From contig NZ_KI632511.1 in NCBI RefSeq assembly GCF_000504285.1, positions 8,848,154-8,912,153 of the forward strand: 64,000 nucleotides of DNA, written 5' to 3'. This stretch comes from Actinospica robiniae DSM 44927 (GTDB taxonomy: Bacteria > Actinomycetota > Actinomycetes > Streptomycetales > Catenulisporaceae). Below are positions 1 through 64,000 of this stretch, piece by piece. A program made the translations under genes and the position numbers. The notes under the pieces are model-generated. The model did no database searches. It was not told the origin of the DNA and saw nothing but the letters and a program-made list of their open reading frames with translations. Numbering within the stretch: position 1 is the stretch's first letter; each line of letters begins with the position of its first letter.

Positions 1-1
1 G

Positions 2-247
2 TGGCGGGAACGGGCCGACGGCTGGGTCGAGCAGGCGGCCGTGCACGTGGTGACGACCTATCGGGACGAGATCACGGCCCTGATCACCGACACCGTCAAC
101 GCCTGGGACGGCGAGGAGACCTCGCGCAAGATCGAGATCCAGGTCGGCCGGGACCTGCAGTTCATCCGGATCAACGGCACCGTGGTGGGCGCCCTGGCCG
201 GGCTGCTGATCTACACGCTCTCCCGGCTCAGCGGCCTGGGCGGCTAG
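2..247 (+). CDS. DUF445 family membrane protein, C-terminal fragment
   Basis: Only the last 81 codons lie in the window; the reading frame is already open at base 2. The visible part ends in a hydrophobic helix (IRINGTVVGALAGLLIYTL) preceded by a charged segment with the pattern KIEIQVGRDLQFIRING. That combination closes DUF445 proteins, which are predicted inner-membrane proteins of unknown function with a transmembrane helix at each end. The short overlapping frame beginning at base 1 is a shadow. The TetR gene downstream is separated by about 130 bp holding its own operators, so the two genes are probably independent units. Family assignment is good; function is unknown. Confidence 0.75.
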   Translation, partial: WRERADGWVEQAAVHVVTTYRDEITALITDTVNAWDGEETSRKIEIQVGRDLQFIRINGTVVGALAGLLIYTLSRLSGLGG

Positions 248-328
248 CGGGGGCCGCGCGCCGGAGCCGTGTGCCGGATAGGGCGCTGGAGACGGCGCCG
301 AAGACCCTGGTCGGGCCCGCGCCCGTTT

Positions 329-361
329 GATACATTGCCGTATCGGATACACCGGCGTATC
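329..361. promoter_or_regulatory. Tandem palindromic operators upstream of the TetR gene
   Basis: Two copies of GATAC-N6-GTATC lie at 329-344 and 346-361, with dyad centres 17 bp apart. Each arm is a perfect 5-bp inverted repeat and the spacers differ (ATTGCC and ACCGGC), so the half-sites are conserved rather than the whole stretch. They end 13 bp before the TetR start codon at 375, where an autorepressor would cover the promoter or ribosome entry. Binding by the adjacent TetR protein is inferred. Confidence 0.7.
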
Positions 362-374
362 GAATCGAGGGCGT

Positions 375-1034
375 ATGGCCACGGCGACCGTTCCCGCCCC
401 CGCCCCCGCGGCGCGGGTCACCCGGCGCCGCGCGCAGACCCGGGCCCGGCTGCTCGACGCCGCCTTCGAGGTCTTCGCCGCCACCGGCTTCGGCCAGGCC
501 TCGATCGAGTCCGTGTGCGACGCCGCCGGATACAGCCGCGGCGCGTTCTACTCGAACTTCACCGACCTCGACGAGCTCTTCTTCGCCCTCTACGACGACC
601 GGGCCAAGCTGATCGCCGGTCAGCTCGCCGCGTCCCTGGCCCCGGTCGAGGGCGCCGCCGAGCCGCCGACGGACGAGCTCGTCGCCCGGGTCACCGAGGT
701 CCTGCTGCTCGACCGGGACTGGCTGCTGGTCAAGACCGAGTTCCTGCTGCACGCCGCCCGCCGCCCGGCCGTCGCCGAGGTCCTCGCCCGGCACCGCGCC
801 GCGCTGCGCGAGGCGGTCGCCGCCCGGCTGCGCGAGATGGCCGCGCACCGCCCCTCGCCCCCGCTCCTCGGCGACGCGGACGCCGCCGCGGCCGCGGTCG
901 TCGCCGTCTACGACGGGGTGACCGTGCAGCTGCTGCTCGACGGCGACACCGCCGCCGCCCGCGCCTGGCTGCGGAACCTGCTCAGCACGCTCCTGTCCGC
1001 CCCCACCACGAAGGACACCGCCCATGGACGCTGA
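375..1034 (+). CDS. TetR/AcrR family transcriptional regulator
   Basis: A 219-residue DNA-binding repressor. After a short Ala/Pro-rich leader, the TetR N-terminal helix-turn-helix is plain: RARLLDAAFEVFAATGF, then SIESVCDAAGYSRGAFYSNF, the typical YxxF recognition-helix ending. The rest is a helical ligand-binding domain that I cannot assign to an inducer. An upstream in-frame codon at 327 would place the start inside the operator pair, so the ATG at 375 with GAGG before it is preferred. The gene overlaps the next one by 11 bp, which suggests that regulator and flavin dehydrogenase are co-transcribed and translationally coupled, and that the dehydrogenase is its main target. Confidence 0.9.
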   Translation: MATATVPAPAPAARVTRRRAQTRARLLDAAFEVFAATGFGQASIESVCDAAGYSRGAFYSNFTDLDELFFALYDDRAKLIAGQLAASLAPVEGAAEPPTDELVARVTEVLLLDRDWLLVKTEFLLHAARRPAVAEVLARHRAALREAVAARLREMAAHRPSPPLLGDADAAAAAVVAVYDGVTVQLLLDGDTAAARAWLRNLLSTLLSAPTTKDTAHGR

Positions 1035-2700
1035 CGTCATCATCGTCGGAGCCGGGCTCGCCGGCCTCACGGCGGCCCATGAGCTCACCTCGCGCGGCCG
1101 CAGGGTCGCGCTGGTCGAGCAGGAGAACGCGGCGAACCTCGGCGGCCAGGCCTTCTGGTCCTTCGGCGGCCTGTTCCTCGTCGACACGCCCGAGCAGCGC
1201 CGGCTCGGCGTGCACGACTCCTTCGACCTGGCCTGGGCCGACTGGCTGGGCAGCGCCCAGTTCGACCGGCGCGAGGACGAGGACTCCTGGGCGGTGCGCT
1301 GGGCCCGGGCCTACGTCGAGTTCGCGGCGGGGGAGAAGCGGTCCTGGCTGCTGGGCCACGGCCTGACCTTCCTGCCCACCGTCGGCTGGGCCGAGCGCGG
1401 GGACCTGCGGGCGGACGGCCACGGCAACTCCGTCCCGCGCTTCCACATCACCTGGGGCACCGGCACCGGCGTGGTCGAGCCCTTCGTCCGCTACGCCCGG
1501 CAGGCCACGGCCGGCGGGCTGCTGACGTTCCATCACCGCCACCGCGTCGACGACCTCGTGGTCACTGACGGTGTGGCCTGCGGCGTGCGCGGCAAGGTGC
1601 TCGCGCCCGACGAGGCGGCCCGCGGCGTGAGCTCCAACCGGGACGAGGTCGCCGACTTCGAACTCACCGCCCAGGCCGTCATCCTCACCACCGGCGGCAT
1701 CGGCGCCAACCACGACCTCGTCCGCCGGCACTGGCCGGCCCGCCTCGGCAAGCCGCCGACGTCGATGGTCACCGGCGTACCCGCGTACGTCGACGGCCGG
1801 ATGCTGGAGATCAGCGAGCGGGCCGGCGCCCGGCTGGTCAACCGCGACCGGATGTGGCATTACACCGAGGGCCTGCGCAACTGGAGCCCGGTCTGGCCCG
1901 GCCACGGCATCCGGATCCTGCCCGGCCCGTCCTCGATGTGGTTCGACGCCATCGGCCGCCGCCTGCCCGCGCCCTACCTGCCGGGCTACGACACCCTGGG
2001 CACACTGGGCCACCTGCGCTCGGACCCGGCGATCGCGGAGCACGACCACTCCTGGTTCATCCTGACCGAGAAGATCATCGAGAAGGAGTTCGCGCTCTCC
2101 GGCTCGGAGCAGAACCCGGACATCACCTCGAAGGACCGCAAGGCCTTCCTGCGCGAGCGTGTGCTGGGCAAGGGCGCGCCCGGGCCGGTGGCCGCGTTCA
2201 TGGAGCACGGCGCCGACTTCGCGGTCGCCCGCGAGCTCGACGAGCTGGTGGTGAAGATGAACGGGCTGACCGAGCGGCCGCTGCTCGACGCCGAGCTGAT
2301 CCGCCGCCAGATCGAAGCGCGCGACCTCCAGGTGGCGAACGCGTTCAGCAAGGACGCGCAGGTCCAGGGCATACGCAACTCCCGCCGCTACCTCGGCGAC
2401 CGGCTCGGCCGCACCGCCACGCCGCACCGGATCCTGGACCCGGCGGCCGGCCCGCTGATCGGCGTGAAGCTCAACATCCTGACCCGCAAGACCCTCGGCG
2501 GCGTGCAGACCGACCTGGACTCGCGGGTCGTCGGGGCCGACGGCGAGATCATCCCCGGCCTGTACGCGGCCGGCGAACTGGCCGGCTTCGGCGGCGGCGG
2601 GGTACACGGCTACAACGCGCTCGAGGGCACGTTCCTCGGCGGCTGCCTGTTCAGCGGCCGTGCCGCGGGCCGCGCGGCGGTCCAGGCGACGGCGGGCTGA
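1024..2700 (+). CDS. FAD-binding dehydrogenase (fumarate reductase/ketosteroid dehydrogenase-like)
   Basis: A 558-residue flavoprotein. It opens with the dinucleotide-binding motif VIIVGAGLAGLTAAHEL at residues 5-21, then an acidic strand end (VEQE) and GGQAFWSFGGLF, as in flavocytochrome c/succinate dehydrogenase-like oxidoreductases. The C-terminal FAD-contact region reads PGLYAAGELAGFGGGGVHGYNALEGTFLGGCLFSGRAAG, the closing motif of this superfamily. Its length and the GVQTDLDSRVV segment fit the group annotated as FAD-binding dehydrogenase, which includes relatives of 3-ketosteroid delta-1-dehydrogenase. The substrate is unknown. No signal peptide is visible, so it is cytosolic. The start overlaps the TetR stop. 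A long antisense frame across it is a shadow. Confidence 0.85.
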   Translation: MDADVIIVGAGLAGLTAAHELTSRGRRVALVEQENAANLGGQAFWSFGGLFLVDTPEQRRLGVHDSFDLAWADWLGSAQFDRREDEDSWAVRWARAYVEFAAGEKRSWLLGHGLTFLPTVGWAERGDLRADGHGNSVPRFHITWGTGTGVVEPFVRYARQATAGGLLTFHHRHRVDDLVVTDGVACGVRGKVLAPDEAARGVSSNRDEVADFELTAQAVILTTGGIGANHDLVRRHWPARLGKPPTSMVTGVPAYVDGRMLEISERAGARLVNRDRMWHYTEGLRNWSPVWPGHGIRILPGPSSMWFDAIGRRLPAPYLPGYDTLGTLGHLRSDPAIAEHDHSWFILTEKIIEKEFALSGSEQNPDITSKDRKAFLRERVLGKGAPGPVAAFMEHGADFAVARELDELVVKMNGLTERPLLDAELIRRQIEARDLQVANAFSKDAQVQGIRNSRRYLGDRLGRTATPHRILDPAAGPLIGVKLNILTRKTLGGVQTDLDSRVVGADGEIIPGLYAAGELAGFGGGGVHGYNALEGTFLGGCLFSGRAAGRAAVQATAG

Positions 2701-2718
2701 TCCGGCACCAGGGCGTTC

Positions 2719-3741
2719 TTACGCGAGGGTCTGAGTGAGCGAGTTTTCGGTGTCGCTGTAGGTGAGCCGGGCCAGGGCTCCATTGACGACGGGCATGTAG
2801 GGCACGACGTGCCCGCACTCGACGTCCGCGATGATGGGCACGTCGAGGGCGGACAGGGCGTCGAGGACGGCCTGGTGCTGGGTGAGACTGGCGGCGTCAG
2901 CGGCACGAGTGCGCCCGACGAGGACGGCGTTGGCGTTGGTGAAGAAGCCGGCCAGGCGCATGCCGTGCAGGGAGCGGCAGATCGTGAAGGCGTCGTCGCT
3001 GGCCGCCTCGACGTAAACGATCAGACCTTCCGGGGCGTGTTCGCGGGCGAAACCCGCCACGTCGCCATAGCGTGTGCCGGCCGTGTGGCACAGGGTCTCG
3101 ATGCAGCCGCCGATCAAGCGACCGGTGACCTCGACCGGCTCCGGACGGTCCAGGCGGATCCAGCGGCCGGGCGTGTCGAGCGTGAGTTCACGCACGCCGG
3201 GATTCTTCCGGTAGTCGTCGAAGCCCTCGGCGCGGTAACGGCCGGGCGAGTCCTGGCGCAGCGTCGCACCCGGGCCCGCGGCGGCGAGGTCCAGCCAGGT
3301 CAGCAGTCCTTCGGGGGCTCTATATGGGGTGTCCATCAGGTTATTGCCGTGGATGGTCGCGATTCCGGTCCGCAAGGTCAGCGGCGTGAGGATGGTCGAC
3401 ATGTCGGAGAAGCCGACAAGCCAGGTCGGCTCGGCAGCCATGATCGCGGGCCAGTCGAGCAGTTCCAGTAGATCGATAGCGGTCTCCCCGCCCCAAGGAG
3501 GCACCACGGCGCGCACCGACGGATCGGTGAGCAGCGCCGTCAGCTCGCGCGCCCGTTTGGGCGCGTCCGCGCTGACGTGCCCGGTGCCGTCCATGCATTC
3601 GCCCACCATCACCTCGTACCCGTATGCCTCGACGGTCTGGATCGCCGTTCTCAGGCGGGCACGCAAGGCGTCGGGTACGCCGCTGGAGGGGGACGTGACG
3701 GCGATTCGGTCGCCAAGGCGCAGCGGCAAGGGGAAACGCAT
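2719..3741 (-). CDS. S66 family peptidase (LD-carboxypeptidase / MccF-like)
   Basis: A 340-residue serine peptidase of family S66. The nucleophile segment is WLVGFSDMSTIL (Ser in GFSD). The C-terminal half holds the candidate Glu in IVYVEAASDD and the His in DVECGHVVPYMPV, completing the Ser-Glu-His triad. Family members either trim the L,D-bond of muropeptide tetrapeptides during cell-wall recycling or, as MccF, cleave processed microcin C-type peptidyl-adenylates; the sequence does not decide which. It is monocistronic: its 5' side faces the non-coding element and its 3' end is 18 bp from the convergent dehydrogenase. A second, divergent S66 gene lies at 16593-17540. Confidence 0.85.
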   Translation of the reverse strand: MRFPLPLRLGDRIAVTSPSSGVPDALRARLRTAIQTVEAYGYEVMVGECMDGTGHVSADAPKRARELTALLTDPSVRAVVPPWGGETAIDLLELLDWPAIMAAEPTWLVGFSDMSTILTPLTLRTGIATIHGNNLMDTPYRAPEGLLTWLDLAAAGPGATLRQDSPGRYRAEGFDDYRKNPGVRELTLDTPGRWIRLDRPEPVEVTGRLIGGCIETLCHTAGTRYGDVAGFAREHAPEGLIVYVEAASDDAFTICRSLHGMRLAGFFTNANAVLVGRTRAADAASLTQHQAVLDALSALDVPIIADVECGHVVPYMPVVNGALARLTYSDTENSLTQTLA

Positions 3742-3894
3742 GGGCTCGAATTTACCCGAGCAAGCGGATCACACGCCGCGGCTTATTCGCGAAGGTCGCG
3801 TATTCAGGCACGGCCGCGTGCTGCTCCCCGCTCGTCGCTTGCTCATGCGGATTGGTTAACCGATGGTGTGACGACAGCGCTCGACTTGAGCGAC

Positions 3895-5374
3895 TAGATG
3901 ATCGGTTGAGTACTGGTGGAGCGTGGTGACTTGGGGTTTGCGGTGTGGGCGGCCGCTTCGCGTCGCCTGGTTCGTCTGGCCACCCACCCACCCGTTGCGT
4001 TGGCGGGGTGGGCTGGGGTTTCAAGATCGAAAGGCGCCGCTGGCGGGCCCTTCCCTCGGAGAGAGTGCCGGGGCTTCGTGGTTGCTGGCGTGGCGGGGCG
4101 GGCTGGGGTTCGGGGTGGTCGGGTACGGGGGCGTGCTCTCTCCTCGGTCGGTCCCCGGAGGCAATCAGGAACCTGCCGGGAGCTCAAGCGGCGGCGGCCT
4201 GCGCTGATGGTCGATTTTGCATCGCGCCGCTTGACCTCCCGGCAGAACCCTGATCGGGCTTCGCCTGCCCGACCGAGGAGAGAACACACCCCCTGAGGGT
4301 CCGGTGCGAGCTGCGCTCGGGCCGAGTCCCGGCCCGTGGCCCGGCGCCGCGCTCGGTGCGGAAGGATTCTGCATCGCCGTGATCTGAGCATCCTGGTTCT
4401 CGATCCGCGCGAAGGGGCCGGTGACTCGGCCGGCCTGATGCGGAAGATTTGTGCATCGACCTGGTCTGATCCACCCCGCGCTCACGCAATGCGCGGAATC
4501 GCGTGGCTTGGTCGCACTCGGAGGGGAATTCCTGCATCTCGTGCGTGTCGGACGGTGACGATTCCATGCGGTATACAGCCCGGGATCTTCCGGCCTGGCG
4601 TCATGCGCGAGCAAACGGTCATGCTTCTCGGTCACCTCACCACCCCTCCCGACACGAGCCCCGAAACTCCCGAACACTTCCATGCTAGACGCCACCACCG
4701 ACAAAAACCGCGCATCAGGCTTTCACCGGATAAGCAAAAATCTCGGAGATTTCGGGCACTCTGGCGCGTTCCCCGGCGTTAGAGGAAGAGAAGAGAAAAG
4801 AGCGGCCCAGAACGGCAATGCAGGATTCAGCATCAGGCGCGGCCGGCCCAGGGGACCCTTCGCGCGGATCGATGATCGGGATGGTCGGATCAGGGTGGTG
4901 CAGGATCCTTCCGGATCGAGCGCGGCCGGGCCACAGGACGGGAATCGGCCCGAGCGCAGCTCGCACCGGACCTCAGGGGGTGGGCTCTCTCCTCGGTCGG
5001 GCAGGCGAAGCCCGATCAGGGTTCTGCCGGGAGGTCAAGCGGCGCGATGCAAGATCGAGCATCAGCGGAAGCTACCGCCGCTAGACCTCCCGACAGGTTC
5101 CTGATTGCCTCCGGTGCCCGACCGAGGAGAGAGCACGCACCCGCAACCCGACCACCCCGAACCCCAGCCCGCCCCACCAACCACACCACCCCACAGACTC
5201 CGGCATCTCTCTCCGAGGGAAGGCCCCAGCCGGAGGCGAGATCTTGAAACCCCAGCCCGCCCCGCCCACGCAACGGGTGGGCGAGTGGTCAGACGAACCA
5301 GGCGACGCGAAGCGGCCGTCCACACCACTAACCCCAAGTCACCATGCCCCAAAAACAATTCAGCCGATCATCTA
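3895..5374. repeat. 1.48 kb non-coding element with inverted arms (copy 1)
   Basis: This gene-free stretch is one structured unit. Its ends are an 11-bp inverted repeat TAGATGATCGG at 3895-3905 and CCGATCATCTA at 5364-5374. The left arm (about 3895-4460) is repeated, inverted and diverged, as the right arm (about 4800-5374); they share the blocks GTTGCGT...GGGTTTCAAGATC, CCTCGGTCGG and CGCTTGACCTCCCGGCAG. Each arm contains its own large imperfect palindrome. A rearranged full-length copy lies at about 45364-48490 on the other strand. Frames are open only because of base composition, so no protein is called. A non-autonomous mobile element or a structured RNA locus are the leading ideas. Confidence 0.8.
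4127..4286. repeat. Large imperfect palindrome in the left arm of copy 1
   Basis: The 5' side (CTCTCCTCGGTCGG, then CAATCAGGAACCTGCCGGGAG, then CAAGCGGCG) is mirrored by the 3' side (CGCCGCTTGACCTCCCGGCAG, AACCCTGATCGGGC, CCGACCGAGGAGAGA). It can fold into a stem-loop of about 160 nt with the GATTTTGCATCGC motif near the apex. The same palindrome occurs in each of the other three arms (around 4985-5140, 45560-45710 and 48115-48265), with compensating-looking differences between arms. Confidence 0.7.
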
Positions 5375-5393
5375 TGCGCAGTAGGCTGTTTCC

Positions 5394-5747
5394 ATGTGCA
5401 GGCGAGCCTTCCTGGTGAATCCCAAGGTCCACTACGTATGTGTGACCTGTCGCCAGAGCAACAAGTATGCATGGGACAGCGCCGTTCATCCGTGCCCGCG
5501 CTGCGGTGAGGCCATGGCCAACGCAGGGCACGACTTCGCCGCGCCGCGCCGCCGTGACGATAGCGGGTGGGCCGCGGTCGAAGCGGTGCTGGGTGCCGGG
5601 CTGCGGTATGACGGCTTCGTATTGTGCGGCTGCCAGCACCACCCGGAGTACCGTCCGCGCACGAGGTCGCAGGTCAAGGCGCGCCGTGTGCTCGCCGAGC
5701 GCAGCGGCGAAAGCCTCGCCGAGACCCTGGCGATGCGCGAGGTCTGA
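5394..5747 (+). CDS. Small zinc-ribbon protein of unknown function
   Basis: A 117-residue protein with two cysteine pairs, YVCVTCRQS and HPCPRCGEA, spaced like a zinc ribbon (residues about 15-40), followed by an aromatic and arginine-rich region with CGCQHHPEYRPRT. Streptomycetes carry similar short proteins, YVCLPCR...CPRCG...PPRRRD, which older annotations sometimes mislabel as deoxyxylulose phosphate synthase; nothing here supports an enzyme. It begins 19 bp past the end of the non-coding element, so its promoter may lie partly in that element. Coding nature is supported by the conserved Cys pattern and biased third positions. Function is unknown; nucleic-acid binding is possible. Confidence 0.7.
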   Translation: MCRRAFLVNPKVHYVCVTCRQSNKYAWDSAVHPCPRCGEAMANAGHDFAAPRRRDDSGWAAVEAVLGAGLRYDGFVLCGCQHHPEYRPRTRSQVKARRVLAERSGESLAETLAMREV

Positions 5748-5772
5748 TCGGACTCGCCGTAGGATGCGGCCC

Positions 5773-6411
5773 ATGCAGCAGATGCTGGTGGAGACGCCGC
5801 CCGGCCAGGCCCGGATCACCCGGTTCCCGGCCGTCGGCCGGCGCCGTGCCGCGCTGGCGGTCAGCCACGGCGCGGGCGGCGGGATCGAGGCACCCGACCT
5901 CCAGGCGCTCGCGGCGGCGCTCCCGGCCGCCGGGATCGAGGTCGCGTTGGTCGAGCAGCCGTGGCGGGTGGCCGGAAAGCGGCTGGCCCCGGCGCCGAAG
6001 ACCCTCGACGCCGCCTGGACCGTGCTCATCCCGGCCTACCGGGCCGAAGCCCTGCCGGACGGCGTTGCGCTGTTCGTCGGCGGACGCAGCGCCGGCGCGC
6101 GGGTCGCCTGCCGAACCGGTCTGGAGACCGGAGCCGCCGGCGTGCTCGCCCTGGCCTTTCCGCTGCACCCGCCCGGCAAGCCGGACAAGTCGCGTGCGCC
6201 CGAACTGCTCGGCACCGGCCTGCCGACGCTCGTGGTGCAGGGCGCGGCCGACGCCTTCGGTGGGCTCGCGGAGTTCCCCGAGCTGCCGAAGGGACATCGG
6301 CTCGTCGCCCTGCCGGCCGGCACGCACGAGTTCGCCGTCCGCAAGACCCAGGAGCCGGTGCTGGATCAGATCACTGACGCGGTCTCCGAGTGGATCAGCT
6401 CGTTGCTCTGA
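5773..6411 (+). CDS. Alpha/beta hydrolase, dienelactone hydrolase/Tex30-like
   Basis: A compact 212-residue alpha/beta hydrolase. LAVSHGAGGGIEAPDL forms the oxyanion-hole loop, VALFVGGRSAGARVACRTG carries the nucleophile elbow GGRSAG, PTLVVQGAADAFG the acid and LPAGTHEF the histidine. This is the KANL3/Tex30-like layout seen in small bacterial hydrolases annotated as dienelactone hydrolase family. ATG 5773 is chosen because AGGA lies 8 bp upstream; 5764 and 5782 are in frame. The 3' end overlaps the convergent AlaRS-like gene by 46 bp, so antisense interference between the two transcripts is possible. The substrate is unknown. Confidence 0.75.
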   Translation: MQQMLVETPPGQARITRFPAVGRRRAALAVSHGAGGGIEAPDLQALAAALPAAGIEVALVEQPWRVAGKRLAPAPKTLDAAWTVLIPAYRAEALPDGVALFVGGRSAGARVACRTGLETGAAGVLALAFPLHPPGKPDKSRAPELLGTGLPTLVVQGAADAFGGLAEFPELPKGHRLVALPAGTHEFAVRKTQEPVLDQITDAVSEWISSLL

Positions 6412-7598
6412 TTCTCCTGCCTGCGCAACAGGTCGACGATCTCGCGCGGCAGCCCGTGCGTCTCATGCAGAAAGCTGTAGTCCTCCTCGCTGAGTACGGA
6501 GCCTGAGAACCGCGACAGGACGCGTCGGCCGCGTTCGCACAGGCCCACGAACCGGCGTTCCTCATCGGTGACCACCGAGCGGACCGTCTCCGGCCCGCCG
6601 GGGAAGTCGAGCCGGTGGAAGTGGTCCAGCGTCTCCGCGAAGAGCTCGATCGGCAGATCGCCCAGAGTGAAGGACGGCCTGCCTTCGCGCCAGAGGATCG
6701 TCAGTACCCTGCGGAGCAGCCGGCGCAGCACGTAGCCGCGACCGCCGCTCGCCGGCAGCACGCAGTCCCCGATGATCGCGATACACGACCGCAGATGGTC
6801 CATCACGATGCGCTGCTCGCGTTCGTCGAGATCCCAGTGCTGCGTTACGACCTCGCGCCACGACGCGAAGATGTCGCAGCCATAGACCGAGTCGGCTCCC
6901 TGAAGAACCGTCGCGAGCCGGTCGAGACCTAGGCCGGTGTCGATGTTGCGCTGAGGCAGCGGCGTCAGCGTGCCATCGTCATGGCGGCGGTAGCGCATCA
7001 TCACGTGGTTCCAGATCTCCACCCAACGCGGATCCGTGGTCGGAGTGCCGGACGGGATGCCGTCGCCGGTCCACACGAAGATCTCGCTGTCCGGTCCGCA
7101 CGGCCCGGTCGGTCCGTTCGACCACCAGTTCTCCTCGCCGCGCGTCGGCTCCACCGGAACGCCGAGATCCTGCCAGACCTCGAGCGATTCGGTGTCGGGG
7201 CCAAGGACGTCGTCGCCCCCGAAGACGGTGGCGTGCAGCGACCCGGGCCGCAGACCGAATCCGTCGCGCAGCAACTCGAACCCCCAGCGCAGGCTTTGCT
7301 CGCCGTCGTAGTCGCCAAGCGACCAGGTGCCCAGCATCTCGAACACGGTCAGATGGCTGCGGTCGCCGACCTCGTCGAGGTCCGTGGTGCGCAGGCAGCG
7401 TTGCGAGCCGACGAGCCGATTCCCGAGCGGATGCGGCCGGCCCTCGAGGTACGGGGTGAGGTGGTGCATGCCCGCCGTCGTGAACAGCACGGGGTCACCG
7501 GGCGGCGCGATCAGCGAGTCGCCGGGCAGCGGCTGGTGCCCGCGCTCGCGGTAGAAGTCGACGAAGGTCTGGACGAGGGTGGAATGGGTGGTGTCCAT
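6366..7598 (-). CDS. Alanyl-tRNA synthetase core paralogue without editing and C-Ala domains
   Basis: A 410-residue class II synthetase-type protein. FTTAGMHHLTPYLEG, VGSQRCLRTTDLDEVG, TVFEMLGTWSLGDY and GPTGPCGPDSEIFVW match the AlaRS aminoacylation core, and DTGLGLDRLATVLQG is motif 3. The helical tRNA-recognition region continues to the end, where the protein stops. Housekeeping AlaRS is about 870-890 residues and carries an editing domain with a metal site and a C-terminal C-Ala domain; both are absent. It is therefore probably a second AlaRS-like gene, able to activate alanine but not to correct Ser or Gly errors in cis. Candidate roles are a resistance copy, a back-up enzyme or a supplier of Ala-tRNA to another enzyme. 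An Ala-rich leader ORF and hairpin precede it. Confidence 0.85.
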   Translation of the reverse strand: MDTTHSTLVQTFVDFYRERGHQPLPGDSLIAPPGDPVLFTTAGMHHLTPYLEGRPHPLGNRLVGSQRCLRTTDLDEVGDRSHLTVFEMLGTWSLGDYDGEQSLRWGFELLRDGFGLRPGSLHATVFGGDDVLGPDTESLEVWQDLGVPVEPTRGEENWWSNGPTGPCGPDSEIFVWTGDGIPSGTPTTDPRWVEIWNHVMMRYRRHDDGTLTPLPQRNIDTGLGLDRLATVLQGADSVYGCDIFASWREVVTQHWDLDEREQRIVMDHLRSCIAIIGDCVLPASGGRGYVLRRLLRRVLTILWREGRPSFTLGDLPIELFAETLDHFHRLDFPGGPETVRSVVTDEERRFVGLCERGRRVLSRFSGSVLSEEDYSFLHETHGLPREIVDLLRRQENQSNELIHSETASVI

Positions 7599-7661
7599 GG
7601 CGCGGGAGCCTTTCCGGGCGGGGGGTCACGGAAGGCGGCCGGGCAAGGCGATGCGCGCGAC

Positions 7662-7687
7662 GGCGGCGGACGGCCTGTCCGGCCGCC
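7662..7687 (-). promoter_or_regulatory. Hairpin between leader peptide and AlaRS-like gene (candidate attenuator)
   Basis: On the minus strand GGCGGC-C-GGAC, loop AGGCC, then GTCC-GCCGCC forms a 10-bp stem with one bulged C. It starts about 24 bp after the leader-peptide stop and lies 63 bp before the synthetase start. No uridine tract follows, so if it acts as a terminator it is a GC-rich, tract-less actinomycete type, or it acts by hiding the ribosome entry site. Confidence 0.45.
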
Positions 7688-7710
7688 GGCGCGCGAGAGC
7701 GCGAGGGAGA

Positions 7711-7782
7711 TCAGCTGCGGGCGGCGGCCGCGGAGCGGGTAGCTCGGGCGGCCGCGGCGATAATGCGTCGGCTGGTCTCCAT
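7711..7782 (-). CDS. Ala-rich leader peptide upstream of the AlaRS-like gene
   Basis: A 23-codon ORF, ATG at 7782 to TGA at 7711, encodes a peptide with nine alanines, including two runs of four consecutive Ala codons (residues 9-12 and 18-21). It lies 112 bp upstream of the synthetase start on the same strand, with a stable hairpin between them. Ribosome stalling at Ala codons when charged tRNA-Ala is scarce is the classical attenuation design used for amino-acid biosynthesis and tRNA-charging genes. The Shine-Dalgarno is weak (GGGGA). Arg and Ala codons are common in GC-rich DNA, so chance is not excluded, but position and runs are suggestive. Confidence 0.5.
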   Translation of the reverse strand: METSRRIIAAAARATRSAAAARS

Positions 7783-7889
7783 GTCCCCGACGGTAACGCC
7801 CGGGCGCGGTGTCCGCCACCGGTTTTCTCCGGGCTGGTTAAGGACCGGTCCGGAGACGGCGGCAGCTCTCGCAAGCTCTCGCAGGTGCG

Positions 7890-8303
7890 TCAGGACGGCG
7901 TGAGCCGTTCGAGCGGCTGGCCGGTCAGCTCGGCGATCAGGTCGAAGTCCTTGTCGTCGTGCAGAACGGTCAGTCCGGCCAGCTCGGCGGTGGCGGCGAT
8001 GAGCAGATCCGGGATGGACGGGGCTCGGTGCTGTCCGCGGTCGGCGAGCAGCGCGAGCACCTCGAGCGCCCGCTCCTCGACGGCCGGGGTCAGATGTTCG
8101 ACCGGCATCGAGGAGAGTGGTGGGCGTCGCAATCCACTGCGAAGGTCCGTGCCGCTGCGCGCGCAATAGCCCACTTCGAGGCGGGTGACGGTGGTGATCC
8201 GGACGAGGCCGCGCTCGATCCGGAGCGCCCATTCGCCCGCGTCGGGGCTCTGCGCGAGGCGCACCAGCGCGGACTTGTCGATCAGCCAGGCGGTCATCGC
8301 CAT
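7890..8303 (-). CDS. vapC: VapC-type PIN domain ribonuclease toxin
   Basis: A 137-residue PIN domain protein, the expected VapC size. The acidic active site is intact: Asp in [12 protein letters not shown], Glu in [10 protein letters not shown], Asp in [12 protein letters not shown] and Asp in LHDDKDFD. VapC toxins cleave tRNA or rRNA and are neutralised by a cognate antitoxin. The start is either ATG 8303 or ATG 8297; the latter overlaps the antitoxin stop as ATGA, so the two genes are translationally coupled in either case. The pair forms a small independent module between the AlaRS-like gene and the penicillin-acylase-type gene. Confidence 0.9.
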
Positions 8304-8515
8304 GCTTCGCCCATCACTCCCGGGTCGGCCAGGTCGCCGAACAAGGCGGAGAAGTGCGAGAGGTCTTCGACCGTGACCGGGTTGTCGTCGACGGCGGCTT
8401 CCTGGGCGAGGCGGCGCCGGACGTACTCGCTGCGGGAGAGGCCCAACCGGGCCGCGTGTGCGTCGAGAGCGGCGATCACGGTGTCGGGCACGTCACGGAT
8501 GAGCATGTCGGTCAT
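8294..8515 (-). CDS. vapB: VapB-type ribbon-helix-helix antitoxin
   Basis: A 73-residue antitoxin. The N-terminal [33 protein letters not shown] is a ribbon-helix-helix/Arc-type DNA-binding fold; the acidic tail ([22 protein letters not shown]) is the part expected to wrap around VapC. The upstream in-frame start would add 11 residues, but a strong GGAGGTGG Shine-Dalgarno sits just before the ATG at 8515, which fixes the start. As in other type II modules, the antitoxin probably represses its own promoter alone and with VapC. Confidence 0.85.
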
Positions 8516-8673
8516 CGTCCACCTCCGGTAGATATCCCACGATGTCATGGCGGCCTTCGCGGAGTCCGACCCGGTCGCGGCGGTCGCTTCAGGGCCTGTT
8601 CACCAGACTGTCGGCCCCGTATCTTAGGCGACGCGATTACCGGTCAGTAGCACGAAGGCGTGAAGGCGAGCGG

Positions 8674-11445
8674 ATGAGCGAGCGGGACGAACATGAGCCG
8701 ATGGCGGCGGACGACTCGATAACCGAGTCGGCAGCGGAGCCGGAAGCCGAGCCGGAGCCAGGGCGAGAACCTGACGCCCAAGCCGAGCCTGAGCCGGACT
8801 CCCCGCCCGAACCTCAGCCCGATTCCCAGCCCGCGCCCAAGCGCCGTAAACGTCTCCGTAAGACGAAGATCACTGCTCTGGTCCTCGTCGCGCTGCTGTT
8901 GGTGGTCACCGGCAGCGGGGCCTGGTACATCCACCACACTGTCGACGCCTCGTTCCCCCAGGTCTCCGGCACCCTCACCGTCCCCGGCCTCGACGGCCAG
9001 GTGGAGGTGGACCGCAACGCCCAGGGCGTTCCGCAGATCTACGCAGCGTCCTCGCACGACCTGTTCTTCACTCAGGGCTACGTGCAGGCGCAGGACCGGT
9101 TCTGGCAGATGGACGTCTACCGGCACATCACCGCGGGGCGCCTGTCCGAGATGTTCGGCTCCAGCCAGCTCTCCACGGACGAGTTCATCCGCACCATGGG
9201 CTGGTATTCGATCGCGCAGCAGGAGTACAGCCAGCTCTCGCCCTCGACCCAGGCGTCCCTGCTGGCCTACTCGGCCGGGGTCAACGCCTATCTCAAGGAC
9301 CATACGGGCGCGAAGGCCAGTGTCGAGTACGCCATCCTGGGCCTGCAGACTTCGTACACGCCCTACGCCTGGACCCCGGTCGACTCGATCGCCTGGCTCA
9401 AGGCCCTGGCCTGGGACCTGCGGGATAACCTGCAGGACGAGATCGACCGGTCGCTCTCCACGCAGAAGCTGACCACCGCTCAGGTCGACCAGCTCTTCCC
9501 GGACTACCCGTCCTCGCATCCGGACATCGTCAACCAGGGGGCCGTGGCCGACGGCGCCTTCGATCAGAACGCGACGCCCACCGCGTCGACGGCTTCCACT
9601 GTTCTGCCGGCCGGGGCCGTGGGTGCGATGTCGCAGCTGTCCACACTGATCAAGGACTTGCCGCAGACGCTCTCGCCCGAGGTGCAAGGCGTCGGCTCGA
9701 ACTCGTGGGTCGTGTCCGGCTCGCTCACCACGACCGGTCAGCCGCTGCTGGCAAACGATCCGCACCTCGGGCCCGAGCTGCCCTCGATCTGGTACCAGAT
9801 GGGCCTGCACTGCACGACCGTGGACGCGGCCTGCCCCTACGACGTCGCCGGGTTCACCATGCCGGGCACGCCGGGCGTCGTCATCGGGCATACCGACACC
9901 GTCGCGTGGGGCTTCACCAACGGGACCGAGGACGTGACGGACCTGGTGCTGGAGAAGGTCACCGGGGACACGTACCTCTACGACGGTCGCCAGGTGCCGC
10001 TGACCGAACACAAAGAGACCATCAAGGTCGCCGGCGGAGACCCCGTGACGATCACCGTCCGGCAGACGAATCAGGGACCGTTGGTATCCGACGCCGACAC
10101 CGATCTGGCCTCCGTCGGCAAGGACGCTCCAGTCGCTCCGGTATCGGCCTCGGCCTCGGCCTCAGCCTCAGCCTCGGCGAGCGGCGACGACGCGGCGCCC
10201 GCGCGGGGCAGCGCGGGATATGCCGTTGCTCTGCGGTGGACGGCGCTGACGCCCACCAAGACGATGGACGCGCTGTTCGAGGTCGACCAGGCCACCGACT
10301 GGAACAGCTTCCGGGCCGCGGCGAAGGACTTCGCCGTGCCGTCGCAGAACATGATCTACGCCGACACCTCCGGCAACATCGGCTACCAGACGCCCGGCCA
10401 GATCCCGATCCGCAAGGCGGGTGACGGCACGTGGCCGGTTCCGGGCTGGACCGACGCGTACGAGTGGACCGGCTACATCCCGTTCGACGAGCTGCCGCAC
10501 GAGCTGAACCCGAAGGCCGGATTCATCGTCACCGCGAACAACCCGATCATCTCCTCCTCGGGTTATCCGTATCTGCTCTCGAAAGACTTCGACTACGGAT
10601 ACCGGGCCAACGAGATCACCCAGCGGCTGACCCAGGCGACCAGCAACGGCGGCAAGATCGACGCGGACGGCATGCGCGCGATCGAGGCCGACACGACGAA
10701 CGAGTTCGCCGAGACTCTCGTGCCCTACCTCGAATCCGCGCCGACCGCCTCGTCTACGGCCGCGGACAAGGCACTGCTGGCGAACTGGAACTTCACGACC
10801 CCGGCGAACTCGGCTGCGGCCGCGTACTTCTACGAGGTCTACTACTACCTGCTCAAGGACGCCTTCATGAGCAAGTTGCCGTCGTCCGTCGATGTGGACG
10901 GCGGCGACCGGTGGTTCACCGTGGTCAGCGACTTGCTGCCGGACGCGTCCAGCGACTGGTGGTCGGACCCGTCGGCTCCCTCCGTGCACGGTCGTGACGC
11001 GCTGCTGGGTCTGGCCATGGACCAGGCCGCGCAGTACCTGTCGCAGAAGTACGGGTCCGACGCGAGCAAGTGGCAGTGGGGCGACCTGCACACACTCACG
11101 CCCACCAACCAGACCCTCGGCACCGGCGGCCCGGGCATCGTCAAGTCGTTCCTCAACGGCGACGCGATCCCGGTGGCCGGCGGCTCCGCGGTCGTGGACG
11201 CGAACGGCTTCGACATCGCGGAAGGGTTCGACGTCAACGAGGTGCCGTCGATGCGGATGGTGGTGGACCTGAGCGACCTCGACCACTCCACCTGGGTCAA
11301 CCTCACCGGCGCCTCGGGCCACGTGAAGGACCCGAACTACCTGGACCAGCTCCCGCTGTGGCAGAACCAGAAGACGCTGCCGTGGCCGTTCACCCGCGCC
11401 GCGGTGCTGGCCGCGACGAAGAACAAGCTGGTCCTGGAGCCCTAG
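8674..11445 (+). CDS. Membrane-anchored penicillin acylase family amidase (N-terminal nucleophile hydrolase)
   Basis: A 923-residue Ntn-hydrolase precursor. Residues 1-60 are an acidic Glu/Pro-rich cytoplasmic tail, followed by KRRKRLRKTK and one transmembrane helix (ITALVLVALLLVVTGSGAWYI), so the enzyme faces outward. VEVDRNAQGVPQIYA starts the alpha-subunit region; VQGVGSNSWVVSG carries the predicted autocatalytic cleavage site and catalytic Ser342, followed by LLANDPHLGPELPS. A Ser-Ala repeat (bases about 10142-10183) interrupts the beta subunit, probably as a surface loop. The family hydrolyses amides such as beta-lactam side chains, acyl-homoserine lactones or cyclic lipopeptide tails; the substrate cannot be told here. 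The start at 8674 follows a GAAGG; an upstream frame extension is not needed. Confidence 0.9.
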   Translation: MSERDEHEPMAADDSITESAAEPEAEPEPGREPDAQAEPEPDSPPEPQPDSQPAPKRRKRLRKTKITALVLVALLLVVTGSGAWYIHHTVDASFPQVSGTLTVPGLDGQVEVDRNAQGVPQIYAASSHDLFFTQGYVQAQDRFWQMDVYRHITAGRLSEMFGSSQLSTDEFIRTMGWYSIAQQEYSQLSPSTQASLLAYSAGVNAYLKDHTGAKASVEYAILGLQTSYTPYAWTPVDSIAWLKALAWDLRDNLQDEIDRSLSTQKLTTAQVDQLFPDYPSSHPDIVNQGAVADGAFDQNATPTASTASTVLPAGAVGAMSQLSTLIKDLPQTLSPEVQGVGSNSWVVSGSLTTTGQPLLANDPHLGPELPSIWYQMGLHCTTVDAACPYDVAGFTMPGTPGVVIGHTDTVAWGFTNGTEDVTDLVLEKVTGDTYLYDGRQVPLTEHKETIKVAGGDPVTITVRQTNQGPLVSDADTDLASVGKDAPVAPVSASASASASASASGDDAAPARGSAGYAVALRWTALTPTKTMDALFEVDQATDWNSFRAAAKDFAVPSQNMIYADTSGNIGYQTPGQIPIRKAGDGTWPVPGWTDAYEWTGYIPFDELPHELNPKAGFIVTANNPIISSSGYPYLLSKDFDYGYRANEITQRLTQATSNGGKIDADGMRAIEADTTNEFAETLVPYLESAPTASSTAADKALLANWNFTTPANSAAAAYFYEVYYYLLKDAFMSKLPSSVDVDGGDRWFTVVSDLLPDASSDWWSDPSAPSVHGRDALLGLAMDQAAQYLSQKYGSDASKWQWGDLHTLTPTNQTLGTGGPGIVKSFLNGDAIPVAGGSAVVDANGFDIAEGFDVNEVPSMRMVVDLSDLDHSTWVNLTGASGHVKDPNYLDQLPLWQNQKTLPWPFTRAAVLAATKNKLVLEP

Positions 11446-11474
11446 GGCGCGCAGGCATGGGGGAGGATGGGCGG

Positions 11475-12086
11475 ATGAGCACCGGCCCAGCCTCCCCCAA
11501 GCCGCCCCGCCCCACCGCCGCCGAACTCGAGGCCGCCCGCGACGCCCTCATCCCCGACGTCATCGCACCCCGGCTCAAGGTCCTGTTCTGCGGGATCAAC
11601 CCGGGCCTGTGGTCCGGCGCCGTCGGCCTCCACTTCGCCCGCCCCGGCAACCGGTTCTGGCCCGCGCTGTACGCCTCCGGCTTCACTCCGGAGCTGCTGG
11701 TCCCGTCCCGCCAGCGCGAGCTGCTCGCCCTCGGCCTCGGCATCAGCAACGTCGTCGACCGCACCACCGCCCGCGCCGACGAGCTCACCGCGGACGAGCT
11801 GCGCGAGGGCGGGCGCAAGCTCGCCGAGAAGGCGGCCGAGTTCCGGCCGGGATGGATCGCGGTGGTGGGCGTCACGGCGTACCGCACGGCGTTCGCCCGC
11901 CGCGACGCGCAGGTCGGACCGCAGCCGGACCCGATGGCGCACAGCAAGGTCTGGGTGCTGCCGAACCCGAGCGGCTTGAACGCGCACTGGAGCGCGGCGG
12001 CGCTGGCCGCCGAGTTCGCCCGCTTCCGCGAGGCGGCCGGCGTACCGGCGGCCGGGCCGGATCGTCAACGCGGCGCAGGAGGCTGA
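11475..12086 (+). CDS. mug: G/T(U)-mismatch-specific DNA glycosylase
   Basis: A 203-residue uracil-DNA glycosylase superfamily enzyme of the Mug/TDG branch, which removes uracil or thymine opposite guanine in base-excision repair. The water-activating motif is VLFCGINPGLWSG (GINPG), followed by HFARPGNRFWPAL, and the substrate-insertion motif is VLPNPSGLNAHWS. An N-terminal Pro-rich extension precedes the core. The ATG at 11475 is preferred to 11457 because GGAGG lies 10 bp before it. It starts 29 bp after the amidase gene and could be co-transcribed, but there is no functional tie. A hairpin with a T-tract lies downstream. Confidence 0.88.
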   Translation: MSTGPASPKPPRPTAAELEAARDALIPDVIAPRLKVLFCGINPGLWSGAVGLHFARPGNRFWPALYASGFTPELLVPSRQRELLALGLGISNVVDRTTARADELTADELREGGRKLAEKAAEFRPGWIAVVGVTAYRTAFARRDAQVGPQPDPMAHSKVWVLPNPSGLNAHWSAAALAAEFARFREAAGVPAAGPDRQRGAGG

Positions 12087-12173
12087 TCAACGCGAATTCC
12101 CCGGCCGGGCGCGCTCCCGAACGCTTCCGACCGCCGTTGGGCGCGCGGGACGCGGAGTGCTTGCATGAGCGCA

Positions 12174-12200
12174 CCGCAGCGCTCTGCTGCGGCTTTTCTT
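12174..12200 (+). terminator. Intrinsic terminator after mug
   Basis: CCGCAG, a 7-nt loop, CTGCGG, then CTTTTCTT: a short GC stem followed by a T-rich tract, unusual in this GC-rich window. It lies about 90 bp past the mug stop and 23 bp before the SDR start, separating the two transcription units. Confidence 0.65.
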
Positions 12201-12222
12201 TCGCGCAGTGAAGGGAATCCAC

Positions 12223-12996
12223 GTGACCGAGACCATCCTGACCGGCCGCCTCGCGCTGATCACCGGCGGCACCCGCGGGATCGGCCGGGCCTGTGCCCGG
12301 GCGATGGCCGCCGCGGGCGCCGAGGTCGTGCTGACCGGCCGGGACGCGCAGGCGGCCAAGGACGCGGCCGACGCGATCGCCGCCGAGACCGGGGCCCAGG
12401 TCACCGGGATGCAGCTGGACGTGCTGGAGGACGCCACCGCCGAGGCCACCTTCGAGGCCGTGGAAGCGCTGGTGGCCGAGATCACCGCCGAGCACGGCGA
12501 ACTCGACATCCTCGTCGCCAACGCCGGCATCCTCCGCTTCACCCCGCTCGGGATGATCACCCCGGCCGACCTCGGCGGCCTGGTGTCGGTGAACCTGGTG
12601 GGCACCTTCGCCGTGCTCCAGGCGGCGACCGCGTCGATGCGCCGGAACGGCGGCGGGTCGGCCATGCTCATGTCCTCGCTGGTGGGCGGCGTCGGCGGGG
12701 ACGCGCTGACCGCCTACTCGGCGACGAAGGCGGCCATCGCGACGATGGCCAGGTCGGCCGCGCGCGACCTCGGGCCGGAGGGCGTGCGGGTCAACGCGAT
12801 CGCGCCCGGCGTCATCTACACCGACATGGTCAGCCCGGCTCCGCAGGAGATGCTCGACGCCACCATCGCCCGGACGCCGCTGCGCCGGGTCGGCGCGCCC
12901 GAGGACGTGGCCGGCGCCGCCGTTTTCCTCGCCTCCGACGCCGCGTCGTACATCACCGGCCACGTCCTGTCCGTCGACGGCGGGCTGCTGATCTGA
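12223..12996 (+). CDS. SDR family NAD(P)-dependent oxidoreductase
   Basis: A 257-residue classical short-chain dehydrogenase. ALITGGTRGIGRACARAM is the cofactor-binding glycine motif, LVANAG the NAG motif, LMSSLVGG holds the catalytic Ser, YSATKAAI the Tyr-x3-Lys pair, and VNAIAPGVIYTDM the PG motif. The C-terminal YITGHVLSVDGGLLI is typical of 3-oxoacyl-reductase-like members. The GTG at 12223 is favoured over 12208 because AAGGGA precedes it at good spacing. The substrate is not predictable. The gene follows a terminator, so it probably has its own promoter. Confidence 0.87.
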   Translation: MTETILTGRLALITGGTRGIGRACARAMAAAGAEVVLTGRDAQAAKDAADAIAAETGAQVTGMQLDVLEDATAEATFEAVEALVAEITAEHGELDILVANAGILRFTPLGMITPADLGGLVSVNLVGTFAVLQAATASMRRNGGGSAMLMSSLVGGVGGDALTAYSATKAAIATMARSAARDLGPEGVRVNAIAPGVIYTDMVSPAPQEMLDATIARTPLRRVGAPEDVAGAAVFLASDAASYITGHVLSVDGGLLI

Positions 12997-13132
12997 TGAG
13001 TCGGCGCCGGGCGGCGCGTCGCGTCGCGCCTGCACCGCGGCGCGGCGGTCGGCAGGCGAGCATCGGAGCGTGGCCGTCCGCCGATATCGGTCCGTGTCCG
13101 CTCCCCTCGGACCGGGAAGGAGGGCGAGGAGG

Positions 13133-15247
13133 ATGCCGTATGTCGACGGGTTGAAGGAGCTTCAGATGGCGCGAGCCGACATTGCGCGGGTACGAGAGGC
13201 GCGTTGCGGCCTTTGGGCCTCGCCGCTGACGTCCGATGCGGTGGCGGCCGGACTCGGCGGCCCGAGCTGGGCGTCGGTGGTGGGAGCGGAGACGTGGTGG
13301 TGCGCGTCGCGCACCACCGACGCCGCGGTCAAACTGCTGCGATGGCGCGCCGACGGGGCCGACGGCGCCATCTGGGACGTGCTCGGTGGAGCGTGGAAGG
13401 TCTCGAACGGCGCCATCGGCTACGGCGGCCGGCCCTATCTGGCCGTGGCAGGCGGGGCCGGTTCGGCCTTGGGGCACGACGCGGGCGCGGACCACCTCGT
13501 CGTCTTCACCGAGCAGTCCGATCGTAGGCTTTACGGGGCGCGGGTCGAGCCGCTGCCGTCCCACGCGGAGCCGGCTCTCACCGCGGGCGCCCTGGCCGTC
13601 GTGCCGTTCGCGCTGACTCCGCCCGACCCCGCGGGAGTCGAGATCTGCTACGCCGACCCCGTCCTCGGGCCCGATGGCACAGAAGTGTGGTGTGTGCGAG
13701 AGACCACCCGCACCGACGTCGGCAACGACTCCGATCCCGCGGAGATCACCTACCGCGACATCGTCGCCGTGCCGCTCGACGGCTCGGCCGCCGAGGAACC
13801 GCTCGCGGTTCGCGTCGTCGCGCGCTCGCACCACTTCCTGTCCTGCATCCGGATCAGCCCCGACGGCAAGCGCCTGAGCTGGATCGGATGGAGTCACCCT
13901 GACATGCCCTGGGATACCAGTGAGCTGATGGTCACCGATCTCGTGAACGGTGTCGCTCGCAACCCCGTACGCGTCCTGGGCGGCCCGGGCGTGTCCGTGT
14001 CCCAGGCCGAGTGGGCCGATGCTTCCCGCCTCTACGCCATGGCCGATCCCGACGGATGGTGGAACCTGCACCGCGTCGACCTCGGCGCCGGCCCGGCGGA
14101 CGTGAAGGTGGAATGCGTGCTGCCGATGCAGAGCGAGTGCTCGCACGCCATCTGGCGCGTCGGCGCGACCTCGTTCGCCGTCACCGATTCCGGCGTCGTC
14201 TTCCGGCACGGCGTCGGCGGCCAGCAGCTCGTCATCTGGGACCCGGCAAGCGGTTCGCTCACCGAGCTGGCTCCCGGCTGGACTGAATTCGAGGTCGGAG
14301 TCTCCGGCAGCGCGGACGCCGTCGCGGTGATCGGCGCGAGCGCGACGTCCCGGCCGGCGCCTCTACGCGTCAGCCTCCCTTCCGGCACGACGCACACGTG
14401 TCCGCCCGCTGACGGAATCGCGACCGATCCATACGAGCTCTGGTATGCGAAGCCTGAGCGTCGCACTGCGGCAGGACGCGACGGCCGTAGCGTGCACTTC
14501 ACCTACCACCCGCCCACGAACCCGCACCACGGCGTCGCTCCCGACGAGCTGCCGCCCCTCATCATCGACGTCCACGGCGGCCCGACGAGCACGACCGGCG
14601 CGTCCCGCTCGCTGGCTCTCTCTTTCTTCACCAGCCGGGGATTCGCCGTCGCGTCCGTGGACTACGGCGGCTCGACGACGTACGGCCGCGCGTACCGCGA
14701 GCTGCTCAACGGCGCTTGGGGCGTCGTCGATGTCGAAGACAGTGTCAGCGTCGCGGAGGCGCTGGCCGCAGCAGGGCTCGCCGACCCCGCGAGGATCGCG
14801 ATCCGTGGCGGGTCGGCCGGGGGCTGGACAGCGCTCGGCGGGCTCACCCACACCGACGTGTTCTGCTGCGGCGCCATCCGCTATCCGATCGCAGACCCCT
14901 TCACCTGGTACGAAGGCCAGACTCATGATTTCGAGAGCCGCTATCTCTTCACGCTGCTCGGCGGAACTCCGCCGGACTCGGACGAGTTCTACCGCCGGGT
15001 CTCGCCGCTGATCGGCGTCAAAGACCTGCGATCGCCCTTCATCATGATGCACGGGCTGAACGACAGCATCTGCCGGATCGACCAGTCCGATCGCTTCGTC
15101 GAGGCCGCGCGCGAGCAGCATGGCCCTGATATCTGCCGCGTCTACTTCCGGTTCCCGGGTGAGGGCCACGGATTCCGGCACGCGTCGACCCTCGCCGCGG
15201 CGCTCGAAGCCGAACTCGCCCTGTTCCGGGAAATCATGGTGCTGTGA
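13133..15247 (+). CDS. S9 family prolyl oligopeptidase-type peptidase
   Basis: A 704-residue cytosolic peptidase. The N-terminal 430 residues have the WD-like repeats of a beta-propeller (RISPDGKRLSWIGW, DLVNG), and the C-terminal alpha/beta hydrolase domain carries IIDVHGGPTS (oxyanion), IAIRGGSAGGWTAL with nucleophile Ser561, MHGLNDSIC (Asp) and GEGHGF (His). This is the S9C/acylaminoacyl-peptidase-like architecture, which releases N-terminal residues or dipeptides from short peptides. ATG 13133 has AAGGAGGG 8 bp upstream; ATG 13166, with GAAGGAG 6 bp upstream, is an equally good alternative. Its stop overlaps the next gene, so it heads a three-peptidase operon. Confidence 0.88.
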   Translation: MPYVDGLKELQMARADIARVREARCGLWASPLTSDAVAAGLGGPSWASVVGAETWWCASRTTDAAVKLLRWRADGADGAIWDVLGGAWKVSNGAIGYGGRPYLAVAGGAGSALGHDAGADHLVVFTEQSDRRLYGARVEPLPSHAEPALTAGALAVVPFALTPPDPAGVEICYADPVLGPDGTEVWCVRETTRTDVGNDSDPAEITYRDIVAVPLDGSAAEEPLAVRVVARSHHFLSCIRISPDGKRLSWIGWSHPDMPWDTSELMVTDLVNGVARNPVRVLGGPGVSVSQAEWADASRLYAMADPDGWWNLHRVDLGAGPADVKVECVLPMQSECSHAIWRVGATSFAVTDSGVVFRHGVGGQQLVIWDPASGSLTELAPGWTEFEVGVSGSADAVAVIGASATSRPAPLRVSLPSGTTHTCPPADGIATDPYELWYAKPERRTAAGRDGRSVHFTYHPPTNPHHGVAPDELPPLIIDVHGGPTSTTGASRSLALSFFTSRGFAVASVDYGGSTTYGRAYRELLNGAWGVVDVEDSVSVAEALAAAGLADPARIAIRGGSAGGWTALGGLTHTDVFCCGAIRYPIADPFTWYEGQTHDFESRYLFTLLGGTPPDSDEFYRRVSPLIGVKDLRSPFIMMHGLNDSICRIDQSDRFVEAAREQHGPDICRVYFRFPGEGHGFRHASTLAAALEAELALFREIMVL

Positions 15248-16566
15248 TGATCGACGAGACCGAGGCAGCACGGCTGTCCACCGACGCGATCGAGCTGTGC
15301 TCACGGCTGATCCGCTTCGACACGAGCAACTTCGGCAACGGGGAGAGCCGCGGCGAGCGCGAGGCGGCCGAGTGGGTCGCCGAACAGCTCACCGACGCGG
15401 GCCTGGATCCGATCGTCCTCGAATCCGCGCCGGGCCGGGCCAACACCATCGCCCGCATCCCCGGCGTCGACCCGACCGCACCCGCCCTGCTCGTCCACGG
15501 CCACCTCGACGTCGTCCCGGCCGAAGCGGCCGCGTGGAGTCTCCCGCCCTTCGCCGGCGAGATCCGCGACGGAGCCGTCTGGGGCCGCGGAGCCCTCGAC
15601 ATGAAGGACATGGACGCGATGATGCTGGCGTTCGTGCACCACCTCGCGCGCACCGGCCAGAGTCCGCCGCGCGACATCGTCATGGCGTTCGTCGCGGACG
15701 AAGAGGACACAGGCGAGTACGGCGCCGCCTTCCTCGTCGAGCAGCATCCGCACCTGTTCGACGGCGTGACCGCGGCGGTCAGCGAGTCCGGTGGCCACCT
15801 CGTGCGCCTGCCGGACGGCGGACGCCTCTACCCGATCGCGGCCGCCGAACGCGGCTCCGCCTGGATGACCGTCACCGCGCGCGGCACAGCCGGCCACGGC
15901 TCGCGCCGCAACGACGACAACGCCCTGGTCAAGCTGGCCGCCGCGATCGGCCGCATCGACGCGTACGCCTGGCCCGTCCACATCTCGCCGACCGTCAGGG
16001 CCCTGCTCGACGGCCTGGCGGAACACTTCGGACGCCCGATCGATCCGTCTGACCTCAGTCCGCTCGGATCCGCGGCGCAGCTGGTGGCACGCACCCTGGC
16101 CAACTCCCTGAACCCGACCATGCTGAACGCCGGGTATAAGCACAATGTCATCCCCGGCGAAGCCACCGCCGCGCTCGACGGTCGCATCCTGCCCGGCACC
16201 GAAACAGAGTTCTTCGAAACCGTGGATGCGTTGCTGGGCCCCGGGATCAGCCGCACCGGCCGCTGCAACGGGCCGGTCAGCGCCGACCACCGGTCGCCCG
16301 ACTTCGCGGCGATCGCCGCGGCCCTGCGAGCCCACGACCCGGAAGCGCTCGTGCTCCCGTACTGCATGAGCGGCGGCACCGACGCGAAGTCGTTCGCCCG
16401 CCTCGGCATTCCCGGATACGGCTTCGTCCCCGGCCGCGCCCCCGAAGGCTTCGACGCCTGGCAGTACGTGCACGGCGTCGACGAGCACGTCCCCACCGAC
16501 AGTCTCGCCTTCGGCGTGCAGGTGCTCACCACCTACCTGATGACCGATCCGCGCGCCCTCGCCTGA
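15244..16566 (+). CDS. M20 family metallopeptidase (dipeptidase/deacylase type)
   Basis: A 440-residue zinc hydrolase of the M20/M28 clan. The metal and catalytic ligands are in order: LVHGHLDVVP (His-x-Asp), WGRGALDMKDM (bridging Asp), VADEEDTGEYG (Glu-Glu) and the C-terminal VDEHVPTD (His); the dimerisation-domain segment is TARGTAGHGSRRNDDNA. Members cleave dipeptides, acyl amino acids or carboxyl-terminal glutamate. GTG 15244 overlaps the S9 stop as GTGA, with ATG 15247 directly after, so translation is coupled. The operon context (S9, M20, S66) points to stepwise breakdown of imported or wall-derived peptides. Confidence 0.9.
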   Translation: MMIDETEAARLSTDAIELCSRLIRFDTSNFGNGESRGEREAAEWVAEQLTDAGLDPIVLESAPGRANTIARIPGVDPTAPALLVHGHLDVVPAEAAAWSLPPFAGEIRDGAVWGRGALDMKDMDAMMLAFVHHLARTGQSPPRDIVMAFVADEEDTGEYGAAFLVEQHPHLFDGVTAAVSESGGHLVRLPDGGRLYPIAAAERGSAWMTVTARGTAGHGSRRNDDNALVKLAAAIGRIDAYAWPVHISPTVRALLDGLAEHFGRPIDPSDLSPLGSAAQLVARTLANSLNPTMLNAGYKHNVIPGEATAALDGRILPGTETEFFETVDALLGPGISRTGRCNGPVSADHRSPDFAAIAAALRAHDPEALVLPYCMSGGTDAKSFARLGIPGYGFVPGRAPEGFDAWQYVHGVDEHVPTDSLAFGVQVLTTYLMTDPRALA

Positions 16567-16592
16567 CCGACAAGATCAGCTGGAGAACCGGC

Positions 16593-17540
16593 ATGACGCT
16601 GCTCCGCCCGCAAGCCCTCAAGCCCGGCGACCACGTGGCCGTGGTCTGCCTGAGCTCGCCCATCGACAAGCCCGCCAAGCTCGAGTCGGGCATGCAGGCG
16701 ATGGCGCAGGTCGGGCTCAAGGCCGAGGCGTTCCCCTCCGCCCTTGCCGGCGGAACCATGTACGACTACCTCGCCGGGGACGACGAGCAGCGCGTCGCCG
16801 ACCTGACCCGCGCGCTGACGGACCCGAAGTACGCGGCGGTATTCCTTGCCAAGGGCGGCTACGGCGTGCAGCGGGCGCTGCAGAAGATGGACTGGAGCCT
16901 GGTCGACCCCACCCGGCCCAAGGTCGTGGTCGGCTACTCCGACGCCACCGCGCTTCTCGAGGCACTCGCGGTCAAGCTCGGCTGGGTGTCGCTGTTCGGC
17001 CCCATGGTCGCGTGCCAGGGGTTCCGGGAGGGCGTGGACGAGTACGATTTCAAGGAACTGATGCGGCTGCTGTTCACCCCCGCGGACGTCAGCGGGCTGA
17101 CCTTCAAGAACCACCGCACGGTGGTTCGCGGCACGGCCGAGGGCATGACCCTCGGCGGCACCGCCACCCTGCTCGCCACGAACCTCGGCACCGACACGTC
17201 CTACCCCGCGCAGGACGCGATTCTCCTCCTCGAGGACGTCGACGAGCGCCCATTCCGGCTCGATCGGATCATCACCCAGATCCGCCGTTCGAACTACCTC
17301 AAGGGTGTGGCCGGCATCATCCTCGGCAGCTTCACCGAGTGCGGCGATCCCAAGGCGATCGAAGCCATGCTGGTGGAACGCCTCGGCGACCTCGGCGTCC
17401 CCCTGCTCGCGGGCGCCGACATCGGCCACAACACCGCGATGCAGACCTACCCCATCGGAGTCCAGGCCCGCCTCGACGCCGATCGCGGCACTCTTACCTT
17501 CCTCGACCCCGTCCTGCTCGACACCCGCGAATCCGAGTAG
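16593..17540 (+). CDS. S66 family LD-carboxypeptidase
   Basis: A 315-residue S66 serine peptidase, close to the usual LdcA size. KVVVGYSDATALL holds the nucleophile Ser in GYSD, ILLLEDVDERPFRLDR the Glu, and ADIGHNTAMQTYPIG the His. LdcA-type enzymes trim the terminal D-Ala of tetrapeptides in murein recycling; MccF-type relatives act on peptidyl adenylates. It is 26 bp after the M20 gene with GGAG before its ATG and very probably in the same transcript. It is clearly divergent from the S66 protein at 2719-3741, so the two are not a recent duplication. Confidence 0.87.
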   Translation: MTLLRPQALKPGDHVAVVCLSSPIDKPAKLESGMQAMAQVGLKAEAFPSALAGGTMYDYLAGDDEQRVADLTRALTDPKYAAVFLAKGGYGVQRALQKMDWSLVDPTRPKVVVGYSDATALLEALAVKLGWVSLFGPMVACQGFREGVDEYDFKELMRLLFTPADVSGLTFKNHRTVVRGTAEGMTLGGTATLLATNLGTDTSYPAQDAILLLEDVDERPFRLDRIITQIRRSNYLKGVAGIILGSFTECGDPKAIEAMLVERLGDLGVPLLAGADIGHNTAMQTYPIGVQARLDADRGTLTFLDPVLLDTRESE

Positions 17541-17587
17541 GCAGAGGTCGCTCGCCTGCGTCTCAGGCCGTCCCTTAGGCTTCCAGC

Positions 17588-18067
17588 ATGATCCGACCCG
17601 CACAGCCCGAAGACGTCGCACAGATCCACGCCATGGTGCGTGAACTCGCCGAATACGAGAAGGCCCTCAGCGACGCCAAAGCCACGCCGCAGCAACTGCA
17701 CGAGGCGCTTTTCGGCGAGCAGCCGGCCGTCTTCGCGCACATCGCGCAGGACGAGGCGGGCGAAGTGGTCGGCTTCGCCCTGTGGTTTCTCAACTACTCC
17801 ACGTGGACCGGGGTGCACGGGATCTACCTGGAGGACCTCTACGTCCGCCCGACCTCGCGCGGCGGCGGCCACGGCAAGGCGTTGCTCGCCGAGCTCGCCC
17901 GGATCTGCGTCGAGCGCGGGTACGGACGGCTCGAGTGGTCCGTGCTCGACTGGAACGAGCCCGCCATCGGCTTCTACCGCTCGATCGGCGCGGTGCCGAT
18001 GGACGAGTGGACCGTCAACCGGCTGACCGGAGACGCTCTCACCGCGCTCGGCACCAGCGCGCGCTGA
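17588..18067 (+). CDS. GNAT family N-acetyltransferase, diamine acetyltransferase-like
   Basis: A 159-residue single-domain GNAT enzyme. IYLEDLYVRPTSRGGGHGKALLAELARIC contains the acetyl-CoA pyrophosphate loop (RGGGHGKA) and LEWSVLDWNEPAIGFYRSIGAVPMDEW the conserved C-terminal half. The pattern LEDLYV...WNxxAIxFY with an acidic C-terminus matches spermidine/spermine or thialysine N-acetyltransferases, so a small amine substrate is likely but unproven. It lies 47 bp after the peptidase operon and may be read with it. The convergent HelD-like gene ends only 9 bp away. Confidence 0.85.
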   Translation: MIRPAQPEDVAQIHAMVRELAEYEKALSDAKATPQQLHEALFGEQPAVFAHIAQDEAGEVVGFALWFLNYSTWTGVHGIYLEDLYVRPTSRGGGHGKALLAELARICVERGYGRLEWSVLDWNEPAIGFYRSIGAVPMDEWTVNRLTGDALTALGTSAR

Positions 18068-18074
18068 CCTTCAT

Positions 18075-18092
18075 CCTCACCCGACCGTGAGG
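18075..18092. terminator. Short hairpin between convergent GNAT and HelD-type genes
   Basis: CCTCAC, loop CCGACC, GTGAGG: a 6-bp perfect stem straddling the end of the helicase gene and the gap after the acetyltransferase. No T-tract follows in either direction, so termination activity is uncertain. Confidence 0.3.
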
Positions 18093-20440
18093 ACCGTCAG
18101 TTCCCGGGTCGTCCTGGTCATCGCGACGTACAGGTCGTTCTCGCCGCGCGGGCCGTCGGCCGCGATGGCCTCCGGGTCGGCGAGGACGACCGAGTCGAAC
18201 TCGAGGCCCTTGGCCTGACGTGCCGTCAGGACGACGATGCGGCGGTCGAGATCCGGCAGTGCGCCGTACGAAGCCTGCGGCAGGACCGCGGAGACCGCGG
18301 CGGTCAGCTCGCTGGCACGGCTGGACGGGACGATCACGGCCAGCTTGCCCTCGTCCAACGCGGCCTCCCGCTCCCGGGCCACCTCGGCCAGCCTGCTCGG
18401 CAGCTCCTCGGCCGTCACCTTCTCCTGGACCGGCTCGAGCCCGGAGTCCCGCACCGCGTGCGGCGGACGCAGCTGCGGGTCGATCCGCGCGAGCACCTTC
18501 GCCGCCAGCTTCATGATCTCGCTCGGGGTGCGGTAGTTGACGGTCAGTTCGACCGCGCGCCAGCGCTCGCCGACGAGCGGTTCGAGCATCTGCGACCAGG
18601 ACCCGGCGCCGGCCGCGTCACCGGTCTGGGCCACGTCGCCCACCAGCGTCATCGAGCGGCTCGGGCAGCGCCGCAGCAGCAGCCGCCAGGCCATCGCCGA
18701 CAGCTCCTGCGCCTCGTCGACGATGATGTGGCCGAAGGTCCAGGTCCGGTCGGCCGCGGCCCGCTCGGCCACGGTGCGCAGATCCGCGGTGGCCTGCATG
18801 TCGGCCAGCGCTTCGGCGTTGATGATGTCGGTGACCGCGACGATCTCCTCGCGCGGGTCCTCGAGGTCGGTCGAGCGCGAGCCGGCCATGATGTCGAGCA
18901 CGCCCTGCGCGTACGCGATCTCCTGGCGCCGCTTCAGCTCCGCCGCCGCGCGCTCCGCGTTGAAGGCGCCCAGCAGATCCGCCGCCTCGTCGAGCAGCGG
19001 CACGTCGGACGTCGTCCACTCGGCGCCGGGCTCGCGGCGCAGCGACTCGCGCTCCTCGTAGCTCAGGTCGGGCGCGGCCTCGTCGAGCAGGTACGGCGCG
19101 CTCAGCAGCTCGTTGACCAGCCGCTGCGGCGTCAGCTCGGGCCACAGCCAGTTCAGCGCGGCCTGCACCGGCTGCTCCTGCTCCAGCGCGCGCCGCAGCT
19201 CGGCCCGGTCGACCGCGCGCAGCAGTTGGTCCTCGCCCTCGGCGAGCCCTTCCTCGTCGAGCGAGAGGCCGTGCTCGCGCAGGTCCGCCTCGATGGCCTC
19301 GACGATCTCGGCGGCGAGGCCGGCGAAGGGATCCTCGGCCAGCCGCGTGACGGCCTGGTCCACCAGCGCCTCGAGGATGTGGTCCACCAGCGCCGGCCGC
19401 GCCACGTTGTGCGGCTCCTCGGTGTCCAGCGCCTTCGCCTGGGCCTGCTCGCAGGTCTCCCGGTCGAGCCGGTAGGTCACGCCGTCGACCACGACCTCCA
19501 GCGGCTCGTCCGGCTCCGGCAGGCGTCGCAGGTTCTTGATGGCCCGGTCGATGACCTCTGCCATCTGGGTACGGCCCTTGATCTCAGCCACGTGCGGCGC
19601 GTCGAACGCGCGTGCCCGGACGCCGGGGAACAGCTCGCCGACGGTCAGCAGCGCGGCGCTGGTCTCGCCCAGCGCGGGCAGCACGTGGGAGATGTAGCGC
19701 AGGAAGGTCTGGTTCGGCCCGACGATCAGCACGCCGGAGCGGGCCAGCCGCTCCCGGTAGGTGTAGAGCAGGTACGCGGCGCGGTGCAGCGCCACCGCGG
19801 TCTTGCCGGTGCCGGGACCGCCCTGCACGACGAGGATGCCGGCGAGCCGGTCGCGGATCACCGAGTCCTGCTCGGTCTGGATGGTCTCGACCACGTCGCG
19901 CATCCGCCCGGTGCGCGCCCGCTTGAGCGACGCGAGCAGCGCGGCCTCGCCGACCAATGGGGAGCCGGCGCCGACGCTGTCCGGCTCGTCCAGCACGCCG
20001 CGGTCGAGCGCGTCGTCGTCGATGCCGACGACGGTGCGCATCCGGGTGTGGATATGCCGCCGGCGGCGCACGCCGAGCGGTGCGGCGCTGGTGGCGGTGT
20101 AGAAGGCGCGGGACGCCGGGGCGCGCCAGTCGAGCAGCAGCGGCTCGCCGTCGGCCTGCTCGTCCCTGATCCCGATCCGGCCGATGTAGTAGCGCTCCCC
20201 GTCCACCAGGTCGAGCCGGCCGAAGCACAAGCCGTCCTCGGCCGCGTCGATCCGGGCGACGCGGCCGCCGAGCTCCCGCGCCGCGACGTCGCGCTCGACC
20301 AGGTACTGCCGGGTACCGGCGGCGGCGCCGCGCACCCCGCCGAGGGTGCCGGAAGCCTGCTCGCGCATCTGGTCGAGCCGCGCGTAGAGCATGCCGACGT
20401 AGTCCTGCTCGTGCGCGAGTTCGTCGTGTTCGCTTGACAT
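18077..20440 (-). CDS. HelD/HelR-like RNA polymerase-associated superfamily I ATPase
   Basis: A 787-residue UvrD-like ATPase. The N-terminal coiled coil (SSEHDELAHEQDYVGMLYARLDQMREQA) inserts into RNA polymerase in known HelD proteins. GRLDLVDGERYYIGRIGI and LLLDWRAPASRAFYTAT are HelD hallmarks before the Walker A motif ILVVQGGPGTGKTAVALHRAAYLLYTYRERLA; IIVDEAQELSAMAWRLLLRRCP is motif II and VVLTARQAKGLEFDSVVLADPEAI motif V. Such enzymes strip stalled or drug-bound polymerase from DNA, and HelR variants protect against rifamycins. I saw no rifamycin-associated element upstream, so a housekeeping HelD role is as likely. The ATG at 20440 has GGGGAG just before it and is preferred to 20452. Confidence 0.88.
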   Translation of the reverse strand: MSSEHDELAHEQDYVGMLYARLDQMREQASGTLGGVRGAAAGTRQYLVERDVAARELGGRVARIDAAEDGLCFGRLDLVDGERYYIGRIGIRDEQADGEPLLLDWRAPASRAFYTATSAAPLGVRRRRHIHTRMRTVVGIDDDALDRGVLDEPDSVGAGSPLVGEAALLASLKRARTGRMRDVVETIQTEQDSVIRDRLAGILVVQGGPGTGKTAVALHRAAYLLYTYRERLARSGVLIVGPNQTFLRYISHVLPALGETSAALLTVGELFPGVRARAFDAPHVAEIKGRTQMAEVIDRAIKNLRRLPEPDEPLEVVVDGVTYRLDRETCEQAQAKALDTEEPHNVARPALVDHILEALVDQAVTRLAEDPFAGLAAEIVEAIEADLREHGLSLDEEGLAEGEDQLLRAVDRAELRRALEQEQPVQAALNWLWPELTPQRLVNELLSAPYLLDEAAPDLSYEERESLRREPGAEWTTSDVPLLDEAADLLGAFNAERAAAELKRRQEIAYAQGVLDIMAGSRSTDLEDPREEIVAVTDIINAEALADMQATADLRTVAERAAADRTWTFGHIIVDEAQELSAMAWRLLLRRCPSRSMTLVGDVAQTGDAAGAGSWSQMLEPLVGERWRAVELTVNYRTPSEIMKLAAKVLARIDPQLRPPHAVRDSGLEPVQEKVTAEELPSRLAEVAREREAALDEGKLAVIVPSSRASELTAAVSAVLPQASYGALPDLDRRIVVLTARQAKGLEFDSVVLADPEAIAADGPRGENDLYVAMTRTTRELTVLTVG

Positions 20441-20570
20441 CCCGCTCCCCATGCGCTAACTTCGTCCGTGAGCCCGGATCAAGGCGCTATTTGCGCTGCT
20501 CAGAATCCGATGAGCCCCAAGTCTAGCATGGTCGCCCGGTCGGGTGCCCGCCCGCATCCTTCACGCAGCA

Positions 20571-20613
20571 GGCGATCGCCCCGCCGGCGTTCTCGGCCGG
20601 CGGGGCGATCGCC
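20571..20613 (-). terminator. Strong intrinsic hairpin after the beta-helix gene
   Basis: A perfect 17-bp inverted repeat: GGCGATCGCCCCGCCGG at 20571-20587 and its complement at 20597-20613, with a 9-nt loop. It begins 33 bp past the stop of the minus-strand beta-helix gene, where a terminator belongs, and also lies 130 bp upstream of the HelD start. Confidence 0.75.
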
Positions 20614-20646
20614 TCACGCGGTGTCAGTGCCCTGTCGGGCCGTTCC

Positions 20647-22560
20647 TCACGGGTAGGAGACCAGGTCGCTCGGACCGCCGAAGGTCGAGCTCACCGGCGC
20701 GCCGGTGCCGTTGATCACCGACTCGATCCCGCCGGAACCGTTGAGGAACACGGTCAGGATGTCGTGGAACTGCACGTTGGGCGAGTCCGGCGCCTCGATG
20801 GCCATCGAGTTCTCGATCGGCACACCCTGGTTGAAGTAGGAGTAGACGCCCATGCCGTAGCCCTGGAACGACTTCACCGACTTCGGCAGGTAGAACGCCG
20901 GGTAGCCGTCCTGGGTCGGACCGGCCATCCACGCGCTCTGGCTCGGCACGTCGTACGGGTTCTCGTTCTGGAAGAAGAGCACGGTGCCGCCCTGCCCGGT
21001 CCACACCGTCTCATACTTCTGATAGTGCTCGACCGCCAGGCCGTACGCGGTCACGTCGTCGCCGCCGACCACCAGGCCGGTGTCCGCGGTGTCGGACGTC
21101 CACGAGCCGCCGCCGGCGCCGTGGTCGGCACGCCAGGACCACACGTCGTCGATGATCGAGTCGCTGGCGTCGTCGATGAACGCGGTCTTGACCGAGCCGG
21201 CCTCCTCGCCGCCGACGCGGAAGAAGACGTCGTCGATGGTGGTCGGGTCGGACTTGTACCAGGACAGCGAGGCGCTGCCGGGCAGGCCGTGCAGGTCGAG
21301 CAGGGAGGAGGAGGTCACCGGTCCGGCGTCGAAGATGAGTCCGGACAGGTTCACTCCGGGCAGGCCCGTGACGTCCATGGTGACGTTGCCCCGGGTCGGG
21401 ATCAGGGTCGGGAAGCCCAGGCCGACGATCTTGGTGTCCGGCCACAGCACGTGGATCGTGGACGGCACCTGGTAGACGCCCGGGGTGTAGAGCAGGTTCT
21501 TGCCGAGCGCCAGCGCCAGGTTGATCTGCGCCACCGAGGTCGCCGGCTGCACGACGAAGAACGAGCTCAGCGGCAGCGAGCTGCCCGGAGTCGAACCGTT
21601 CGCCCAGCTGGGACCGCTGCTCGAGGTCTGCACCGAGGGCACGAACACGTTGTAGTGGCCGGCCGAGTCGGTGTAGAGGTACGGCTCCTCGCGCGTGGTG
21701 GGGCAGGTGTCGAGCGTGGTGTACGGCGCCGGGCCGCCGGCGTCGCCGGCGTTCGGCGCGAACGACTGGGCCGGTGCGCCCGGGTCGCCGCAGAACACCT
21801 GGTTCCACACCCCGTTCGACCAGCCGTCGAGCGCGCTGTCGCGGGTGATGTACTGCTGCTGCGAGCCGTTGACCACGGTCCCGCCGGTGAACGACGAGTC
21901 GGCGATGAACCCGCCGCTGGCGTAGTCCGGCGAGCCGTCGCAGTAGTCCATCAGCGTCACGCCGCCGTTGACCGCGACCCGTCGCATCGGCGCGGCCTGG
22001 GAGACGGCCCAGAACTCGGTGTTGCCGGTGCAGCCGGAGCCGCCGGCCACGTCGACGGTCAGGTTGGAGAGCGAGCGCCAGAAGTTCTCCAGCGCGAAGC
22101 ACTGGGTCTGGTCGCCGTTGGTGCACTGGTTGAAGACGTCGGCCTGTCCCACGATCGTGGTGTCGGACGGATTCTTGCCCAGACCGGCCACCTCGGTGTA
22201 GTAGCCGACCTGGAACACCAGCGGATCCGCGGTGGACCCGTAGGTGCCCGGTTCGAACAGCAGCGCGTAGCGCTGGGTGCCGAACTGGTTGGGGATCTGC
22301 TGGGCGGCGATGGCGTCGAGCGTGGACTGGATCGAGCTCTGCGACATCGACGGGTTGAACACGTAGACGTTCGGGCCGAGCGGGCCGCCCGTGGTGGACG
22401 GCGCCACCGCGGCCGCGGTGCCCGTGTCGGCCGAAGCCGCCGGGGCGAGCACCGGCGCGGCACTCAGGCCGATCCCGGCCGTCAGCGCGACCAGCAGGCG
22501 TGCGAGCCGCCTGGTCGGGTGCGGCGTTCGTGGCCCGGGTATCACCGAACTAAGCCTCAC
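20647..22560 (-). CDS. Secreted right-handed beta-helix protein, pectate lyase/GH55-like
   Basis: A 637-residue exported protein. Twin arginines (TRRLARLL) precede a hydrophobic core and an Ala-rich cleavage region (APAASADTG), so Tat or Sec export is expected. The mature part has GPNVYVFNPSMSQSSIQSTLDAIAAQQ and two halves of pectate-lyase-like coils (TIVGQADVFNQC, IVGLGFPTLIPTRGN, DDVWSWRADHGAGGGSW, TAYGLAVEHYQKYETVW). Actinomycete relatives are annotated as adenylyl cyclase or coagulation factor 5/8 proteins without basis; the fold resembles GH55 glucanases. A carbohydrate target is inferred, supported by the LacI-type palindrome just upstream. GTG 22560 has AAAGGCGG upstream; GTG 22593 is an alternative. 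Confidence 0.7.
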   Translation of the reverse strand: MRLSSVIPGPRTPHPTRRLARLLVALTAGIGLSAAPVLAPAASADTGTAAAVAPSTTGGPLGPNVYVFNPSMSQSSIQSTLDAIAAQQIPNQFGTQRYALLFEPGTYGSTADPLVFQVGYYTEVAGLGKNPSDTTIVGQADVFNQCTNGDQTQCFALENFWRSLSNLTVDVAGGSGCTGNTEFWAVSQAAPMRRVAVNGGVTLMDYCDGSPDYASGGFIADSSFTGGTVVNGSQQQYITRDSALDGWSNGVWNQVFCGDPGAPAQSFAPNAGDAGGPAPYTTLDTCPTTREEPYLYTDSAGHYNVFVPSVQTSSSGPSWANGSTPGSSLPLSSFFVVQPATSVAQINLALALGKNLLYTPGVYQVPSTIHVLWPDTKIVGLGFPTLIPTRGNVTMDVTGLPGVNLSGLIFDAGPVTSSSLLDLHGLPGSASLSWYKSDPTTIDDVFFRVGGEEAGSVKTAFIDDASDSIIDDVWSWRADHGAGGGSWTSDTADTGLVVGGDDVTAYGLAVEHYQKYETVWTGQGGTVLFFQNENPYDVPSQSAWMAGPTQDGYPAFYLPKSVKSFQGYGMGVYSYFNQGVPIENSMAIEAPDSPNVQFHDILTVFLNGSGGIESVINGTGAPVSSTFGGPSDLVSYP

Positions 22561-22623
22561 TGCTTGTTTCCGCCTTTCCAGGGCGCGGAGCACCGATGCT
22601 CCGCGAGGAAGAGGAGAAGCTTG

Positions 22624-22635
22624 GAGAGCGCTCTC
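22624..22635. promoter_or_regulatory. LacI-type palindrome GAGAGCGCTCTC
   Basis: A perfect 12-bp palindrome with the central GCGC of LacI/GalR-family operators (CebR-type sites read GGGAGCGCTCCC). It lies about 30-65 bp upstream of the possible starts of the secreted beta-helix gene. Related sites recur at 37007-37018 and 37033-37044. Sugar-responsive repression is inferred. Confidence 0.55.
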
Positions 22636-22736
22636 TTGGGCGACCAGTGAACTCTCCGAACCCTGATGGCGTCAAGAGCCGACCGCCCCTCGGGCGGCCG
22701 GGCGGAAGCCCTGGTCAGCTCAATCAGGACTCTGAA

Positions 22737-23966
22737 TCAGTCCGTGTCCTCGGCCGGGCTCGCGGCGCGCTGCCAGACCTGCGCCGACGCCGCGCGCACG
22801 GCCTCGAAGCCGGGCGGCAGGTCGGCCAGCTCGGCGAGCTGCGGATGCGCCTGGACCAGGCAGTGCATGCAGCTGACGACGGCGGCGTCCGCCTCGGCCG
22901 GCGAGTGCTCGTCGAGCACCTGCCAGGATCCATCGGCATCATGGCTGACGAAGTACGGCTCCGCCTGACCGGTCAGCAGGCTGCGATGTGCGATGACGCC
23001 CAGATTCTCCGGGAAGACGCCGTCCGGGAACGGCCACGGCAGGAACCGTTCGACCTCGCGCGCGTGTTCCTGCGCGCCGCCCGCCGTGTGCGGCAGCAGG
23101 TCAGAGCCCTTCTCTCGGACGCGGGTCGCCGCGCGAGCAGGATCGGCCGCCACCCACGCGTCGAGCAGCCCGCGCAGAGTGTCCTCGTCAGGTGCGGGGA
23201 TGAGGACGTCGAACTCGCCCCCGGTGGACTGCTCCTGCTCCAGTTCGATGGCGCCCTCGCTCTCCTCCCGCGGATGCAGGATGAGCGATGTGCTCGTCTC
23301 CAGCGTCAGCCCGACGGCGTCGAGCGATTCCCACAGCGCGTCCATGTCGTCGGGGCCGGGGCAGGACAGGTGGACGCTGAAGGTAGGCGTCTGCGATTCC
23401 CGCCAGAGCAGCAGCTCTTCGAAGACCGGATAGCGCCTTCCCTCGACGAAGCGCTCTCCCTTCGGCGCACCGTCGTGCAGGACGATCTCGCCGAAGCGCC
23501 GATCGCCGAAGGGCACGGAGGTGACCTGGACGCGGGTCGGACAGATCCGGCGTCCCCAGAGCACTTCGCGTCGTCCGCCGCCGGCGTCGACGCGGACGCA
23601 GGTGAGGCCGAAGTCGCCTTCGATCTCGCCCTCTCCCGGCGGCAGCTCGATGCCGTAGCCGCGCCAGGCCGCCCGCGCGACCGCCCAATCACCCAGGATC
23701 GTCGCCGCGATGCCCAGGTTCCAGAAGGCCGGATCGTGCTTGCCGGTCTCCGCCCGCGCCGTCGCCTGCAAGCCGAGTTCGTAGGCCTTGGGCCAGTTCC
23801 GCAGGAACTTGTAGGCCAGCGCCGCGTCGAACCACCACGCGTGGCTGTCCGGGCCGTCCGGTCGCAGGGCCAGAAGCTGCTCGTAGAACGCGGCCGACGA
23901 CTCCCACTGCTCGGCCGCCCAAGCCGCCCGCGCCTGCTCGAACAGCCGCTTCTCGATCTCGTCCAT
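22737..23966 (-). CDS. TPR-like repeat protein of unknown function
   Basis: A 409-residue soluble protein. Residues 1-120 are helical repeats of the TPR type (ARAAWAAEQWESSAAFYEQLLALRPD, FWNLGIAATILGDWAVARAAWRGYGI). The rest is an alpha/beta region with a candidate Cys-rich patch near the end (VVSCMHCLVQAHP) and many acidic residues, reminiscent of polymorphic-toxin immunity or adaptor proteins, but no family is recognised. No signal peptide is seen. It lies downstream of nothing on its strand and is divergent from the esterase at 24163. It is coding beyond doubt from its length and composition; function is unassigned. Confidence 0.7.
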   Translation of the reverse strand: MDEIEKRLFEQARAAWAAEQWESSAAFYEQLLALRPDGPDSHAWWFDAALAYKFLRNWPKAYELGLQATARAETGKHDPAFWNLGIAATILGDWAVARAAWRGYGIELPPGEGEIEGDFGLTCVRVDAGGGRREVLWGRRICPTRVQVTSVPFGDRRFGEIVLHDGAPKGERFVEGRRYPVFEELLLWRESQTPTFSVHLSCPGPDDMDALWESLDAVGLTLETSTSLILHPREESEGAIELEQEQSTGGEFDVLIPAPDEDTLRGLLDAWVAADPARAATRVREKGSDLLPHTAGGAQEHAREVERFLPWPFPDGVFPENLGVIAHRSLLTGQAEPYFVSHDADGSWQVLDEHSPAEADAAVVSCMHCLVQAHPQLAELADLPPGFEAVRAASAQVWQRAASPAEDTD

Positions 23967-24162
23967 GCCCCGCCCGCTCTGTCCGTGCTTGTCAGCCTTC
24001 GATCAATGCCGTCGCCGCCCGAAGGTATCAGCCGGGGCGTGTCGGTCGGCACCAGGTGCGGCCGGTCCGCTGTGTACGCCGTCGCCATCGACCGGCCGCC
24101 CACGCGGGGCCTACGTTCTGCCGGAACCAGCCGCGTCCCGCCCCAATGGAGAGGCAGAACTC

Positions 24163-25518
24163 GTGCACCAGCAGCCCACTCATCACCCACACCACACCCC
24201 GCAGCCCGTCGCCCGGGCCGTCTCCGCGGTGGCCGTCGTCCTCGCCGTCCTCGCGGCGATGCTCTACGCCGTCGGCACCGCGACTCCCGCGCTCGCCAAC
24301 ACTTCCACGCTCACCCAGGTCGGCTCGTTCGGCGCCAACCCGGGCGCACTGCAGATGTACGACTACGTGCCCACCACGGCTGCCGCCAACGCGCCGCTGG
24401 TGATCGCGCTGCACGGCTGCACCCAGAGCGCGAACGACTACTACAGCGACTCCGGTTGGCCCAAGTACGCCGACTTGTGGGGCTTCGATGTCGTCTTCCC
24501 GCAGCAGACCTCGAGCAACAACAGCGAGGAATGCTTCGACTGGTTCACTCCTTCGGACGATTCGAGGGGTGACGGCGAGGCCGCGTCGATCATCCAGATG
24601 GTCGATTACATGGAGGCGCACTACTCGATCAACCCCTCTCGGATCTACGTCACCGGGCTCTCCGCCGGCGCCGGCATGACCGCCGACCTGCTCGCCGACT
24701 ACCCCGACGTCTTCGCCTCCGGCTCCATCGACTCCGGCCTGCCGGCCCAGTGCGCGACGAGCCAGACCGTCGCCTACACCTGCATGGACAGCGCCGTGAG
24801 CAAGACCGTCGCGCAGTGGGCCGCCCTGGCGAAGAACTCCGACCCCGGATACACCGGCACCTGGCCGACCGTGCAGATCTGGCAGGGCAGCGCGGACTAC
24901 ACCGTCAGCACCTCGAACTTCACCGAGCTGATGGACCAGTGGACCGGCGTATGGGGAGTGAGCCAGACCGCCTCGTCCACCGCGACCCTGACCGGCGGCA
25001 CGACGGAAAGCATCTACGACAACGCGGCGGGCGCGCCGGTCGTCGAGACGTTCTCCGTCTCCGGCATGGGGCACGGCCTGGCCGTCAGCCCGGGCTCGGG
25101 CACCGACGACTGCGGCGCGACGGGTGCGTACTTCCTGAGCTACATCTGCTCGTCGTACTACACGGCGCTGTTCTGGGGCCTGAACTCGACGAGCGCGTCG
25201 ACGAGCCCGTCCGCCTCCCCGTCGGTCTCCGCGTCCGCGTCCCCGTCGGTCTCCGCGTCCGCGTCCGCGTCCCCGTCCGCTTCGGCCTCTGCCTCGCACT
25301 CGGCGTCGGCGTCCGCCAGCGCGTCTTCCACGTACGCGACGAGCTGCTACACCGCGAGCAACTATGCGCAGACCACCGCCGGCCGGGCCTATCAGTCCGG
25401 TGGCTACGCCTATGCCAACGGTTCCAACCAGAAGATGGGGCTGTGGAACACGTTCTACGTCACCAGTCTCGAGGAGACCTCGCCGAACTACTACATCATT
25501 GTCAGTGCCTGCCCGTAA
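24163..25518 (+). CDS. Secreted PHB depolymerase/feruloyl esterase family protein with Ser-Ala linker
   Basis: A 451-residue secreted esterase. The signal peptide is AVSAVAVVLAVLAAMLYAV ending at TPALANT. The catalytic domain has PLVIALHGCTQSANDYY (oxyanion loop), GLSAGAGMTADLLADYP (nucleophile elbow) and VSGMGHGLAV (His), the LpqC/PHB-depolymerase family pattern, which includes feruloyl and acetylxylan esterases. A linker of about 45 Ser, Ala and Pro residues (about 25187-25328, tandemly repeated codons) leads to a 58-residue C-terminal module with two Cys, probably polymer binding. Start GTG 24163 has GGAGAGG at 8 bp; the frame upstream is open but lacks a ribosome site. The polymer substrate is not determined. 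Confidence 0.85.
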   Translation: MHQQPTHHPHHTPQPVARAVSAVAVVLAVLAAMLYAVGTATPALANTSTLTQVGSFGANPGALQMYDYVPTTAAANAPLVIALHGCTQSANDYYSDSGWPKYADLWGFDVVFPQQTSSNNSEECFDWFTPSDDSRGDGEAASIIQMVDYMEAHYSINPSRIYVTGLSAGAGMTADLLADYPDVFASGSIDSGLPAQCATSQTVAYTCMDSAVSKTVAQWAALAKNSDPGYTGTWPTVQIWQGSADYTVSTSNFTELMDQWTGVWGVSQTASSTATLTGGTTESIYDNAAGAPVVETFSVSGMGHGLAVSPGSGTDDCGATGAYFLSYICSSYYTALFWGLNSTSASTSPSASPSVSASASPSVSASASASPSASASASHSASASASASSTYATSCYTASNYAQTTAGRAYQSGGYAYANGSNQKMGLWNTFYVTSLEETSPNYYIIVSACP

Positions 25519-25559
25519 GCTCACGAATAGACAGGTTCTCCCGTGAAAGGAGCAGGCTG

Positions 25560-26200
25560 ATGGTGCGCGAGAGCGTCAGCGTGGAGGTGCCGCTGCCTCC
25601 CGGTCCGGCCGCATACGCGGTCACGCGTTGGCCGGCGGTCGGCGCGCCGGAGGGCGCACCGGCGTTGGTGGCCGCACACGGCATCGCCGCCAACTCGCTC
25701 ACCTGGGCGCCGGTGGCGTCGAAGCTGCCTGACGTGGACGTCATCGCGCCGGACCTGCGCGGCCGCGGGCTCAGCCGCGAGGTCGGCGGGCCGTACGGCA
25801 TGGCCGTGCACGCCGACGACCTCGTCCGCGCGATGGACCACCTCGGCGTCGAGCGTGCGGTGGTCGCCGGGCACTCGATGGGCGGTTGGATCGCCACCGT
25901 CGCCGCGGTCAGGCATCCGGACCGGTTTACCGGCGTCCTGCTGATCGACGGCGGGCTCGGCTTCCCGCTGCCGGCCGAGGTGGATCTCGAGGCGCTGCTC
26001 GAGGGCATGCTCGGCCCCGTGATGCGCAAACTGCGCAGCACGTTCGCCTCGCGCGAGGAGTTCCTCGAACCTTGGCGCACGCACCCCGCGTTCGCCGGAG
26101 CGTGGACGCCCGAGATAGAGGCGTATCTGAACCGCGACATAGTCGGCGCGGGCGCCCCCGCCACGGCGGCCGACCGGCCGGCCCGCAGGTATCAGTGCGC
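25560..26200 (+). pseudogene. Truncated alpha/beta hydrolase, C-terminal part lost
   Basis: From ATG 25560 (AAAGGAG upstream) the protein reads as a normal hydrolase: ALVAAHGIAANSLTWAPVA (oxyanion loop), VIAPDLRGRGLS, VVAGHSMGGWIATVAA (nucleophile Ser) and LLIDGGLGFPLPAEVD. Homology ends near 26150 after EIEAYLNRDIVG; the lid continues in intact relatives and carries the acid and His needed for activity. Beyond that the frame stays open to 26651 but is antisense to the intact YCII gene and translates to Arg-rich noise. The gene therefore appears cut by a deletion or rearrangement whose junction lies between about 26147 and 26208. It follows the esterase by 41 bp. Confidence 0.65.
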
Positions 26201-26208
26201 GCCGACGG

Positions 26209-26775
26209 TCAGGACGGTCGTCCCCCGAACTGCCAGTTGTGGACTTCGATGTCGGCGTAGCGGTCGGCATCGTCGCCCTCGGCTAAGACGGCGCGCGCGG
26301 CTTCCGGGCTCGGCGCCCGCAGCAGCGCCGCGGTGCCGAGCCACGTCGCGCCGTCGTCAGACAGGAGTGGTCCGTAGGCGATCAGATCATCGAGATCGGG
26401 TGCCGCCGCGGGGGAGCCGGCGGGCTGCGGAGTGCCGAGGCCCAGCACGAGGTACCGGTTGCCGCCCGATCGTCCGCCGGGGAAGTCCCACATGGTGCGG
26501 CCCAGCAGGTTGTGCCACCGCCGCAGCAGCACGTCCCGGTACACGCCGGCCTGGTAGTTCGGCTCGTCGAAGGCGAACGCACGGGCCGCGGCGGCATCCG
26601 GCAGGTCGACGACGTGCACGCTGCCGGTCGCCGCCTCACCGTCGTCGGTGAGCGTAGGTCCGCGCGCGATCAGCTCCTTCGCGTACTGATCCATGTAGGA
26701 CCAGTGCCGCTCGACCAGCTCATCGCGCAGCGCGTTGGAATCGGGCCGGTCGCGGTGATAACAGAAGAACTCCAT
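26209..26775 (-). CDS. Tandem YCII-domain protein
   Basis: A 188-residue protein with two YCII-like (dimeric alpha-beta barrel) units: residues about 1-95 (MEFFCYHRDRPDS...GPTLTDDGEAATGSVHVVDLPDAAAARAFAFDEPNY) and about 105-185 (YLVLGLG...LIAYGPLLSDDGATWLGTAALLRAPSPEAARAVLAEG). Single YCII domains form dimers; here two are fused. The family includes small lyase-like and dehalogenase-associated proteins, mostly without known activity. It begins 23 bp after the AldO-like gene and is probably co-transcribed with it. Its 3' end marks the break point of the truncated hydrolase on the other strand. Confidence 0.8.
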   Translation of the reverse strand: MEFFCYHRDRPDSNALRDELVERHWSYMDQYAKELIARGPTLTDDGEAATGSVHVVDLPDAAAARAFAFDEPNYQAGVYRDVLLRRWHNLLGRTMWDFPGGRSGGNRYLVLGLGTPQPAGSPAAAPDLDDLIAYGPLLSDDGATWLGTAALLRAPSPEAARAVLAEGDDADRYADIEVHNWQFGGRPS

Positions 26776-26797
26776 GGCGACAGCCTCTCGTCGGAAC

Positions 26798-28063
26798 TCA
26801 AGCTCGCGGAAAGAGCCCCGCTACGAACGGGTTGCGGAACTTCCCGGCCGGGTCGTAGCGGTCGATCAGGGCGTTGAAGTCCTGCGCCCGCTCGTACGTC
26901 GGCAGCGCCGCGGCGGGACCGGAGAGGAAGACCTTGCCCCAGTGCGGCCGGGCGCCGAGGGGGAGCAGCGCGTGCTCCACCGAGGAGAGCACCGGCGCGA
27001 CGGCGGCGAGGTCGGCGATCCAGGTGAAGTGCAGCGCCACCGCGTCGCGGCGGTAGCACGGGCTCAGCCACAGCTCGTCCGCGGCGATCGTGCGGATCTC
27101 CGAGATCTGCAGCACCCGCGCGACCGCGGTGCCGAGTTCGCGGACTGCTTCGAAGGCCTCCGCGGCGCGCTCGCGCGGGACGAAGAACTCGGACTGCAGC
27201 TCCTTGCCGCTGCTCGGCGTGAACTCGGGCCGGAAGTGCGGCAGGCGCTCGTGCCACGGACCCGGCACGGCCAGCTGCGCCGTGCAGTTCTCCGTCGGCA
27301 TACCCGGCACCGGGTGGGTCGGCTCGGTGGCGAGCGTGCCGCCGAGCCATTCCGGCTGCGGCTGCTCGAAGCCGCCGTCCGCGCCGGCGCGCAGTTTGCG
27401 CCACACCGAGACTTTGCCGCTGCCCCAGTCGGTGAACCCGCTCACGCTGTATCCGGAGGCGAACACCTCGGCCTGGTGCGCCGTCAGCTCGGCCAGCGGG
27501 ACGTCGTGGTACACGTGCTGCGCGACCTCGAACGTGGGCTCCACGTCGATGGTCAGGTGGGTGACGGCGCCGAGGGCGCCGAGCGCCACCACCGCGCCGT
27601 CGAAGCCCTCGGACTCGCCCCGCGTCAGCTCGGCGACTTCGCCGTCCGCCGTCACCATCCGTATGCCGCGCACGTACGCAGCCAGGTTCTGGTTGCCGTC
27701 GCCGGAGCCGTGCGTGGCCGTCGCGACGGCGCCGGCCAGCGAGATGTGCGGAAGCGAAGGCAGGTTCGGCAGGGCCAGCCCGGCCGCGTGCAGCTGCTCG
27801 GCGATCTCCGCCAGGCGCAGGCCGGCCGCGACGGTGGCGCTGCGGCGGTCGGCGGCGATCTCGACCTCGGCGGGCAGCGCGTCGATACGCACCAGGTCGC
27901 CGTCGGTGTCGGCCACGCGGTTGAACGAGTGGCCCGTGCCGAGCACCCGCACCCGCCCGGCCGCGGCCACGATCCCGCGCAGCTCGTCGAGCGTGCTCGG
28001 GCGGTGCACCCGCGCCGCACGGAAGTCGACGTTGCCCGCCCAGTTGCGGATCGGCTCGCTCAT
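26798..28063 (-). CDS. FAD-dependent alditol oxidase (AldO-like)
   Basis: A 421-residue oxidase of the VAO/PCMH flavin family. It starts NWAGNVDFRAARVHRPSTLDELRGIV, and VRVLGTGHSFNRVAD contains the His that carries covalent FAD in the Streptomyces alditol oxidase. LPNLPSLPHISLAGAVATATHGSG, GPWHERLPHFRPEFTPSSGKELQSEFFVPRE, ARPHWGKVF and DPAGKFRNPFV follow the AldO sequence closely. AldO oxidises terminal hydroxyls of xylitol or sorbitol with O2, releasing H2O2. Cytosolic; no signal peptide. The neighbouring YCII protein is in the same operon; no sugar kinase or transporter is adjacent. Confidence 0.88.
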   Translation of the reverse strand: MSEPIRNWAGNVDFRAARVHRPSTLDELRGIVAAAGRVRVLGTGHSFNRVADTDGDLVRIDALPAEVEIAADRRSATVAAGLRLAEIAEQLHAAGLALPNLPSLPHISLAGAVATATHGSGDGNQNLAAYVRGIRMVTADGEVAELTRGESEGFDGAVVALGALGAVTHLTIDVEPTFEVAQHVYHDVPLAELTAHQAEVFASGYSVSGFTDWGSGKVSVWRKLRAGADGGFEQPQPEWLGGTLATEPTHPVPGMPTENCTAQLAVPGPWHERLPHFRPEFTPSSGKELQSEFFVPRERAAEAFEAVRELGTAVARVLQISEIRTIAADELWLSPCYRRDAVALHFTWIADLAAVAPVLSSVEHALLPLGARPHWGKVFLSGPAAALPTYERAQDFNALIDRYDPAGKFRNPFVAGLFPRA

Positions 28064-28239
28064 CAGACAGGCCCTTCATGCGGTGTGCTGCGGGTGGTGC
28101 GTGCTCCCTGCGCCGCCGACGGATCAAGGCGGCAGTGATCAGCCTGTCCTGTTCCGGCCGCCCGCGTCAACGCCGAGCCCGGCTGCGGAGCCCGGCTGCG
28201 GAGCGCGACGTCGACGCGGCGTGGGCGGCTCGCGGCCGG

Positions 28240-29190
28240 TCAGACCCGCGGGGTCGCGATCGCGGCGGCGTACTCCTTCGCGATCGCCGCGCCGAGCCGG
28301 GCGTTGTTCTTCACCAGCGCGATGTTCGCGCGCAGGCTCTCGCCCGCGGTGATCTCCACGATCCGGCCGAGCAGGTAGGGCGTGGCCTCCTTGCCCTTGA
28401 TCCCCTTGGCGTCCATGTCCCGCAGCGCCTGGTCGATGATCGCGTCGATCTCGTCCGCCGGGATCTCGTCGGCCTCCGGGATCGGGTTGGCGATGTCGAG
28501 GCCGCCGCGGATGCCGAGGTCCCACTTGGTGCGCATGATGGCGGCGAGTTCGGCGGGGGTGTCCGCGCGCATGGGCGCGGGGAAGCCGCTGCGGCGGGAG
28601 AAGAACGCCGGGAACTCGTCCGTGCCGTAGCCGATCACCGGCACGCCGAGGGTCTCGAGCGTCTCCAGGGTCAGCCCGATGTCCAGGATCGACTTCACGC
28701 CGGCGCTGACCACCGCCACGTCGGTCTGGGCGAGCTCGGTCAGGTCCGCGCTCACGTCGAAGGTCTGCTGGGCGCCGCGGTGCACGCCGCCGAGGCCGCC
28801 GGTGACGAAGGTGCGGATGCCGGCCAGCGCGGCCAGCCGCATCGTCGCGGCGACGGTGGTGGCGCCGTGCTGTCCGCGGGCGATGACGTAGGGCAGATCG
28901 CGCAGGCTGACCTTCGCCACGTCGGCGTCGGTGGCCAGCAGTTCGAGGTCCTCCGGCGTCAGGCCGATCCGCGGCGTGCCGCCGAGCACGGCGATGGTGG
29001 CCGGGACGGCGCCGCCGTCCCGGATGATCTGCTCGACCTCGGTGGCCATCGCCACGTTCTGCGGGTAGGGCATGCCGTGGCTGATGATCGTGCTCTCCAG
29101 CGCGACGACCGGCCGCCCCTCGGCCAGCGCCGTGCGCACCTCCTCGGTCAGGACCAGGGCGGGGTGCGGGGTGTAGTGCGTCGTGTTCAT
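28240..29190 (-). CDS. psuG: Pseudouridine-5'-phosphate glycosidase
   Basis: A 316-residue PsuG, which reversibly splits pseudouridine 5'-phosphate into uracil and ribose 5-phosphate. Signatures: [125 protein letters not shown] and [14 protein letters not shown], all highly conserved in the family. Length is standard. ATG 29190 overlaps the stop of the upstream kinase gene by 4 bp (ATGA), so the two act as a coupled pathway pair. Confidence 0.95.
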
Positions 29191-30374
29191 CGCGGTTGCG
29201 TGCTTTCTCGTGCGCTGGGTGCGGGGATCGCTGGGGTGCGCTGCAAGGCCTCGTCGAGCAGACGCGCCGTCAGGTCGGGCCGGACGGTGTGCGTGCTCTG
29301 CAGGGTCAGCGCGGCGGCGGCGTGGCCGTGGCGGGCGGCTTCGGCGGGGCCGTGCCCGGCCAGGAGCGCGTAGGCGAACGCGGCGAGCATCGCGTCGCCG
29401 GCGCCGGTCACGTCCTGGACCTCGGCCGGGTCGGCGGCGAGCCGGTGCAGCTCGGCCGGGGCCTCGGCCTCGCCGCCGGGGCCGGGCGTGCGGGTGCTGA
29501 GCAGGCTGCCGCTCGCGCCGAGCCGGATCCACACGTGGCGCACACCGCGGTCGTGCAGGACGGCGGCGGCGTGCGCCAACGCGGCGTCCGTGTCGCCGAC
29601 CTGCCCGTCGCCGGTGAGCGCGCGCAGCTCGTCGCGGTTCGGGGTCAGTGCGAAGATCGGCCTTGCGGGGCGCAGCAGCGGCGCGAGCCGCGCCGCCTTG
29701 GGCACGCTCACCGGGTCGACCACCACGCGCACGTCGCCGGCGTGGGCCAGGTCGAGCAGGTGCGCGGTGGTGGCGGCCGGCAGGTTGCCGTCGAGCACGA
29801 GCAACGCGGCGTGAGCGATCAGCTCGCGGGCTGAGCGCAGGTGCTCGGGGCGCAGGTCGTCGGTGGCGGTCATGTCGGCGACCGCCATCAGCAGCTCGCC
29901 GTCGGCGTCGAGGACGGCGGTGTAGCTGCCGGTCGGGTGCTCGCCGCGGTGCACGTGGTCGAGCAGCACGCCGGCCGCGCGGGTGTCGGCGAGCAGCCGC
30001 TCGCCGTAGGGGTCGCGGCCGATGGCGGCGATCAGCTGGGTGGGGGTGCCGAGGCGGGCGAGGTTCTCGGCGATGTTGCGGGCCACTCCGCCCGGGGTGG
30101 TCGAGGTGTGGCCGGGGTTGCTGGTGTGGGCGATGGCCGCGGCGCTGCTGCGGGCCTTGATGTCGAGGTTGGCGCCGCCGACCACCACGACCGGGGGCCG
30201 CTCGCTCAGGATGTAGCCGCGGCCGAGGATCACGCCCTTGCGTCCCAGGTTGGACAGGTGCACGTTCACCGCGGCGCGGCTGGAGCCGAGCCGCTCGGCG
30301 ATCTCGGCCGGCGTGATCAGCGGCTCGCGTCGGAGCAGGTCGATGATCTCCTGCTCCCGGTCCGTCACTCCCAT
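29187..30374 (-). CDS. psuK: Pseudouridine kinase (PfkB family) with N-terminal winged helix
   Basis: A 395-residue two-domain protein. Residues 1-55 are a winged helix-turn-helix ([44 protein letters not shown]); residues 60-380 are a PfkB kinase with [36 protein letters not shown] and [16 protein letters not shown] (GAGD, catalytic Asp). With psuG downstream it should phosphorylate pseudouridine to its 5'-phosphate. The fused DNA-binding domain suggests that the kinase controls its own operon directly. A TAAAG-N3-CTTTA palindrome 12 bp upstream is the obvious site. Confidence 0.92.
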
Positions 30375-30385
30375 GCTTACAACAC

Positions 30386-30398
30386 TAAAGCTCCTTTA
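30386..30398. promoter_or_regulatory. TAAAG-N3-CTTTA palindrome upstream of psuK
   Basis: A perfect 5-bp inverted repeat with a 3-bp spacer, 12 bp before the psuK start, in an AT-rich island rare in this window (ACACTAAAG...CTTTATTGATC). Its place over the promoter or ribosome entry suits autoregulation by the winged-helix domain of PsuK. Part of it (AAAGGAG) could also be a misplaced Shine-Dalgarno, but the 16-bp spacing is poor. Confidence 0.45.
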
Positions 30399-30423
30399 TT
30401 GATCTATGCAAACTGGCCGCGCC

Positions 30424-31179
30424 TCACTCCGGCAGCCGGTAGACCGTGACGTGCGAGGAGGAGTCCGCGGTGAACTCGCCGCCGTCCCAGTCGCTGTGCC
30501 GGCTCTCCAGCTCCAGCCCGGCCAGCTGCGCCATCAGGTCGAGCTCGGCCGGCCAGATGTACCGGTGCGGCGACCGGAACAGCCTCGCCTCCTTGCCCGC
30601 CCCGAAGTGGAAGTGATACGAGGTCACATGCTGGCTGACCACGTCGAAGCGGTCGATGCCGAAGTACTCGTCGGTGGTCTGGTACGCCACCGCCTGCAGG
30701 CCGGGCGCGAGCTGGCGCAGCTCGGGCACCCACAGCTCGATCACGAACCGGCCGCCGGGCTTCAGGTGCCGCGCCGCGTTGCGGAAGCAGGCGACCTGCT
30801 CGGCCTGGGTCAGCAGGTTCGAGATCGTGTTGAAGACCAGATAGACCAGCGCGTACGAGCCCTCTTCGCCCGCCGTCGCCTCGGACATGTCGCCGACCAC
30901 GACCGGGATCCTCGCCTCGTCCACCTTCTCGCGCAGCCGGGCCACCATCGGCCGGGAGAACTCGATCCCGGACACCGGCACGCCGCGCTGCGCGAGCGGG
31001 ATTCCGATCCGCCCGGTGCCGATCGCGAACTCGAGCGCCTTGCCCGGCCCGGCCAGCGCGGCCAGCCGGTCGACCGTCAGCCTGAGCACCTCCGGCGCGA
31101 ACACGCCCTCGTTGGAGTCGTAGGTCTGGGCGGCTTCCTCGTCCCAGAGCCCTTCCTGGATCTCCTGCTTCTGATTCAC
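30424..31179 (-). CDS. Class I SAM-dependent methyltransferase
   Basis: A 251-residue methyltransferase. ALEFAIGTGRIGIPLAQRGVPVSGIEFS is motif I and the acidic strand end (here G-x-G-x-G is AIGTGRIG with Glu in GIEFS), VVVGDMSEA motif II, LVYLVFNTISNLLTQAEQ the post-II loop and LKPGGRFVIELWVP motif III. The group is annotated generally as class I methyltransferases acting on small molecules; the substrate is unknown. GTG 31179 overlaps the stop of the MpaB-type gene as GTGA, so the pair is translationally coupled. The psuK start lies 49 bp downstream and could be reached by read-through. Confidence 0.82.
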   Translation of the reverse strand: MNQKQEIQEGLWDEEAAQTYDSNEGVFAPEVLRLTVDRLAALAGPGKALEFAIGTGRIGIPLAQRGVPVSGIEFSRPMVARLREKVDEARIPVVVGDMSEATAGEEGSYALVYLVFNTISNLLTQAEQVACFRNAARHLKPGGRFVIELWVPELRQLAPGLQAVAYQTTDEYFGIDRFDVVSQHVTSYHFHFGAGKEARLFRSPHRYIWPAELDLMAQLAGLELESRHSDWDGGEFTADSSSHVTVYRLPE

Positions 31180-32108
31180 GCCGACGATGATGTCGCGCCG
31201 CCGACGCGGGTGTCTAAGGCTTTTGCGTCGGCCGGCCGCGCGGCCCGCGCCCGGGCCGCCGCGGCGACCTCGGACGGCCCGCAGGCCCAGACCAGCACGG
31301 CGCTGAGCAGCCGCACGGCCGGACGGTCGATCAGGTGGCGCACCGGCGCGGGCCGGCGGATGCCGAGCTGCGCCCTGGCCCAGCCCGGCAGCACGCTGAT
31401 CCCGCCGTTCATCAGGATCCTGGTCGCGGCGCGCTCGGCCGGGTCCCGGCCGAAGCCGCGCAGGAAGCCGACCGCCTCCACCGCGGCGGGGGTCGGCCGC
31501 AGCTGCGGGCGCATCCGCGCGAGGTACGCGTCCAGCTCGGCCATCGAGGTCGGCACCTCCAGCGCGCCGAGCCGCCGCGCGAGCAGAGCCGTCTCGGCCA
31601 CGTACCGGTCGCGCTCCGCCGGGCTCAGCCTCCGGTCGCCGAAGGCCAGGTAGCCGGCCAGGAAGCAGCGGATCTCGGCGACGTGCACCCAGGTCAGCAG
31701 GGTCGGGTCCTCGGCGCTGTAGGGCGTGCCGTCCGGTGCGACCCCGTGGATGAACGTGTGCACCCTGCGCACCTTGGCGATCTGGGCCTCGGCGTCCGCG
31801 GTGGAGCCGAAGGCCGTCACCGTCACGTACCGGGCCGTGCGGTTGAGCCGCCCGAGCGGATCGGCCTTGTAGTCCGAGTGCTCGGCCACACCCGCCATCG
31901 CCAGCGGATGCAGCGACTGCAACATCAAGGCGCTGAAACCGCCGGTGAGCATGCCGGCCGGGTGCGCGTGCACGTCCCACACGACGCTGTCCGGGCCGAA
32001 CAGGCCCGGATCGCCCGCGGGTTCGCTGTACCCCTCCAACCGGAGGTCACCGCCGTGCACCGTTTCGAGCACCTTGAGCCGTATTCGTTCGCGCACCTTG
32101 TCGAACAC
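31176..32108 (-). CDS. Oxygenase MpaB family protein (DUF2236)
   Basis: A 310-residue DUF2236 protein. Recognisable blocks are LFGPDSVVWDVHAHPAGMLTGGFSALMLQSLHPLAMAGVAEHSDY, RLNRTARYVTVTAFGS, VRRVHTFIHGVAPDGTPYSAEDPTLLTWVHVAEIRCFL and FLRGFGRDPAER; the conserved His and Asp residues in the first and third blocks are those thought to bind haem in latex-clearing protein and MpaB relatives. An oxidative role is therefore plausible, with unknown substrate. GTG 32108 has AAGGGGGT 5-6 bp upstream. It lies 50 bp after fumarase and is coupled to the methyltransferase. Confidence 0.82.
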   Translation of the reverse strand: MFDKVRERIRLKVLETVHGGDLRLEGYSEPAGDPGLFGPDSVVWDVHAHPAGMLTGGFSALMLQSLHPLAMAGVAEHSDYKADPLGRLNRTARYVTVTAFGSTADAEAQIAKVRRVHTFIHGVAPDGTPYSAEDPTLLTWVHVAEIRCFLAGYLAFGDRRLSPAERDRYVAETALLARRLGALEVPTSMAELDAYLARMRPQLRPTPAAVEAVGFLRGFGRDPAERAATRILMNGGISVLPGWARAQLGIRRPAPVRHLIDRPAVRLLSAVLVWACGPSEVAAAARARAARPADAKALDTRVGGATSSSA

Positions 32109-32158
32109 GGCGCCACCCCCTTCTTTGAAACCTCCTTCCAAGGTACTGAGCGGCCGCG

Positions 32159-33571
32159 CTACTGGGTAGGCCGGGTCATCTTGGCCACGTCGAGCAGTTC
32201 GTCGAGCCGGACGGCCGCCAGCGCCGCGTCGTCCCCGACCAGGCCGCGCTCGTAGACGACCTCGCGGATCGTCTTGCGCTCGGCGAGCGACTGCTTGGCG
32301 ATCCGCGCCGCCTCCTCGTAGCCGAGCACGCGCGCGAGCGGAGTGACGATCGAGGTGGAGGACTCGGCGTACTCGAGGCAGCGCTCCCGGTTCGCGGTGA
32401 TCCCGAGCACGCAGCGCTCGGCCAGCAGCCCGGTGCAGGACGAGAGCAGCCGGATCGACTCGAGCAGGTTCCGGGCCAGCATCGGCAGCATCACGTTGAG
32501 CTCGAACTCCCCGGACGCGCAGCCGAACGCGACCGCCGCGTCGTTGCCGATCACCTGCGCGCACACCATCCGCACGGCCTCCGGCAGCACCGGGTTGACC
32601 TTGCCCGGCATGATCGAGGAGCCCGGCTGCAGCTCCGGCAGCGCGATCTCGCCCAGGCCGGCCCGCGGGCCGGAGCCCATCCAGCGCAGGTCCCCGCAGA
32701 TCTTCGCCAGCGACAACGCCACCACCCGCAGCTGCCCGGACGCCTCGGCCAGCACGTCCTGCCCGCCCTGCGCCTCGAAGTGGTCGGCCGCCTCGACCAG
32801 CGGCAGCCCGCTGTGCTTGGCCATCTCCCGGATCACGCCCTCGGCGAACCCGGGCGGGGCGTTGAGGCCGGTGCCGACGGCGGTGCCGCCCAGCGGCAGC
32901 TCGGCCAGCCGCGGCAGCAGCGTCCACAGCCGCTCCACGCCCCGGCTGATCTGCGCCGCGTAGCCGGCGAACTCCTGGCCGAGGGTGACCGGGGTGGCGT
33001 CCATCAGGTGGGTGCGCCCGGCCTTGACCACCTCCGCGAACTCGCCGGCCTTCGCCCCGAGGGCCGAGACGAGCCGCTCCAGCGCCGGGATCAGGTCATG
33101 GGTGAGCATCCCGACCGCGGCCACCCGGATGGCCGAGGGGAAGACGTCGTTCGAACTCTGCGAGGCGTTGACCTCGTCGTTGGGGTGCACCCTGCGGCCG
33201 AGCCGGTCCGAGGCGAGGGTGGCGACCACCTCGTTGGCGTTCATGTTCGAGGAGGTGCCGGACCCGGTCTGGAACACGTCCACCGGGAAGTGCTCGTCCC
33301 ACCGCCCCTCGGCCACCTCGGCCGCCGCGGCCGCGATGGCCGCGCCGACCTCGGGCTCGAGCACGCCGAGCCGCACGTTGACCACCGCGGCGGCCTGTTT
33401 GATCAGTCCCAGGGCCCGGATGTGCGCGGGCTCGAGCGGTCTGCCGGAGATCGGGAAGTTGTGCACGGCGCGCTGCGTCTGCGCCTGCCATTTGGCGTGC
33501 GCGGGCACCCGCACCTCGCCCATCGAGTCGTGCTCGATCCGCTCCTGCGCCAGTTCGTCCACGTCCACCAC
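32159..33571 (-). CDS. fumC: Class II fumarate hydratase
   Basis: A roughly 470-residue fumarase of the TCA cycle. [33 protein letters not shown] opens the fold; [36 protein letters not shown] and the superfamily signature [17 protein letters not shown] follow, and the C-terminal [15 protein letters not shown] completes it. No cysteine cluster, so it is the iron-independent type. The longest plausible ATG (33601) would overlap the start codon of the divergent PPOX gene; the GTG codons at 33571 or 33568 leave some room for promoters and are preferred. No Shine-Dalgarno is obvious at any of them, so the start is uncertain. Confidence 0.93.
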
Positions 33572-33587
33572 CGTATCGGCGGATCGG

Positions 33588-33593
33588 TAGAAT
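33588..33593 (+). promoter_or_regulatory. Candidate -10 box TAGAAT for a leaderless transcript
   Basis: TAGAAT ends 6 bp before the ATG at 33600, the distance expected if transcription starts on the A of the start codon. No Shine-Dalgarno lies before this ATG, which agrees with a leaderless mRNA. The -35 region is not distinct. Confidence 0.5.
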
Positions 33594-33599
33594 GCGGGC

Positions 33600-34067
33600 A
33601 TGACGCGACGAGTGGCCACGAACACGACCGTCGGACGCGAGGACCTGCTCGCGTTCGTCCGCGACCGGCACAACGCGCTGGTGATCACCCGCCGCGCCGA
33701 CGGCTCGCCCCAGGCCTCCCCGGTGACCTGCGGCGTCGACGAGCAGGGCCGCGTCGTGGTGTCGACCTACCCGCGGCGGGCCAAGGTCCGCAACGCCCGG
33801 CGCGATCCGCGGGTGAGCGTCGTCGTGCTCTCCGACTCCTTCGGCGACGCCTGGGTGCAGATCGACGGCACGGCCGAGCTGATCGACGCGGCCGAGGACG
33901 TCGAGCCGCTGGTGGACTACTTCCGCTGCATCGCGGGCGAGCACCCGGACTGGGACGAGTACCGCGAGGCGATGATCAAGCAGGGCAAGACCCTGCTGCG
34001 GATCACCCCGGAGCACTGGGGGCCGATCGCGACCGGCGGCTTCCCGGCCGAGCTCGCCGAGGACTGA
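33600..34067 (+). CDS. PPOX class F420-dependent/FMN-binding oxidoreductase
   Basis: A 155-residue split-barrel flavin protein. [56 protein letters not shown] is the FMN/F420-binding barrel typical of the pyridoxamine-phosphate-oxidase-like F420 enzymes of actinobacteria, and [11 protein letters not shown] closes it. The family reduces diverse substrates with F420H2; none is predicted here. Its start codon sits where the divergent fumarase frame begins, and it appears to be leaderless. Downstream lies the convergent ferritin-like gene. Confidence 0.85.
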
Positions 34068-34098
34068 GACCCGGCGGGCCCGGCGGCCTGAGCCCCGG

Positions 34099-34911
34099 TC
34101 AGATCGTCGGGCTCAGCGCAGGCTCCTGCGCCGCGGGCCCGCCGAGGGCGTTGCGCAACTCCGGCTGGCGCAGGCTGGTCATCCGCCGCCAGCCGCCGAG
34201 GCGCTCGGCCAGGTAGACCGCGCGGATCCCGGCGGCCAGCACGGCCGAGCGGGCCGTGGACCAGCCGAGCACGCGGCCCATGTGCGCCATCACGGCCAGG
34301 CTGACGTCGCGGTAGACCTCGATCTCGGCCAGCGCGGTCTTGCGCAGCAGCTGGTCGATGTGGGCCCGGCTGCCCTCGGCGGCCAGGCGCAGCAGCTCCT
34401 CGTGGCAGTAGGCCAGGTGCCGGTCCTCGTCGTCGCTGATCATCCGCACCGCGCGGCCGACCTGCGGGTCGTCGTGGAAGATCCGCTTGAGCAGCCGCAT
34501 CTGCTCGCTCGCGCGCTGCTCGGTGACGCGGCTGTGGACCAGGTAGACGGTGACGTCGTGGTCGGTCAGCTGCTCGTCCCGGGCCAGCCGGGCGTGGGTC
34601 AGGCCGATGCGGCGGCGTTCGAGCAGCATGGTGTAGTCGGTCTCCGGGGGCACCTCGACCGGGTCGAGGCCGCGGTTGCGCATCAGGCCCTTGAAGATCC
34701 GCCCGTGCTTGTCCTCGTCCGCGCCGTGCCGGGCGATCTTCGGGGCGAGCCGGCGGTCGGTCACCAGCGCGGAGATCCGGCCGTTCTCCCACCCGCCCTG
34801 GCTCTCCCCGTTCATGGCGATGCTGCAGAACAGGCGGAAGGCCTCGTCGTTGCGATGGATCTGCTGGAAGATGCCTCTGGCCGTGAGCACCCGCGACCTC
34901 CTGCGTGCCAT
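34099..34911 (-). CDS. Ferritin-like domain protein
   Basis: A 270-residue helical protein. The pairs ARHGADEDKHGRIFKGL and RMISDDEDRHLAYCHEEL are E/D-x-x-H metal-ligand motifs on antiparallel helices, spaced by about 80 residues with further Glu in SRVTEQRASEQM and ALAEIEVYRD, so a di-iron four-helix bundle is likely. Similar actinomycete proteins are listed as ferritin-like or rubrerythrin-related without tested function. Oxidation or iron handling are both possible. Monocistronic; ATG 34911 follows a GGAGGTC-like site. Confidence 0.75.
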   Translation of the reverse strand: MARRRSRVLTARGIFQQIHRNDEAFRLFCSIAMNGESQGGWENGRISALVTDRRLAPKIARHGADEDKHGRIFKGLMRNRGLDPVEVPPETDYTMLLERRRIGLTHARLARDEQLTDHDVTVYLVHSRVTEQRASEQMRLLKRIFHDDPQVGRAVRMISDDEDRHLAYCHEELLRLAAEGSRAHIDQLLRKTALAEIEVYRDVSLAVMAHMGRVLGWSTARSAVLAAGIRAVYLAERLGGWRRMTSLRQPELRNALGGPAAQEPALSPTI

Positions 34912-34986
34912 GAGGGCCGGCTGCCCTCGCTACCCGACATGGCGAGTAGAAGCCCGCGCGCTTCCCGCCGCAAGCGCTGAGCTACC

Positions 34987-35025
34987 CGTTCGGCCGAGGC
35001 CGCAGTATGCGGACTCGGCCGAACG
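34987..35025 (-). terminator. Intrinsic terminator after the GH54 gene
   Basis: CGTTCGGCCGAG pairs perfectly with CTCGGCCGAACG, and inside it CCGCA-GTA-TGCGG forms a second stem, giving about 17 bp with a single G/A mismatch step. It lies 33 bp past the stop of the arabinofuranosidase gene. Confidence 0.75.
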
Positions 35026-35057
35026 AGTCAGTCACGGGAGCCCGGCGGGACGGGGTG

Positions 35058-36599
35058 TCAGCTCCAGGCGGTGGCGGCCAGCCAGGAGCTGTCCGCGGCC
35101 CACTGCGAGGTCGCGTCCCAGCTGTTCGAGCCGCCGTCGCCGGCGACGTAGCCGATGTAGTTGTAGTGCCGGATGAACTTGCTGGAGAAGTTCAGCGATT
35201 GCAGGGAGTAGCCGGTCCCGCTGTTGCCCACCTGCGGACAGAAGGTCGCGTCCTGGGCGAACTGGCTGGTTCCGTCGCTCGGCTCCAGGTAGAGCTCGAA
35301 GTTGTAGTGCCGGATGTAGTCGCCGGAGACGTTTGCGGACTCGAGCGAGACGCAGTTGCTGTTGGCCAGGCCGGGCACCACGAGCCAGGTGGCGTCGCCC
35401 TTGTCGGTCGAGGAGCTGGACGAGGTGACGGCCGCGATGACGACCTTGTCGTCACTCGAGTCGTGCTGCAGGTAGTCCGCGGTGCAGCAGGACGTGGTCG
35501 CCTGGATCGAGATGCGCGCGCCGGAGACGAACGGGGTGCTCGGCAGGGTGTAACCGGCCGCGACGACGTTGGCCTGGACCGCGTTGTCGGTGGCGTCGGT
35601 GGGTTCGGTCGCGGTCATGACGCCCTCGAAGAAGCTGCCGTCCGAGGACTTGCTGTTGTCGCCCCCGGTGCCGAGGACGATCGCTCCCTCCTGGTGCATC
35701 GGGGCGTAGCCGCTGGCCGTCGGGAGCGCGCCGCTGTACCAGGTGGTCAGGCTCCCCGATTGGGAGTTACCGCCCTTGATGGCGTAGGTGCTGGTGCCGT
35801 TCGTCTTCACGACGGCGGTCACGAACGGCGTGTTGTTGCCGGTGTTCGCAGTGTTCGAACCGTTGCCGCCGGCGAACAGACCGTTCTCCAAGTCGGCCTG
35901 GACCCACGGACCGATGCCCGAGCACGGCGAGAACCAGCATTCGGTGCCGAAGTTGATGGCGCTCATGTGGCCGTTGCCGTTGTCGTCGCTGTTCGTCTCG
36001 GCGTTGCCGTAGTCGAAGCAGCACCCGTTGTTGACGTGCGTGCCGGAGGCGACCATGTACTCGCCCTGGGCGGTGCTGCCGGTGGCCGTGCCCTTGGCGG
36101 AGTTGTCGCGGTAGCCGTTGCCGGGCGCGATGTAGACGCCGTACGCCTTGTGGCCGCCGACATAGACCGGCAGCGCGGCGGCGTTCGACGCGGTGTCGGC
36201 GCTGCCGTTGCCGCCGGCGCCCTCGACGGTCAGGTCATTGTGATTCGAGGTCTGGTCGTAGATGCGGGTGATGGTGCAGGTGGTCCCGGAGCAGAAGCTG
36301 TCCTGCGTCGCGGCGTTGGCCACGCCGCCGGCGGACAGCGGCGAGACGGTGGTGTACGTGCTGTCGGAGGCGCGCTCTACCTGGTAGAGCGCCCCGCTGT
36401 AGGCGGCGAACAGGGCGCGGGTGGTGCTGTGCGCGGCGACGCAGGGGGTGCCCGCGGCGGCGAGGATGTCGCACGGTTCCTGGGTCGCGGCCTGCGAGGT
36501 GACGGCCGTACAGACCAGCAGTCCGGCGGCGAGGGCGAGGGTGGTGGCGAGGGAGGCGAGGAGTCGGCGGATACGCGTGCGGGCGTGTTGCACAACCAT
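35058..36599 (-). CDS. Secreted alpha-L-arabinofuranosidase B (GH54 with CBM42)
   Basis: A 513-residue extracellular enzyme. Signal peptide: RTRIRRLLASLATTLALAAGLLVCTAVTSQAAT. The catalytic GH54 domain starts EPCDILAAAGTPCVAAHSTTRALFAAYSGALYQVERASD and includes TRIYDQTSNHNDL, NNGCCFDYGNAET and WVQADLENGLFAGGNG (the Glu there matches the family nucleophile region). Residues about 350-513 are an AbfB/CBM42 module with its repeated S(V/L)xSAN..G.YIRHYNFELYLE and FIRHYNYIGYV arabinose-binding units. It removes L-arabinose side chains from arabinoxylan or arabinan. ATG 36599 has GGAG at 6 bp. LacI-type sites lie upstream. Confidence 0.93.
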   Translation of the reverse strand: MVVQHARTRIRRLLASLATTLALAAGLLVCTAVTSQAATQEPCDILAAAGTPCVAAHSTTRALFAAYSGALYQVERASDSTYTTVSPLSAGGVANAATQDSFCSGTTCTITRIYDQTSNHNDLTVEGAGGNGSADTASNAAALPVYVGGHKAYGVYIAPGNGYRDNSAKGTATGSTAQGEYMVASGTHVNNGCCFDYGNAETNSDDNGNGHMSAINFGTECWFSPCSGIGPWVQADLENGLFAGGNGSNTANTGNNTPFVTAVVKTNGTSTYAIKGGNSQSGSLTTWYSGALPTASGYAPMHQEGAIVLGTGGDNSKSSDGSFFEGVMTATEPTDATDNAVQANVVAAGYTLPSTPFVSGARISIQATTSCCTADYLQHDSSDDKVVIAAVTSSSSSTDKGDATWLVVPGLANSNCVSLESANVSGDYIRHYNFELYLEPSDGTSQFAQDATFCPQVGNSGTGYSLQSLNFSSKFIRHYNYIGYVAGDGGSNSWDATSQWAADSSWLAATAWS

Positions 36600-37333
36600 G
36601 TGGAACTCCGTTGTTCATCGTCCATGGGTACTCGGGTGGGTTCGCCGCGCGGCGGGGGAACGGACGCGCGGGCCGTGCTCGCCCGCCGGAGCGGTCTGGG
36701 GTCGGCCGGCCGGCGGAACGGGGCTGCAGCGGCCCGGCCGGGCAGGGCGGCCGGGGCGGAGCATCAGGTCTATACCAATGTGAACGCTAACAATTTAGCG
36801 GAGCAAGCGCACCCGCTGATCTGACGAGAGAGAAGGAAGTCGCGTGGTGCGCCGCGTCACACTATGGCTGCGGGTGCAGAGTGCGTCAAGACTTACCGTG
36901 GTGTTCATGTGAACGCACACAAAACTGCGCGCGACACCGAGGATCACCGGGCCCGGACCCGCAGAGCCTTGACAGGCCTTCACCGGGAGGTGACCATGTC
37001 GGGAAAGAGAGCGCTCTCCCGCGTGGGGTCGGGGGAGCGCTCTCGTTGTGCCGCCGGCTTCCGCGAGGCGTGCGGGTTCATGATCGAACTCTTGAGATCA
37101 CGGCGTTGTCTCGGTCGCTCGACGGCCCGGGGTTATGGCGGTACCGTGGCGGGGCGCTCTGGCAGTTGAATCTTTGACTTATCCGAGCGCGTCGATCACG
37201 CGCCCCGGATTCGCGGCCGGAGCTGATCGAACGCAGGTGGGAATCGACCCGGGAGCCGTCCGTCGGCACCCGGGTTACGGCGTTAGCGCGCCGTTACGAG
37301 ATTCATCCATTACCGGTGAGGGGGAATGGCGAC
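36600..37333. promoter_or_regulatory. 734-bp divergent control region with several LacI-type sites
   Basis: No well-supported gene lies between the GH54 gene and the MHYT gene. The stretch holds TGTGAACGCTAACA at 36779-36792 (imperfect LacI-type palindrome TGTnAnCGnTnACA, 180 bp upstream of GH54), GTTCATGTGAAC at 36903-36914, GAGAGCGCTCTC at 37007-37018 and GGGAGCGCTCTC at 37033-37044, plus a consensus TTGACA at 36969-36974. The first site most probably controls the arabinofuranosidase. The GCGC pair matches the site upstream of the beta-helix gene at 22624 and may serve an unrecognised transcript. Confidence 0.5.
36996..37169 (+). CDS. Possible small Arg-rich protein
   Basis: A 57-codon ORF with a strong GGGAGGTG 4 bp before its ATG and TTGACA 22-27 bp further up. 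Two LacI-type palindromes lie inside its first 50 bases, so if it is a gene its own coding start would be the operator. The peptide is Arg and Gly rich with three Cys; no family is recognised and third-position bias is weaker than in the neighbours. It may only be operator DNA that happens to be open. Confidence 0.22.
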   Translation: MSGKRALSRVGSGERSRCAAGFREACGFMIELLRSRRCLGRSTARGYGGTVAGRSGS

Positions 37334-38122
37334 GTGGGCATCGAAATGCAGGGCTCTTATGGCAGCCCGTACCTGATCGCCCTGGCCTATGCGATGTCCT
37401 GCGTGGGCTGCGGCATGGGGCTCTCCACGATGGCGCGGGCGAGGTCCGCGACCGGACGGGCCCGGCGGCGCTGGCTGGCGCTGGCGGCGGTGTCCATCGG
37501 CGGGACCGGGATCTGGGTGATGCACTTCATCGCCATGCTCGGATACTCGCTGCCGAATACCCAGATCACCTTCAACCTGCCGCTCACCCTGGTGAGCCTG
37601 GCCGTCTCCGTCGGCGTGGTCTGGTACGGACTGCACTTCGCCGTGCGCGGAGAGGGCGGGTTCGTCTCGCTCATCCCGGCCGGCGCGGTCACCGGCATCG
37701 GCGTGGCGGGCATGCACTACCTCGGTATGGCCGCCATGAACGTGCAGGCCTCCGTGCACTACAACCTGCTGCTCGTGGTGCTCTCCGTGGTGATCGCCGT
37801 CACCGCCGCCACCGTCGCGCTGTGGTTCGCGGTCAACCTGCGCGCCGCGGCCGCGATGCTCGGCGCCGCCCTGCTCATGGGCGTGGCCGTGACCGGCATG
37901 CACTTCACCGGCGAAGCCGCGATGGTGGTGAGCACCGCGCACGAGGCGGCCGGCGGCGGCCTGACCTCCAACCAGCTGATCGCGCCGCTCGTCATCGTGG
38001 TCGTGGTCTCCACCTTCGCGATCCTGCTCACCCTGGGCCTGAGCCCGAGCGCGGCCGAGATGGAGCAGGAAGAGCGGGTCAAGGAGAACCTGCAGAAGCT
38101 CGCCGACCTGCGGCGCATCTGA
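37334..38122 (+). CDS. MHYT domain integral membrane sensor protein
   Basis: A 262-residue membrane protein with seven hydrophobic segments. Three MHYT-type motifs lie near the outer face of alternate helices: VMHFIAMLGY, GMHYLGMAAMN and GMHFTGEAAM. MHYT domains are proposed to bind copper and sense O2, CO or NO, often fused to cyclic-di-GMP or kinase domains; here the domain stands alone with a 25-residue charged cytoplasmic tail (EMEQEERVKENLQKLADLRRI). GTG 37334 has AGGGGGA 8 bp upstream. It converges with the conservon, 7 bp from its end, so the two may share a terminator region. Confidence 0.85.
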   Translation: MGIEMQGSYGSPYLIALAYAMSCVGCGMGLSTMARARSATGRARRRWLALAAVSIGGTGIWVMHFIAMLGYSLPNTQITFNLPLTLVSLAVSVGVVWYGLHFAVRGEGGFVSLIPAGAVTGIGVAGMHYLGMAAMNVQASVHYNLLLVVLSVVIAVTAATVALWFAVNLRAAAAMLGAALLMGVAVTGMHFTGEAAMVVSTAHEAAGGGLTSNQLIAPLVIVVVVSTFAILLTLGLSPSAAEMEQEERVKENLQKLADLRRI

Positions 38123-38129
38123 CACCTCG

Positions 38130-38762
38130 TCAGTCCCCCGCGGCGAAGGCCTCCTCACGCGGGGGAGGGGCCGCCGCGGTGCGCGAGAGTGCGAGCAGGT
38201 ACTCGGTCAGCGAGATCAGCACCCTGCGGCAGTCGGCGCGGGAGCGGGCGTCGAAGTTCAGGACCGGGACGACCTCGGGCAGGTCGAGGGCCTGGCGCAG
38301 GGCCTCGGCCGGGTAGACCGGCGCCTCCGGGAAGCCGTTGGCCGCCACGATGAACGCGGAGCCGCGCCGCTCGAGGCGTTCGAGCACGTCGAAGCTCTCC
38401 TCCAGCCGGCGCACGTCCACCAGCACCACCGCGCCGAGCGCGCCGTCGACCAGGCCGTCCCACAGGAACCAGAAGCGCTCCTGGCCGGGCGTGCCGAACA
38501 GGTAGAGCACGATCGACTCGCCCAGGCTGATCCGGCCGAAGTCCATCGCCACCGTCGTCGTGGTCTTCGTCGAGCCGCGGCCGAGCACGTCCAGCCGGGC
38601 GCCGTCCCGGGTCATCGTCTCCTCGGTGGTCAGCGGGCTGATCTCGCTGACGGAGGTGACCAGGGTGGTCTTGCCCACGCCCAGCGGTCCGACCACGGCG
38701 ATCTTCAGCGCCGTCGCCAGCGCGGGATGCAGCGCCGGCGGCTCAGAGCCGTTGAAGGCCAC
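38130..38762 (-). CDS. cvnD: Conservon GTPase (CvnD-type)
   Basis: A 210-residue Ras-like G protein, last gene of the conservon. KIAVVGPLGVGKTTLVTSVSEI is the P-loop, TTTTVAMDFGRI covers switch I, LYLFGTPGQERFWFLWDGLVDGALGAVVLVD holds the DxxG-equivalent GTPGQ and switch II, and FIVAANGF replaces the usual NKxD base-recognition motif, as is normal for this family. It is thought to work with the roadblock protein and the kinase-like protein at the membrane, much as a G-protein-coupled receptor system. It overlaps cvnC by 20 bp. Confidence 0.9.
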   Translation of the reverse strand: MAFNGSEPPALHPALATALKIAVVGPLGVGKTTLVTSVSEISPLTTEETMTRDGARLDVLGRGSTKTTTTVAMDFGRISLGESIVLYLFGTPGQERFWFLWDGLVDGALGAVVLVDVRRLEESFDVLERLERRGSAFIVAANGFPEAPVYPAEALRQALDLPEVVPVLNFDARSRADCRRVLISLTEYLLALSRTAAAPPPREEAFAAGD

Positions 38763-39114
38763 GCAGCACCTCCTGGAGCAGGTCGGGATCGGGCAGCACC
38801 TGCGCCCGCGGCGCGCGGGTGACCGCGAGGCCGGCCGCGACCAGGTCGTCGATGAGCACAGCGGTGGCGCTGAAGGGCAGCCGCAGGTAGGCCGAGCACT
38901 CCGCGGCCGAGAGCGGGGTGGCGCACATCCGCAGGATCGACCGCTGCTCGGGGCCGCGCCCGGCGCTCTCCGCGGCGGCCGCGACCACGAGGGTGACCAG
39001 GTCGATCCGGGTGCGCCCGGACGGACCCACCCGCCCGCCGGTGATCACGTAGATCCGGGCCAGGTCGCGCGCGTCCAGGTCGTCGAGTTCGGGCATCGCA
39101 TACACCGCGGTCAT
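38743..39114 (-). CDS. cvnC: DUF742 protein of the conservon (CvnC-type)
   Basis: A 123-residue DUF742 protein. RIYVITGGRVGPSGRTRIDLVTLV is the family's RPYxxTxGRT..-like N-terminal block and LSAAECSAYLRLPFSATAVLIDDLVAAGLAV is a winged-helix-like C-terminal part. Its biochemical role is unknown; it always sits between the roadblock and GTPase genes of conservons. Its ATG overlaps the cvnB stop by 4 bp and its end overlaps cvnD, so it is translated in step with both. Confidence 0.9.
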   Translation of the reverse strand: MTAVYAMPELDDLDARDLARIYVITGGRVGPSGRTRIDLVTLVVAAAAESAGRGPEQRSILRMCATPLSAAECSAYLRLPFSATAVLIDDLVAAGLAVTRAPRAQVLPDPDLLQEVLRGLQRL

Positions 39115-39521
39115 GCCGGCTCGGGTTCCGGCGCCCTCGGCGCGCTGGCCAGATGCTCGCCGAGGCGGGCCACCAGGTCGCGCATCTGCTGGCCCATCAG
39201 GCCCGCGTCCACGCCCGCGTCGGCCAGCGCGGCGAGGTACGCGCCGGGCCCGGCGGCCATCAGGAAGAAGAACCCGCCGGCCGACTCGATCACCACCAGC
39301 CGCACCTCCCGGCTCGCCTCCGGGTGCATCTGCGCGATGGCCGCGGCCAGGCTCTGCACCCCGGCGCAGGCCGCGGCGAGCCGGTCGGCGAACTCGGCGT
39401 CGGCGCCGCGGTGCGCCATCCGCAGGCCGTCCCCGGAGAGCACCATCACCTGCCTGGTGCCGGGCACGGTGGCCACCAGGTCCTCGAGCATCCAGTCCAG
39501 ATCAGGTCGCAGCCGGTTCAC
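39111..39521 (-). CDS. cvnB: Roadblock/LC7 protein of the conservon (CvnB-type)
   Basis: A 136-residue roadblock/LC7 protein. LDWMLEDLVATVPGTRQVMVLSGDGLRMA, AAACAGVQSLAAAIAQMHPE and VRLVVIESAGGFFFLMAAGPGAYLAALADAGVDAGLMGQQM are the standard blocks; such proteins act as GTPase-activating or scaffold partners for the cognate Ras-like protein (MglB type). The GTG at 39521 overlaps the cvnA stop as GTGA. Its C-terminus is Pro/Glu-rich and short. Confidence 0.9.
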   Translation of the reverse strand: MNRLRPDLDWMLEDLVATVPGTRQVMVLSGDGLRMAHRGADAEFADRLAAACAGVQSLAAAIAQMHPEASREVRLVVIESAGGFFFLMAAGPGAYLAALADAGVDAGLMGQQMRDLVARLGEHLASAPRAPEPEPA

Positions 39522-40801
39522 GGCGCCATCCCCTCCTTCTTCTTCCTCGGGCTCAGGCCCTCGCGCGGCGGTCCGTGCAGGTGGCCGAGCCATTGGCCGG
39601 GTCCGGCGTCGGGCGGCGCCGGTGCCGGTGCCGGGGGCGGCGCCGCCGGCGGTGGCGGCGTGGGCCGCTCGGCCTCGGGCGTGTAGCGGCGCCGGCGTGG
39701 CAGCCCATTGATACTGGCGGGCGCGGTGCCGGCCGCCGCGTGCCGGGCCGAGGCGGCCGAGCGCGGCGGCTCCGAGCGGGTCAGCGGGCTCGCGGCCGGC
39801 GCCGGGTCCGGCTCGGGCAGGGCCTCGGTGATCAGGCGGGCCGGCAGCAGGATGCTCGCGCGTACGCCTCCGCCCTCGCCCGGAGCGAGGGAGACCTTGA
39901 ATCCGGCCGCGCGGGCCAGGCGCCCGACCACGGCCAGGCCCAGCCGCGGCGTCGTGCCCAGGGCCGCGGCTTCGAGCCCTGCGTTCTCGGTGGCCAGCAC
40001 CTGCGCGGCCCGGGCCCGCGCCTCCGGGCCGAGGCCCACGCCGCTGTCTTCGACCTCGATGACCAGGCCGTCCGCGAGCCGCGCGGCGCGCAGCACGACG
40101 TGGGTGTCCGGCGGGGAGTAGCGGGTGGCGTTGTCCAGCAGCTCGGCGAGCGCGTGCACGAGCGCCTCCACCGCCTCGCCGGCCACCGCCGCCGATTCCG
40201 GCAGCGTCCCGATCGTCACCCGGCGGTACTCGGTGATCCGCGACATCGCGCCGCGGAACACGGCCAGCAGCGGCGCCGGCCTGGTCCAACGGCGGCCGGT
40301 GCGCTCGCCGCCGAGGACGGCGAGGCTGTCGGCCAGCCGTCCGATCAACGCGGTGGCGTGGTCGAGGTGCAGCAGGTCCGCGAACACGGCCGGGTCGGCG
40401 CCGTGCCGGTCCTCCATCTCGCGCAGTTCCCGCAGCTGCCGGTTGACCAGCGCCTGGATGCGCCGGGCCAGGCTGACGTAGGGGTGCCGGACGCGCGGCG
40501 CGGGGGGCTCAGGGCGCTGATCGACGACCGGGTCGGGCGGCGCGGCCGCGGCCGGCGGCGCGTCCGGTTCCGATGCGCGTCCGGCCAGGATCAGCGCGGC
40601 CGCGGTGGCCAGCACCGCGGCGAGTTCGAGCCCGATGATCAGGGGTCTGCGTCCAGGAGGGGAGAGCAGGGCGCCGGCCGTCCCCGTCGCGACCGCGATC
40701 ACGACTGCCAGCACAGCGGCCGGCCGGGCCGCGCGCCGGCGCGGCCGGCCGCGGTCGGCTTCGGGATCCGGGGGTGCGGGGGCGGGCCGCGTCAGCGCCA
40801 T
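39518..40801 (-). CDS. cvnA: Sensor histidine kinase-like protein of the conservon (CvnA-type)
   Basis: A 427-residue membrane protein, first gene of the operon. Two transmembrane helices (AAVLAVVIAVATGTAGALL and LIIGLELAAVLATAAALIL) are followed by a dimerisation helix with LLHLDHATALIGRLADSLAVLGG, where the His is in the usual phospho-acceptor position, and a HATPase domain with ALAELLDNATRYSPP (N box), VEDSGVGLGPE (G1) and LGLAVVGRLARAAG (G2). A Pro/Ala-rich tail of about 110 residues ends it. Unlike most CvnA proteins the external loop is very short, so it may sense within the membrane. It is coupled to cvnB by a GTGA overlap. Confidence 0.88.
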   Translation of the reverse strand: MALTRPAPAPPDPEADRGRPRRRAARPAAVLAVVIAVATGTAGALLSPPGRRPLIIGLELAAVLATAAALILAGRASEPDAPPAAAAPPDPVVDQRPEPPAPRVRHPYVSLARRIQALVNRQLRELREMEDRHGADPAVFADLLHLDHATALIGRLADSLAVLGGERTGRRWTRPAPLLAVFRGAMSRITEYRRVTIGTLPESAAVAGEAVEALVHALAELLDNATRYSPPDTHVVLRAARLADGLVIEVEDSGVGLGPEARARAAQVLATENAGLEAAALGTTPRLGLAVVGRLARAAGFKVSLAPGEGGGVRASILLPARLITEALPEPDPAPAASPLTRSEPPRSAASARHAAAGTAPASINGLPRRRRYTPEAERPTPPPPAAPPPAPAPAPPDAGPGQWLGHLHGPPREGLSPRKKKEGMAP

Positions 40802-41302
40802 GGGCGTCCTCGGGTTCGATCAGCGTCGGGCACGCGCGGTATCAGTGCGCGTTCACAGGGTTAGCCATATCCCCTCCGGCCTTGATCCCGCAGCCCGCTT
40901 CGCCGCCCGCCCGGGCGGCGCCACCCGCCGTCCGCCCCGCCTCCGCGCCGGTCGCGCAGGTCAGCGACGGAGCACGGGGAGCCGCCGTGCGCCCGGGGAT
41001 GCCCCGGATGCGCCGGGTGCGCTCCGCCGGAACGGACTTCGAGCGGACTTCCGCCGCCGCGGTGCGTCCCGGATGACACAGTGGGGCGGTCCGAACTACG
41101 TCGGTCGAGGTGGTCAGGCGTGCCCACACGCAGAAAGCAGAACGTGCCCCGGGAGGGGGAGCAGCCGGCCTCAGCCCAGGGCCGCGGCGGCGAATCCGCG
41201 GACGGCCCCGGGATGGCGCCGCCGCACGCCGTCAGACCCGCCCGCCGCACCCGATCCCCCGGAACCGTGAATCCGAGAGCTAGAGCTGATAAGGAGCAGT
41301 CC
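40802..41302. other. 501-bp divergent spacer between cvnA and a roadblock gene
   Basis: The open frames here are short, mutually overlapping and unsupported by ribosome sites, so I call no gene. The stretch should hold the promoters of the minus-strand conservon and of the plus-strand roadblock gene. I could not pick out confident -10/-35 pairs or palindromic operators. Confidence 0.5.
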
Positions 41303-41677
41303 ATGTCCATGACCGTAGACGCCGCGCTCAAGGAGGCTATGGCCGTCGAGGGCGCGATCGGCGCGGCCCTGGTCGACTACAGCAGCGGCATGTCCCTCGG
41401 CGCGATCAGCACGACCAAGGAGCTCGACCTGACGGTCGCGGCGGCCGGCAACACCGAGGTGGTGCGGGCGAAGATGCGCACGATGGACATGCTCAAGATG
41501 AACGACACCATCGAGGACATCCTCATCACGCTCGGGCGCCAGTACCACCTGATCCGGCCGCTCGGCACGCGCACCGGCGCGGGGCTGTTCCTCTACCTGG
41601 CGCTGGACAAGACGCGCGGCAACCTGGCGCTGGCCCGGCACCAGATGCGGCACGTGGCCGACGAGATCGAGCTTTAG
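41303..41677 (+). CDS. Stand-alone roadblock/LC7 domain protein
   Basis: A 124-residue roadblock/LC7 protein: MTVDAALKEAMAVEGAIGAALVDYSSGMSLGAIS, ELDLTVAAAGNTEVVRAKMRTMDMLKMNDTIEDILITLGRQYHLIRPL and GLFLYLALDKTRGNLALARHQMRHVADEIEL. It is a different subgroup from CvnB; similar orphan proteins occur beside regulatory genes in actinobacteria. It faces away from the conservon, so a link is by proximity only: it could compete with or assist CvnB in binding CvnD. ATG 41303 has AAGGAGC upstream. A perfect palindrome terminator follows. Confidence 0.85.
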   Translation: MSMTVDAALKEAMAVEGAIGAALVDYSSGMSLGAISTTKELDLTVAAAGNTEVVRAKMRTMDMLKMNDTIEDILITLGRQYHLIRPLGTRTGAGLFLYLALDKTRGNLALARHQMRHVADEIEL

Positions 41678-41679
41678 CC

Positions 41680-41715
41680 GGTCCGGGGGCCGCACCGCGG
41701 TGCGGCCCCCGGACC
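41680..41715. terminator. 36-bp perfect palindrome, bidirectional terminator
   Basis: GGTCCGGGGGCCGCACCG is followed directly by its exact reverse complement. It lies between the stop codons of the convergent roadblock gene (41677) and lysozyme gene (41729) and would form an 18-bp hairpin (with the innermost pairs opening as loop) in either transcript. Confidence 0.8.
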
Positions 41716-41728
41716 CGGCCGTCGGACC

Positions 41729-42661
41729 TCAGCCCTTGGTGGCCAGGGTCTGCAGCTGCGCGTAGGCGCCGTTGAACACGTCCTGGTCGCCCGGCTCCGA
41801 ACCGGAGTCCGCGTACTGCCAGAAGGTGTAGTAGCCCCAGCCGTTGGGCAGCGTGCCGCCGCCGCTGGCGGTGTAGTTGGCCACCCACAGCGGGTCCTCC
41901 GAGGCGAAGGCGCTGGAGTTGCCGGTGCAGGTGGTCCACCAGTCGGTGGTCGAGTAGATCACCGGGTACGCCTTCTCCTTCGCCGCGTACTCGTTGACGA
42001 ACGACCTGACCCAGCTCACCATCGAGCTCTGCGACAGTCCGTAGCACTCGGCGCCGTAGGGGTTGTACTCGATGTCCAGCGCGCCCGGCAGGGTCTTGCC
42101 GTCGGCCGACCAGCCGCCGCCGTGTGCGATGAAGTAGTCGGCCTGGGCCGCGCCGGTGGAGTTGTTCGGGATGGCGAAGTGGTACGCGCCGCGGATGAGG
42201 CCGGCGTTGTACGGGCCGTTGTACTGGTTGGTGAAGTCGGCGTTCGTGTAGTACGTGCCCTCGGTCGCCTTGGCGTACGAGAAGTCGATGTGCGGCGCGA
42301 TGCTGGACCAGGTCAGGTTGCCCTGGTAGGAGCTGATGTCGATGCCCGGCAGTTGCGGCACGCTGGCGGCCGGGGTGACCGCCGCTTTGGCGGCGGCGGA
42401 CGCGGCGGTGGACTCGTGCGCGGCTACGGTCGAGCCCATGTAGTCGAGCTGCGGGTGGGTGATCGCCTCGGGGTGCACCGGCGTGTTCGGGCGGTCGGCG
42501 GACACCTGGACCATGCTGCCGTTGAGGGCCCGGGCGTAGGTGGCGGCCGGGGCCGCCGCGGCGTGCGCGGCGCCGGCCTGGCCGACGGTCAGGGCGAGCG
42601 TGGCGAGTGCGGCGGACGCGGCAGCGAGCGTCCGGCGCGAGGCGAGTCGAGCAGTCTGCAT
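41729..42661 (-). CDS. Secreted GH25 lysozyme (N-acetylmuramidase)
   Basis: A 310-residue secreted muramidase. The signal peptide (RRTLAAASAALATLALTVGQAGAAHAAA) is followed by about 75 residues of Ala/Pro-rich linker. The GH25 barrel begins LPGIDISSYQGNLTWSSI; FSYAKATEGTYYTNADFTNQYNGPYNAGLIRGAYHFAIPNNS and LPGALDIEYNPYG carry the catalytic Asp-x-Glu pair, with WVANYTASGGGTLPNGWGYYTFWQYAD near the end. It hydrolyses the beta-1,4 bond of peptidoglycan after MurNAc. It is downstream of the CHAP-domain gene on the same strand (70 bp), and they may be read together. Confidence 0.93.
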   Translation of the reverse strand: MQTARLASRRTLAAASAALATLALTVGQAGAAHAAAAPAATYARALNGSMVQVSADRPNTPVHPEAITHPQLDYMGSTVAAHESTAASAAAKAAVTPAASVPQLPGIDISSYQGNLTWSSIAPHIDFSYAKATEGTYYTNADFTNQYNGPYNAGLIRGAYHFAIPNNSTGAAQADYFIAHGGGWSADGKTLPGALDIEYNPYGAECYGLSQSSMVSWVRSFVNEYAAKEKAYPVIYSTTDWWTTCTGNSSAFASEDPLWVANYTASGGGTLPNGWGYYTFWQYADSGSEPGDQDVFNGAYAQLQTLATKG

Positions 42662-42731
42662 CGTCGTTCCTCAGGTGGGTGGGAGTGGGTGAGCGGTGGT
42701 GCGGCCGCGGCGGGCCGGACCTGGCGGGTGG

Positions 42732-45161
42732 TCAGCTCGCGCTGCCCAGGCAGCTGTGGCCCGGGCTCGCGACGGCGGGTACGCTCGCGCCGCTGGGCAG
42801 GGCGCCGTGGACCGCGTAGTACGCCAGGTCGTCGGTTCGCTGCGGAGTCTTGGAGGTGGTGGAAGCCGCGCCGACCAGGAACAGATTGGTCAGCGTGACG
42901 TTGAGCGGGCGCACGACGTAGTCGAACGGTGTCGTGCCCGGGTCGTCGGCGGACGGGTTGGTCCAGCCGCACGCGTTGTCGAACAGGGCGTTGGCGGCGG
43001 CCTGCCCTACCGTGATCACCAGGTAGTTCCCGCTGAGCGTGGCGGCCCAGGCCGCGGCGAAGCTGGTGGTGACCTGGCTCGAAGGCAGCCCGGCGTAGGA
43101 CGCGGCGGCCAGCGCGGTCGTCTTGTCGCCGGAGGTGGCCGCGTACAGCAAGACCGTGCCGGGGTAAGCGGTCGGCGTGCCCGGCAGGGCACTGCTGGTC
43201 CAGGCGGTGCCGGGCGCGCTGCTGGTGTCCAGGCTCGGCGTGCCCGCGTTGGCGAGGAAGACCTGCTGGCTGGATCCGGGCACGATATTGCTGCTCACCG
43301 CGTTGATCGCGGTGGCCGTGCCGGGCAGCGTCCCGGTCTGCCAGGCCGTACCGTTCCAGTATGTGACGGCGGCGGTGCCTGCCGAGGTGGGGTAGAACAC
43401 TTCATCGGTCACCGTGCCTGAGGAAGTCAGGGTGCTGGTCGCGACGAGCTTGGAGCCGGCCGACGGCGTGCCGACAATCTCCTGCGTCTGCCAGGTGCCG
43501 CTCGCGCTGAGATCCGCGACGGCGAGATGGCCTGAGGCATCGATGAAGAACACGTCGATACCGGAATTGGTGCTGTCGGCGGCGAGCGATGTGCCGGCCG
43601 AGACGCCGAGGCTGTCAGGTATCGCAGCGCTTTGCCAGCCAGAGCCGGAGTTCGCGGCGGCGATGATGTTCCCTGCGGTATCGAGGTAGAAGGCGTACTC
43701 GGTTGATCCGGTCGTGGCCGTGGCGAGCGAGCCGGGCGCCGAAGTCGTCGGGCCGGAGATCGCCGCGGACGACCAGCTGCCGCCCGTTTCCGTGGAGACA
43801 TCGAGGCCTGAAGCGGCACTGAAGTAGAACACTGACGGCGTAGTGGCCTGCGCGATAGCCGCAATCGCGCTGGTGGCCACGGGCGATCCGGGCAACGGAG
43901 CGCTGATCCAACTGGCCGTTCCAGAACTCACCTCACCGAAGTACGTCTCGCCGAGCGCGCCGCCGCTGGTGCGGTAGAAGGCGTGCGGGATGGTCGCGTC
44001 GGCAACGGCCGAGTCCGCGTAAGTGAGGCTTGTCAGCCCACTGCCAGCCGCCAGCGTGCCCGGCTCGGTCTGCTGCAACCAGGCCGCGCCATCCCAGCTG
44101 TCCACCGCGAGGGCGCCGGTCGAGGTCTCGGTGAATTCGTACTGCATCACCGGGTCGGTGGTGTACCAGACCGACGTGTTCGGGTCGGACGAAACGGTCG
44201 AGCCGGCCGCGCCGACGCTGACGTTCCAGGTCTTGGTGGTGACGGTACCGAGGTTGGAGGTCGCGCTCATCGTCACGGTGTAGAGCCCGGCCCGGGTGAA
44301 GACGTGGCTGACCGACGCGCCGGTGGCGTTGTTGTTCCGGCCGTCGCCGAAGGTCCAGGCGTACTGGCTGATCGAGCCGCCGGGCTCGGTCGCCGTGGCG
44401 GTGAAGGGCACGGCCATGCCCGCCGCAGCAGTGGCGGGAGCGATGATCGTTGCAGTCGGTGCAGGCGACTGCGCCGCACTCGGCGGCGCGACCAGAACCC
44501 ACTGTTCGCCCGAGCCCCAGGTGGATCCGGCCCAAGTGGTGAGGCTCAGATTCGTGTTGTACTGCACGGTGATCCCGGCCGAGCCGAGGAAGTCGCCGTT
44601 GGCCATGTCCACGGTGCCGTTGGAGTCGACCGAGGTGATCAGCCCGACGTGGTCGGCGAACGTGGCCGAGGTGATCGTCCCGGCCGGGTAGAACAGGACC
44701 GCGTCCCCCGCGGCGGGCGTGCCCGAGTCGGCAGCCGGACTCTCGCCGTCGGCCAGCGCCCAGGCGTAGAACGAGTTCGCTCCGGCATTAAGCAGGTTGA
44801 GATTCGCGGTAACCCCGCCCTGCTCCCAGGCCCACTTGGCGAAGTCCGCGCACCACTCCTCGTTCTGGTCGGCGACGTCGTGCGTGCCGTCGGTGCCGCA
44901 GCCGTCCGAACTCGGCGAACCCGCGGCCACGAGCGTGCTGTACGGGTCGCAGTCCACTCCGCCGAAGCTCGTCTCGGCCGGGTTCGTGGCCACGCCGATC
45001 TGCCCCAGAGCGATGCTCGCGATGGACCCGCCGAGCGCGTCCGGCCGGGCCACGGCCGCCGCGGCAGTCGGCGCGAGCGCCGAGGCCAGGGCCACCATCG
45101 CGAGTGCGACGCCGCCGGCCACACCGGCCGTTCTCCGTCGTGCGCGCAGGAACCGAGCCAC
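42732..45161 (-). CDS. Secreted CHAP-PKD-beta-propeller protein
   Basis: An 809-residue exported multidomain protein. After a signal peptide (RRTAGVAGGVALAMVALASALAPTAAAAVA), residues about 45-230 form a CHAP amidase domain: EEWCADFAKWAWEQGG (Cys), ADHVGLITSVDSNGTVDMANGDFLG (His and polar partner). Residues about 235-315 are a PKD domain (YAWTFGDGRNNNATGASVSHVFTRAGLYTVTMSATSN). Residues about 330-690 contain repeated units with W..APLPGSPVA and ...VFYxxxxG, a tectonin/PLL-like propeller. The last 110 residues are unrecognised. Start GTG 45161 has GGAGGTG. A wall-lytic enzyme with carbohydrate- or surface-binding repeats is likely. Confidence 0.82.
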   Translation of the reverse strand: MARFLRARRRTAGVAGGVALAMVALASALAPTAAAAVARPDALGGSIASIALGQIGVATNPAETSFGGVDCDPYSTLVAAGSPSSDGCGTDGTHDVADQNEEWCADFAKWAWEQGGVTANLNLLNAGANSFYAWALADGESPAADSGTPAAGDAVLFYPAGTITSATFADHVGLITSVDSNGTVDMANGDFLGSAGITVQYNTNLSLTTWAGSTWGSGEQWVLVAPPSAAQSPAPTATIIAPATAAAGMAVPFTATATEPGGSISQYAWTFGDGRNNNATGASVSHVFTRAGLYTVTMSATSNLGTVTTKTWNVSVGAAGSTVSSDPNTSVWYTTDPVMQYEFTETSTGALAVDSWDGAAWLQQTEPGTLAAGSGLTSLTYADSAVADATIPHAFYRTSGGALGETYFGEVSSGTASWISAPLPGSPVATSAIAAIAQATTPSVFYFSAASGLDVSTETGGSWSSAAISGPTTSAPGSLATATTGSTEYAFYLDTAGNIIAAANSGSGWQSAAIPDSLGVSAGTSLAADSTNSGIDVFFIDASGHLAVADLSASGTWQTQEIVGTPSAGSKLVATSTLTSSGTVTDEVFYPTSAGTAAVTYWNGTAWQTGTLPGTATAINAVSSNIVPGSSQQVFLANAGTPSLDTSSAPGTAWTSSALPGTPTAYPGTVLLYAATSGDKTTALAAASYAGLPSSQVTTSFAAAWAATLSGNYLVITVGQAAANALFDNACGWTNPSADDPGTTPFDYVVRPLNVTLTNLFLVGAASTTSKTPQRTDDLAYYAVHGALPSGASVPAVASPGHSCLGSAS

Positions 45162-46007
45162 TTGCCACCTCCGAGCCGAAGCTGTCAGAGCACTGGCATG
45201 AGGATGGCGAAGCCGTCGTAAAAAAGCAATGGTGCTTGAAGAAACTTTGAAACTATGTTTCGTTGTGAGGGGTCAGCCAGGGAGATCGTGCACGGAGATA
45301 CCGATCTTCCGTAAGGATTCTTCGTCCGTTCGCCTGGACCTGTGGCTTGTTCACTAGCGTGAGTCGATGATCGGTTGGCCGCTTCGCGCCGCCCGTTTCG
45401 TCTGACCACTCGCCCACCCGTTGCGTGGGCGGGGCGGGCTGGGGTTTCAAGATCTCGCCTCCGGCTGGGGCCTTCCCTCGGAGAGAGATGCCGGAGTCTG
45501 TGGGGTGGTGTGGTTGGTGGGGCGGGCTGGGGTTCGGGGTGGTCGGGTTGCGGGTGCGTGCTCTCTCCTCGGTCGGGCACCGGAGGCAATCAGGAACCTG
45601 TCGGGAGGTCAAGCGGCGGTAGCTTCCACTGATGCTGGATCTTGCATCGCGCCGCTTGACCTCCCGACAGAACGCTGATCGGGCTTCGCCTGCCCGACCG
45701 AGGAGAGAGCCCACCCCCTGAGGATCGGCGTGAGCTGCGCTCGGGCCGGGCGGCCTGGCCGCACTCGACGCGGAAGGATCCTGCATCGCCGTGCTGGCCC
45801 GCTCTTTTGTTCTCTACTGTTTCAACGCCGGGGAGCGCGCCCGAGTTCCCCGGAAGTGTCCGGAATTCTCTATAACCGGCAAAGGCCGGATTCATGGTTT
45901 TTGTCAGTAGTGGCGTCTAGCATGGAAGCGTACGGGGATCGGGACTTGTGACAGGAGGGGTGGTGGACGGGGTGTGGCCGAAGACGGTGCAGGATTTCCC
46001 CTCGGGG

Positions 46008-47793
46008 GACTCTGCTGGCGAAGTCGGGGGTGGTTTGGTTAGGCGGGTTTGCCGATGTGGTGGGTGTCGTAGAGGGCTTGTATACGGGTGGGTCGGCGGG
46101 GTTTGGTCTGGGTGGGCGCGTAGTGCGCGCCGAGGCGTCTGATGTTGATCGCGATGCCGGTCAGGACGTTTTGGAGGTGGTTTTTGGGGAGCCCGCGGTA
46201 GCGGGAGTGGCGTAGATCGCTGATGCGTACGGCCTGGGAGATGGTGCCCTCGATACCGGCGCGCTGGTTATAAACCTTCTGCCATTCTGGGGTGTGCTGG
46301 GTGCGGATCGCGTTCATGCGGGCCTCGTAGGGCTCGCGGGGGTGAACGACCAGCACGCGTGGCCGAGGGGCCGGCGCGCTCAGACAGGCGGTGCGTAGCG
46401 GGCAGGGTGTGCAGTCGCGGCGGGAGAAGCTGAAGGCGACCAGCCCGTTCTTCTGCCCGCGCATCGGGTTGCTCACCTTCTCGCCCGGGCAGCGGGCGCG
46501 CCCGGTGTCCCAGTCGATCTCGAACTCGCGCGGGCTGAAGGTCCCGGTCTTCGCGCCCCGCCCGCTCGAGACGGTGACCGGCGCGATCAGGGTGATGCCG
46601 TGGCCGGCCGCGGCGATGAGGTTCGCGGCGGTGGGATACCCGGCGTCCATCACATGCACGCCCGGGCCCAGCCCGCGCGCCAGGAGCCGTTCCTGGATAT
46701 CAGTTGTCTGCGCGGAATCCTGCACGGTCGCCGCGCTCGTGGCGACATCCGTGACCAGGTGCGGGAGATCCTCGTCGCAGGACTCGGTCAGGTGGACCTT
46801 GCCTCCCTCCCACCCGCTCGCGCGTTTGACCGCGTAGCGGGCATCCGGGTCGTACGGAGAGATCGGCAACTCGGCCGCGGGCGGCAGGTCGGTGACGGCT
46901 TTGAGCACCCATCCGCCGCCCTCACTCCGCTCGAAGTGCTGCTCCCAGACCTGGGCGAGCAGCCGTACCTGCGGCAGCCTAAGGACCCACCCGGCCGTGG
47001 GGTCCGCCTTAAGCGTCTCGAGCAGCAGCGAGCCGTCCGCGCCGAACCGCCCGGCCAACTCCTCCATCGTGGCCTTGCCCCGCCCGCGCCCGATCAGCCG
47101 GGAGGTCTCGACCTTGCGCCCGTACCGCTCCTCCCACCCCGGCGCCAGCAGCGGCACGACCCGCTCCGGAGCGACCCGCGCGATCTCCTCGAGCGCCGCA
47201 CGCACACTCTCGCCGAGCATCTCGACCCGGCCCAGCGAGCGCACCGCCGCGAGCACATGCGTCGAGTCCGTACGCGCCCGCCCGCCCGCGCGCACCAGCC
47301 CGGCCGCCTTGAGCTTGTCCAGCACGGTATCGAGCAGCGCGTCCGCGCGCCCCGGCTCGGCCAGCCGGGCCCGGAACTCGGCCAGCACCGACGCGTCGAA
47401 CCCGGTCTCAGCCACATCCAGGCCCAGCGCGTACTTCCACGAGATCCGGTCCGCCATCGCCACCACCGCCTCCCGGTCCGAGAGGTTGTGCAGGAACTGC
47501 AACACCGTGACCATCGCCAGCAACCCCGGCGAAAGCGCGGGCCGGCCGAGCGCCGCAAACATCCCGGCGAACCGCTCGTGCTCGAAATCCTCATCGGCGA
47601 ACAACGGCCCGAGCGCATCACGCACCCGCATCTCGCCCGTGCCCTTCGGATGCACCGCCCACGCCAACGCGGCCGTCGCCGCCGGAACCCCACCAGCCCG
47701 CACAGGACGAAACACCACAAGCCCCTCAATCACCCAGCCGACACGACCACCCAGCCTGCCACAAAATCAGACCACGACTTCGCCAGCAGAGTC
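46008..47793 (-). mobile_element. IS1182-like insertion sequence, 1786 bp
   Basis: Bounded by a perfect 19-bp terminal inverted repeat: GACTCTGCTGGCGAAGTCG at 46008-46026 and its complement at 47775-47793. It holds a single intact transposase gene on the minus strand and no passenger gene. Intact ends, an intact gene and a recognisable 7-bp duplication suggest a recent, possibly still active insertion. Confidence 0.85.
46039..47733 (-). CDS. IS1182 family transposase
   Basis: A 564-residue DDE transposase. The N-terminal domain has LLAMVTVLQFLHNLSDREAVVAMADRISWKYALGLD; the catalytic residues are Asp156 in ARTDSTHVLAAV, Asp in GVHVMDAGYPTAANL and Glu in NQRAGIEGTISQAVRI. A zinc-like knot (RDCTPCPLRTAC) lies before the last. 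ISDLRHSRYRGLPKNHLQNVLTGIAINIRRL is the family C-terminus. The frame is uninterrupted and fills the IS, with 60 bp and 31 bp to the ends. ATG at residue 35 is an alternative start. Confidence 0.93.
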   Translation of the reverse strand: MIEGLVVFRPVRAGGVPAATAALAWAVHPKGTGEMRVRDALGPLFADEDFEHERFAGMFAALGRPALSPGLLAMVTVLQFLHNLSDREAVVAMADRISWKYALGLDVAETGFDASVLAEFRARLAEPGRADALLDTVLDKLKAAGLVRAGGRARTDSTHVLAAVRSLGRVEMLGESVRAALEEIARVAPERVVPLLAPGWEERYGRKVETSRLIGRGRGKATMEELAGRFGADGSLLLETLKADPTAGWVLRLPQVRLLAQVWEQHFERSEGGGWVLKAVTDLPPAAELPISPYDPDARYAVKRASGWEGGKVHLTESCDEDLPHLVTDVATSAATVQDSAQTTDIQERLLARGLGPGVHVMDAGYPTAANLIAAAGHGITLIAPVTVSSGRGAKTGTFSPREFEIDWDTGRARCPGEKVSNPMRGQKNGLVAFSFSRRDCTPCPLRTACLSAPAPRPRVLVVHPREPYEARMNAIRTQHTPEWQKVYNQRAGIEGTISQAVRISDLRHSRYRGLPKNHLQNVLTGIAINIRRLGAHYAPTQTKPRRPTRIQALYDTHHIGKPA

Positions 47794-48504
47794 CTCGGGG
47801 TGCGGCCGGGCCGCGCGATCCTGTGCAGTGCGTGAGCACCGGGTGCATCGGAACGGGGTGATGCAGAATCCTTCCGCATCGGGCACGGCTGGCCTGCGGG
47901 ATTCTGCCGCGAGGTCAGGGATCGAGGCCGGTCGCACCAAGGCAATGCAGGATTCAGCAGTAAGCGCGACCCGAGCGCCGACCTCTTCGCGCGGACCGAG
48001 GATCGGGATGCTCGGATCAGGGTGATGCAGGATTCTTCCGGATCGAGCGCGGCCGGGCCCCGGGACGGGATTCGGCCCGAGCGGAGCTCGCACCACTTCC
48101 TCAGGGGGTGGGTTCTCTCCTCGGTCGGGCAGGCGAAGCCCGATCAGGGTTCTGCCGGGAGGTCAAGCGGCGCGATGCATGATTCACCATCAACGGAGAC
48201 CTCCGCCGCTTGACCTCCCGGCAGGTTCCTGATTGCCTCCGGGGACCGACCGAGGAGAGAGCACACCCCCGCAACCCAACCACCCCCAACCTCAGCCCGC
48301 CCCACCAACCACGCGACCCCACGGACTCCGGCACTCTCCGAGGGAAGGCCCCAGCCGGAGGCGAAATCTTGAAACCGCAGCCCACCCGCCAACGCAACGG
48401 GTGGGCGGGTGGTCAGACAAACAGGGCGACGCGAAGCGGCCGCCCACACCACGACGACACTCCGCCCCAACAAGCCACTACGCCCCAGGAGCACGGCGCT
48501 CCGG

Positions 48505-49458
48505 CTACCCGAGCAGTGCGGCCCATTCCGGTGCCAGCGCGGCCCGGGTCATTGCGCCGGCCAGTTCGGCCTCGGTGATCTGCACCTCGCAGGTGCCGTG
48601 CGCTCCGCAGCTGAATGCCCCCGATACCGCGCCGGCCAGTGCGCACTCGGGCAGCGGACGTCCGGCGAAGTAGCGGCTCAGGAAGGCGGTGCTGTAGGCG
48701 TCCCCGGCGCCGTTGCTGTCCAACACCGGCCGCTCCGGCGTGGCGATCGGGTACCGCTGGAGCTGCCCGGATGAGCGATCGAGCACCAGGCTGCCGTGCT
48801 CGCCGTCGGTGGCGACGACCAGCGAGGCCCGGCCCCGCGCCAGGATCGAGTCCATGATCTGTTCGATTCCGCGCGCCGTTACGCCCGCGCCGGCCGCGCT
48901 GAGAAAGACCAGATCTGCCTCCAGCGCATATCCGAGCCCGTATGCCGCAGAACCATCCCACGTGTGCACGTCAGTTGATGTTGACGCGCCGAGGCGCCGG
49001 GCGTGCTCGAATGCGCCCAGTGCCCGGCCGGCGACGTGCACGTGCCGGGCCTTGGCGAGCGCCGGCAGATAGAACTCGGCCGGCAGCTCGGTGCCCTCCG
49101 GGTGCCGCCCGTCGAAGAACGAGAACCGCCGCCCGCCCGCGTCGACCAGGTTCACGCTCCGCGGCGTACCGTCGGGCGCAGGCAGATAACTGAAGTCCAG
49201 GCCGGTCTCCGCGTACCGGGCGAGCACCATCGCGCCGAGAGCATCTTCGCCGAGCAGGTCGAGGAACTTCGTGCGCAGGCCGAGCCCGTGGAAGCCGAGC
49301 GCCACCCCGTTACCGGAGTGCGCCACGTAGTCCCGCACCGGCGGCACCCAGACCGAGTCCCCGGCCGGTATGGAAAGCTCCGGCACCCGAACGATCGTGT
49401 CCACGCCCACCCCGCCGAGCACCAGCACGTCGAACTCGAGATCGCGGTCGCCCATCAT
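48505..49458 (-). CDS. PfkB family carbohydrate kinase
   Basis: A 317-residue sugar/nucleoside kinase. FDVLVLGGVGVDTIVRVPEL and HSGNGVALGFHGLGLRTKFLDLLGEDALG are the substrate-binding N-terminal blocks, and PVLDSNGAGDAYSTAFLSRYFAG is the C-terminal PfkB signature with GAGD catalytic Asp. The subgroup resembles ribokinase-like kinases of unknown substrate. Its ATG (49458) overlaps the TGA that ends the degenerate HIT frame, so it was translated together with that gene. Its stop is only about 15-50 bp from the outer end of the non-coding element, so read-through into the repeat is expected. Confidence 0.85.
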   Translation of the reverse strand: MMGDRDLEFDVLVLGGVGVDTIVRVPELSIPAGDSVWVPPVRDYVAHSGNGVALGFHGLGLRTKFLDLLGEDALGAMVLARYAETGLDFSYLPAPDGTPRSVNLVDAGGRRFSFFDGRHPEGTELPAEFYLPALAKARHVHVAGRALGAFEHARRLGASTSTDVHTWDGSAAYGLGYALEADLVFLSAAGAGVTARGIEQIMDSILARGRASLVVATDGEHGSLVLDRSSGQLQRYPIATPERPVLDSNGAGDAYSTAFLSRYFAGRPLPECALAGAVSGAFSCGAHGTCEVQITEAELAGAMTRAALAPEWAALLG

Positions 49459-49738
49459 TCCCCCAGAGTCATCGCCTGCCTCAGCAGTCGAGCAGCGTCC
49501 ATCGCATCGTACCGGGGCTCTCTGAGCACGCCGTTCTCGGTCATGAGCGCGTGAAACTGTTGCTCGTCATAGGGAACGCCGCCTCGACCGCTCGGGCGAC
49601 TCTGCGGACGAATCGCATCAGGCGCAGGTACTCGGTCTCGGACAAGTCGCGGATGACGTGCTCGACATGGCGTTTCGGCGCGACCAGGACCTTTCCGGGC
49701 AGGGTGTAAGTGCGCTGATCCATCGACTGACGGTCCAT
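49455..49738 (-). pseudogene. HIT family hydrolase remnant, internally deleted and frameshifted
   Basis: From 49738 the frame reads YTLPGKVLVAPKRHVEHVIRDLSETEYLRLMRFVRRVARAVEAAFP, as in actinomycete HIT proteins, then runs out of frame and stops at 49541. In another frame from about 49580 to 49455 the true C-terminus continues: GVPYDEQQFHALMTENGVLREPRYDAMDAARLLRQAM. The middle of the protein, including the His-x-His-x-His triad, is missing, and the usual N-terminal 30-40 residues are also absent. It is therefore a dead gene. Its stop codon overlaps the start of the PfkB kinase, a relic of translational coupling. Confidence 0.75.
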
Positions 49739-49763
49739 CCGGACAGTCTGTCGGACCCGTTCC

Positions 49764-50201
49764 TCAGTCGCGCCCGGCCGCCCGCGGGTTGACGCACAGG
49801 GCCCAGAGGATGAAGGCGGTCAGCGCGATCAGCACGATCGACCACTGCGGCTGGTAGGGCACGAACAGGAAGTTCGCCACGATGTGCAGGCAGGCGATGA
49901 CGATCGCGGCGATCCGGGCCCACGGCCGGCGCATGGCCAGCGCGATGCCGGAGGCGAGCAGCAGCACGCCGAGGACGAGGTGGATCCACCCCCACGCGGT
50001 GATGCTGAACCGGTAGGCGTAGACGCCGAAGTGGAGGTACACGCCGTCGCGGGCGATCGCCGCCACCGACTCGAGGATCGTGAGCACGCCCTGGAGGATC
50101 AGCAGCACGACGGCGAGGTACACCCCGCCGGCCGACAGCGGGTTGGCCGCGGTGTGGTGCGGGTTGCGCGGCGGCTGCTGCTGCGGCGCGGACTGGCTCA
50201 T
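49764..50201 (-). CDS. DUF7144-like four-helix membrane protein
   Basis: A 145-residue integral membrane protein. A Gln/Pro-rich head is followed by four hydrophobic helices: GVYLAVVLLILQGVLTILESVAAI, ITAWGWIHLVLGVLLLASGIAL, IAAIVIACLHIVANFLFV and WSIVLIALTAFILWALCV. The WGWIHLVLG...GIAL pattern is typical of the small DUF7144 family of actinobacteria, of unknown function. It is divergent from a DUF6325-SHOCT pair, an association often seen in streptomycetes. Confidence 0.8.
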   Translation of the reverse strand: MSQSAPQQQPPRNPHHTAANPLSAGGVYLAVVLLILQGVLTILESVAAIARDGVYLHFGVYAYRFSITAWGWIHLVLGVLLLASGIALAMRRPWARIAAIVIACLHIVANFLFVPYQPQWSIVLIALTAFILWALCVNPRAAGRD

Positions 50202-50405
50202 CGGGTGGCTCCCTCGCTGGGCGGCGTGCTTCGCCCTTCCGAGCCTGCGTCGGGCCCGGCCCCGGCGCGAGGCGGCCGGTCCGAGTGGGTTCCGGCGCGG
50301 GCGCCGCGCCACCCGGACGGGTCGGCTCGGTGGCACCGCGGCCGGGCCCGACGCAGGATGCGGGGGAGCGCACAGGCGCCGCAGCGGAGCGCGAGGAGCG
50401 GGCAG

Positions 50406-50843
50406 ATGGACGTCAACCAGGTCGACTACATGGTGATCGACTTTCCCGGCACGCTGCCGGCGGAGACGGTGGTGCCGCCGATCCAGGCCCTGGTCGAGGA
50501 CGGCGCCGTGGAGATCCTCGACCTCGCGTTCATCCGCAAGGCCGGCGACGGCACCATCGTGGCGGTCGAGCTCGAGTCGCTCGGGGCCACGGAGGCGGAC
50601 GCCTTCTCCGAGCTGACCGGCGAGATCCACGGCCTGCTCAGCGACGAGGACCTGCTGCTGGTGGGCCAGGAGCTGCCGAGCGGGAGCACCGCGGCCGTGC
50701 TGGTCTGGGAGAACACCGCGACCCGGGCGCTCAAGCGGGCCGTGCTCGCCTCCGGCGGCACCGTCGTCGCACACGAGCACGTGCCCGGACCGCTGGTGGA
50801 ACGCGACCTCGCGGCCATCGGGATGAAGGCCTCGAGCATCTGA
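50406..50843 (+). CDS. DUF6325 family protein
   Basis: A 145-residue protein matching the DUF6325 pattern: VDYMVIDFPGTLPAETVVPPIQALVEDGAVEILDLAFIRKAGDGTIVAVELESL, GLLSDEDLLLVGQELPSGSTAAVLVWENTATRALKRAVLASGGTVVAHEHVPG. It has a ferredoxin-like alternating strand and helix pattern; function is unknown. GAGGAG precedes the ATG. The SHOCT gene follows by 62 bp, and the two are probably an operon. Confidence 0.82.
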   Translation: MDVNQVDYMVIDFPGTLPAETVVPPIQALVEDGAVEILDLAFIRKAGDGTIVAVELESLGATEADAFSELTGEIHGLLSDEDLLLVGQELPSGSTAAVLVWENTATRALKRAVLASGGTVVAHEHVPGPLVERDLAAIGMKASSI

Positions 50844-50905
50844 ACCGGGCCCGCGCCGACCGGGCGCGCCCGGTGGCACCGTGACCACGGGAGGACGAGG
50901 AGAGC

Positions 50906-51229
50906 ATGATCGGTCGACGACTCGCCCGCGGCGGACGCCCGGGGCTCATCGGTACCGCCGCGCGCACGGCCGTGATCGCGGGCACCGCCACCGCCGTCTC
51001 GAACCGGGTGGCCGGCCGGCAGATGGAGCATCAGGCCCGGCAGCAGGCGGCGGCGCAGGAGCAGGCCGCCGCCGCGCAGCAGACCGCCCAGCCGGCTCAG
51101 CCGGCGGCCAAGCCTGATCTCGACGACGAGGCGGTCGGCCAGCTCGAGCGGCTCGGCTCGCTCTTCTCCCAGGGCCTGCTCACGGCCGAGGAATTCGCCG
51201 CGGCCAAGCAGCGCGTGCTGACCGGCTGA
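50906..51229 (+). CDS. SHOCT domain protein
   Basis: A 107-residue protein. A Gly/Arg-rich head and a weakly hydrophobic segment (GLIGTAARTAVIAGTATAV) are followed by a Gln/Ala-rich linker (HQARQQAAAQEQAAAAQQTAQ) and a C-terminal SHOCT motif (LDDEAVGQLERLGSLFSQGLLTAEEFAAAKQRVLTG), a short oligomerisation helix pair. The same order is common in streptomycete membrane-stress proteins of unknown function. GGACGAGGAGAG precedes ATG. Confidence 0.82.
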   Translation: MIGRRLARGGRPGLIGTAARTAVIAGTATAVSNRVAGRQMEHQARQQAAAQEQAAAAQQTAQPAQPAAKPDLDDEAVGQLERLGSLFSQGLLTAEEFAAAKQRVLTG

Positions 51230-51230
51230 C

Positions 51231-51262
51231 CGGCCGGCCACCGGCTGCGGCGCGGCCGGCCG
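51231..51262. terminator. Bidirectional hairpin between SHOCT and lactonase genes
   Basis: CGGCCGGCC at 51231-51239 and GGCCGGCCG at 51254-51262 form a perfect 9-bp stem with a 14-nt loop, located between convergent stop codons. GC-only without a T-tract, as usual in this genome. Confidence 0.5.
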
Positions 51263-51291
51263 ATCGCGCCGCGCCGCCGTCCGCGGGTTTC

Positions 51292-52377
51292 TCAGCCCTC
51301 GATCTCGCGCATCAGCAGGCAGGCGGGGGCGAAGACGTTCATGCTCGCGCCGGTCGGCGCGGGCACGCCGGTGGCCGGATCGAGCCGGAACACGGTGATG
51401 GCGTCCGAACGCTGATTCGCGCTCAGCAGCAGCGTGCCGTCCGGGGAGAGCGCGATGTCGCGCGGCCAGGCGCCGCCGATCGGCAGGGTGGAGATCCGCT
51501 CCGGCTTGGCCGGGTCGGCCAGCGAGAAGGTGAGCAGTTCGTCGCGGCCGCGGTTGGCGGTGTACAGGAACCGGCCGTCCGCGCTGATCACGATGCCGGA
51601 GGGGAAGTCCTCGCCGGACACGCCGTTCTCGAGCACCGGCACCTCCCCGAGCACGGAGAACTCCCCGCGCTCGGCGTCGTAGGTGCACGCGGCGACGGTG
51701 AAGCCGAGCTCGGCGATGACGTACGCGTAGCCGCCGGCCGGGTGGAAGACGAGGTGGCGCGGGCCGAAGCCGGGCCGGAACGAGGAGCGCGCGACCTGCT
51801 CCAGCGAGCCCTGCTCCGGGTCCAGCACGAAGGTGCGGATCGAGTCCGTGCCCAGGTCCACCGCGAGGATGTACCTGCCGTCCGGCGATTCGCGCACCAT
51901 GTGCGCGTGCGGGCCGGTCTGGCGCTGCGGGTGCGGGCCGCGGCCCTCGAACGCGGCCAGGTGCGTCTGGCCGCCGACCGAGCCGTCCGGCTCGATCCGG
52001 TGCAGCGAGAGCGAACCGCGGTCGTCGGTGTCGCCGTAGTTCGCCACGGCCAGGAACCGGCCGCCGCCGACCAGCGCGGCGTAGCAGGGCTCTGCGCCGC
52101 CGGTGGGCATCGCCTCGCCGAGCGGCTCGAACCAGCCGGCCCCGTGGTCCGCGAACGCCGCGATCCGCCCGACCGGGCCCTCGTCCACTGCGTAGAGCAG
52201 TTCCCCGCCGGCCGGCGCGTTCCCGCCGCGCACCAGCCACGACGGGTCGGCGAACGGCGTGACCTGCCCGCGCGACTCCAGCGTGGCGCCGTCGGCCGAG
52301 GCCCAGGCCCGGCCGATCCCGCGGGTCTGGTTCGGTCCGCCGGTGTAGGTGCCGACGGTGAGTTCGATTCCTTGCAT
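51292..52377 (-). CDS. Lactonase family protein, seven-bladed propeller (YbhE/Pgl type)
   Basis: A 361-residue lactonase-family beta-propeller. LTVGTYTGGPNQTRGI opens blade 1; YAALVGGGRFLAVANYGDTDDRGSLSLHRI, GPHAHMVRESPDGRYILAVDLGTDSIRTF, FGPRHLVFHPAGGYAYVIAELG, FPSGIVISADGRFLYTANRG and WPRDIALSPDGTLLLSANQRSDAITVF are the repeated blades with the family His, Arg and Asn residues. Characterised relatives hydrolyse 6-phosphogluconolactone. As the last gene of an operon that also holds KDG kinase and ridA, it may open a sugar-acid lactone such as glucosaminolactone. ATG 52377 is preferred to GTG 52395. Confidence 0.82.
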   Translation of the reverse strand: MQGIELTVGTYTGGPNQTRGIGRAWASADGATLESRGQVTPFADPSWLVRGGNAPAGGELLYAVDEGPVGRIAAFADHGAGWFEPLGEAMPTGGAEPCYAALVGGGRFLAVANYGDTDDRGSLSLHRIEPDGSVGGQTHLAAFEGRGPHPQRQTGPHAHMVRESPDGRYILAVDLGTDSIRTFVLDPEQGSLEQVARSSFRPGFGPRHLVFHPAGGYAYVIAELGFTVAACTYDAERGEFSVLGEVPVLENGVSGEDFPSGIVISADGRFLYTANRGRDELLTFSLADPAKPERISTLPIGGAWPRDIALSPDGTLLLSANQRSDAITVFRLDPATGVPAPTGASMNVFAPACLLMREIEG

Positions 52378-52415
52378 GCTCGATGAGCCTTCCACGGTGA
52401 GCGCTGACGGGTTGT

Positions 52416-52823
52416 TCAGTCGGTGACGGCGAGCGCGTCGATCTCCACCAGCATCTCGGCGTGCGGGAGGCCGGTGAACACGGTGGTGCGGGCCGGCGGG
52501 ATCCCGCTCGGCACGTGCCGCACGATGAACTCGGAGTACGCGTCGTTCATCGCGGTGAAGTCCTCCCGGCGGGTGAGGTAGACCCGGAACATCAGCACGT
52601 CCTCGACGCTCGCGCCGCCGGCCTCCAGGATCGCCCGGACGTTCTCCAGCGTCCGCGTCGTCTGGCCCTTGACGTCGCCGAGGGCGATGTACGTCCCGGT
52701 CGCCGGGTCCATCGGGCCCTGCCCGGCCACCTGCAGGAACGGGCCCTTGCGCACGCCCTGGGAGAAGCTGTGGGCGGGGGCGGGGGCCGAGGGCGTGCGC
52801 ACCGCGGTCTTGTGCGGGTCCAT
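52416..52823 (-). CDS. RidA family enamine/imine deaminase
   Basis: A 135-residue RidA/YjgF/UK114 protein. FSQGVRKGPFLQVAGQGPMDPATGTY, GDVKGQTTRTLENVRAILEAGGASVEDVLMFRVYLTRREDF and PARTTVFTGLPHAEMLVEIDALAV are the family blocks, and the active-site Arg is in PPARTTV, with the E in LVEIDA. RidA hydrolyses reactive 2-aminoacrylate-like enamines released by PLP dehydratases; a PLP dehydratase is encoded in the divergent operon, giving a concrete partner. It lies between iclR and the lactonase gene in the same operon. Confidence 0.9.
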   Translation of the reverse strand: MDPHKTAVRTPSAPAPAHSFSQGVRKGPFLQVAGQGPMDPATGTYIALGDVKGQTTRTLENVRAILEAGGASVEDVLMFRVYLTRREDFTAMNDAYSEFIVRHVPSGIPPARTTVFTGLPHAEMLVEIDALAVTD

Positions 52824-52845
52824 CAGGAACTTTCCTCTATTCGTT

Positions 52846-53592
52846 TCACGGAAGAAGCCAGCCGCAGTCGGCGGAGACCGCCGCCGCGGTGGCGAGCAGC
52901 TCGGGCAGCAGCTTCAGCACCTGCCCGAAGTCGAGCACGACGTCCGGCACGGACAGCGAGACGGCGGCGACCACGCGGCCGGTCGCGTCCCGGACCGGAG
53001 CGCCGACGCAGTTGAGGAACGTCTCATGCTCACCACGATCCACCGCGTACCCCTGTTCGGCGACCCGGGTGAGCTCGGCGAGGAACGCCTCCGGGTCGGT
53101 GAGCGTGTTCGGGGTCAGCGACTCGTACGCGATGCCCTCCGCGACGGCGCGGCGCTCGCGCGCCGGCAGGTCGGCGAGCAGGACTTTCGCGACGGCGGTG
53201 CAGTGCAGCCGCGCGCTCAGTCCGATCCGCGAGTACATCCGCACCGGATGCCGGGAGTCGTACTTGTCGATGTAGACGACCTCGCCGCCCTCGTAGGCCG
53301 CGAGGTGGACGGTGTGGCCGCTGTTCCGGTTGAGCGCGGCCAGGTGCGGCGCGGCGGCGGCGAGCACCGGACGCTGTTCGAGCGCGCGGCTGGAGAGCGC
53401 GAACAGGCCGGCGCCGAGGTGGTAGCGGTAGGTGGCGTCGCGGTAGACGAATCGGTCCTCTTCGAGAGTGCGCAGCAGGCGCAGCACGGTCGTCTTGTGC
53501 ACTTCGACGCTCGCGGCGAGCTCGTCGAGCGAACGCGGACCTTCGGCAAGCTCTTGGAGCAGCTGCAGTGCCCGGCCGAGGCTCTGGCTCAT
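52846..53592 (-). CDS. IclR family transcriptional regulator
   Basis: A 248-residue IclR regulator. The winged helix is LGRALQLLQELAEGPRSLDELAASVEVHKTTVLRLLRTLEEDRFVYRD; the effector domain includes HTVHLAAYEGGEVVYIDKYDSRHPVRMYSRIGLSARLHCTAVAKVLLADLP and GYAVDRGEHETFLNCVGAPVRDATGRVVAAVSLSVPD. ATG 53592 overlaps the kinase stop as ATGA, so it is co-translated with the KDG kinase. It most probably controls both this operon and the divergent one from the shared region at 54633-54749. Confidence 0.9.
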   Translation of the reverse strand: MSQSLGRALQLLQELAEGPRSLDELAASVEVHKTTVLRLLRTLEEDRFVYRDATYRYHLGAGLFALSSRALEQRPVLAAAAPHLAALNRNSGHTVHLAAYEGGEVVYIDKYDSRHPVRMYSRIGLSARLHCTAVAKVLLADLPARERRAVAEGIAYESLTPNTLTDPEAFLAELTRVAEQGYAVDRGEHETFLNCVGAPVRDATGRVVAAVSLSVPDVVLDFGQVLKLLPELLATAAAVSADCGWLLP

Positions 53593-54632
53593 GCGATGAC
53601 CTCGGCGGCCGCGCGCAGCTTGGACCATTCCTGCGCCGTGCATTCCAGCAGCCGGGTCAGCTCGTCCGCGGCCGGGGGAGTGCCGTGGTCGCCCGAGACC
53701 ATGAGCGCGCACGCGGCGCAGATATGACCGAGCCTCAGCCGGCGCCGCTGCTCGTAGCCGCGCAACAGGCCGGCCAGGTACCCGGCGGCGAACGAGTCTC
53801 CGGCGCCGATCGGCTCGACCACCTCGACCCGAAGCGCGGGCTCGACGACCACCGTGTCACCTTCGAACGCCGATACTCCGTTCTCGGCGTCCTTGACCAC
53901 GAGCAGGCGCGGCCCGGGCAACAGAGCCCGTAGACGCTCCGGGTCGTCGGTGCCGAAGAGCGCTTGCGCCTCGTCGCCTCCGACGAACACGACGTCGGCC
54001 TGGTCGGCGAGGGTGGCGAGGACGTCTGCGGGGTCGACGCCGCCGGAGCCTTCCGGCCGCTGCCACATCGCCGGGCGCCAGTTCACGTCGAAGCTGACGA
54101 GCTGTCCGGGCCGGCGCTGATCGAGCACCGCTTGGACGAGCTGCCGGCCTCCGTCCCGGCCGGAAGCCTGGCCCAGAGCCGCGGTGATGCCGGTCAGGTG
54201 TATCAGCCGCGCGGAGTCGAGCAGCGCGGCGACGCGCGGCTGGTCGAGCGTGGCGGGTTCGAGCACTGATCCAGCCGAGGTGCTGCGGTAGTAATGCAGC
54301 TTGCTGCGACCCGGGCCGAGGTCGTGCGGCGAGCCGGTGGCGGCGCCGATCTCCTTGACGTACAAGCCGGTCGGCCGGTGCGGGTCGATGTCGACTCCGG
54401 AGACGTCGACGCCGTGGCTGGCGATCCCGTCGAGCAGCAGCCGCCCGAATCCGTCAGCGCCGACGCGGCTGACCCACGCCGCCGGCACACCGAGGGCCAC
54501 GAGCGCGCAGGCCGCGTTGGACTCCGCACCGCCGAAGCCGCGGCGGAACAGCTCCGCGTCCTCGAGCGGTCCCGGCTGCTCGGGCAGCAGCGTGATCATC
54601 GACTCGCCGACGCAGACGACTTGCGCACTCAC
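53589..54632 (-). CDS. kdgK: 2-keto-3-deoxygluconate kinase (PfkB family)
   Basis: A 347-residue PfkB kinase of the KDG kinase subgroup. CVGESMITLLPEQPGPLEDAELFRRGFGGAESNAACALVALG is the substrate lid; RSKLHYYRSTSAGSVL contains the Tyr-Tyr-Arg motif that binds KDG in characterised enzymes; VEPIGAGDSFAAGYLAGLL has catalytic Asp279 in GAGD. It would convert KDG to KDPG for the aldolase in the divergent operon. GTG 54632 has GGGAG 7 bp upstream. It is first in the kinase-iclR-ridA-lactonase operon. Confidence 0.88.
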   Translation of the reverse strand: MSAQVVCVGESMITLLPEQPGPLEDAELFRRGFGGAESNAACALVALGVPAAWVSRVGADGFGRLLLDGIASHGVDVSGVDIDPHRPTGLYVKEIGAATGSPHDLGPGRSKLHYYRSTSAGSVLEPATLDQPRVAALLDSARLIHLTGITAALGQASGRDGGRQLVQAVLDQRRPGQLVSFDVNWRPAMWQRPEGSGGVDPADVLATLADQADVVFVGGDEAQALFGTDDPERLRALLPGPRLLVVKDAENGVSAFEGDTVVVEPALRVEVVEPIGAGDSFAAGYLAGLLRGYEQRRRLRLGHICAACALMVSGDHGTPPAADELTRLLECTAQEWSKLRAAAEVIA

Positions 54633-54695
54633 CGCCGGCTCCCTCGTGGACGTCGTTGACCTTCGACGAGCCGCGATGCTACAAGTTCTGTACAC

Positions 54696-54725
54696 GATGC
54701 GCAATGGCCGTTGCATGATGCGCAA
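54696..54725. promoter_or_regulatory. Direct repeats GATGCGCAA in the divergent IclR-locus promoter
   Basis: GATGCGCAA occurs at 54696-54704 and 54717-54725, 21 bp apart (two helical turns). Within it GCAATGGCCGTTGC is a near-palindrome and GTTGC-N7-GCAAC an exact one. It lies between the kinase (GTG 54632, minus) and the dehydratase (ATG 54750, plus), where an IclR regulator could control both operons. Binding is inferred. Confidence 0.55.
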
Positions 54726-54749
54726 CGGCGCTCGCAGGAGGGAACGACG

Positions 54750-56027
54750 ATGACAGCCACCGCGACCGTGGCCGGCCTGGCCGACGAGGTGCTCGACTGG
54801 CGGTTCAAGGCGATCCCGGCGAGCGCCTGGGGCGTTTCGGTGCGGGAGCTGCTCGCCTCACGCCCGCGCCTGTCGGACTTCGGCACCCCCTTGCTCACGC
54901 TCGATGCGGGCGCACTCGCGGCGAACCTCGAGACGATGGCCGGATACTGCGCCTCCGCCGGCGTCGGACTCGCGCCCCACGGCAAGACGACCATGGCGCC
55001 CGCGTTGTGGGAACGCCAGATCGCCGCCGGAGCCTGGGGCATCACGCTCGCGAACGTGCCGCAGCTGCGGGTCGGACGCGCGTTCGGGCAGCGCCGGCTG
55101 CAACTGGCGAACGCGCTGGTGGACCCGATCGGGCTGCGCTGGATCGCGGACGAGCTCGACGCGGATCCCGACTTCTCGTTCGTCTCCTGGGTCGACTCGG
55201 TGCGTACGGTCGAGCTGATGAGCGGCCTGCTGCACGCCCACGGCGCGCGCCGCCCGGTCGACGTGCTCGTGGAGATCGGCCAGCCCGGCGCCCGCACCGG
55301 CGCGCGCGACATCGAGGAGGCCGTGGGGATCGCGCGCGCGGTGGCCGAAAGCCCGCGGCTGCGACTGGCGGGCATCGCAGGGTACGAAGGCGTCGTCGCA
55401 CACGCGGCGTCGCCCCGGGATCTCGAGGCCGTGAGCGCCTACCTGCGCAAGCTCGTCGCGCTGCACGAGCGATTGACCGAAGCAGGGCTCTACGACCCCT
55501 CCGCCGAGATCGTCGTCACCGCCGGGGGGAGCGCGTTCTTCGACCAGGTCGTCGAGGTTCTCGGCCCGCTCGCGTCCTCCAATGTCAATGTACTGCTGCG
55601 CTCTGGCGCCTATCTCGTTCACGACGACGGCTTCTACCGCGGCATCTCCCCGTTCGGCCGAAGCGTCGGCGACAGCCCTCTGATCTCGGCCATGCATGGC
55701 TGGGCACGCGTGCTGTCCCGCCCCGAGCCCGATCTGGCACTCCTCGACGGCGGCAAGCGCGACTTCCCGTTCGACGAAGGCCTGCCCACGCCCCAATACG
55801 CGAACGGCGATCCGGGCCCGGTAGCCGGCGCGTCCGTGACCGCGGTCGCAGACCAACACACGTTCCTGCGCCTCGATCCCGGCAGTACGGTCAAGGTCGG
55901 CGAAGTCGTCCGGCTCGGGCTTTCGCATCCGTGTACTGCCATGGACAAGTGGTCATTGATTCCTGTGTTTGACGACTCTTCGAGCACTGACCCGATCGTC
56001 GTCGACCTGATCCGGACGTTCTTCTGA
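54750..56027 (+). CDS. PLP-dependent D-serine/D-glucosaminate dehydratase-like protein (fold type III)
   Basis: A 425-residue alanine-racemase-fold PLP enzyme. TPLLTLDAGALAANLETMAGYCASAGVGLAPHGKTTM holds the PLP lysine Lys79; VTAGGSAFFDQVVEVLG is a phosphate-binding loop; the C-terminal LSHPCTAMDKWSLIPV carries the His393-x-Cys395 zinc pair of D-serine dehydratases. D-glucosaminate dehydratase belongs to the same family. Because its neighbours are a KDG kinase, a KDPG aldolase and a deacylase, conversion of D-glucosaminate to KDG plus ammonia is more likely than D-serine breakdown, but this is inference. GGAGGGAAC precedes the ATG; its stop overlaps the next start by 1 bp. Confidence 0.85.
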   Translation: MTATATVAGLADEVLDWRFKAIPASAWGVSVRELLASRPRLSDFGTPLLTLDAGALAANLETMAGYCASAGVGLAPHGKTTMAPALWERQIAAGAWGITLANVPQLRVGRAFGQRRLQLANALVDPIGLRWIADELDADPDFSFVSWVDSVRTVELMSGLLHAHGARRPVDVLVEIGQPGARTGARDIEEAVGIARAVAESPRLRLAGIAGYEGVVAHAASPRDLEAVSAYLRKLVALHERLTEAGLYDPSAEIVVTAGGSAFFDQVVEVLGPLASSNVNVLLRSGAYLVHDDGFYRGISPFGRSVGDSPLISAMHGWARVLSRPEPDLALLDGGKRDFPFDEGLPTPQYANGDPGPVAGASVTAVADQHTFLRLDPGSTVKVGEVVRLGLSHPCTAMDKWSLIPVFDDSSSTDPIVVDLIRTFF

Positions 56028-57649
56028 TGACGACACTTCTACGCGGCGCCACCGTCGTCGACGGCACCGGCGCGCCCGGGTATCGCGCCGACGTCGTGCT
56101 CGCCGACGGCCGCATCGCCGAGATCGCACCGGAGAGCGCGGGCCGGCACGCCGCCGCGGACGGCGCGGCGCACTCAATCGACGCGGCAGGGCTCGTGCTC
56201 GCGCCGGGCTTCATCGACATGCACGCTCACTCCGATCTCGCGCTGCTCACCGACCCCGAGCACCTCGCCAAGGTCGGCCAGGGCGTGACGCTCGAAGTCC
56301 TCGGCCAGGACGGGCTGTCCTACGCGCCCGTCGACGACGAAACCCTCAGCCGGATCCGCCGCCAGATCACCGGCTGGAACGGAGATCCGGCCGGGTTCGA
56401 CTGGAACTGGCGCAGCGTCGGCGAATACCTCGACCGACTCGACACCACCGGCATCGCCGCTAACGCGTGTTACCTGGTGCCGCACGGTTCCGTGCGTATG
56501 CTCGTGCTCGGATACGAAGACAGGGCGCCATCTGAGCACGAGCTCGAGAGCATGCGGACCCTGATACGGACCGGCATGGCCGAGGGCGCTGTCGGCATGT
56601 CCTGCGGCCTCGGCTACACGCCCGGGATGTACGCCGCCACGGAAGAACTCACCGATCTCAGCCGCGTCGTGGCCGACCTCGGCGGATTCCTCGCCCCGCA
56701 CCACCGCTCGTACGGCGCGGGAGCCCTCGAAGCCTACGCGGAGATGATCGAGGTCTGTGAGACTGCCGGCTGCTCGTTGCACCTATCCCACGCCACCATG
56801 AACTTCGGCGTCAACAAGGGCCGCGCGGGCGAACTGCTCGCCCTGCTCGACGATGCGGCCGCGCGCGGCTGCGACATCACTCTGGACACCTACCCCTACC
56901 TGCCCGGCTCCACGACGCTTGCCGCGCTGCTGCCCGGCTGGACCTCGGCCGGCGGGCCCGACGGTGTCCTGCGTCTGCTTCAGGACGAGGAAGCGTGCCG
57001 GAAGATCCGGCGCGAGATGGAGATCGACGGATCCGACGGCTGCCACGGCGTTCCCGTCGACTGGGACACCATCCGCATCTCAGGGGTCGGAGATCTCGCA
57101 CTCGCTGACCGAGTCGGGCGCACGATCGCGCAACTCGCCGCCGACCAATCCCGCGACGCCTTCGACGTCTACCGCGACCTGCTCCGCGCCGACCGGCTCG
57201 CCACCACGATCCTGCAGCTCGTGGGCCACGAGGAGAACGTCCAGGCGATCATGCGGCACCCGGCGCACACCGGCGGTAGCGACGGCCTGCTCGTCGGCGC
57301 CCGGCCGCACCCGCGCGCCTGGGGCACCTTCCCCCGCTTCCTCGGCCACTACGGCCGGGAACTCGGCGTCCTCGGGCTCGAGGAATGCGTCGCGCACCTG
57401 ACCGGCAACGCCGCCCGGCGCCTACGGCTGCGTGATCGAGGCCTGATACGCGCCGGATACGCCGCCGACGTGGTCCTGTTCGACCCGGAGACCGTCCGCG
57501 ACACGGCCACTTTCGACCAGCCCCGGCAGACGCCGACCGGCATCGAGCACGTCTTCGTCAACGGCGTATCCGTGATCGAAGACGGCCGCCGCACCAGCGC
57601 CGTCCCCGGGCGCGCCCTGCGCCGTACGAACAGAAGCGAGACGATATGA
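56027..57649 (+). CDS. D-aminoacylase/N-acyl-D-glucosaminate deacylase-type amidohydrolase
   Basis: A 540-residue amidohydrolase of the D-aminoacylase family. GLVLAPGFIDMHAHSDLALL gives His66-x-His68; SLHLSHATMNFG and HPAHTGGSDGLLVG supply further His and Asp metal ligands; LVPHGSVRMLVLG and MAEGAVGMSCGLGYTPGMYA are conserved blocks, and the C-terminal NAARRLRLRDRGLIRAGYAADVVLFDPETV is the small beta domain. Family members remove acyl groups from N-acyl-D-amino acids; one branch is known to deacetylate N-acetyl-D-glucosaminate. It is coupled to the dehydratase (1-bp overlap) and to the aldolase (ATGA overlap). Confidence 0.87.
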   Translation: MTTLLRGATVVDGTGAPGYRADVVLADGRIAEIAPESAGRHAAADGAAHSIDAAGLVLAPGFIDMHAHSDLALLTDPEHLAKVGQGVTLEVLGQDGLSYAPVDDETLSRIRRQITGWNGDPAGFDWNWRSVGEYLDRLDTTGIAANACYLVPHGSVRMLVLGYEDRAPSEHELESMRTLIRTGMAEGAVGMSCGLGYTPGMYAATEELTDLSRVVADLGGFLAPHHRSYGAGALEAYAEMIEVCETAGCSLHLSHATMNFGVNKGRAGELLALLDDAAARGCDITLDTYPYLPGSTTLAALLPGWTSAGGPDGVLRLLQDEEACRKIRREMEIDGSDGCHGVPVDWDTIRISGVGDLALADRVGRTIAQLAADQSRDAFDVYRDLLRADRLATTILQLVGHEENVQAIMRHPAHTGGSDGLLVGARPHPRAWGTFPRFLGHYGRELGVLGLEECVAHLTGNAARRLRLRDRGLIRAGYAADVVLFDPETVRDTATFDQPRQTPTGIEHVFVNGVSVIEDGRRTSAVPGRALRRTNRSETI

Positions 57650-58287
57650 ACCAGCAGCTCTCCGGCGCCCTGAACGTGATCGCGACCGACCGGGTCCTCG
57701 CCGTGGTGCGCGCCCCGAGCGTGCCGGACCCCGCAGGACTCTGCGACGCCCTCGCCGAGGGCGGCATCCGCGCGGTCGAGTTCACCTTCACCACCCCGGG
57801 CGTCGCCGACATCCTCGCCCGCGCCGCCGCCGCCCGCCGCCCCGGCACCCACCTCGGCGCCGGAACCGTGCTCACCGCCGGACAGGCCGAGGCGGCGATC
57901 GACGCCGGAGCCGAGTTCCTGGTGACCCCGGCGCTGCGGCCCGAGGTCGCCCGGGTGGCCGCCCGTGCGGACATTCCGGTGCTGATGGGTGCGCTCACCC
58001 CGACCGAGGTGCTGGGCGCCATGGATCTGGGCGCGGCCGCGGTGAAGATCTTTCCGGCCTCCTCGCACAGCCCGAAGTACATCAAGGATCTGCGAGGCCC
58101 GTTCCCGGACGTCCGGCTCGTGCCCTCCGGCGGCGTCAACCTCGGCAACGCCCGCGCGTTCCTCGACCACGGCGCCTTCGCCGTCTGCTGTGGCACCGAT
58201 GTCGTCCCGCCCGACCTCGTCGCCGCGGGCGGCAACGAACTCGAGATCCGCGGCCGCGCCGCCGCCTTCGTGGCCGCGATCCGGTAA
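57646..58287 (+). CDS. 2-keto-3-deoxy-6-phosphogluconate aldolase
   Basis: A 213-residue class I KDPG/KHG aldolase. VLAVVRAPSVPDPAGLCDALAEGGIRAVEFTFTTPG contains the general-acid Glu45, HLGAGTVLTAGQAEAAIDAGAEFLVTP the phosphate loop, and GAAAVKIFPASS the Schiff-base Lys134; VRLVPSGGVNLGN closes the barrel. It splits KDPG into pyruvate and glyceraldehyde 3-phosphate. It ends the dehydratase-deacylase-aldolase operon; the P450 starts 60 bp later and could be read with it. Confidence 0.9.
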   Translation: MNQQLSGALNVIATDRVLAVVRAPSVPDPAGLCDALAEGGIRAVEFTFTTPGVADILARAAAARRPGTHLGAGTVLTAGQAEAAIDAGAEFLVTPALRPEVARVAARADIPVLMGALTPTEVLGAMDLGAAAVKIFPASSHSPKYIKDLRGPFPDVRLVPSGGVNLGNARAFLDHGAFAVCCGTDVVPPDLVAAGGNELEIRGRAAAFVAAIR

Positions 58288-58346
58288 CGTCGTGAGGGCT
58301 GGACTGCACGTCACTGTCCGGCCCGGCGATGCCGAGGGAGCGGCCC

Positions 58347-59600
58347 ATGAGTCAGCTTTCGCAGACGGTCCGGTTCGCCACCGGCCTGTACCGGCAGCGG
58401 CTGGACATCGCCTACGCGGCGCACGTCCACCACGCGCCGCTCGCGCAGCTCGACACCCGCGCAGGGCACTCCGACCCGTACGCCGTGTACCGCCGCATGC
58501 GCGCGGACGGCCCGCTCGCCCCGACCCGCAAGGGCAACTGGGTGACGGTCAGCCACCGCATTTGCAGCGCGGTGCTGCGCGACCGGCGCTTCGGCGTGGT
58601 CCGCGATCCGTATCTGGACATGTCGTTCCTGGGCATGAACCCGCCGGACCACACCCGGCTGCGCCGGCTCGCCCAGCCCGCTTTCAGCCCGAAGACCCTC
58701 CCGGCCTACCAGACCCGGATCGAGCGGACCGTCGAGGGTCTGCTGGACCGCGCCGCGAGCGCGCCGGGCACCTTCGACCTCGTCTCCGGCTTCGCCGCGC
58801 CGCTGCCGATCACCGTCATCACCGACCTGCTCGGCATCCCCGACGCCGACAGCGGGCAGTTCGCCGCGTACGGCGCCGCCGTCGGCAGCGCGCTCGACGG
58901 CATCCGCTCCCTGCGACAGGCCCGGCGGGTGCAGGCCGCGGCGGAGAAGCTCGGCGTCGTCTTCGACCGGCTGATCGACCTGCGCCGCCGCGAACCCGGC
59001 GACGACCTGACCAGCCGCCTGGTCGCGGCCGAGGGCGGCCAGGTGCACGCCGACGAACTCAGGCCGCTGATCAACCTGCTGCTGATCGCCGGCTTCGAGA
59101 CCACCGTCAACCTCATCGGCAGCTGCGTGCTGAACCTGCTGCGCCACCCGGACCAGTGGCAGGCGTTGTGCGCCGAGCCCGAACGCCTCGCACCCCAGGC
59201 CGTGGAAGAGACGCTGCGCTACGACCCGCCGGTCCAGGCCACCAGCCGGATCGCGCTCGAAGACCTCGAGCTCGAGGGCACGCCGGTGCATCTCGGCCAA
59301 TCCGTCGTCACCATGATCGGCGCCGCGGGCCGCGACCCCGAGGTCTACGAGCGCCCTGAGGTGTTCGACATCGAACGCGTCCCCGAGGTCGACCACCTAG
59401 CCTTCTCCGGCGGCATCCACTATTGCGTGGGCCAGCCGCTCGCCCGGATGGAGGCCGTCATCGCGCTGCGCCTGCTCGCGACGCGCATGCCAAGCCTCCG
59501 CGTGGCCGGCCGGCCTCGGCTGCGCCCGGCCACGGCGATCCGGGGACCGCTCTACCTGCCGGTGCGGGTCGCGCCGGCCCAAGCGACGCTCACGGCGTGA
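58347..59600 (+). CDS. Cytochrome P450
   Basis: A 417-residue soluble bacterial P450. The I-helix reads LLLIAGFETTVNLIG (AGxET with Glu for the usual Asp), the K-helix EETLRYDPPVQ (ExxR), and the haem loop FSGGIHYCVGQPLARME supplies the axial Cys. It has the usual class I length, needing a ferredoxin and reductase; none is adjacent. It follows the aldolase by 60 bp with GAGGGAG before ATG 58347. No biosynthetic neighbours identify a substrate. Its last 11 bp overlap the convergent sulfatase gene. Confidence 0.93.
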   Translation: MSQLSQTVRFATGLYRQRLDIAYAAHVHHAPLAQLDTRAGHSDPYAVYRRMRADGPLAPTRKGNWVTVSHRICSAVLRDRRFGVVRDPYLDMSFLGMNPPDHTRLRRLAQPAFSPKTLPAYQTRIERTVEGLLDRAASAPGTFDLVSGFAAPLPITVITDLLGIPDADSGQFAAYGAAVGSALDGIRSLRQARRVQAAAEKLGVVFDRLIDLRRREPGDDLTSRLVAAEGGQVHADELRPLINLLLIAGFETTVNLIGSCVLNLLRHPDQWQALCAEPERLAPQAVEETLRYDPPVQATSRIALEDLELEGTPVHLGQSVVTMIGAAGRDPEVYERPEVFDIERVPEVDHLAFSGGIHYCVGQPLARMEAVIALRLLATRMPSLRVAGRPRLRPATAIRGPLYLPVRVAPAQATLTA

Positions 59601-61509
59601 CGATGTTGAAGTCGGGATCGAAACCGTCCAGCAGCGCGCCGTAGGCAGTCAGCGCGGCCTCGTCGCCGGCCAACACGAGCTGCCCGGCCGCCGCGAGCTT
59701 CTCCGCCTCGGCCGGCTGGAGCAGCGCCGCGACCAGCGCCGGCCGCGCCCCGGTCACGGTCAGCTGCGCGTCCGGATCGGTGCCCCGACGCGCGTTGAGC
59801 ACCCCTCGCCGCACCCACATCCGCCAGCGCTTGTCCCGGTCCTCCGCCGCGTCGGTGAAGACGAAGTCGATCCGCACCTCCGCCCGCGCCGCGCGCGGAC
59901 CGTTCAGATGCACCGCCGCGAAGTCGAAGAGGATCTCCACCGGCATGGCCAGGATCGTGTCCGGGCTCGCGGTGGCGAACGGCAACGGCTCGAGCCCGCC
60001 GCGCAGCTCCTTCGCCGCGCTCAGGAAGATCCCGCGCCACTGCGGACCCTCGGCCTGATACCCCATCTGCTCGTACGCGTCGGCCTGCAGCAGCCGGGCG
60101 GGCTGGTTCTCCGGGTCGGCGAACACGAGCAGGTGCAGCAGCTGCGCGGCCCAGCGATAGTCGCCAGTCTCCAGCGCCCGCTCGCCCTCCGCCATGATCC
60201 GGTCCGCGCCGATCAGCGCCACGAAGCGCTCGGCCGTCGCCACCGGCGGATGCGGGTGCAGCGATACCGGATCGCCGTCCCACGTGCCGAGCTCCTTGGT
60301 GAACACGGCCCGCACATCGTGGTGCAGCGTGCCGTGATAGCCCCGGTTGTGCCAGGCCCGGCCGAGCTCCTCCGGCAGCTCGATCTCCTCGGCCGCCTCC
60401 AGCGGAGTAAAGCCCTGATTCGCCATCCGCAGTGCCTGGTCGTGGACGTACTTGTAGGCGTCCCGTTGAGAGGCGATCAGATCCACCACCGCCTCATTGC
60501 CCCAGACCGGCCAGGTGTGCGGCCCGTAGTGCACCCACGCCTCGTCACCCCAGAGCTCGAGCGTCTCGTCCAGGTAGCGGGCGAAGCTGCGCGCGTCCCG
60601 CGTGCGGGCGCCGCGCAGCGTCTGGATGTTGTGCAGCGTGTGGTTGGCGTTCTCCGCGCACGTCAGAGCTTTGAGCTCGGGCAGCCAGATGTGCATCTCC
60701 TCCGGCGCTTCGGTGTCCGGCGCGTAGAGGAACTCGAACTGCAGCCCGGCCAGCTTCCGCTTCGTCCCCGTCGCGGTGATCGAGTCGGTGGGGGAGATGT
60801 AGGACACGGTCACCCCGGGCACCGTGGCGACGCCGATCCCGCAGGTCAGATGACCGGCAGGGCCGATCTCGAGCAGGCTGCCGAAGGCGTAGGCGGCGCG
60901 GCGGGACATGGCGTTGCCCGCGATCACGTTCTCCCGGATGGCCAGCCGGTCGAAGGAGGCGAGCGTACCCGGCGCCAGGATCGGCACCTTCCCGCTCGCC
61001 ACGTCCTCGAGTTCGACCACGCCCTTGACCCCGCCGTAGTGGTCGACGTGCGTGTGGGTGTAGACGACCGCGACGACCGGCTTGTCCGAGACGTGCTCGC
61101 GGATCATCGCCATACCCTGCGACGCCGCCTCGACCGAGGCCATGCAGTCGATCACCACCAGCCCGGTCTCGCCCTCGACCACGGTCAGGTTGGCGATGTC
61201 GTTGCCGCGCACCTGGTAGAGCCCGTCGACCACCCGGTAGAGCCCGCCCTTGCGCACGAGCTGCGACTGGCGCCACAGGCTCGGGTCGACCGATTCCGGG
61301 CACGGCGCGTCATCGGCGAGGAAGTCGAACACCGCTGGGTCGAAGATCACCTGGCCCGCGCGGTCGTAGAGCCTCTCCGCGAACGGCGCGATCAGGCCGC
61401 GGTCGGCGAGGGCGAAGTCGGTGCGGTCCGCGAGCTCGTACCGCTCGGCCGCGTCGCGGTTGACGATCGTCGTGGCCGGGCTCGGGGGCTTCGACTGGCA
61501 GGCGGCCAT
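59590..61509 (-). CDS. Alkyl sulfatase-type metallo-beta-lactamase fold protein (SdsA1-like)
   Basis: A 639-residue protein with the three-part architecture of alkylsulfatases: an MBL domain with VVYTHTHVDHYGGVKGVVELE (Zn ligands H-x-H-x-D-H), HIWLPELKALTCAENANHTLHNIQTLRG (metal Glu and Asn-His), then the dimerisation domain (WVHYGPHTWPVWGNEAVVDLI, RGYHGTLHHDVRAVF) and a C-terminal SCP2-like domain ending in FNIVTP. Such enzymes hydrolyse SDS-like sulfate esters with inversion. No signal peptide is seen (family members are often periplasmic). Convergent with the P450; upstream region 61510-61713 should hold its promoter. Confidence 0.9.
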   Translation of the reverse strand: MAACQSKPPSPATTIVNRDAAERYELADRTDFALADRGLIAPFAERLYDRAGQVIFDPAVFDFLADDAPCPESVDPSLWRQSQLVRKGGLYRVVDGLYQVRGNDIANLTVVEGETGLVVIDCMASVEAASQGMAMIREHVSDKPVVAVVYTHTHVDHYGGVKGVVELEDVASGKVPILAPGTLASFDRLAIRENVIAGNAMSRRAAYAFGSLLEIGPAGHLTCGIGVATVPGVTVSYISPTDSITATGTKRKLAGLQFEFLYAPDTEAPEEMHIWLPELKALTCAENANHTLHNIQTLRGARTRDARSFARYLDETLELWGDEAWVHYGPHTWPVWGNEAVVDLIASQRDAYKYVHDQALRMANQGFTPLEAAEEIELPEELGRAWHNRGYHGTLHHDVRAVFTKELGTWDGDPVSLHPHPPVATAERFVALIGADRIMAEGERALETGDYRWAAQLLHLLVFADPENQPARLLQADAYEQMGYQAEGPQWRGIFLSAAKELRGGLEPLPFATASPDTILAMPVEILFDFAAVHLNGPRAARAEVRIDFVFTDAAEDRDKRWRMWVRRGVLNARRGTDPDAQLTVTGARPALVAALLQPAEAEKLAAAGQLVLAGDEAALTAYGALLDGFDPDFNIVTP

Positions 61510-61713
61510 GACGTGGCACTTCCCTTCGAGGTCTGGTGCGGCCAGCCTTGGGCATTCGCTGACGTATGTGCAGCTTCCTTCCGCCGAACAGGTGACGGGA
61601 CCGCCGAGGCCCGCGGCTGAGGCGGCGTCAGTCGCCAGTGCTGCTGCGGCGAGGTCGTCCCCCGGTCAAGGGTCTATACCACTCCGGCGGGTTTCTCGAT
61701 ACGCTGCTGTCCT

Positions 61714-62655
61714 ATGCCGCTGCATCCGGAAGCCCCGGCCGCCCGGACCGACGACCTCGCCGACGGACTGCGGCGAGCGGGAGCCGGTGCGCCGGAAGCC
61801 GTCGGAGCCGTGCTGGAGCGGATGATCCCCGGACCCGCGCGCAACGACCTGCCCGTCCGCGTCTACGAACCCAGATCCGTCGAGCCGCCCGCCGCGACCG
61901 CCCTGGCCGAGCGCCGCCGCCCCGCCCTCGTCTACTTCTTCGGCGGCGGCTGGACCGCCGGCAACCTCGAGACCAGCGACGGCATCTGCCGCGCGCTGAC
62001 CAACGCCGCGCACTGCGTCACCGTCTCGGTCCGCTACCGGCTCGCGCCCGAGTTCCCCTTCCCCGCCGCCGTCGAGGACTGCCATGCCGCCACCTGCTGG
62101 GTCGCCGAGCACGCCGCCGAACTCGGCGTCGATCCGGCCCGCATCGCGGTCGGCGGCGACGGCGCCGGCGGAAACCTCGCCGCCGCCGTCGCCCTGCTCG
62201 CCCGCGACACCGGACCGGCGCTGCGCCACCAACTGCTGGTGTGCCCCCACATCGACCCCGCCGCGGACACCGCCTCGCTGCGCGAACACGACGACCCGTC
62301 AGCGGTCAACCGCCGCCCGGTCGCCTGGCACTGGGAGCAGTACCTCGCCAAGCCCGAGGACGGCGAGAGCCCGCTCGCCTCACCTCTGCGCGCCGAGACC
62401 CTGGCCGGCCTGCCCGGCGCGACCGTCATCACCGCCGAATTCGACCCGCTGCGCGACGAAGGCGAGCAGTACGCGCTGATGCTGCTCGCCTCCGGCGTGC
62501 CCGTGGACGTGCACCGGTACAACGCGGTGCCCCACGGCTTCTTCGCCATGCCCGGCGTCTACCGCCTCGGCCGCGAAGCCCAGGCCTACGCCGCCGCCTG
62601 TCTCGCCGCGGCATTCGAGGCCGCGGACACCGCCGCGGCTAACCCTTCCGCTTGA
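61714..62655 (+). CDS. HSL-family esterase homologue lacking the nucleophilic serine
   Basis: A 313-residue alpha/beta hydrolase of the hormone-sensitive lipase group. The family's HGGG oxyanion motif is FGGGW here (VYFFGGGWTAGN), and the nucleophile motif GDSAGG reads VGGDGAGGNLAAAV: the Ser codon AGC is GGC (62161-62163). The Asp (EFDPLRDEGEQY) and His (PHGFFAMPG) of the triad remain. The reading frame is otherwise intact and highly conserved, so this looks like a pseudoenzyme or binding protein rather than an ordinary decayed gene. No signal peptide is visible. Convergent with the RNA ligase gene, overlapping it by 17 bp. Confidence 0.85.
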   Translation: MPLHPEAPAARTDDLADGLRRAGAGAPEAVGAVLERMIPGPARNDLPVRVYEPRSVEPPAATALAERRRPALVYFFGGGWTAGNLETSDGICRALTNAAHCVTVSVRYRLAPEFPFPAAVEDCHAATCWVAEHAAELGVDPARIAVGGDGAGGNLAAAVALLARDTGPALRHQLLVCPHIDPAADTASLREHDDPSAVNRRPVAWHWEQYLAKPEDGESPLASPLRAETLAGLPGATVITAEFDPLRDEGEQYALMLLASGVPVDVHRYNAVPHGFFAMPGVYRLGREAQAYAAACLAAAFEAADTAAANPSA

Positions 62656-63391
62656 GCGTGCGCTCGTAGTCCTGGAACCGCGCCTTGGCGATCACCGAGC
62701 GGTCGGTCGTCCGCAGCACGATGCCCTCGGCGCGCCCGAGCGCCGCCGCGTCGAGCCCGACAAGCGTGGCCGGCAGCGTCTCGCGCAGCCAGGCGTGCGT
62801 CTGGTCGAGCATCGTGGGCAGCGAGTCGGCCGGGATCCGGGCCAGCCGCGGGGTGAGTTCGATGCCGGCTTCCTCGGCCGCCGCGCGCAGCCCGTCCTCG
62901 TCCGCGAAGCCCTGCCCGCCGTTCTCCCGCCATGCGGAGATCCGCGCCCGATCCCAGGAGAGGATGTCAGGGTCCACATAGGCGAGGTCGAACATGCGGT
63001 AGCCCACCCGCCCCTGGCCGCTGTACTGCCGCGCCTGTCCGCCGATCCGCCCGCCGTAGGTCTCCAGGTAGAACACTGCGATCCGCCCGGTGTCCTCGAT
63101 CTTGAGCCCGGCGGCCAACTCCCGCAGCGCCGCGACGATGCCCAGCGCCGGGTTGTGCACCCTATCACCGCGCGCGGTCAGCAGTTCCTCGCGCGAGCCG
63201 ATGAACCAGTCCCCGTCGGGAAGGCAGACGATCCGGCTGTTCGTCCCGTCGACCTTCTCGGTCAACAGCACGTCTCCGGTGAAAGCGGTGGCCTGCTCGA
63301 CCAGCGTGCCACGGTCCCCGAGGGCGTGGTACGTGGGGATCGACGGGTACTTAGTCGCCGAATTCAGGACATCGAGATCGTAGTCGAGCAT
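62639..63391 (-). CDS. RNA ligase family protein (T4 Rnl2-like nucleotidyltransferase)
   Basis: A 250-residue covalent nucleotidyltransferase. Motif I LLTEKVDGTNSRIV contains adenylated Lys46; motif III is IAVFYLETYGG; motif IV is GRAEGIVLRTTD; motif V is VIAKARFQDYERTLKR. This arrangement is that of Rnl2-type RNA ligases that reseal breaks in structured RNA. No C-terminal DNA ligase OB-fold follows, so it is not a DNA ligase. AAAGGGG precedes ATG 63391. The divergent gene at 63522 has no recognised family; whether the two form an RNA repair unit is unknown. Confidence 0.8.
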   Translation of the reverse strand: MLDYDLDVLNSATKYPSIPTYHALGDRGTLVEQATAFTGDVLLTEKVDGTNSRIVCLPDGDWFIGSREELLTARGDRVHNPALGIVAALRELAAGLKIEDTGRIAVFYLETYGGRIGGQARQYSGQGRVGYRMFDLAYVDPDILSWDRARISAWRENGGQGFADEDGLRAAAEEAGIELTPRLARIPADSLPTMLDQTHAWLRETLPATLVGLDAAALGRAEGIVLRTTDRSVIAKARFQDYERTLKRKG

Positions 63392-63521
63392 GAAGGGGCC
63401 CCTTTCGCTGTCGGGAACGGCCACGGGTCCTGATACTGACGGATCGAACCGGGCGGCGTCGCGGGATTTTTCCGTGTAGCCTCAACACCGTGACGAAGAG
63501 AATCGAGACCCCCTCCGCCCG

Positions 63522-64000
63522 GTGAGCAGCGCCGACGAGCGCAATGCGCTCGACTTCGCGCCCGCACCGGATTCCCTGATCGCGCAAGCCCAACGGCTTC
63601 TGCGCGAGTATCCCGACGGCCCGCCGCGGCCGTCGTGGCACCCGTTTCCCGAACCTCCCGGCCCGGACGATCCCGAGTCCCTGCAGGACGACGGCTCGGG
63701 CAGGACCCTGATCCAGCAGGGGACGACGCGCCAGACCGTTCTGCGCGGGCTCGAGCTGCTCGAGGGCAAGGCCGTCCCGAGCGACGTGCCGATGCTCAAG
63801 CTCATCGGGCTGCTCGGCTTCGCCTCCGTGCAGGCCGCGGGGCTGCTGCGGACGATCCCCGGCGCTGCTCACGATCTGATCTGGCTCGCAGAGCACGCGC
63901 CCTTCGGCCGGAGCCGGATCGTGGAACATCTGCTTTCGAACACCGACGCGGTCGTGCGCGACTGGGTGCTCTCCACGCCGCACCACCTGATGCAGGGCGA
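63522..64000 (+). CDS. Unknown protein, N-terminal part only
   Basis: The frame starts at GTG 63522 and remains open to the window edge (159 codons). The head is Pro-rich and acidic (PDGPPRPSWHPFPEPPGPDDPESLQDD), then GTTRQTVLRGLELLEGKAVPSDVPMLKLIGLLGFASVQAAGLLRTIPGAAHDLIWLAEHAPFGRSRIVEHLL is helical with HEAT-like appearance. I do not recognise a family. A candidate -10 TAGCCT at 63477 lies 7 bp before GTG 63490, which starts an 11-codon ORF whose TGA overlaps the GTG at 63522, so a leaderless mini-ORF may lead translation into this gene. Divergent from the RNA ligase gene. Confidence 0.55.
   Translation, partial: MSSADERNALDFAPAPDSLIAQAQRLLREYPDGPPRPSWHPFPEPPGPDDPESLQDDGSGRTLIQQGTTRQTVLRGLELLEGKAVPSDVPMLKLIGLLGFASVQAAGLLRTIPGAAHDLIWLAEHAPFGRSRIVEHLLSNTDAVVRDWVLSTPHHLMQG

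Follow-up and report, generated by a model that had tools for sequence, protein, structure and literature searches.

A gene-free, TA-bounded element with palindromic arms in Actinospica robiniae and its probable origin from a DUF222-HNH-bearing element

A stretch of about 1.5 kb in the genome of Actinospica robiniae DSM 44927 consists of two long inverted arms, holds a large imperfect palindrome in each and carries no recognisable gene. What kind of entity is it, and how did it arise? The stretch lies in a window of 64,000 nucleotides, the whole stretch of DNA analysed, inside one 9,918,887-bp contig. The original prediction, made from the window alone, offered a non-autonomous transposon, a large structured RNA or a chromosome-organising site. 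Comparison with other copies now indicates that it is probably a very large MITE-like non-autonomous element, derived by internal deletion from a 2.6-kb DUF222-HNH-bearing element and moved in trans by an IS630-type transposase. The parts of the window copy are as follows:

3886..5383, unstranded: whole gene-free element, with the target TA counted at both ends; ends placed against other copies; family consensus 1467 bp
3886..3912, plus strand: left terminal repeat; end pattern with 4 mismatches
5357..5383, minus strand: right terminal repeat; end pattern with 4 mismatches
3886..4445, plus strand: left arm; 85% identity with the inverted right arm
4826..5383, minus strand: right arm; 85% identity with the inverted left arm
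4127..4293, unstranded: left palindrome, 167 nt; from comparison within the window, with compensatory changes in alignment A1
4976..5142, unstranded: right palindrome, 167 nt; from comparison within the window, with compensatory changes in the alignment
4634..4740, minus strand: putative leader remnant of a lost DUF222-HNH gene; limits approximate, by eye; consensus 533-704 is 75% identical to the gene leader in copy 262916-265514

The predicted inverted arms are present (3895-4445 against 4826-5374, 85% identity), as is one palindrome per arm (4127-4293 and 4976-5142). The absence of a credible gene also holds, the open reading frames inside being overlapping frames on both strands, of which the longest wholly internal one has 179 aa (by inspection). 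The 11-bp terminal inverted repeats, TAGATGATCGG and CCGATCATCTA, exist as described, but the true ends lie 9 bp further out, at 3886 and 5383; comparison with other copies shows that the 11-bp repeat is the internal portion of an extended terminal repeat, TA-NN-GCGANTTGATGATCGGCTGRGTG. The window copy has TT in place of the left TA. A search of window positions 3500-5900 against Rfam returns no family at gathering score and two matches far below it. Short GATGC..GCATC-type motifs are seen repeatedly next to the palindrome (window 4380-4900 and loci L126, L130 and L132, by eye) and are found in the A. robiniae genome, in A. durhamensis (G001) and in a further congener, G002.

The element belongs to a large family. 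A DNA search of the A. robiniae genome yields at least 209 matches (40 of 278 candidates scored), and the terminal pattern, allowing up to three mismatches, is matched at 130 places against none for the reversed control, which excludes chance. In the stretches around some 100 listed places of these 130 and around the HNH genes, 77 clusters match an arm over 150 bp or more; five bear an HNH gene, and the others are gene-free or split by inserts. Matches separated by less than 5 kb were joined into one cluster; a copy with a longer insert may count twice, and 8177351 and 8183738 are possibly one such copy. The family size is therefore given as more than 70 loci. The consensus of 34 uninterrupted copies has 1467 bp, with arms of 501 bp (5-505 and 963-1463) that are 98.6% identical. 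These copies align without a transposase gene, in keeping with the reported lack of one, and their pairwise identity runs from 76% to 99.3%. The closest pair, 3588199 and 8365416, agrees from the TA inward except for the base after the left TA, while its flanks are unrelated. The copies are dispersed and of differing ages. The genome-wide search with the arms thus reveals a dispersed family and not a single-copy sequence, and the element is not the decayed remains of a known IS.

The left arm has no match in plasmid and phage collections, and the 23-base end pattern has none in the named genome contigs. Among 99 related genomes, A. robiniae included, the end pattern is matched in 55, with frequencies outside A. 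robiniae that range from roughly that of the reversed control to a few per genome. Contig ends of G001 and G002 (L126-L131) carry pieces of palindrome or arm, which is what several copies per genome would produce by interrupting the draft assembly.

The ends of the family read (Y)TA-NN-GCGANTTGATGATCGGCTG. Among 116 ends, 109 start with T, 100 have A at the second position and 109 have C or T just outside the TA, beyond which there is no information. Information is below 0.2 bit at the two bases after the TA and reaches at least 1.5 bits per base at GC and TTGATGATC further in; the two variable bases fall within the stagger described in PMC2170065. In 32 of 49 paired copies, TA flanks the element on both sides, and this, with one empty site, constitutes the target-site duplication of a MITE; in the other 17, the window copy among them, TA is not at both ends, which counts against an IS630-type model. 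Three copies were compared with A. durhamensis in search of the empty sites that the prediction called for, and one was found: the orthologous place of copy 7997126-7998145 is empty, with flanks continuous save for small gaps, no element sequence within it and a target that reads as a stop-codon triplet. For the window copy and copy 4594895, none was found; their neighbouring genes lie on different G001 contigs. Of the readings first offered, the non-autonomous transposon is the one supported by the dispersed family, the 99.3% pair with unrelated flanks, the TA-bounded ends and the orthologous empty site. In a rough ORF scan over joined flanks, the target TA of 10 of the 34 uninterrupted copies overlaps the stop codon of a predicted gene, and four copies seemingly lie inside a predicted frame.

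A gene-bearing copy at 262916-265514 (2599 bp) points to where the gene-free form comes from. Its ends and arms match those of the gene-free family: both terminal repeats are present, although the left TA reads TG and the right repeat is one base short, and the arms are 87-90% identical to the gene-free consensus. Between them, an open frame of 424 codons (263678-264949) encodes a DUF222-HNH protein. Consensus positions 533-704 align, at 75%, to the leader of this gene, and the gene-free consensus continues into the gene start, with GTGGACGGGGTGGCTGGGCAG against VDGVTGQ of locus L191 (by eye). The window copy, which lacks the DUF222-HNH gene, no longer reads the consensus first codons. Since leader and first codons are kept in gene-free copies, a single internal deletion followed by spread would account for them, and the gene-free element appears to be an internal-deletion derivative of the DUF222-HNH-bearing one.

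The association of gene and arms is found in two species. A DUF222 search detects six genes in A. robiniae and three in G002, but none in G001 or in 10 genomes outside the genus Actinospica; the six A. robiniae proteins all exceed the Pfam cut-offs for both DUF222 and HNH. A seventh A. robiniae gene, 93% identical to one of the six, was found by tblastn over the retrieved DNA. Six of the seven lie between inverted arms (L189, L191, L192, L193, L194 and 262916-265514), the right arm being split in L191 and L192, while at the seventh locus, L190, an arm fragment of 99 nt and a shorter inverted match stand on the same side of the gene. In G002, arms flank one gene on both sides, and the other two genes lie at contig ends with one arm, in one case just a 52-nt match. 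Between the L191 gene and that at 263678-264949, dS is 0.204 and dN 0.032 (dN/dS 0.155), a ratio that indicates purifying selection on the DUF222-HNH gene. A second gene-bearing type has copies at 311 kb and 3234 kb that are 96.3% identical over 2639 aligned bp and have different flanks. The near-identical HNH genes of these two copies, L193 and L194, differ by one synonymous and three nonsynonymous changes, too few to judge selection.

Many copies have in turn received other elements, as has a second family member in the window:

45355..48490, unstranded: second family copy, interrupted; right limit approximate, right end not recognisable
46039..47733, minus strand: IS1182-family transposase gene nested in the second copy; NF033551, 288 bits against a cut-off of 270

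Such nested transposases were considered as the element's own and rejected; their families and positions differ between copies, and in the long copies searched the genes come from distinct IS families. Inserts of more than 700 bp are present in 23 of 24 long copies, a few of them being the HNH gene. Eight long copies are broken at consensus 356-382 or its mirror 1086-1112, within the palindrome, as though other ISs preferred to insert there. Different IS110-family genes are nested in copies L083, L077, L079, L078 and L095, and in four copies an IS110-family frame starts 250-380 bp from the element end.

The question then is what moves the family. A. durhamensis carries a 1134-bp IS630-family IS with perfect 27-bp ends; the one facing pair of end patterns pursued among the relatives, in that genome, was rejected when it proved to be an IS630. 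The end of the A. durhamensis IS630 has 19 of 23 bases in common with the end of the gene-free consensus, a level that 2 of 12988 TA-led 23-mers from the retrieved A. robiniae DNA also attain once 23-mers with the element's core are set aside. A left end in G004 shares 18 bases with the consensus end (4 of 12988 in the same null set), and for other element copies and ISs the resemblance is weaker, such as copy L191 against one A. robiniae IS630 remnant at 13 of 23 (88 of 12988). In the A. robiniae genome itself, we found no intact IS630 with the element's ends, even though copies have moved recently; the related IS630 copies there are broken, one unrelated IS630 is nested in an element copy, and none of five DDE_3 matches or six tblastn matches is an intact internal gene of the family. 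The target habit of IS630 is nevertheless visible. Two IS630 copies, 8182296 and 8461885 (L072 and L073), are 99.9% identical over 1236 bp, have ends TAGTGCCGTATCAGG, unlike those of the element, and both sit at CTAG, one of them in the CTAG of an element copy's leader (by eye). Thus the CTAG habit is seen in A. robiniae, and the matching transposase is not. A preference of IS630 for CTAG is named in a title cited in PMC2170065.

On the favoured explanation, the parent of 2.6 kb would be laid out as a terminal repeat, a 0.5-kb arm with palindrome, the DUF222-HNH gene, an inverted arm with palindrome and a terminal repeat. Internal deletion would remove the nuclease gene, and the gene-free form would then spread by cut-and-paste into TA, preferably CTAG, through an IS630/Tc1-mariner-type transposase acting in trans. 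The enzyme serving this element may now be lost or may have been missed. Movement or upkeep of the element would depend on the palindrome, to which the HNH protein perhaps binds. An IS630-type enzyme acting in trans is the most likely mover; the main rival is movement driven by the HNH protein.

According to this main rival, the DUF222-HNH protein mobilises the element by cutting or nicking its ends or palindromes, gene-free copies use it in trans, and the IS630-like ends are borrowed or convergent. We judge this unlikely, if worth keeping in view. It would explain why intact HNH genes, apparently under purifying selection, occur in copies that share these ends and arms whereas no intact matching IS630 was found in the genome, and why the palindrome has been kept across three species. 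However, a known DDE transposase family has this TA target, CTAG preference and end sequence, and we know of no HNH nuclease that acts as a transposase. Nor was the association seen more widely: DUF222-HNH genes occur in 27 of 60 genomes sampled from the phylum, and at 29 DUF222 loci in 26 other genomes, with about 1500 bases searched on each side, there are no such arms, the longest flanking inverted match being 38 nt. A bolder version, that DUF222-HNH genes define a bacterial transposon type in which HNH nuclease and palindromic arm drive or license movement from TA to TA, with REP13E12-type repeats as armless relatives, is about as unlikely.

The palindrome bears on several readings. We aligned 28 hand-chosen palindromes, 16 from gene-free copies, seven from HNH copies of A. 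robiniae, four from G002 and one from G001. Changes on both sides are seen in 18 of 48 pairs, with 91.5% of cells pairing, and this covariation is reached by none of 500 shuffles; further pair types are not above shuffles (450 of 500 reach the count), and slid versions are 42-47% paired. Pairing covers 97.8-100% of cells in the inner stem and 82.8% in the outer stem, which entered the covariation count as a stem chosen by complementarity; RNAalifold prefers to fold columns 26-55 into a local hairpin in place of the outer stem. The covariance analysis that the prediction proposed thus finds compensatory changes across three species, and these sequence comparisons show a conserved palindrome. 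The covariation would fit the structured-RNA option, but it fits DNA as well, and correction between the arms of a DNA palindrome could contribute to it.

Selection of the family for a role as structured RNA, terminator or chromosome site, with mobility incidental, is very improbable. The covarying palindrome and the ten uninterrupted copies whose target TA adjoins a stop codon (rough ORF scan) would fit it, but a TA or CTAG target also leads to such placement where the genome is rich in GC, identity between copies falls to 76%, ISs interrupt many of them and Rfam gives no match at gathering score in the window stretch searched. The copies are irregularly spaced with varied TA targets, which lends no support to a chromosome-organising site. 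Homing, in which copies spread through HNH cutting and gene conversion instead of transposition, has a similarly slight chance: a preprint (PMC13061034) names the M. tuberculosis REP13E12 regions as hot spots of gene conversion, but homing needs a like site in the recipient, whereas the flanks here are unrelated beyond YTA, there is no one fixed cognate site and the single empty site is without element sequence.

The preferred reading, a transposon moved in trans, places the family beside known systems without matching any one of them. MITEs are small, usually of a few hundred base pairs. The element shares with IS630/Tc1-mariner elements and their MITEs the TA at its ends, the YTA and CTAG preference, related terminal bases, the lack of a gene of its own and terminal inverted repeats in many dispersed copies; it differs in its size (consensus 1467 bp), in its palindrome-bearing arms of 0.5 kb and in having no internal DDE (DDE_3) transposase gene, the parent carrying an HNH gene instead and the matching transposase not being found in A. 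robiniae. With the REP13E12 and DUF222-HNH repeats of actinobacteria, likened by domains and not by sequence, it has in common the DUF222 and HNH domains and a multi-copy gene, while the inverted arms, the palindromes and the TA-bounded ends set it apart, none such having been seen at the 29 DUF222 loci of 26 other genomes. The REP13E12 regions of M. tuberculosis are said in a 2026 preprint to ‘lack defined biological function’ and yet to rank among the most recombined loci (PMC13061034). KolobokP transposons, compared by their description in PMC9587614, likewise combine transposon ends with the gene of a His-Me finger (HNH-like) nuclease, but are eukaryotic and encode their own transposase.

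The original view that no named family fits stands for the combination, DUF222-HNH gene with IS630-like ends, of which we found no description in the literature searched; its components are familiar, the parent gene being a known DUF222-HNH (REP13E12-type) gene and the ends IS630-like. The gene-bearing parents link the puzzling DUF222-HNH nuclease repeats to transposon-like ends. Here, these genes lie in elements whose ends can be defined and whose target is TA; there are two near-identical copies at dispersed places, signs of purifying selection and gene-free offspring at more than 70 loci, so that the role of the DUF222-HNH protein becomes addressable as a question of mobility. In transporter ISs and mobile insertion cassettes, IS-type ends carry a passenger gene without a transposase; the family in A. 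robiniae differs from these in that its arms are palindromic and its gene-free derivative outnumbers the gene-bearing form.
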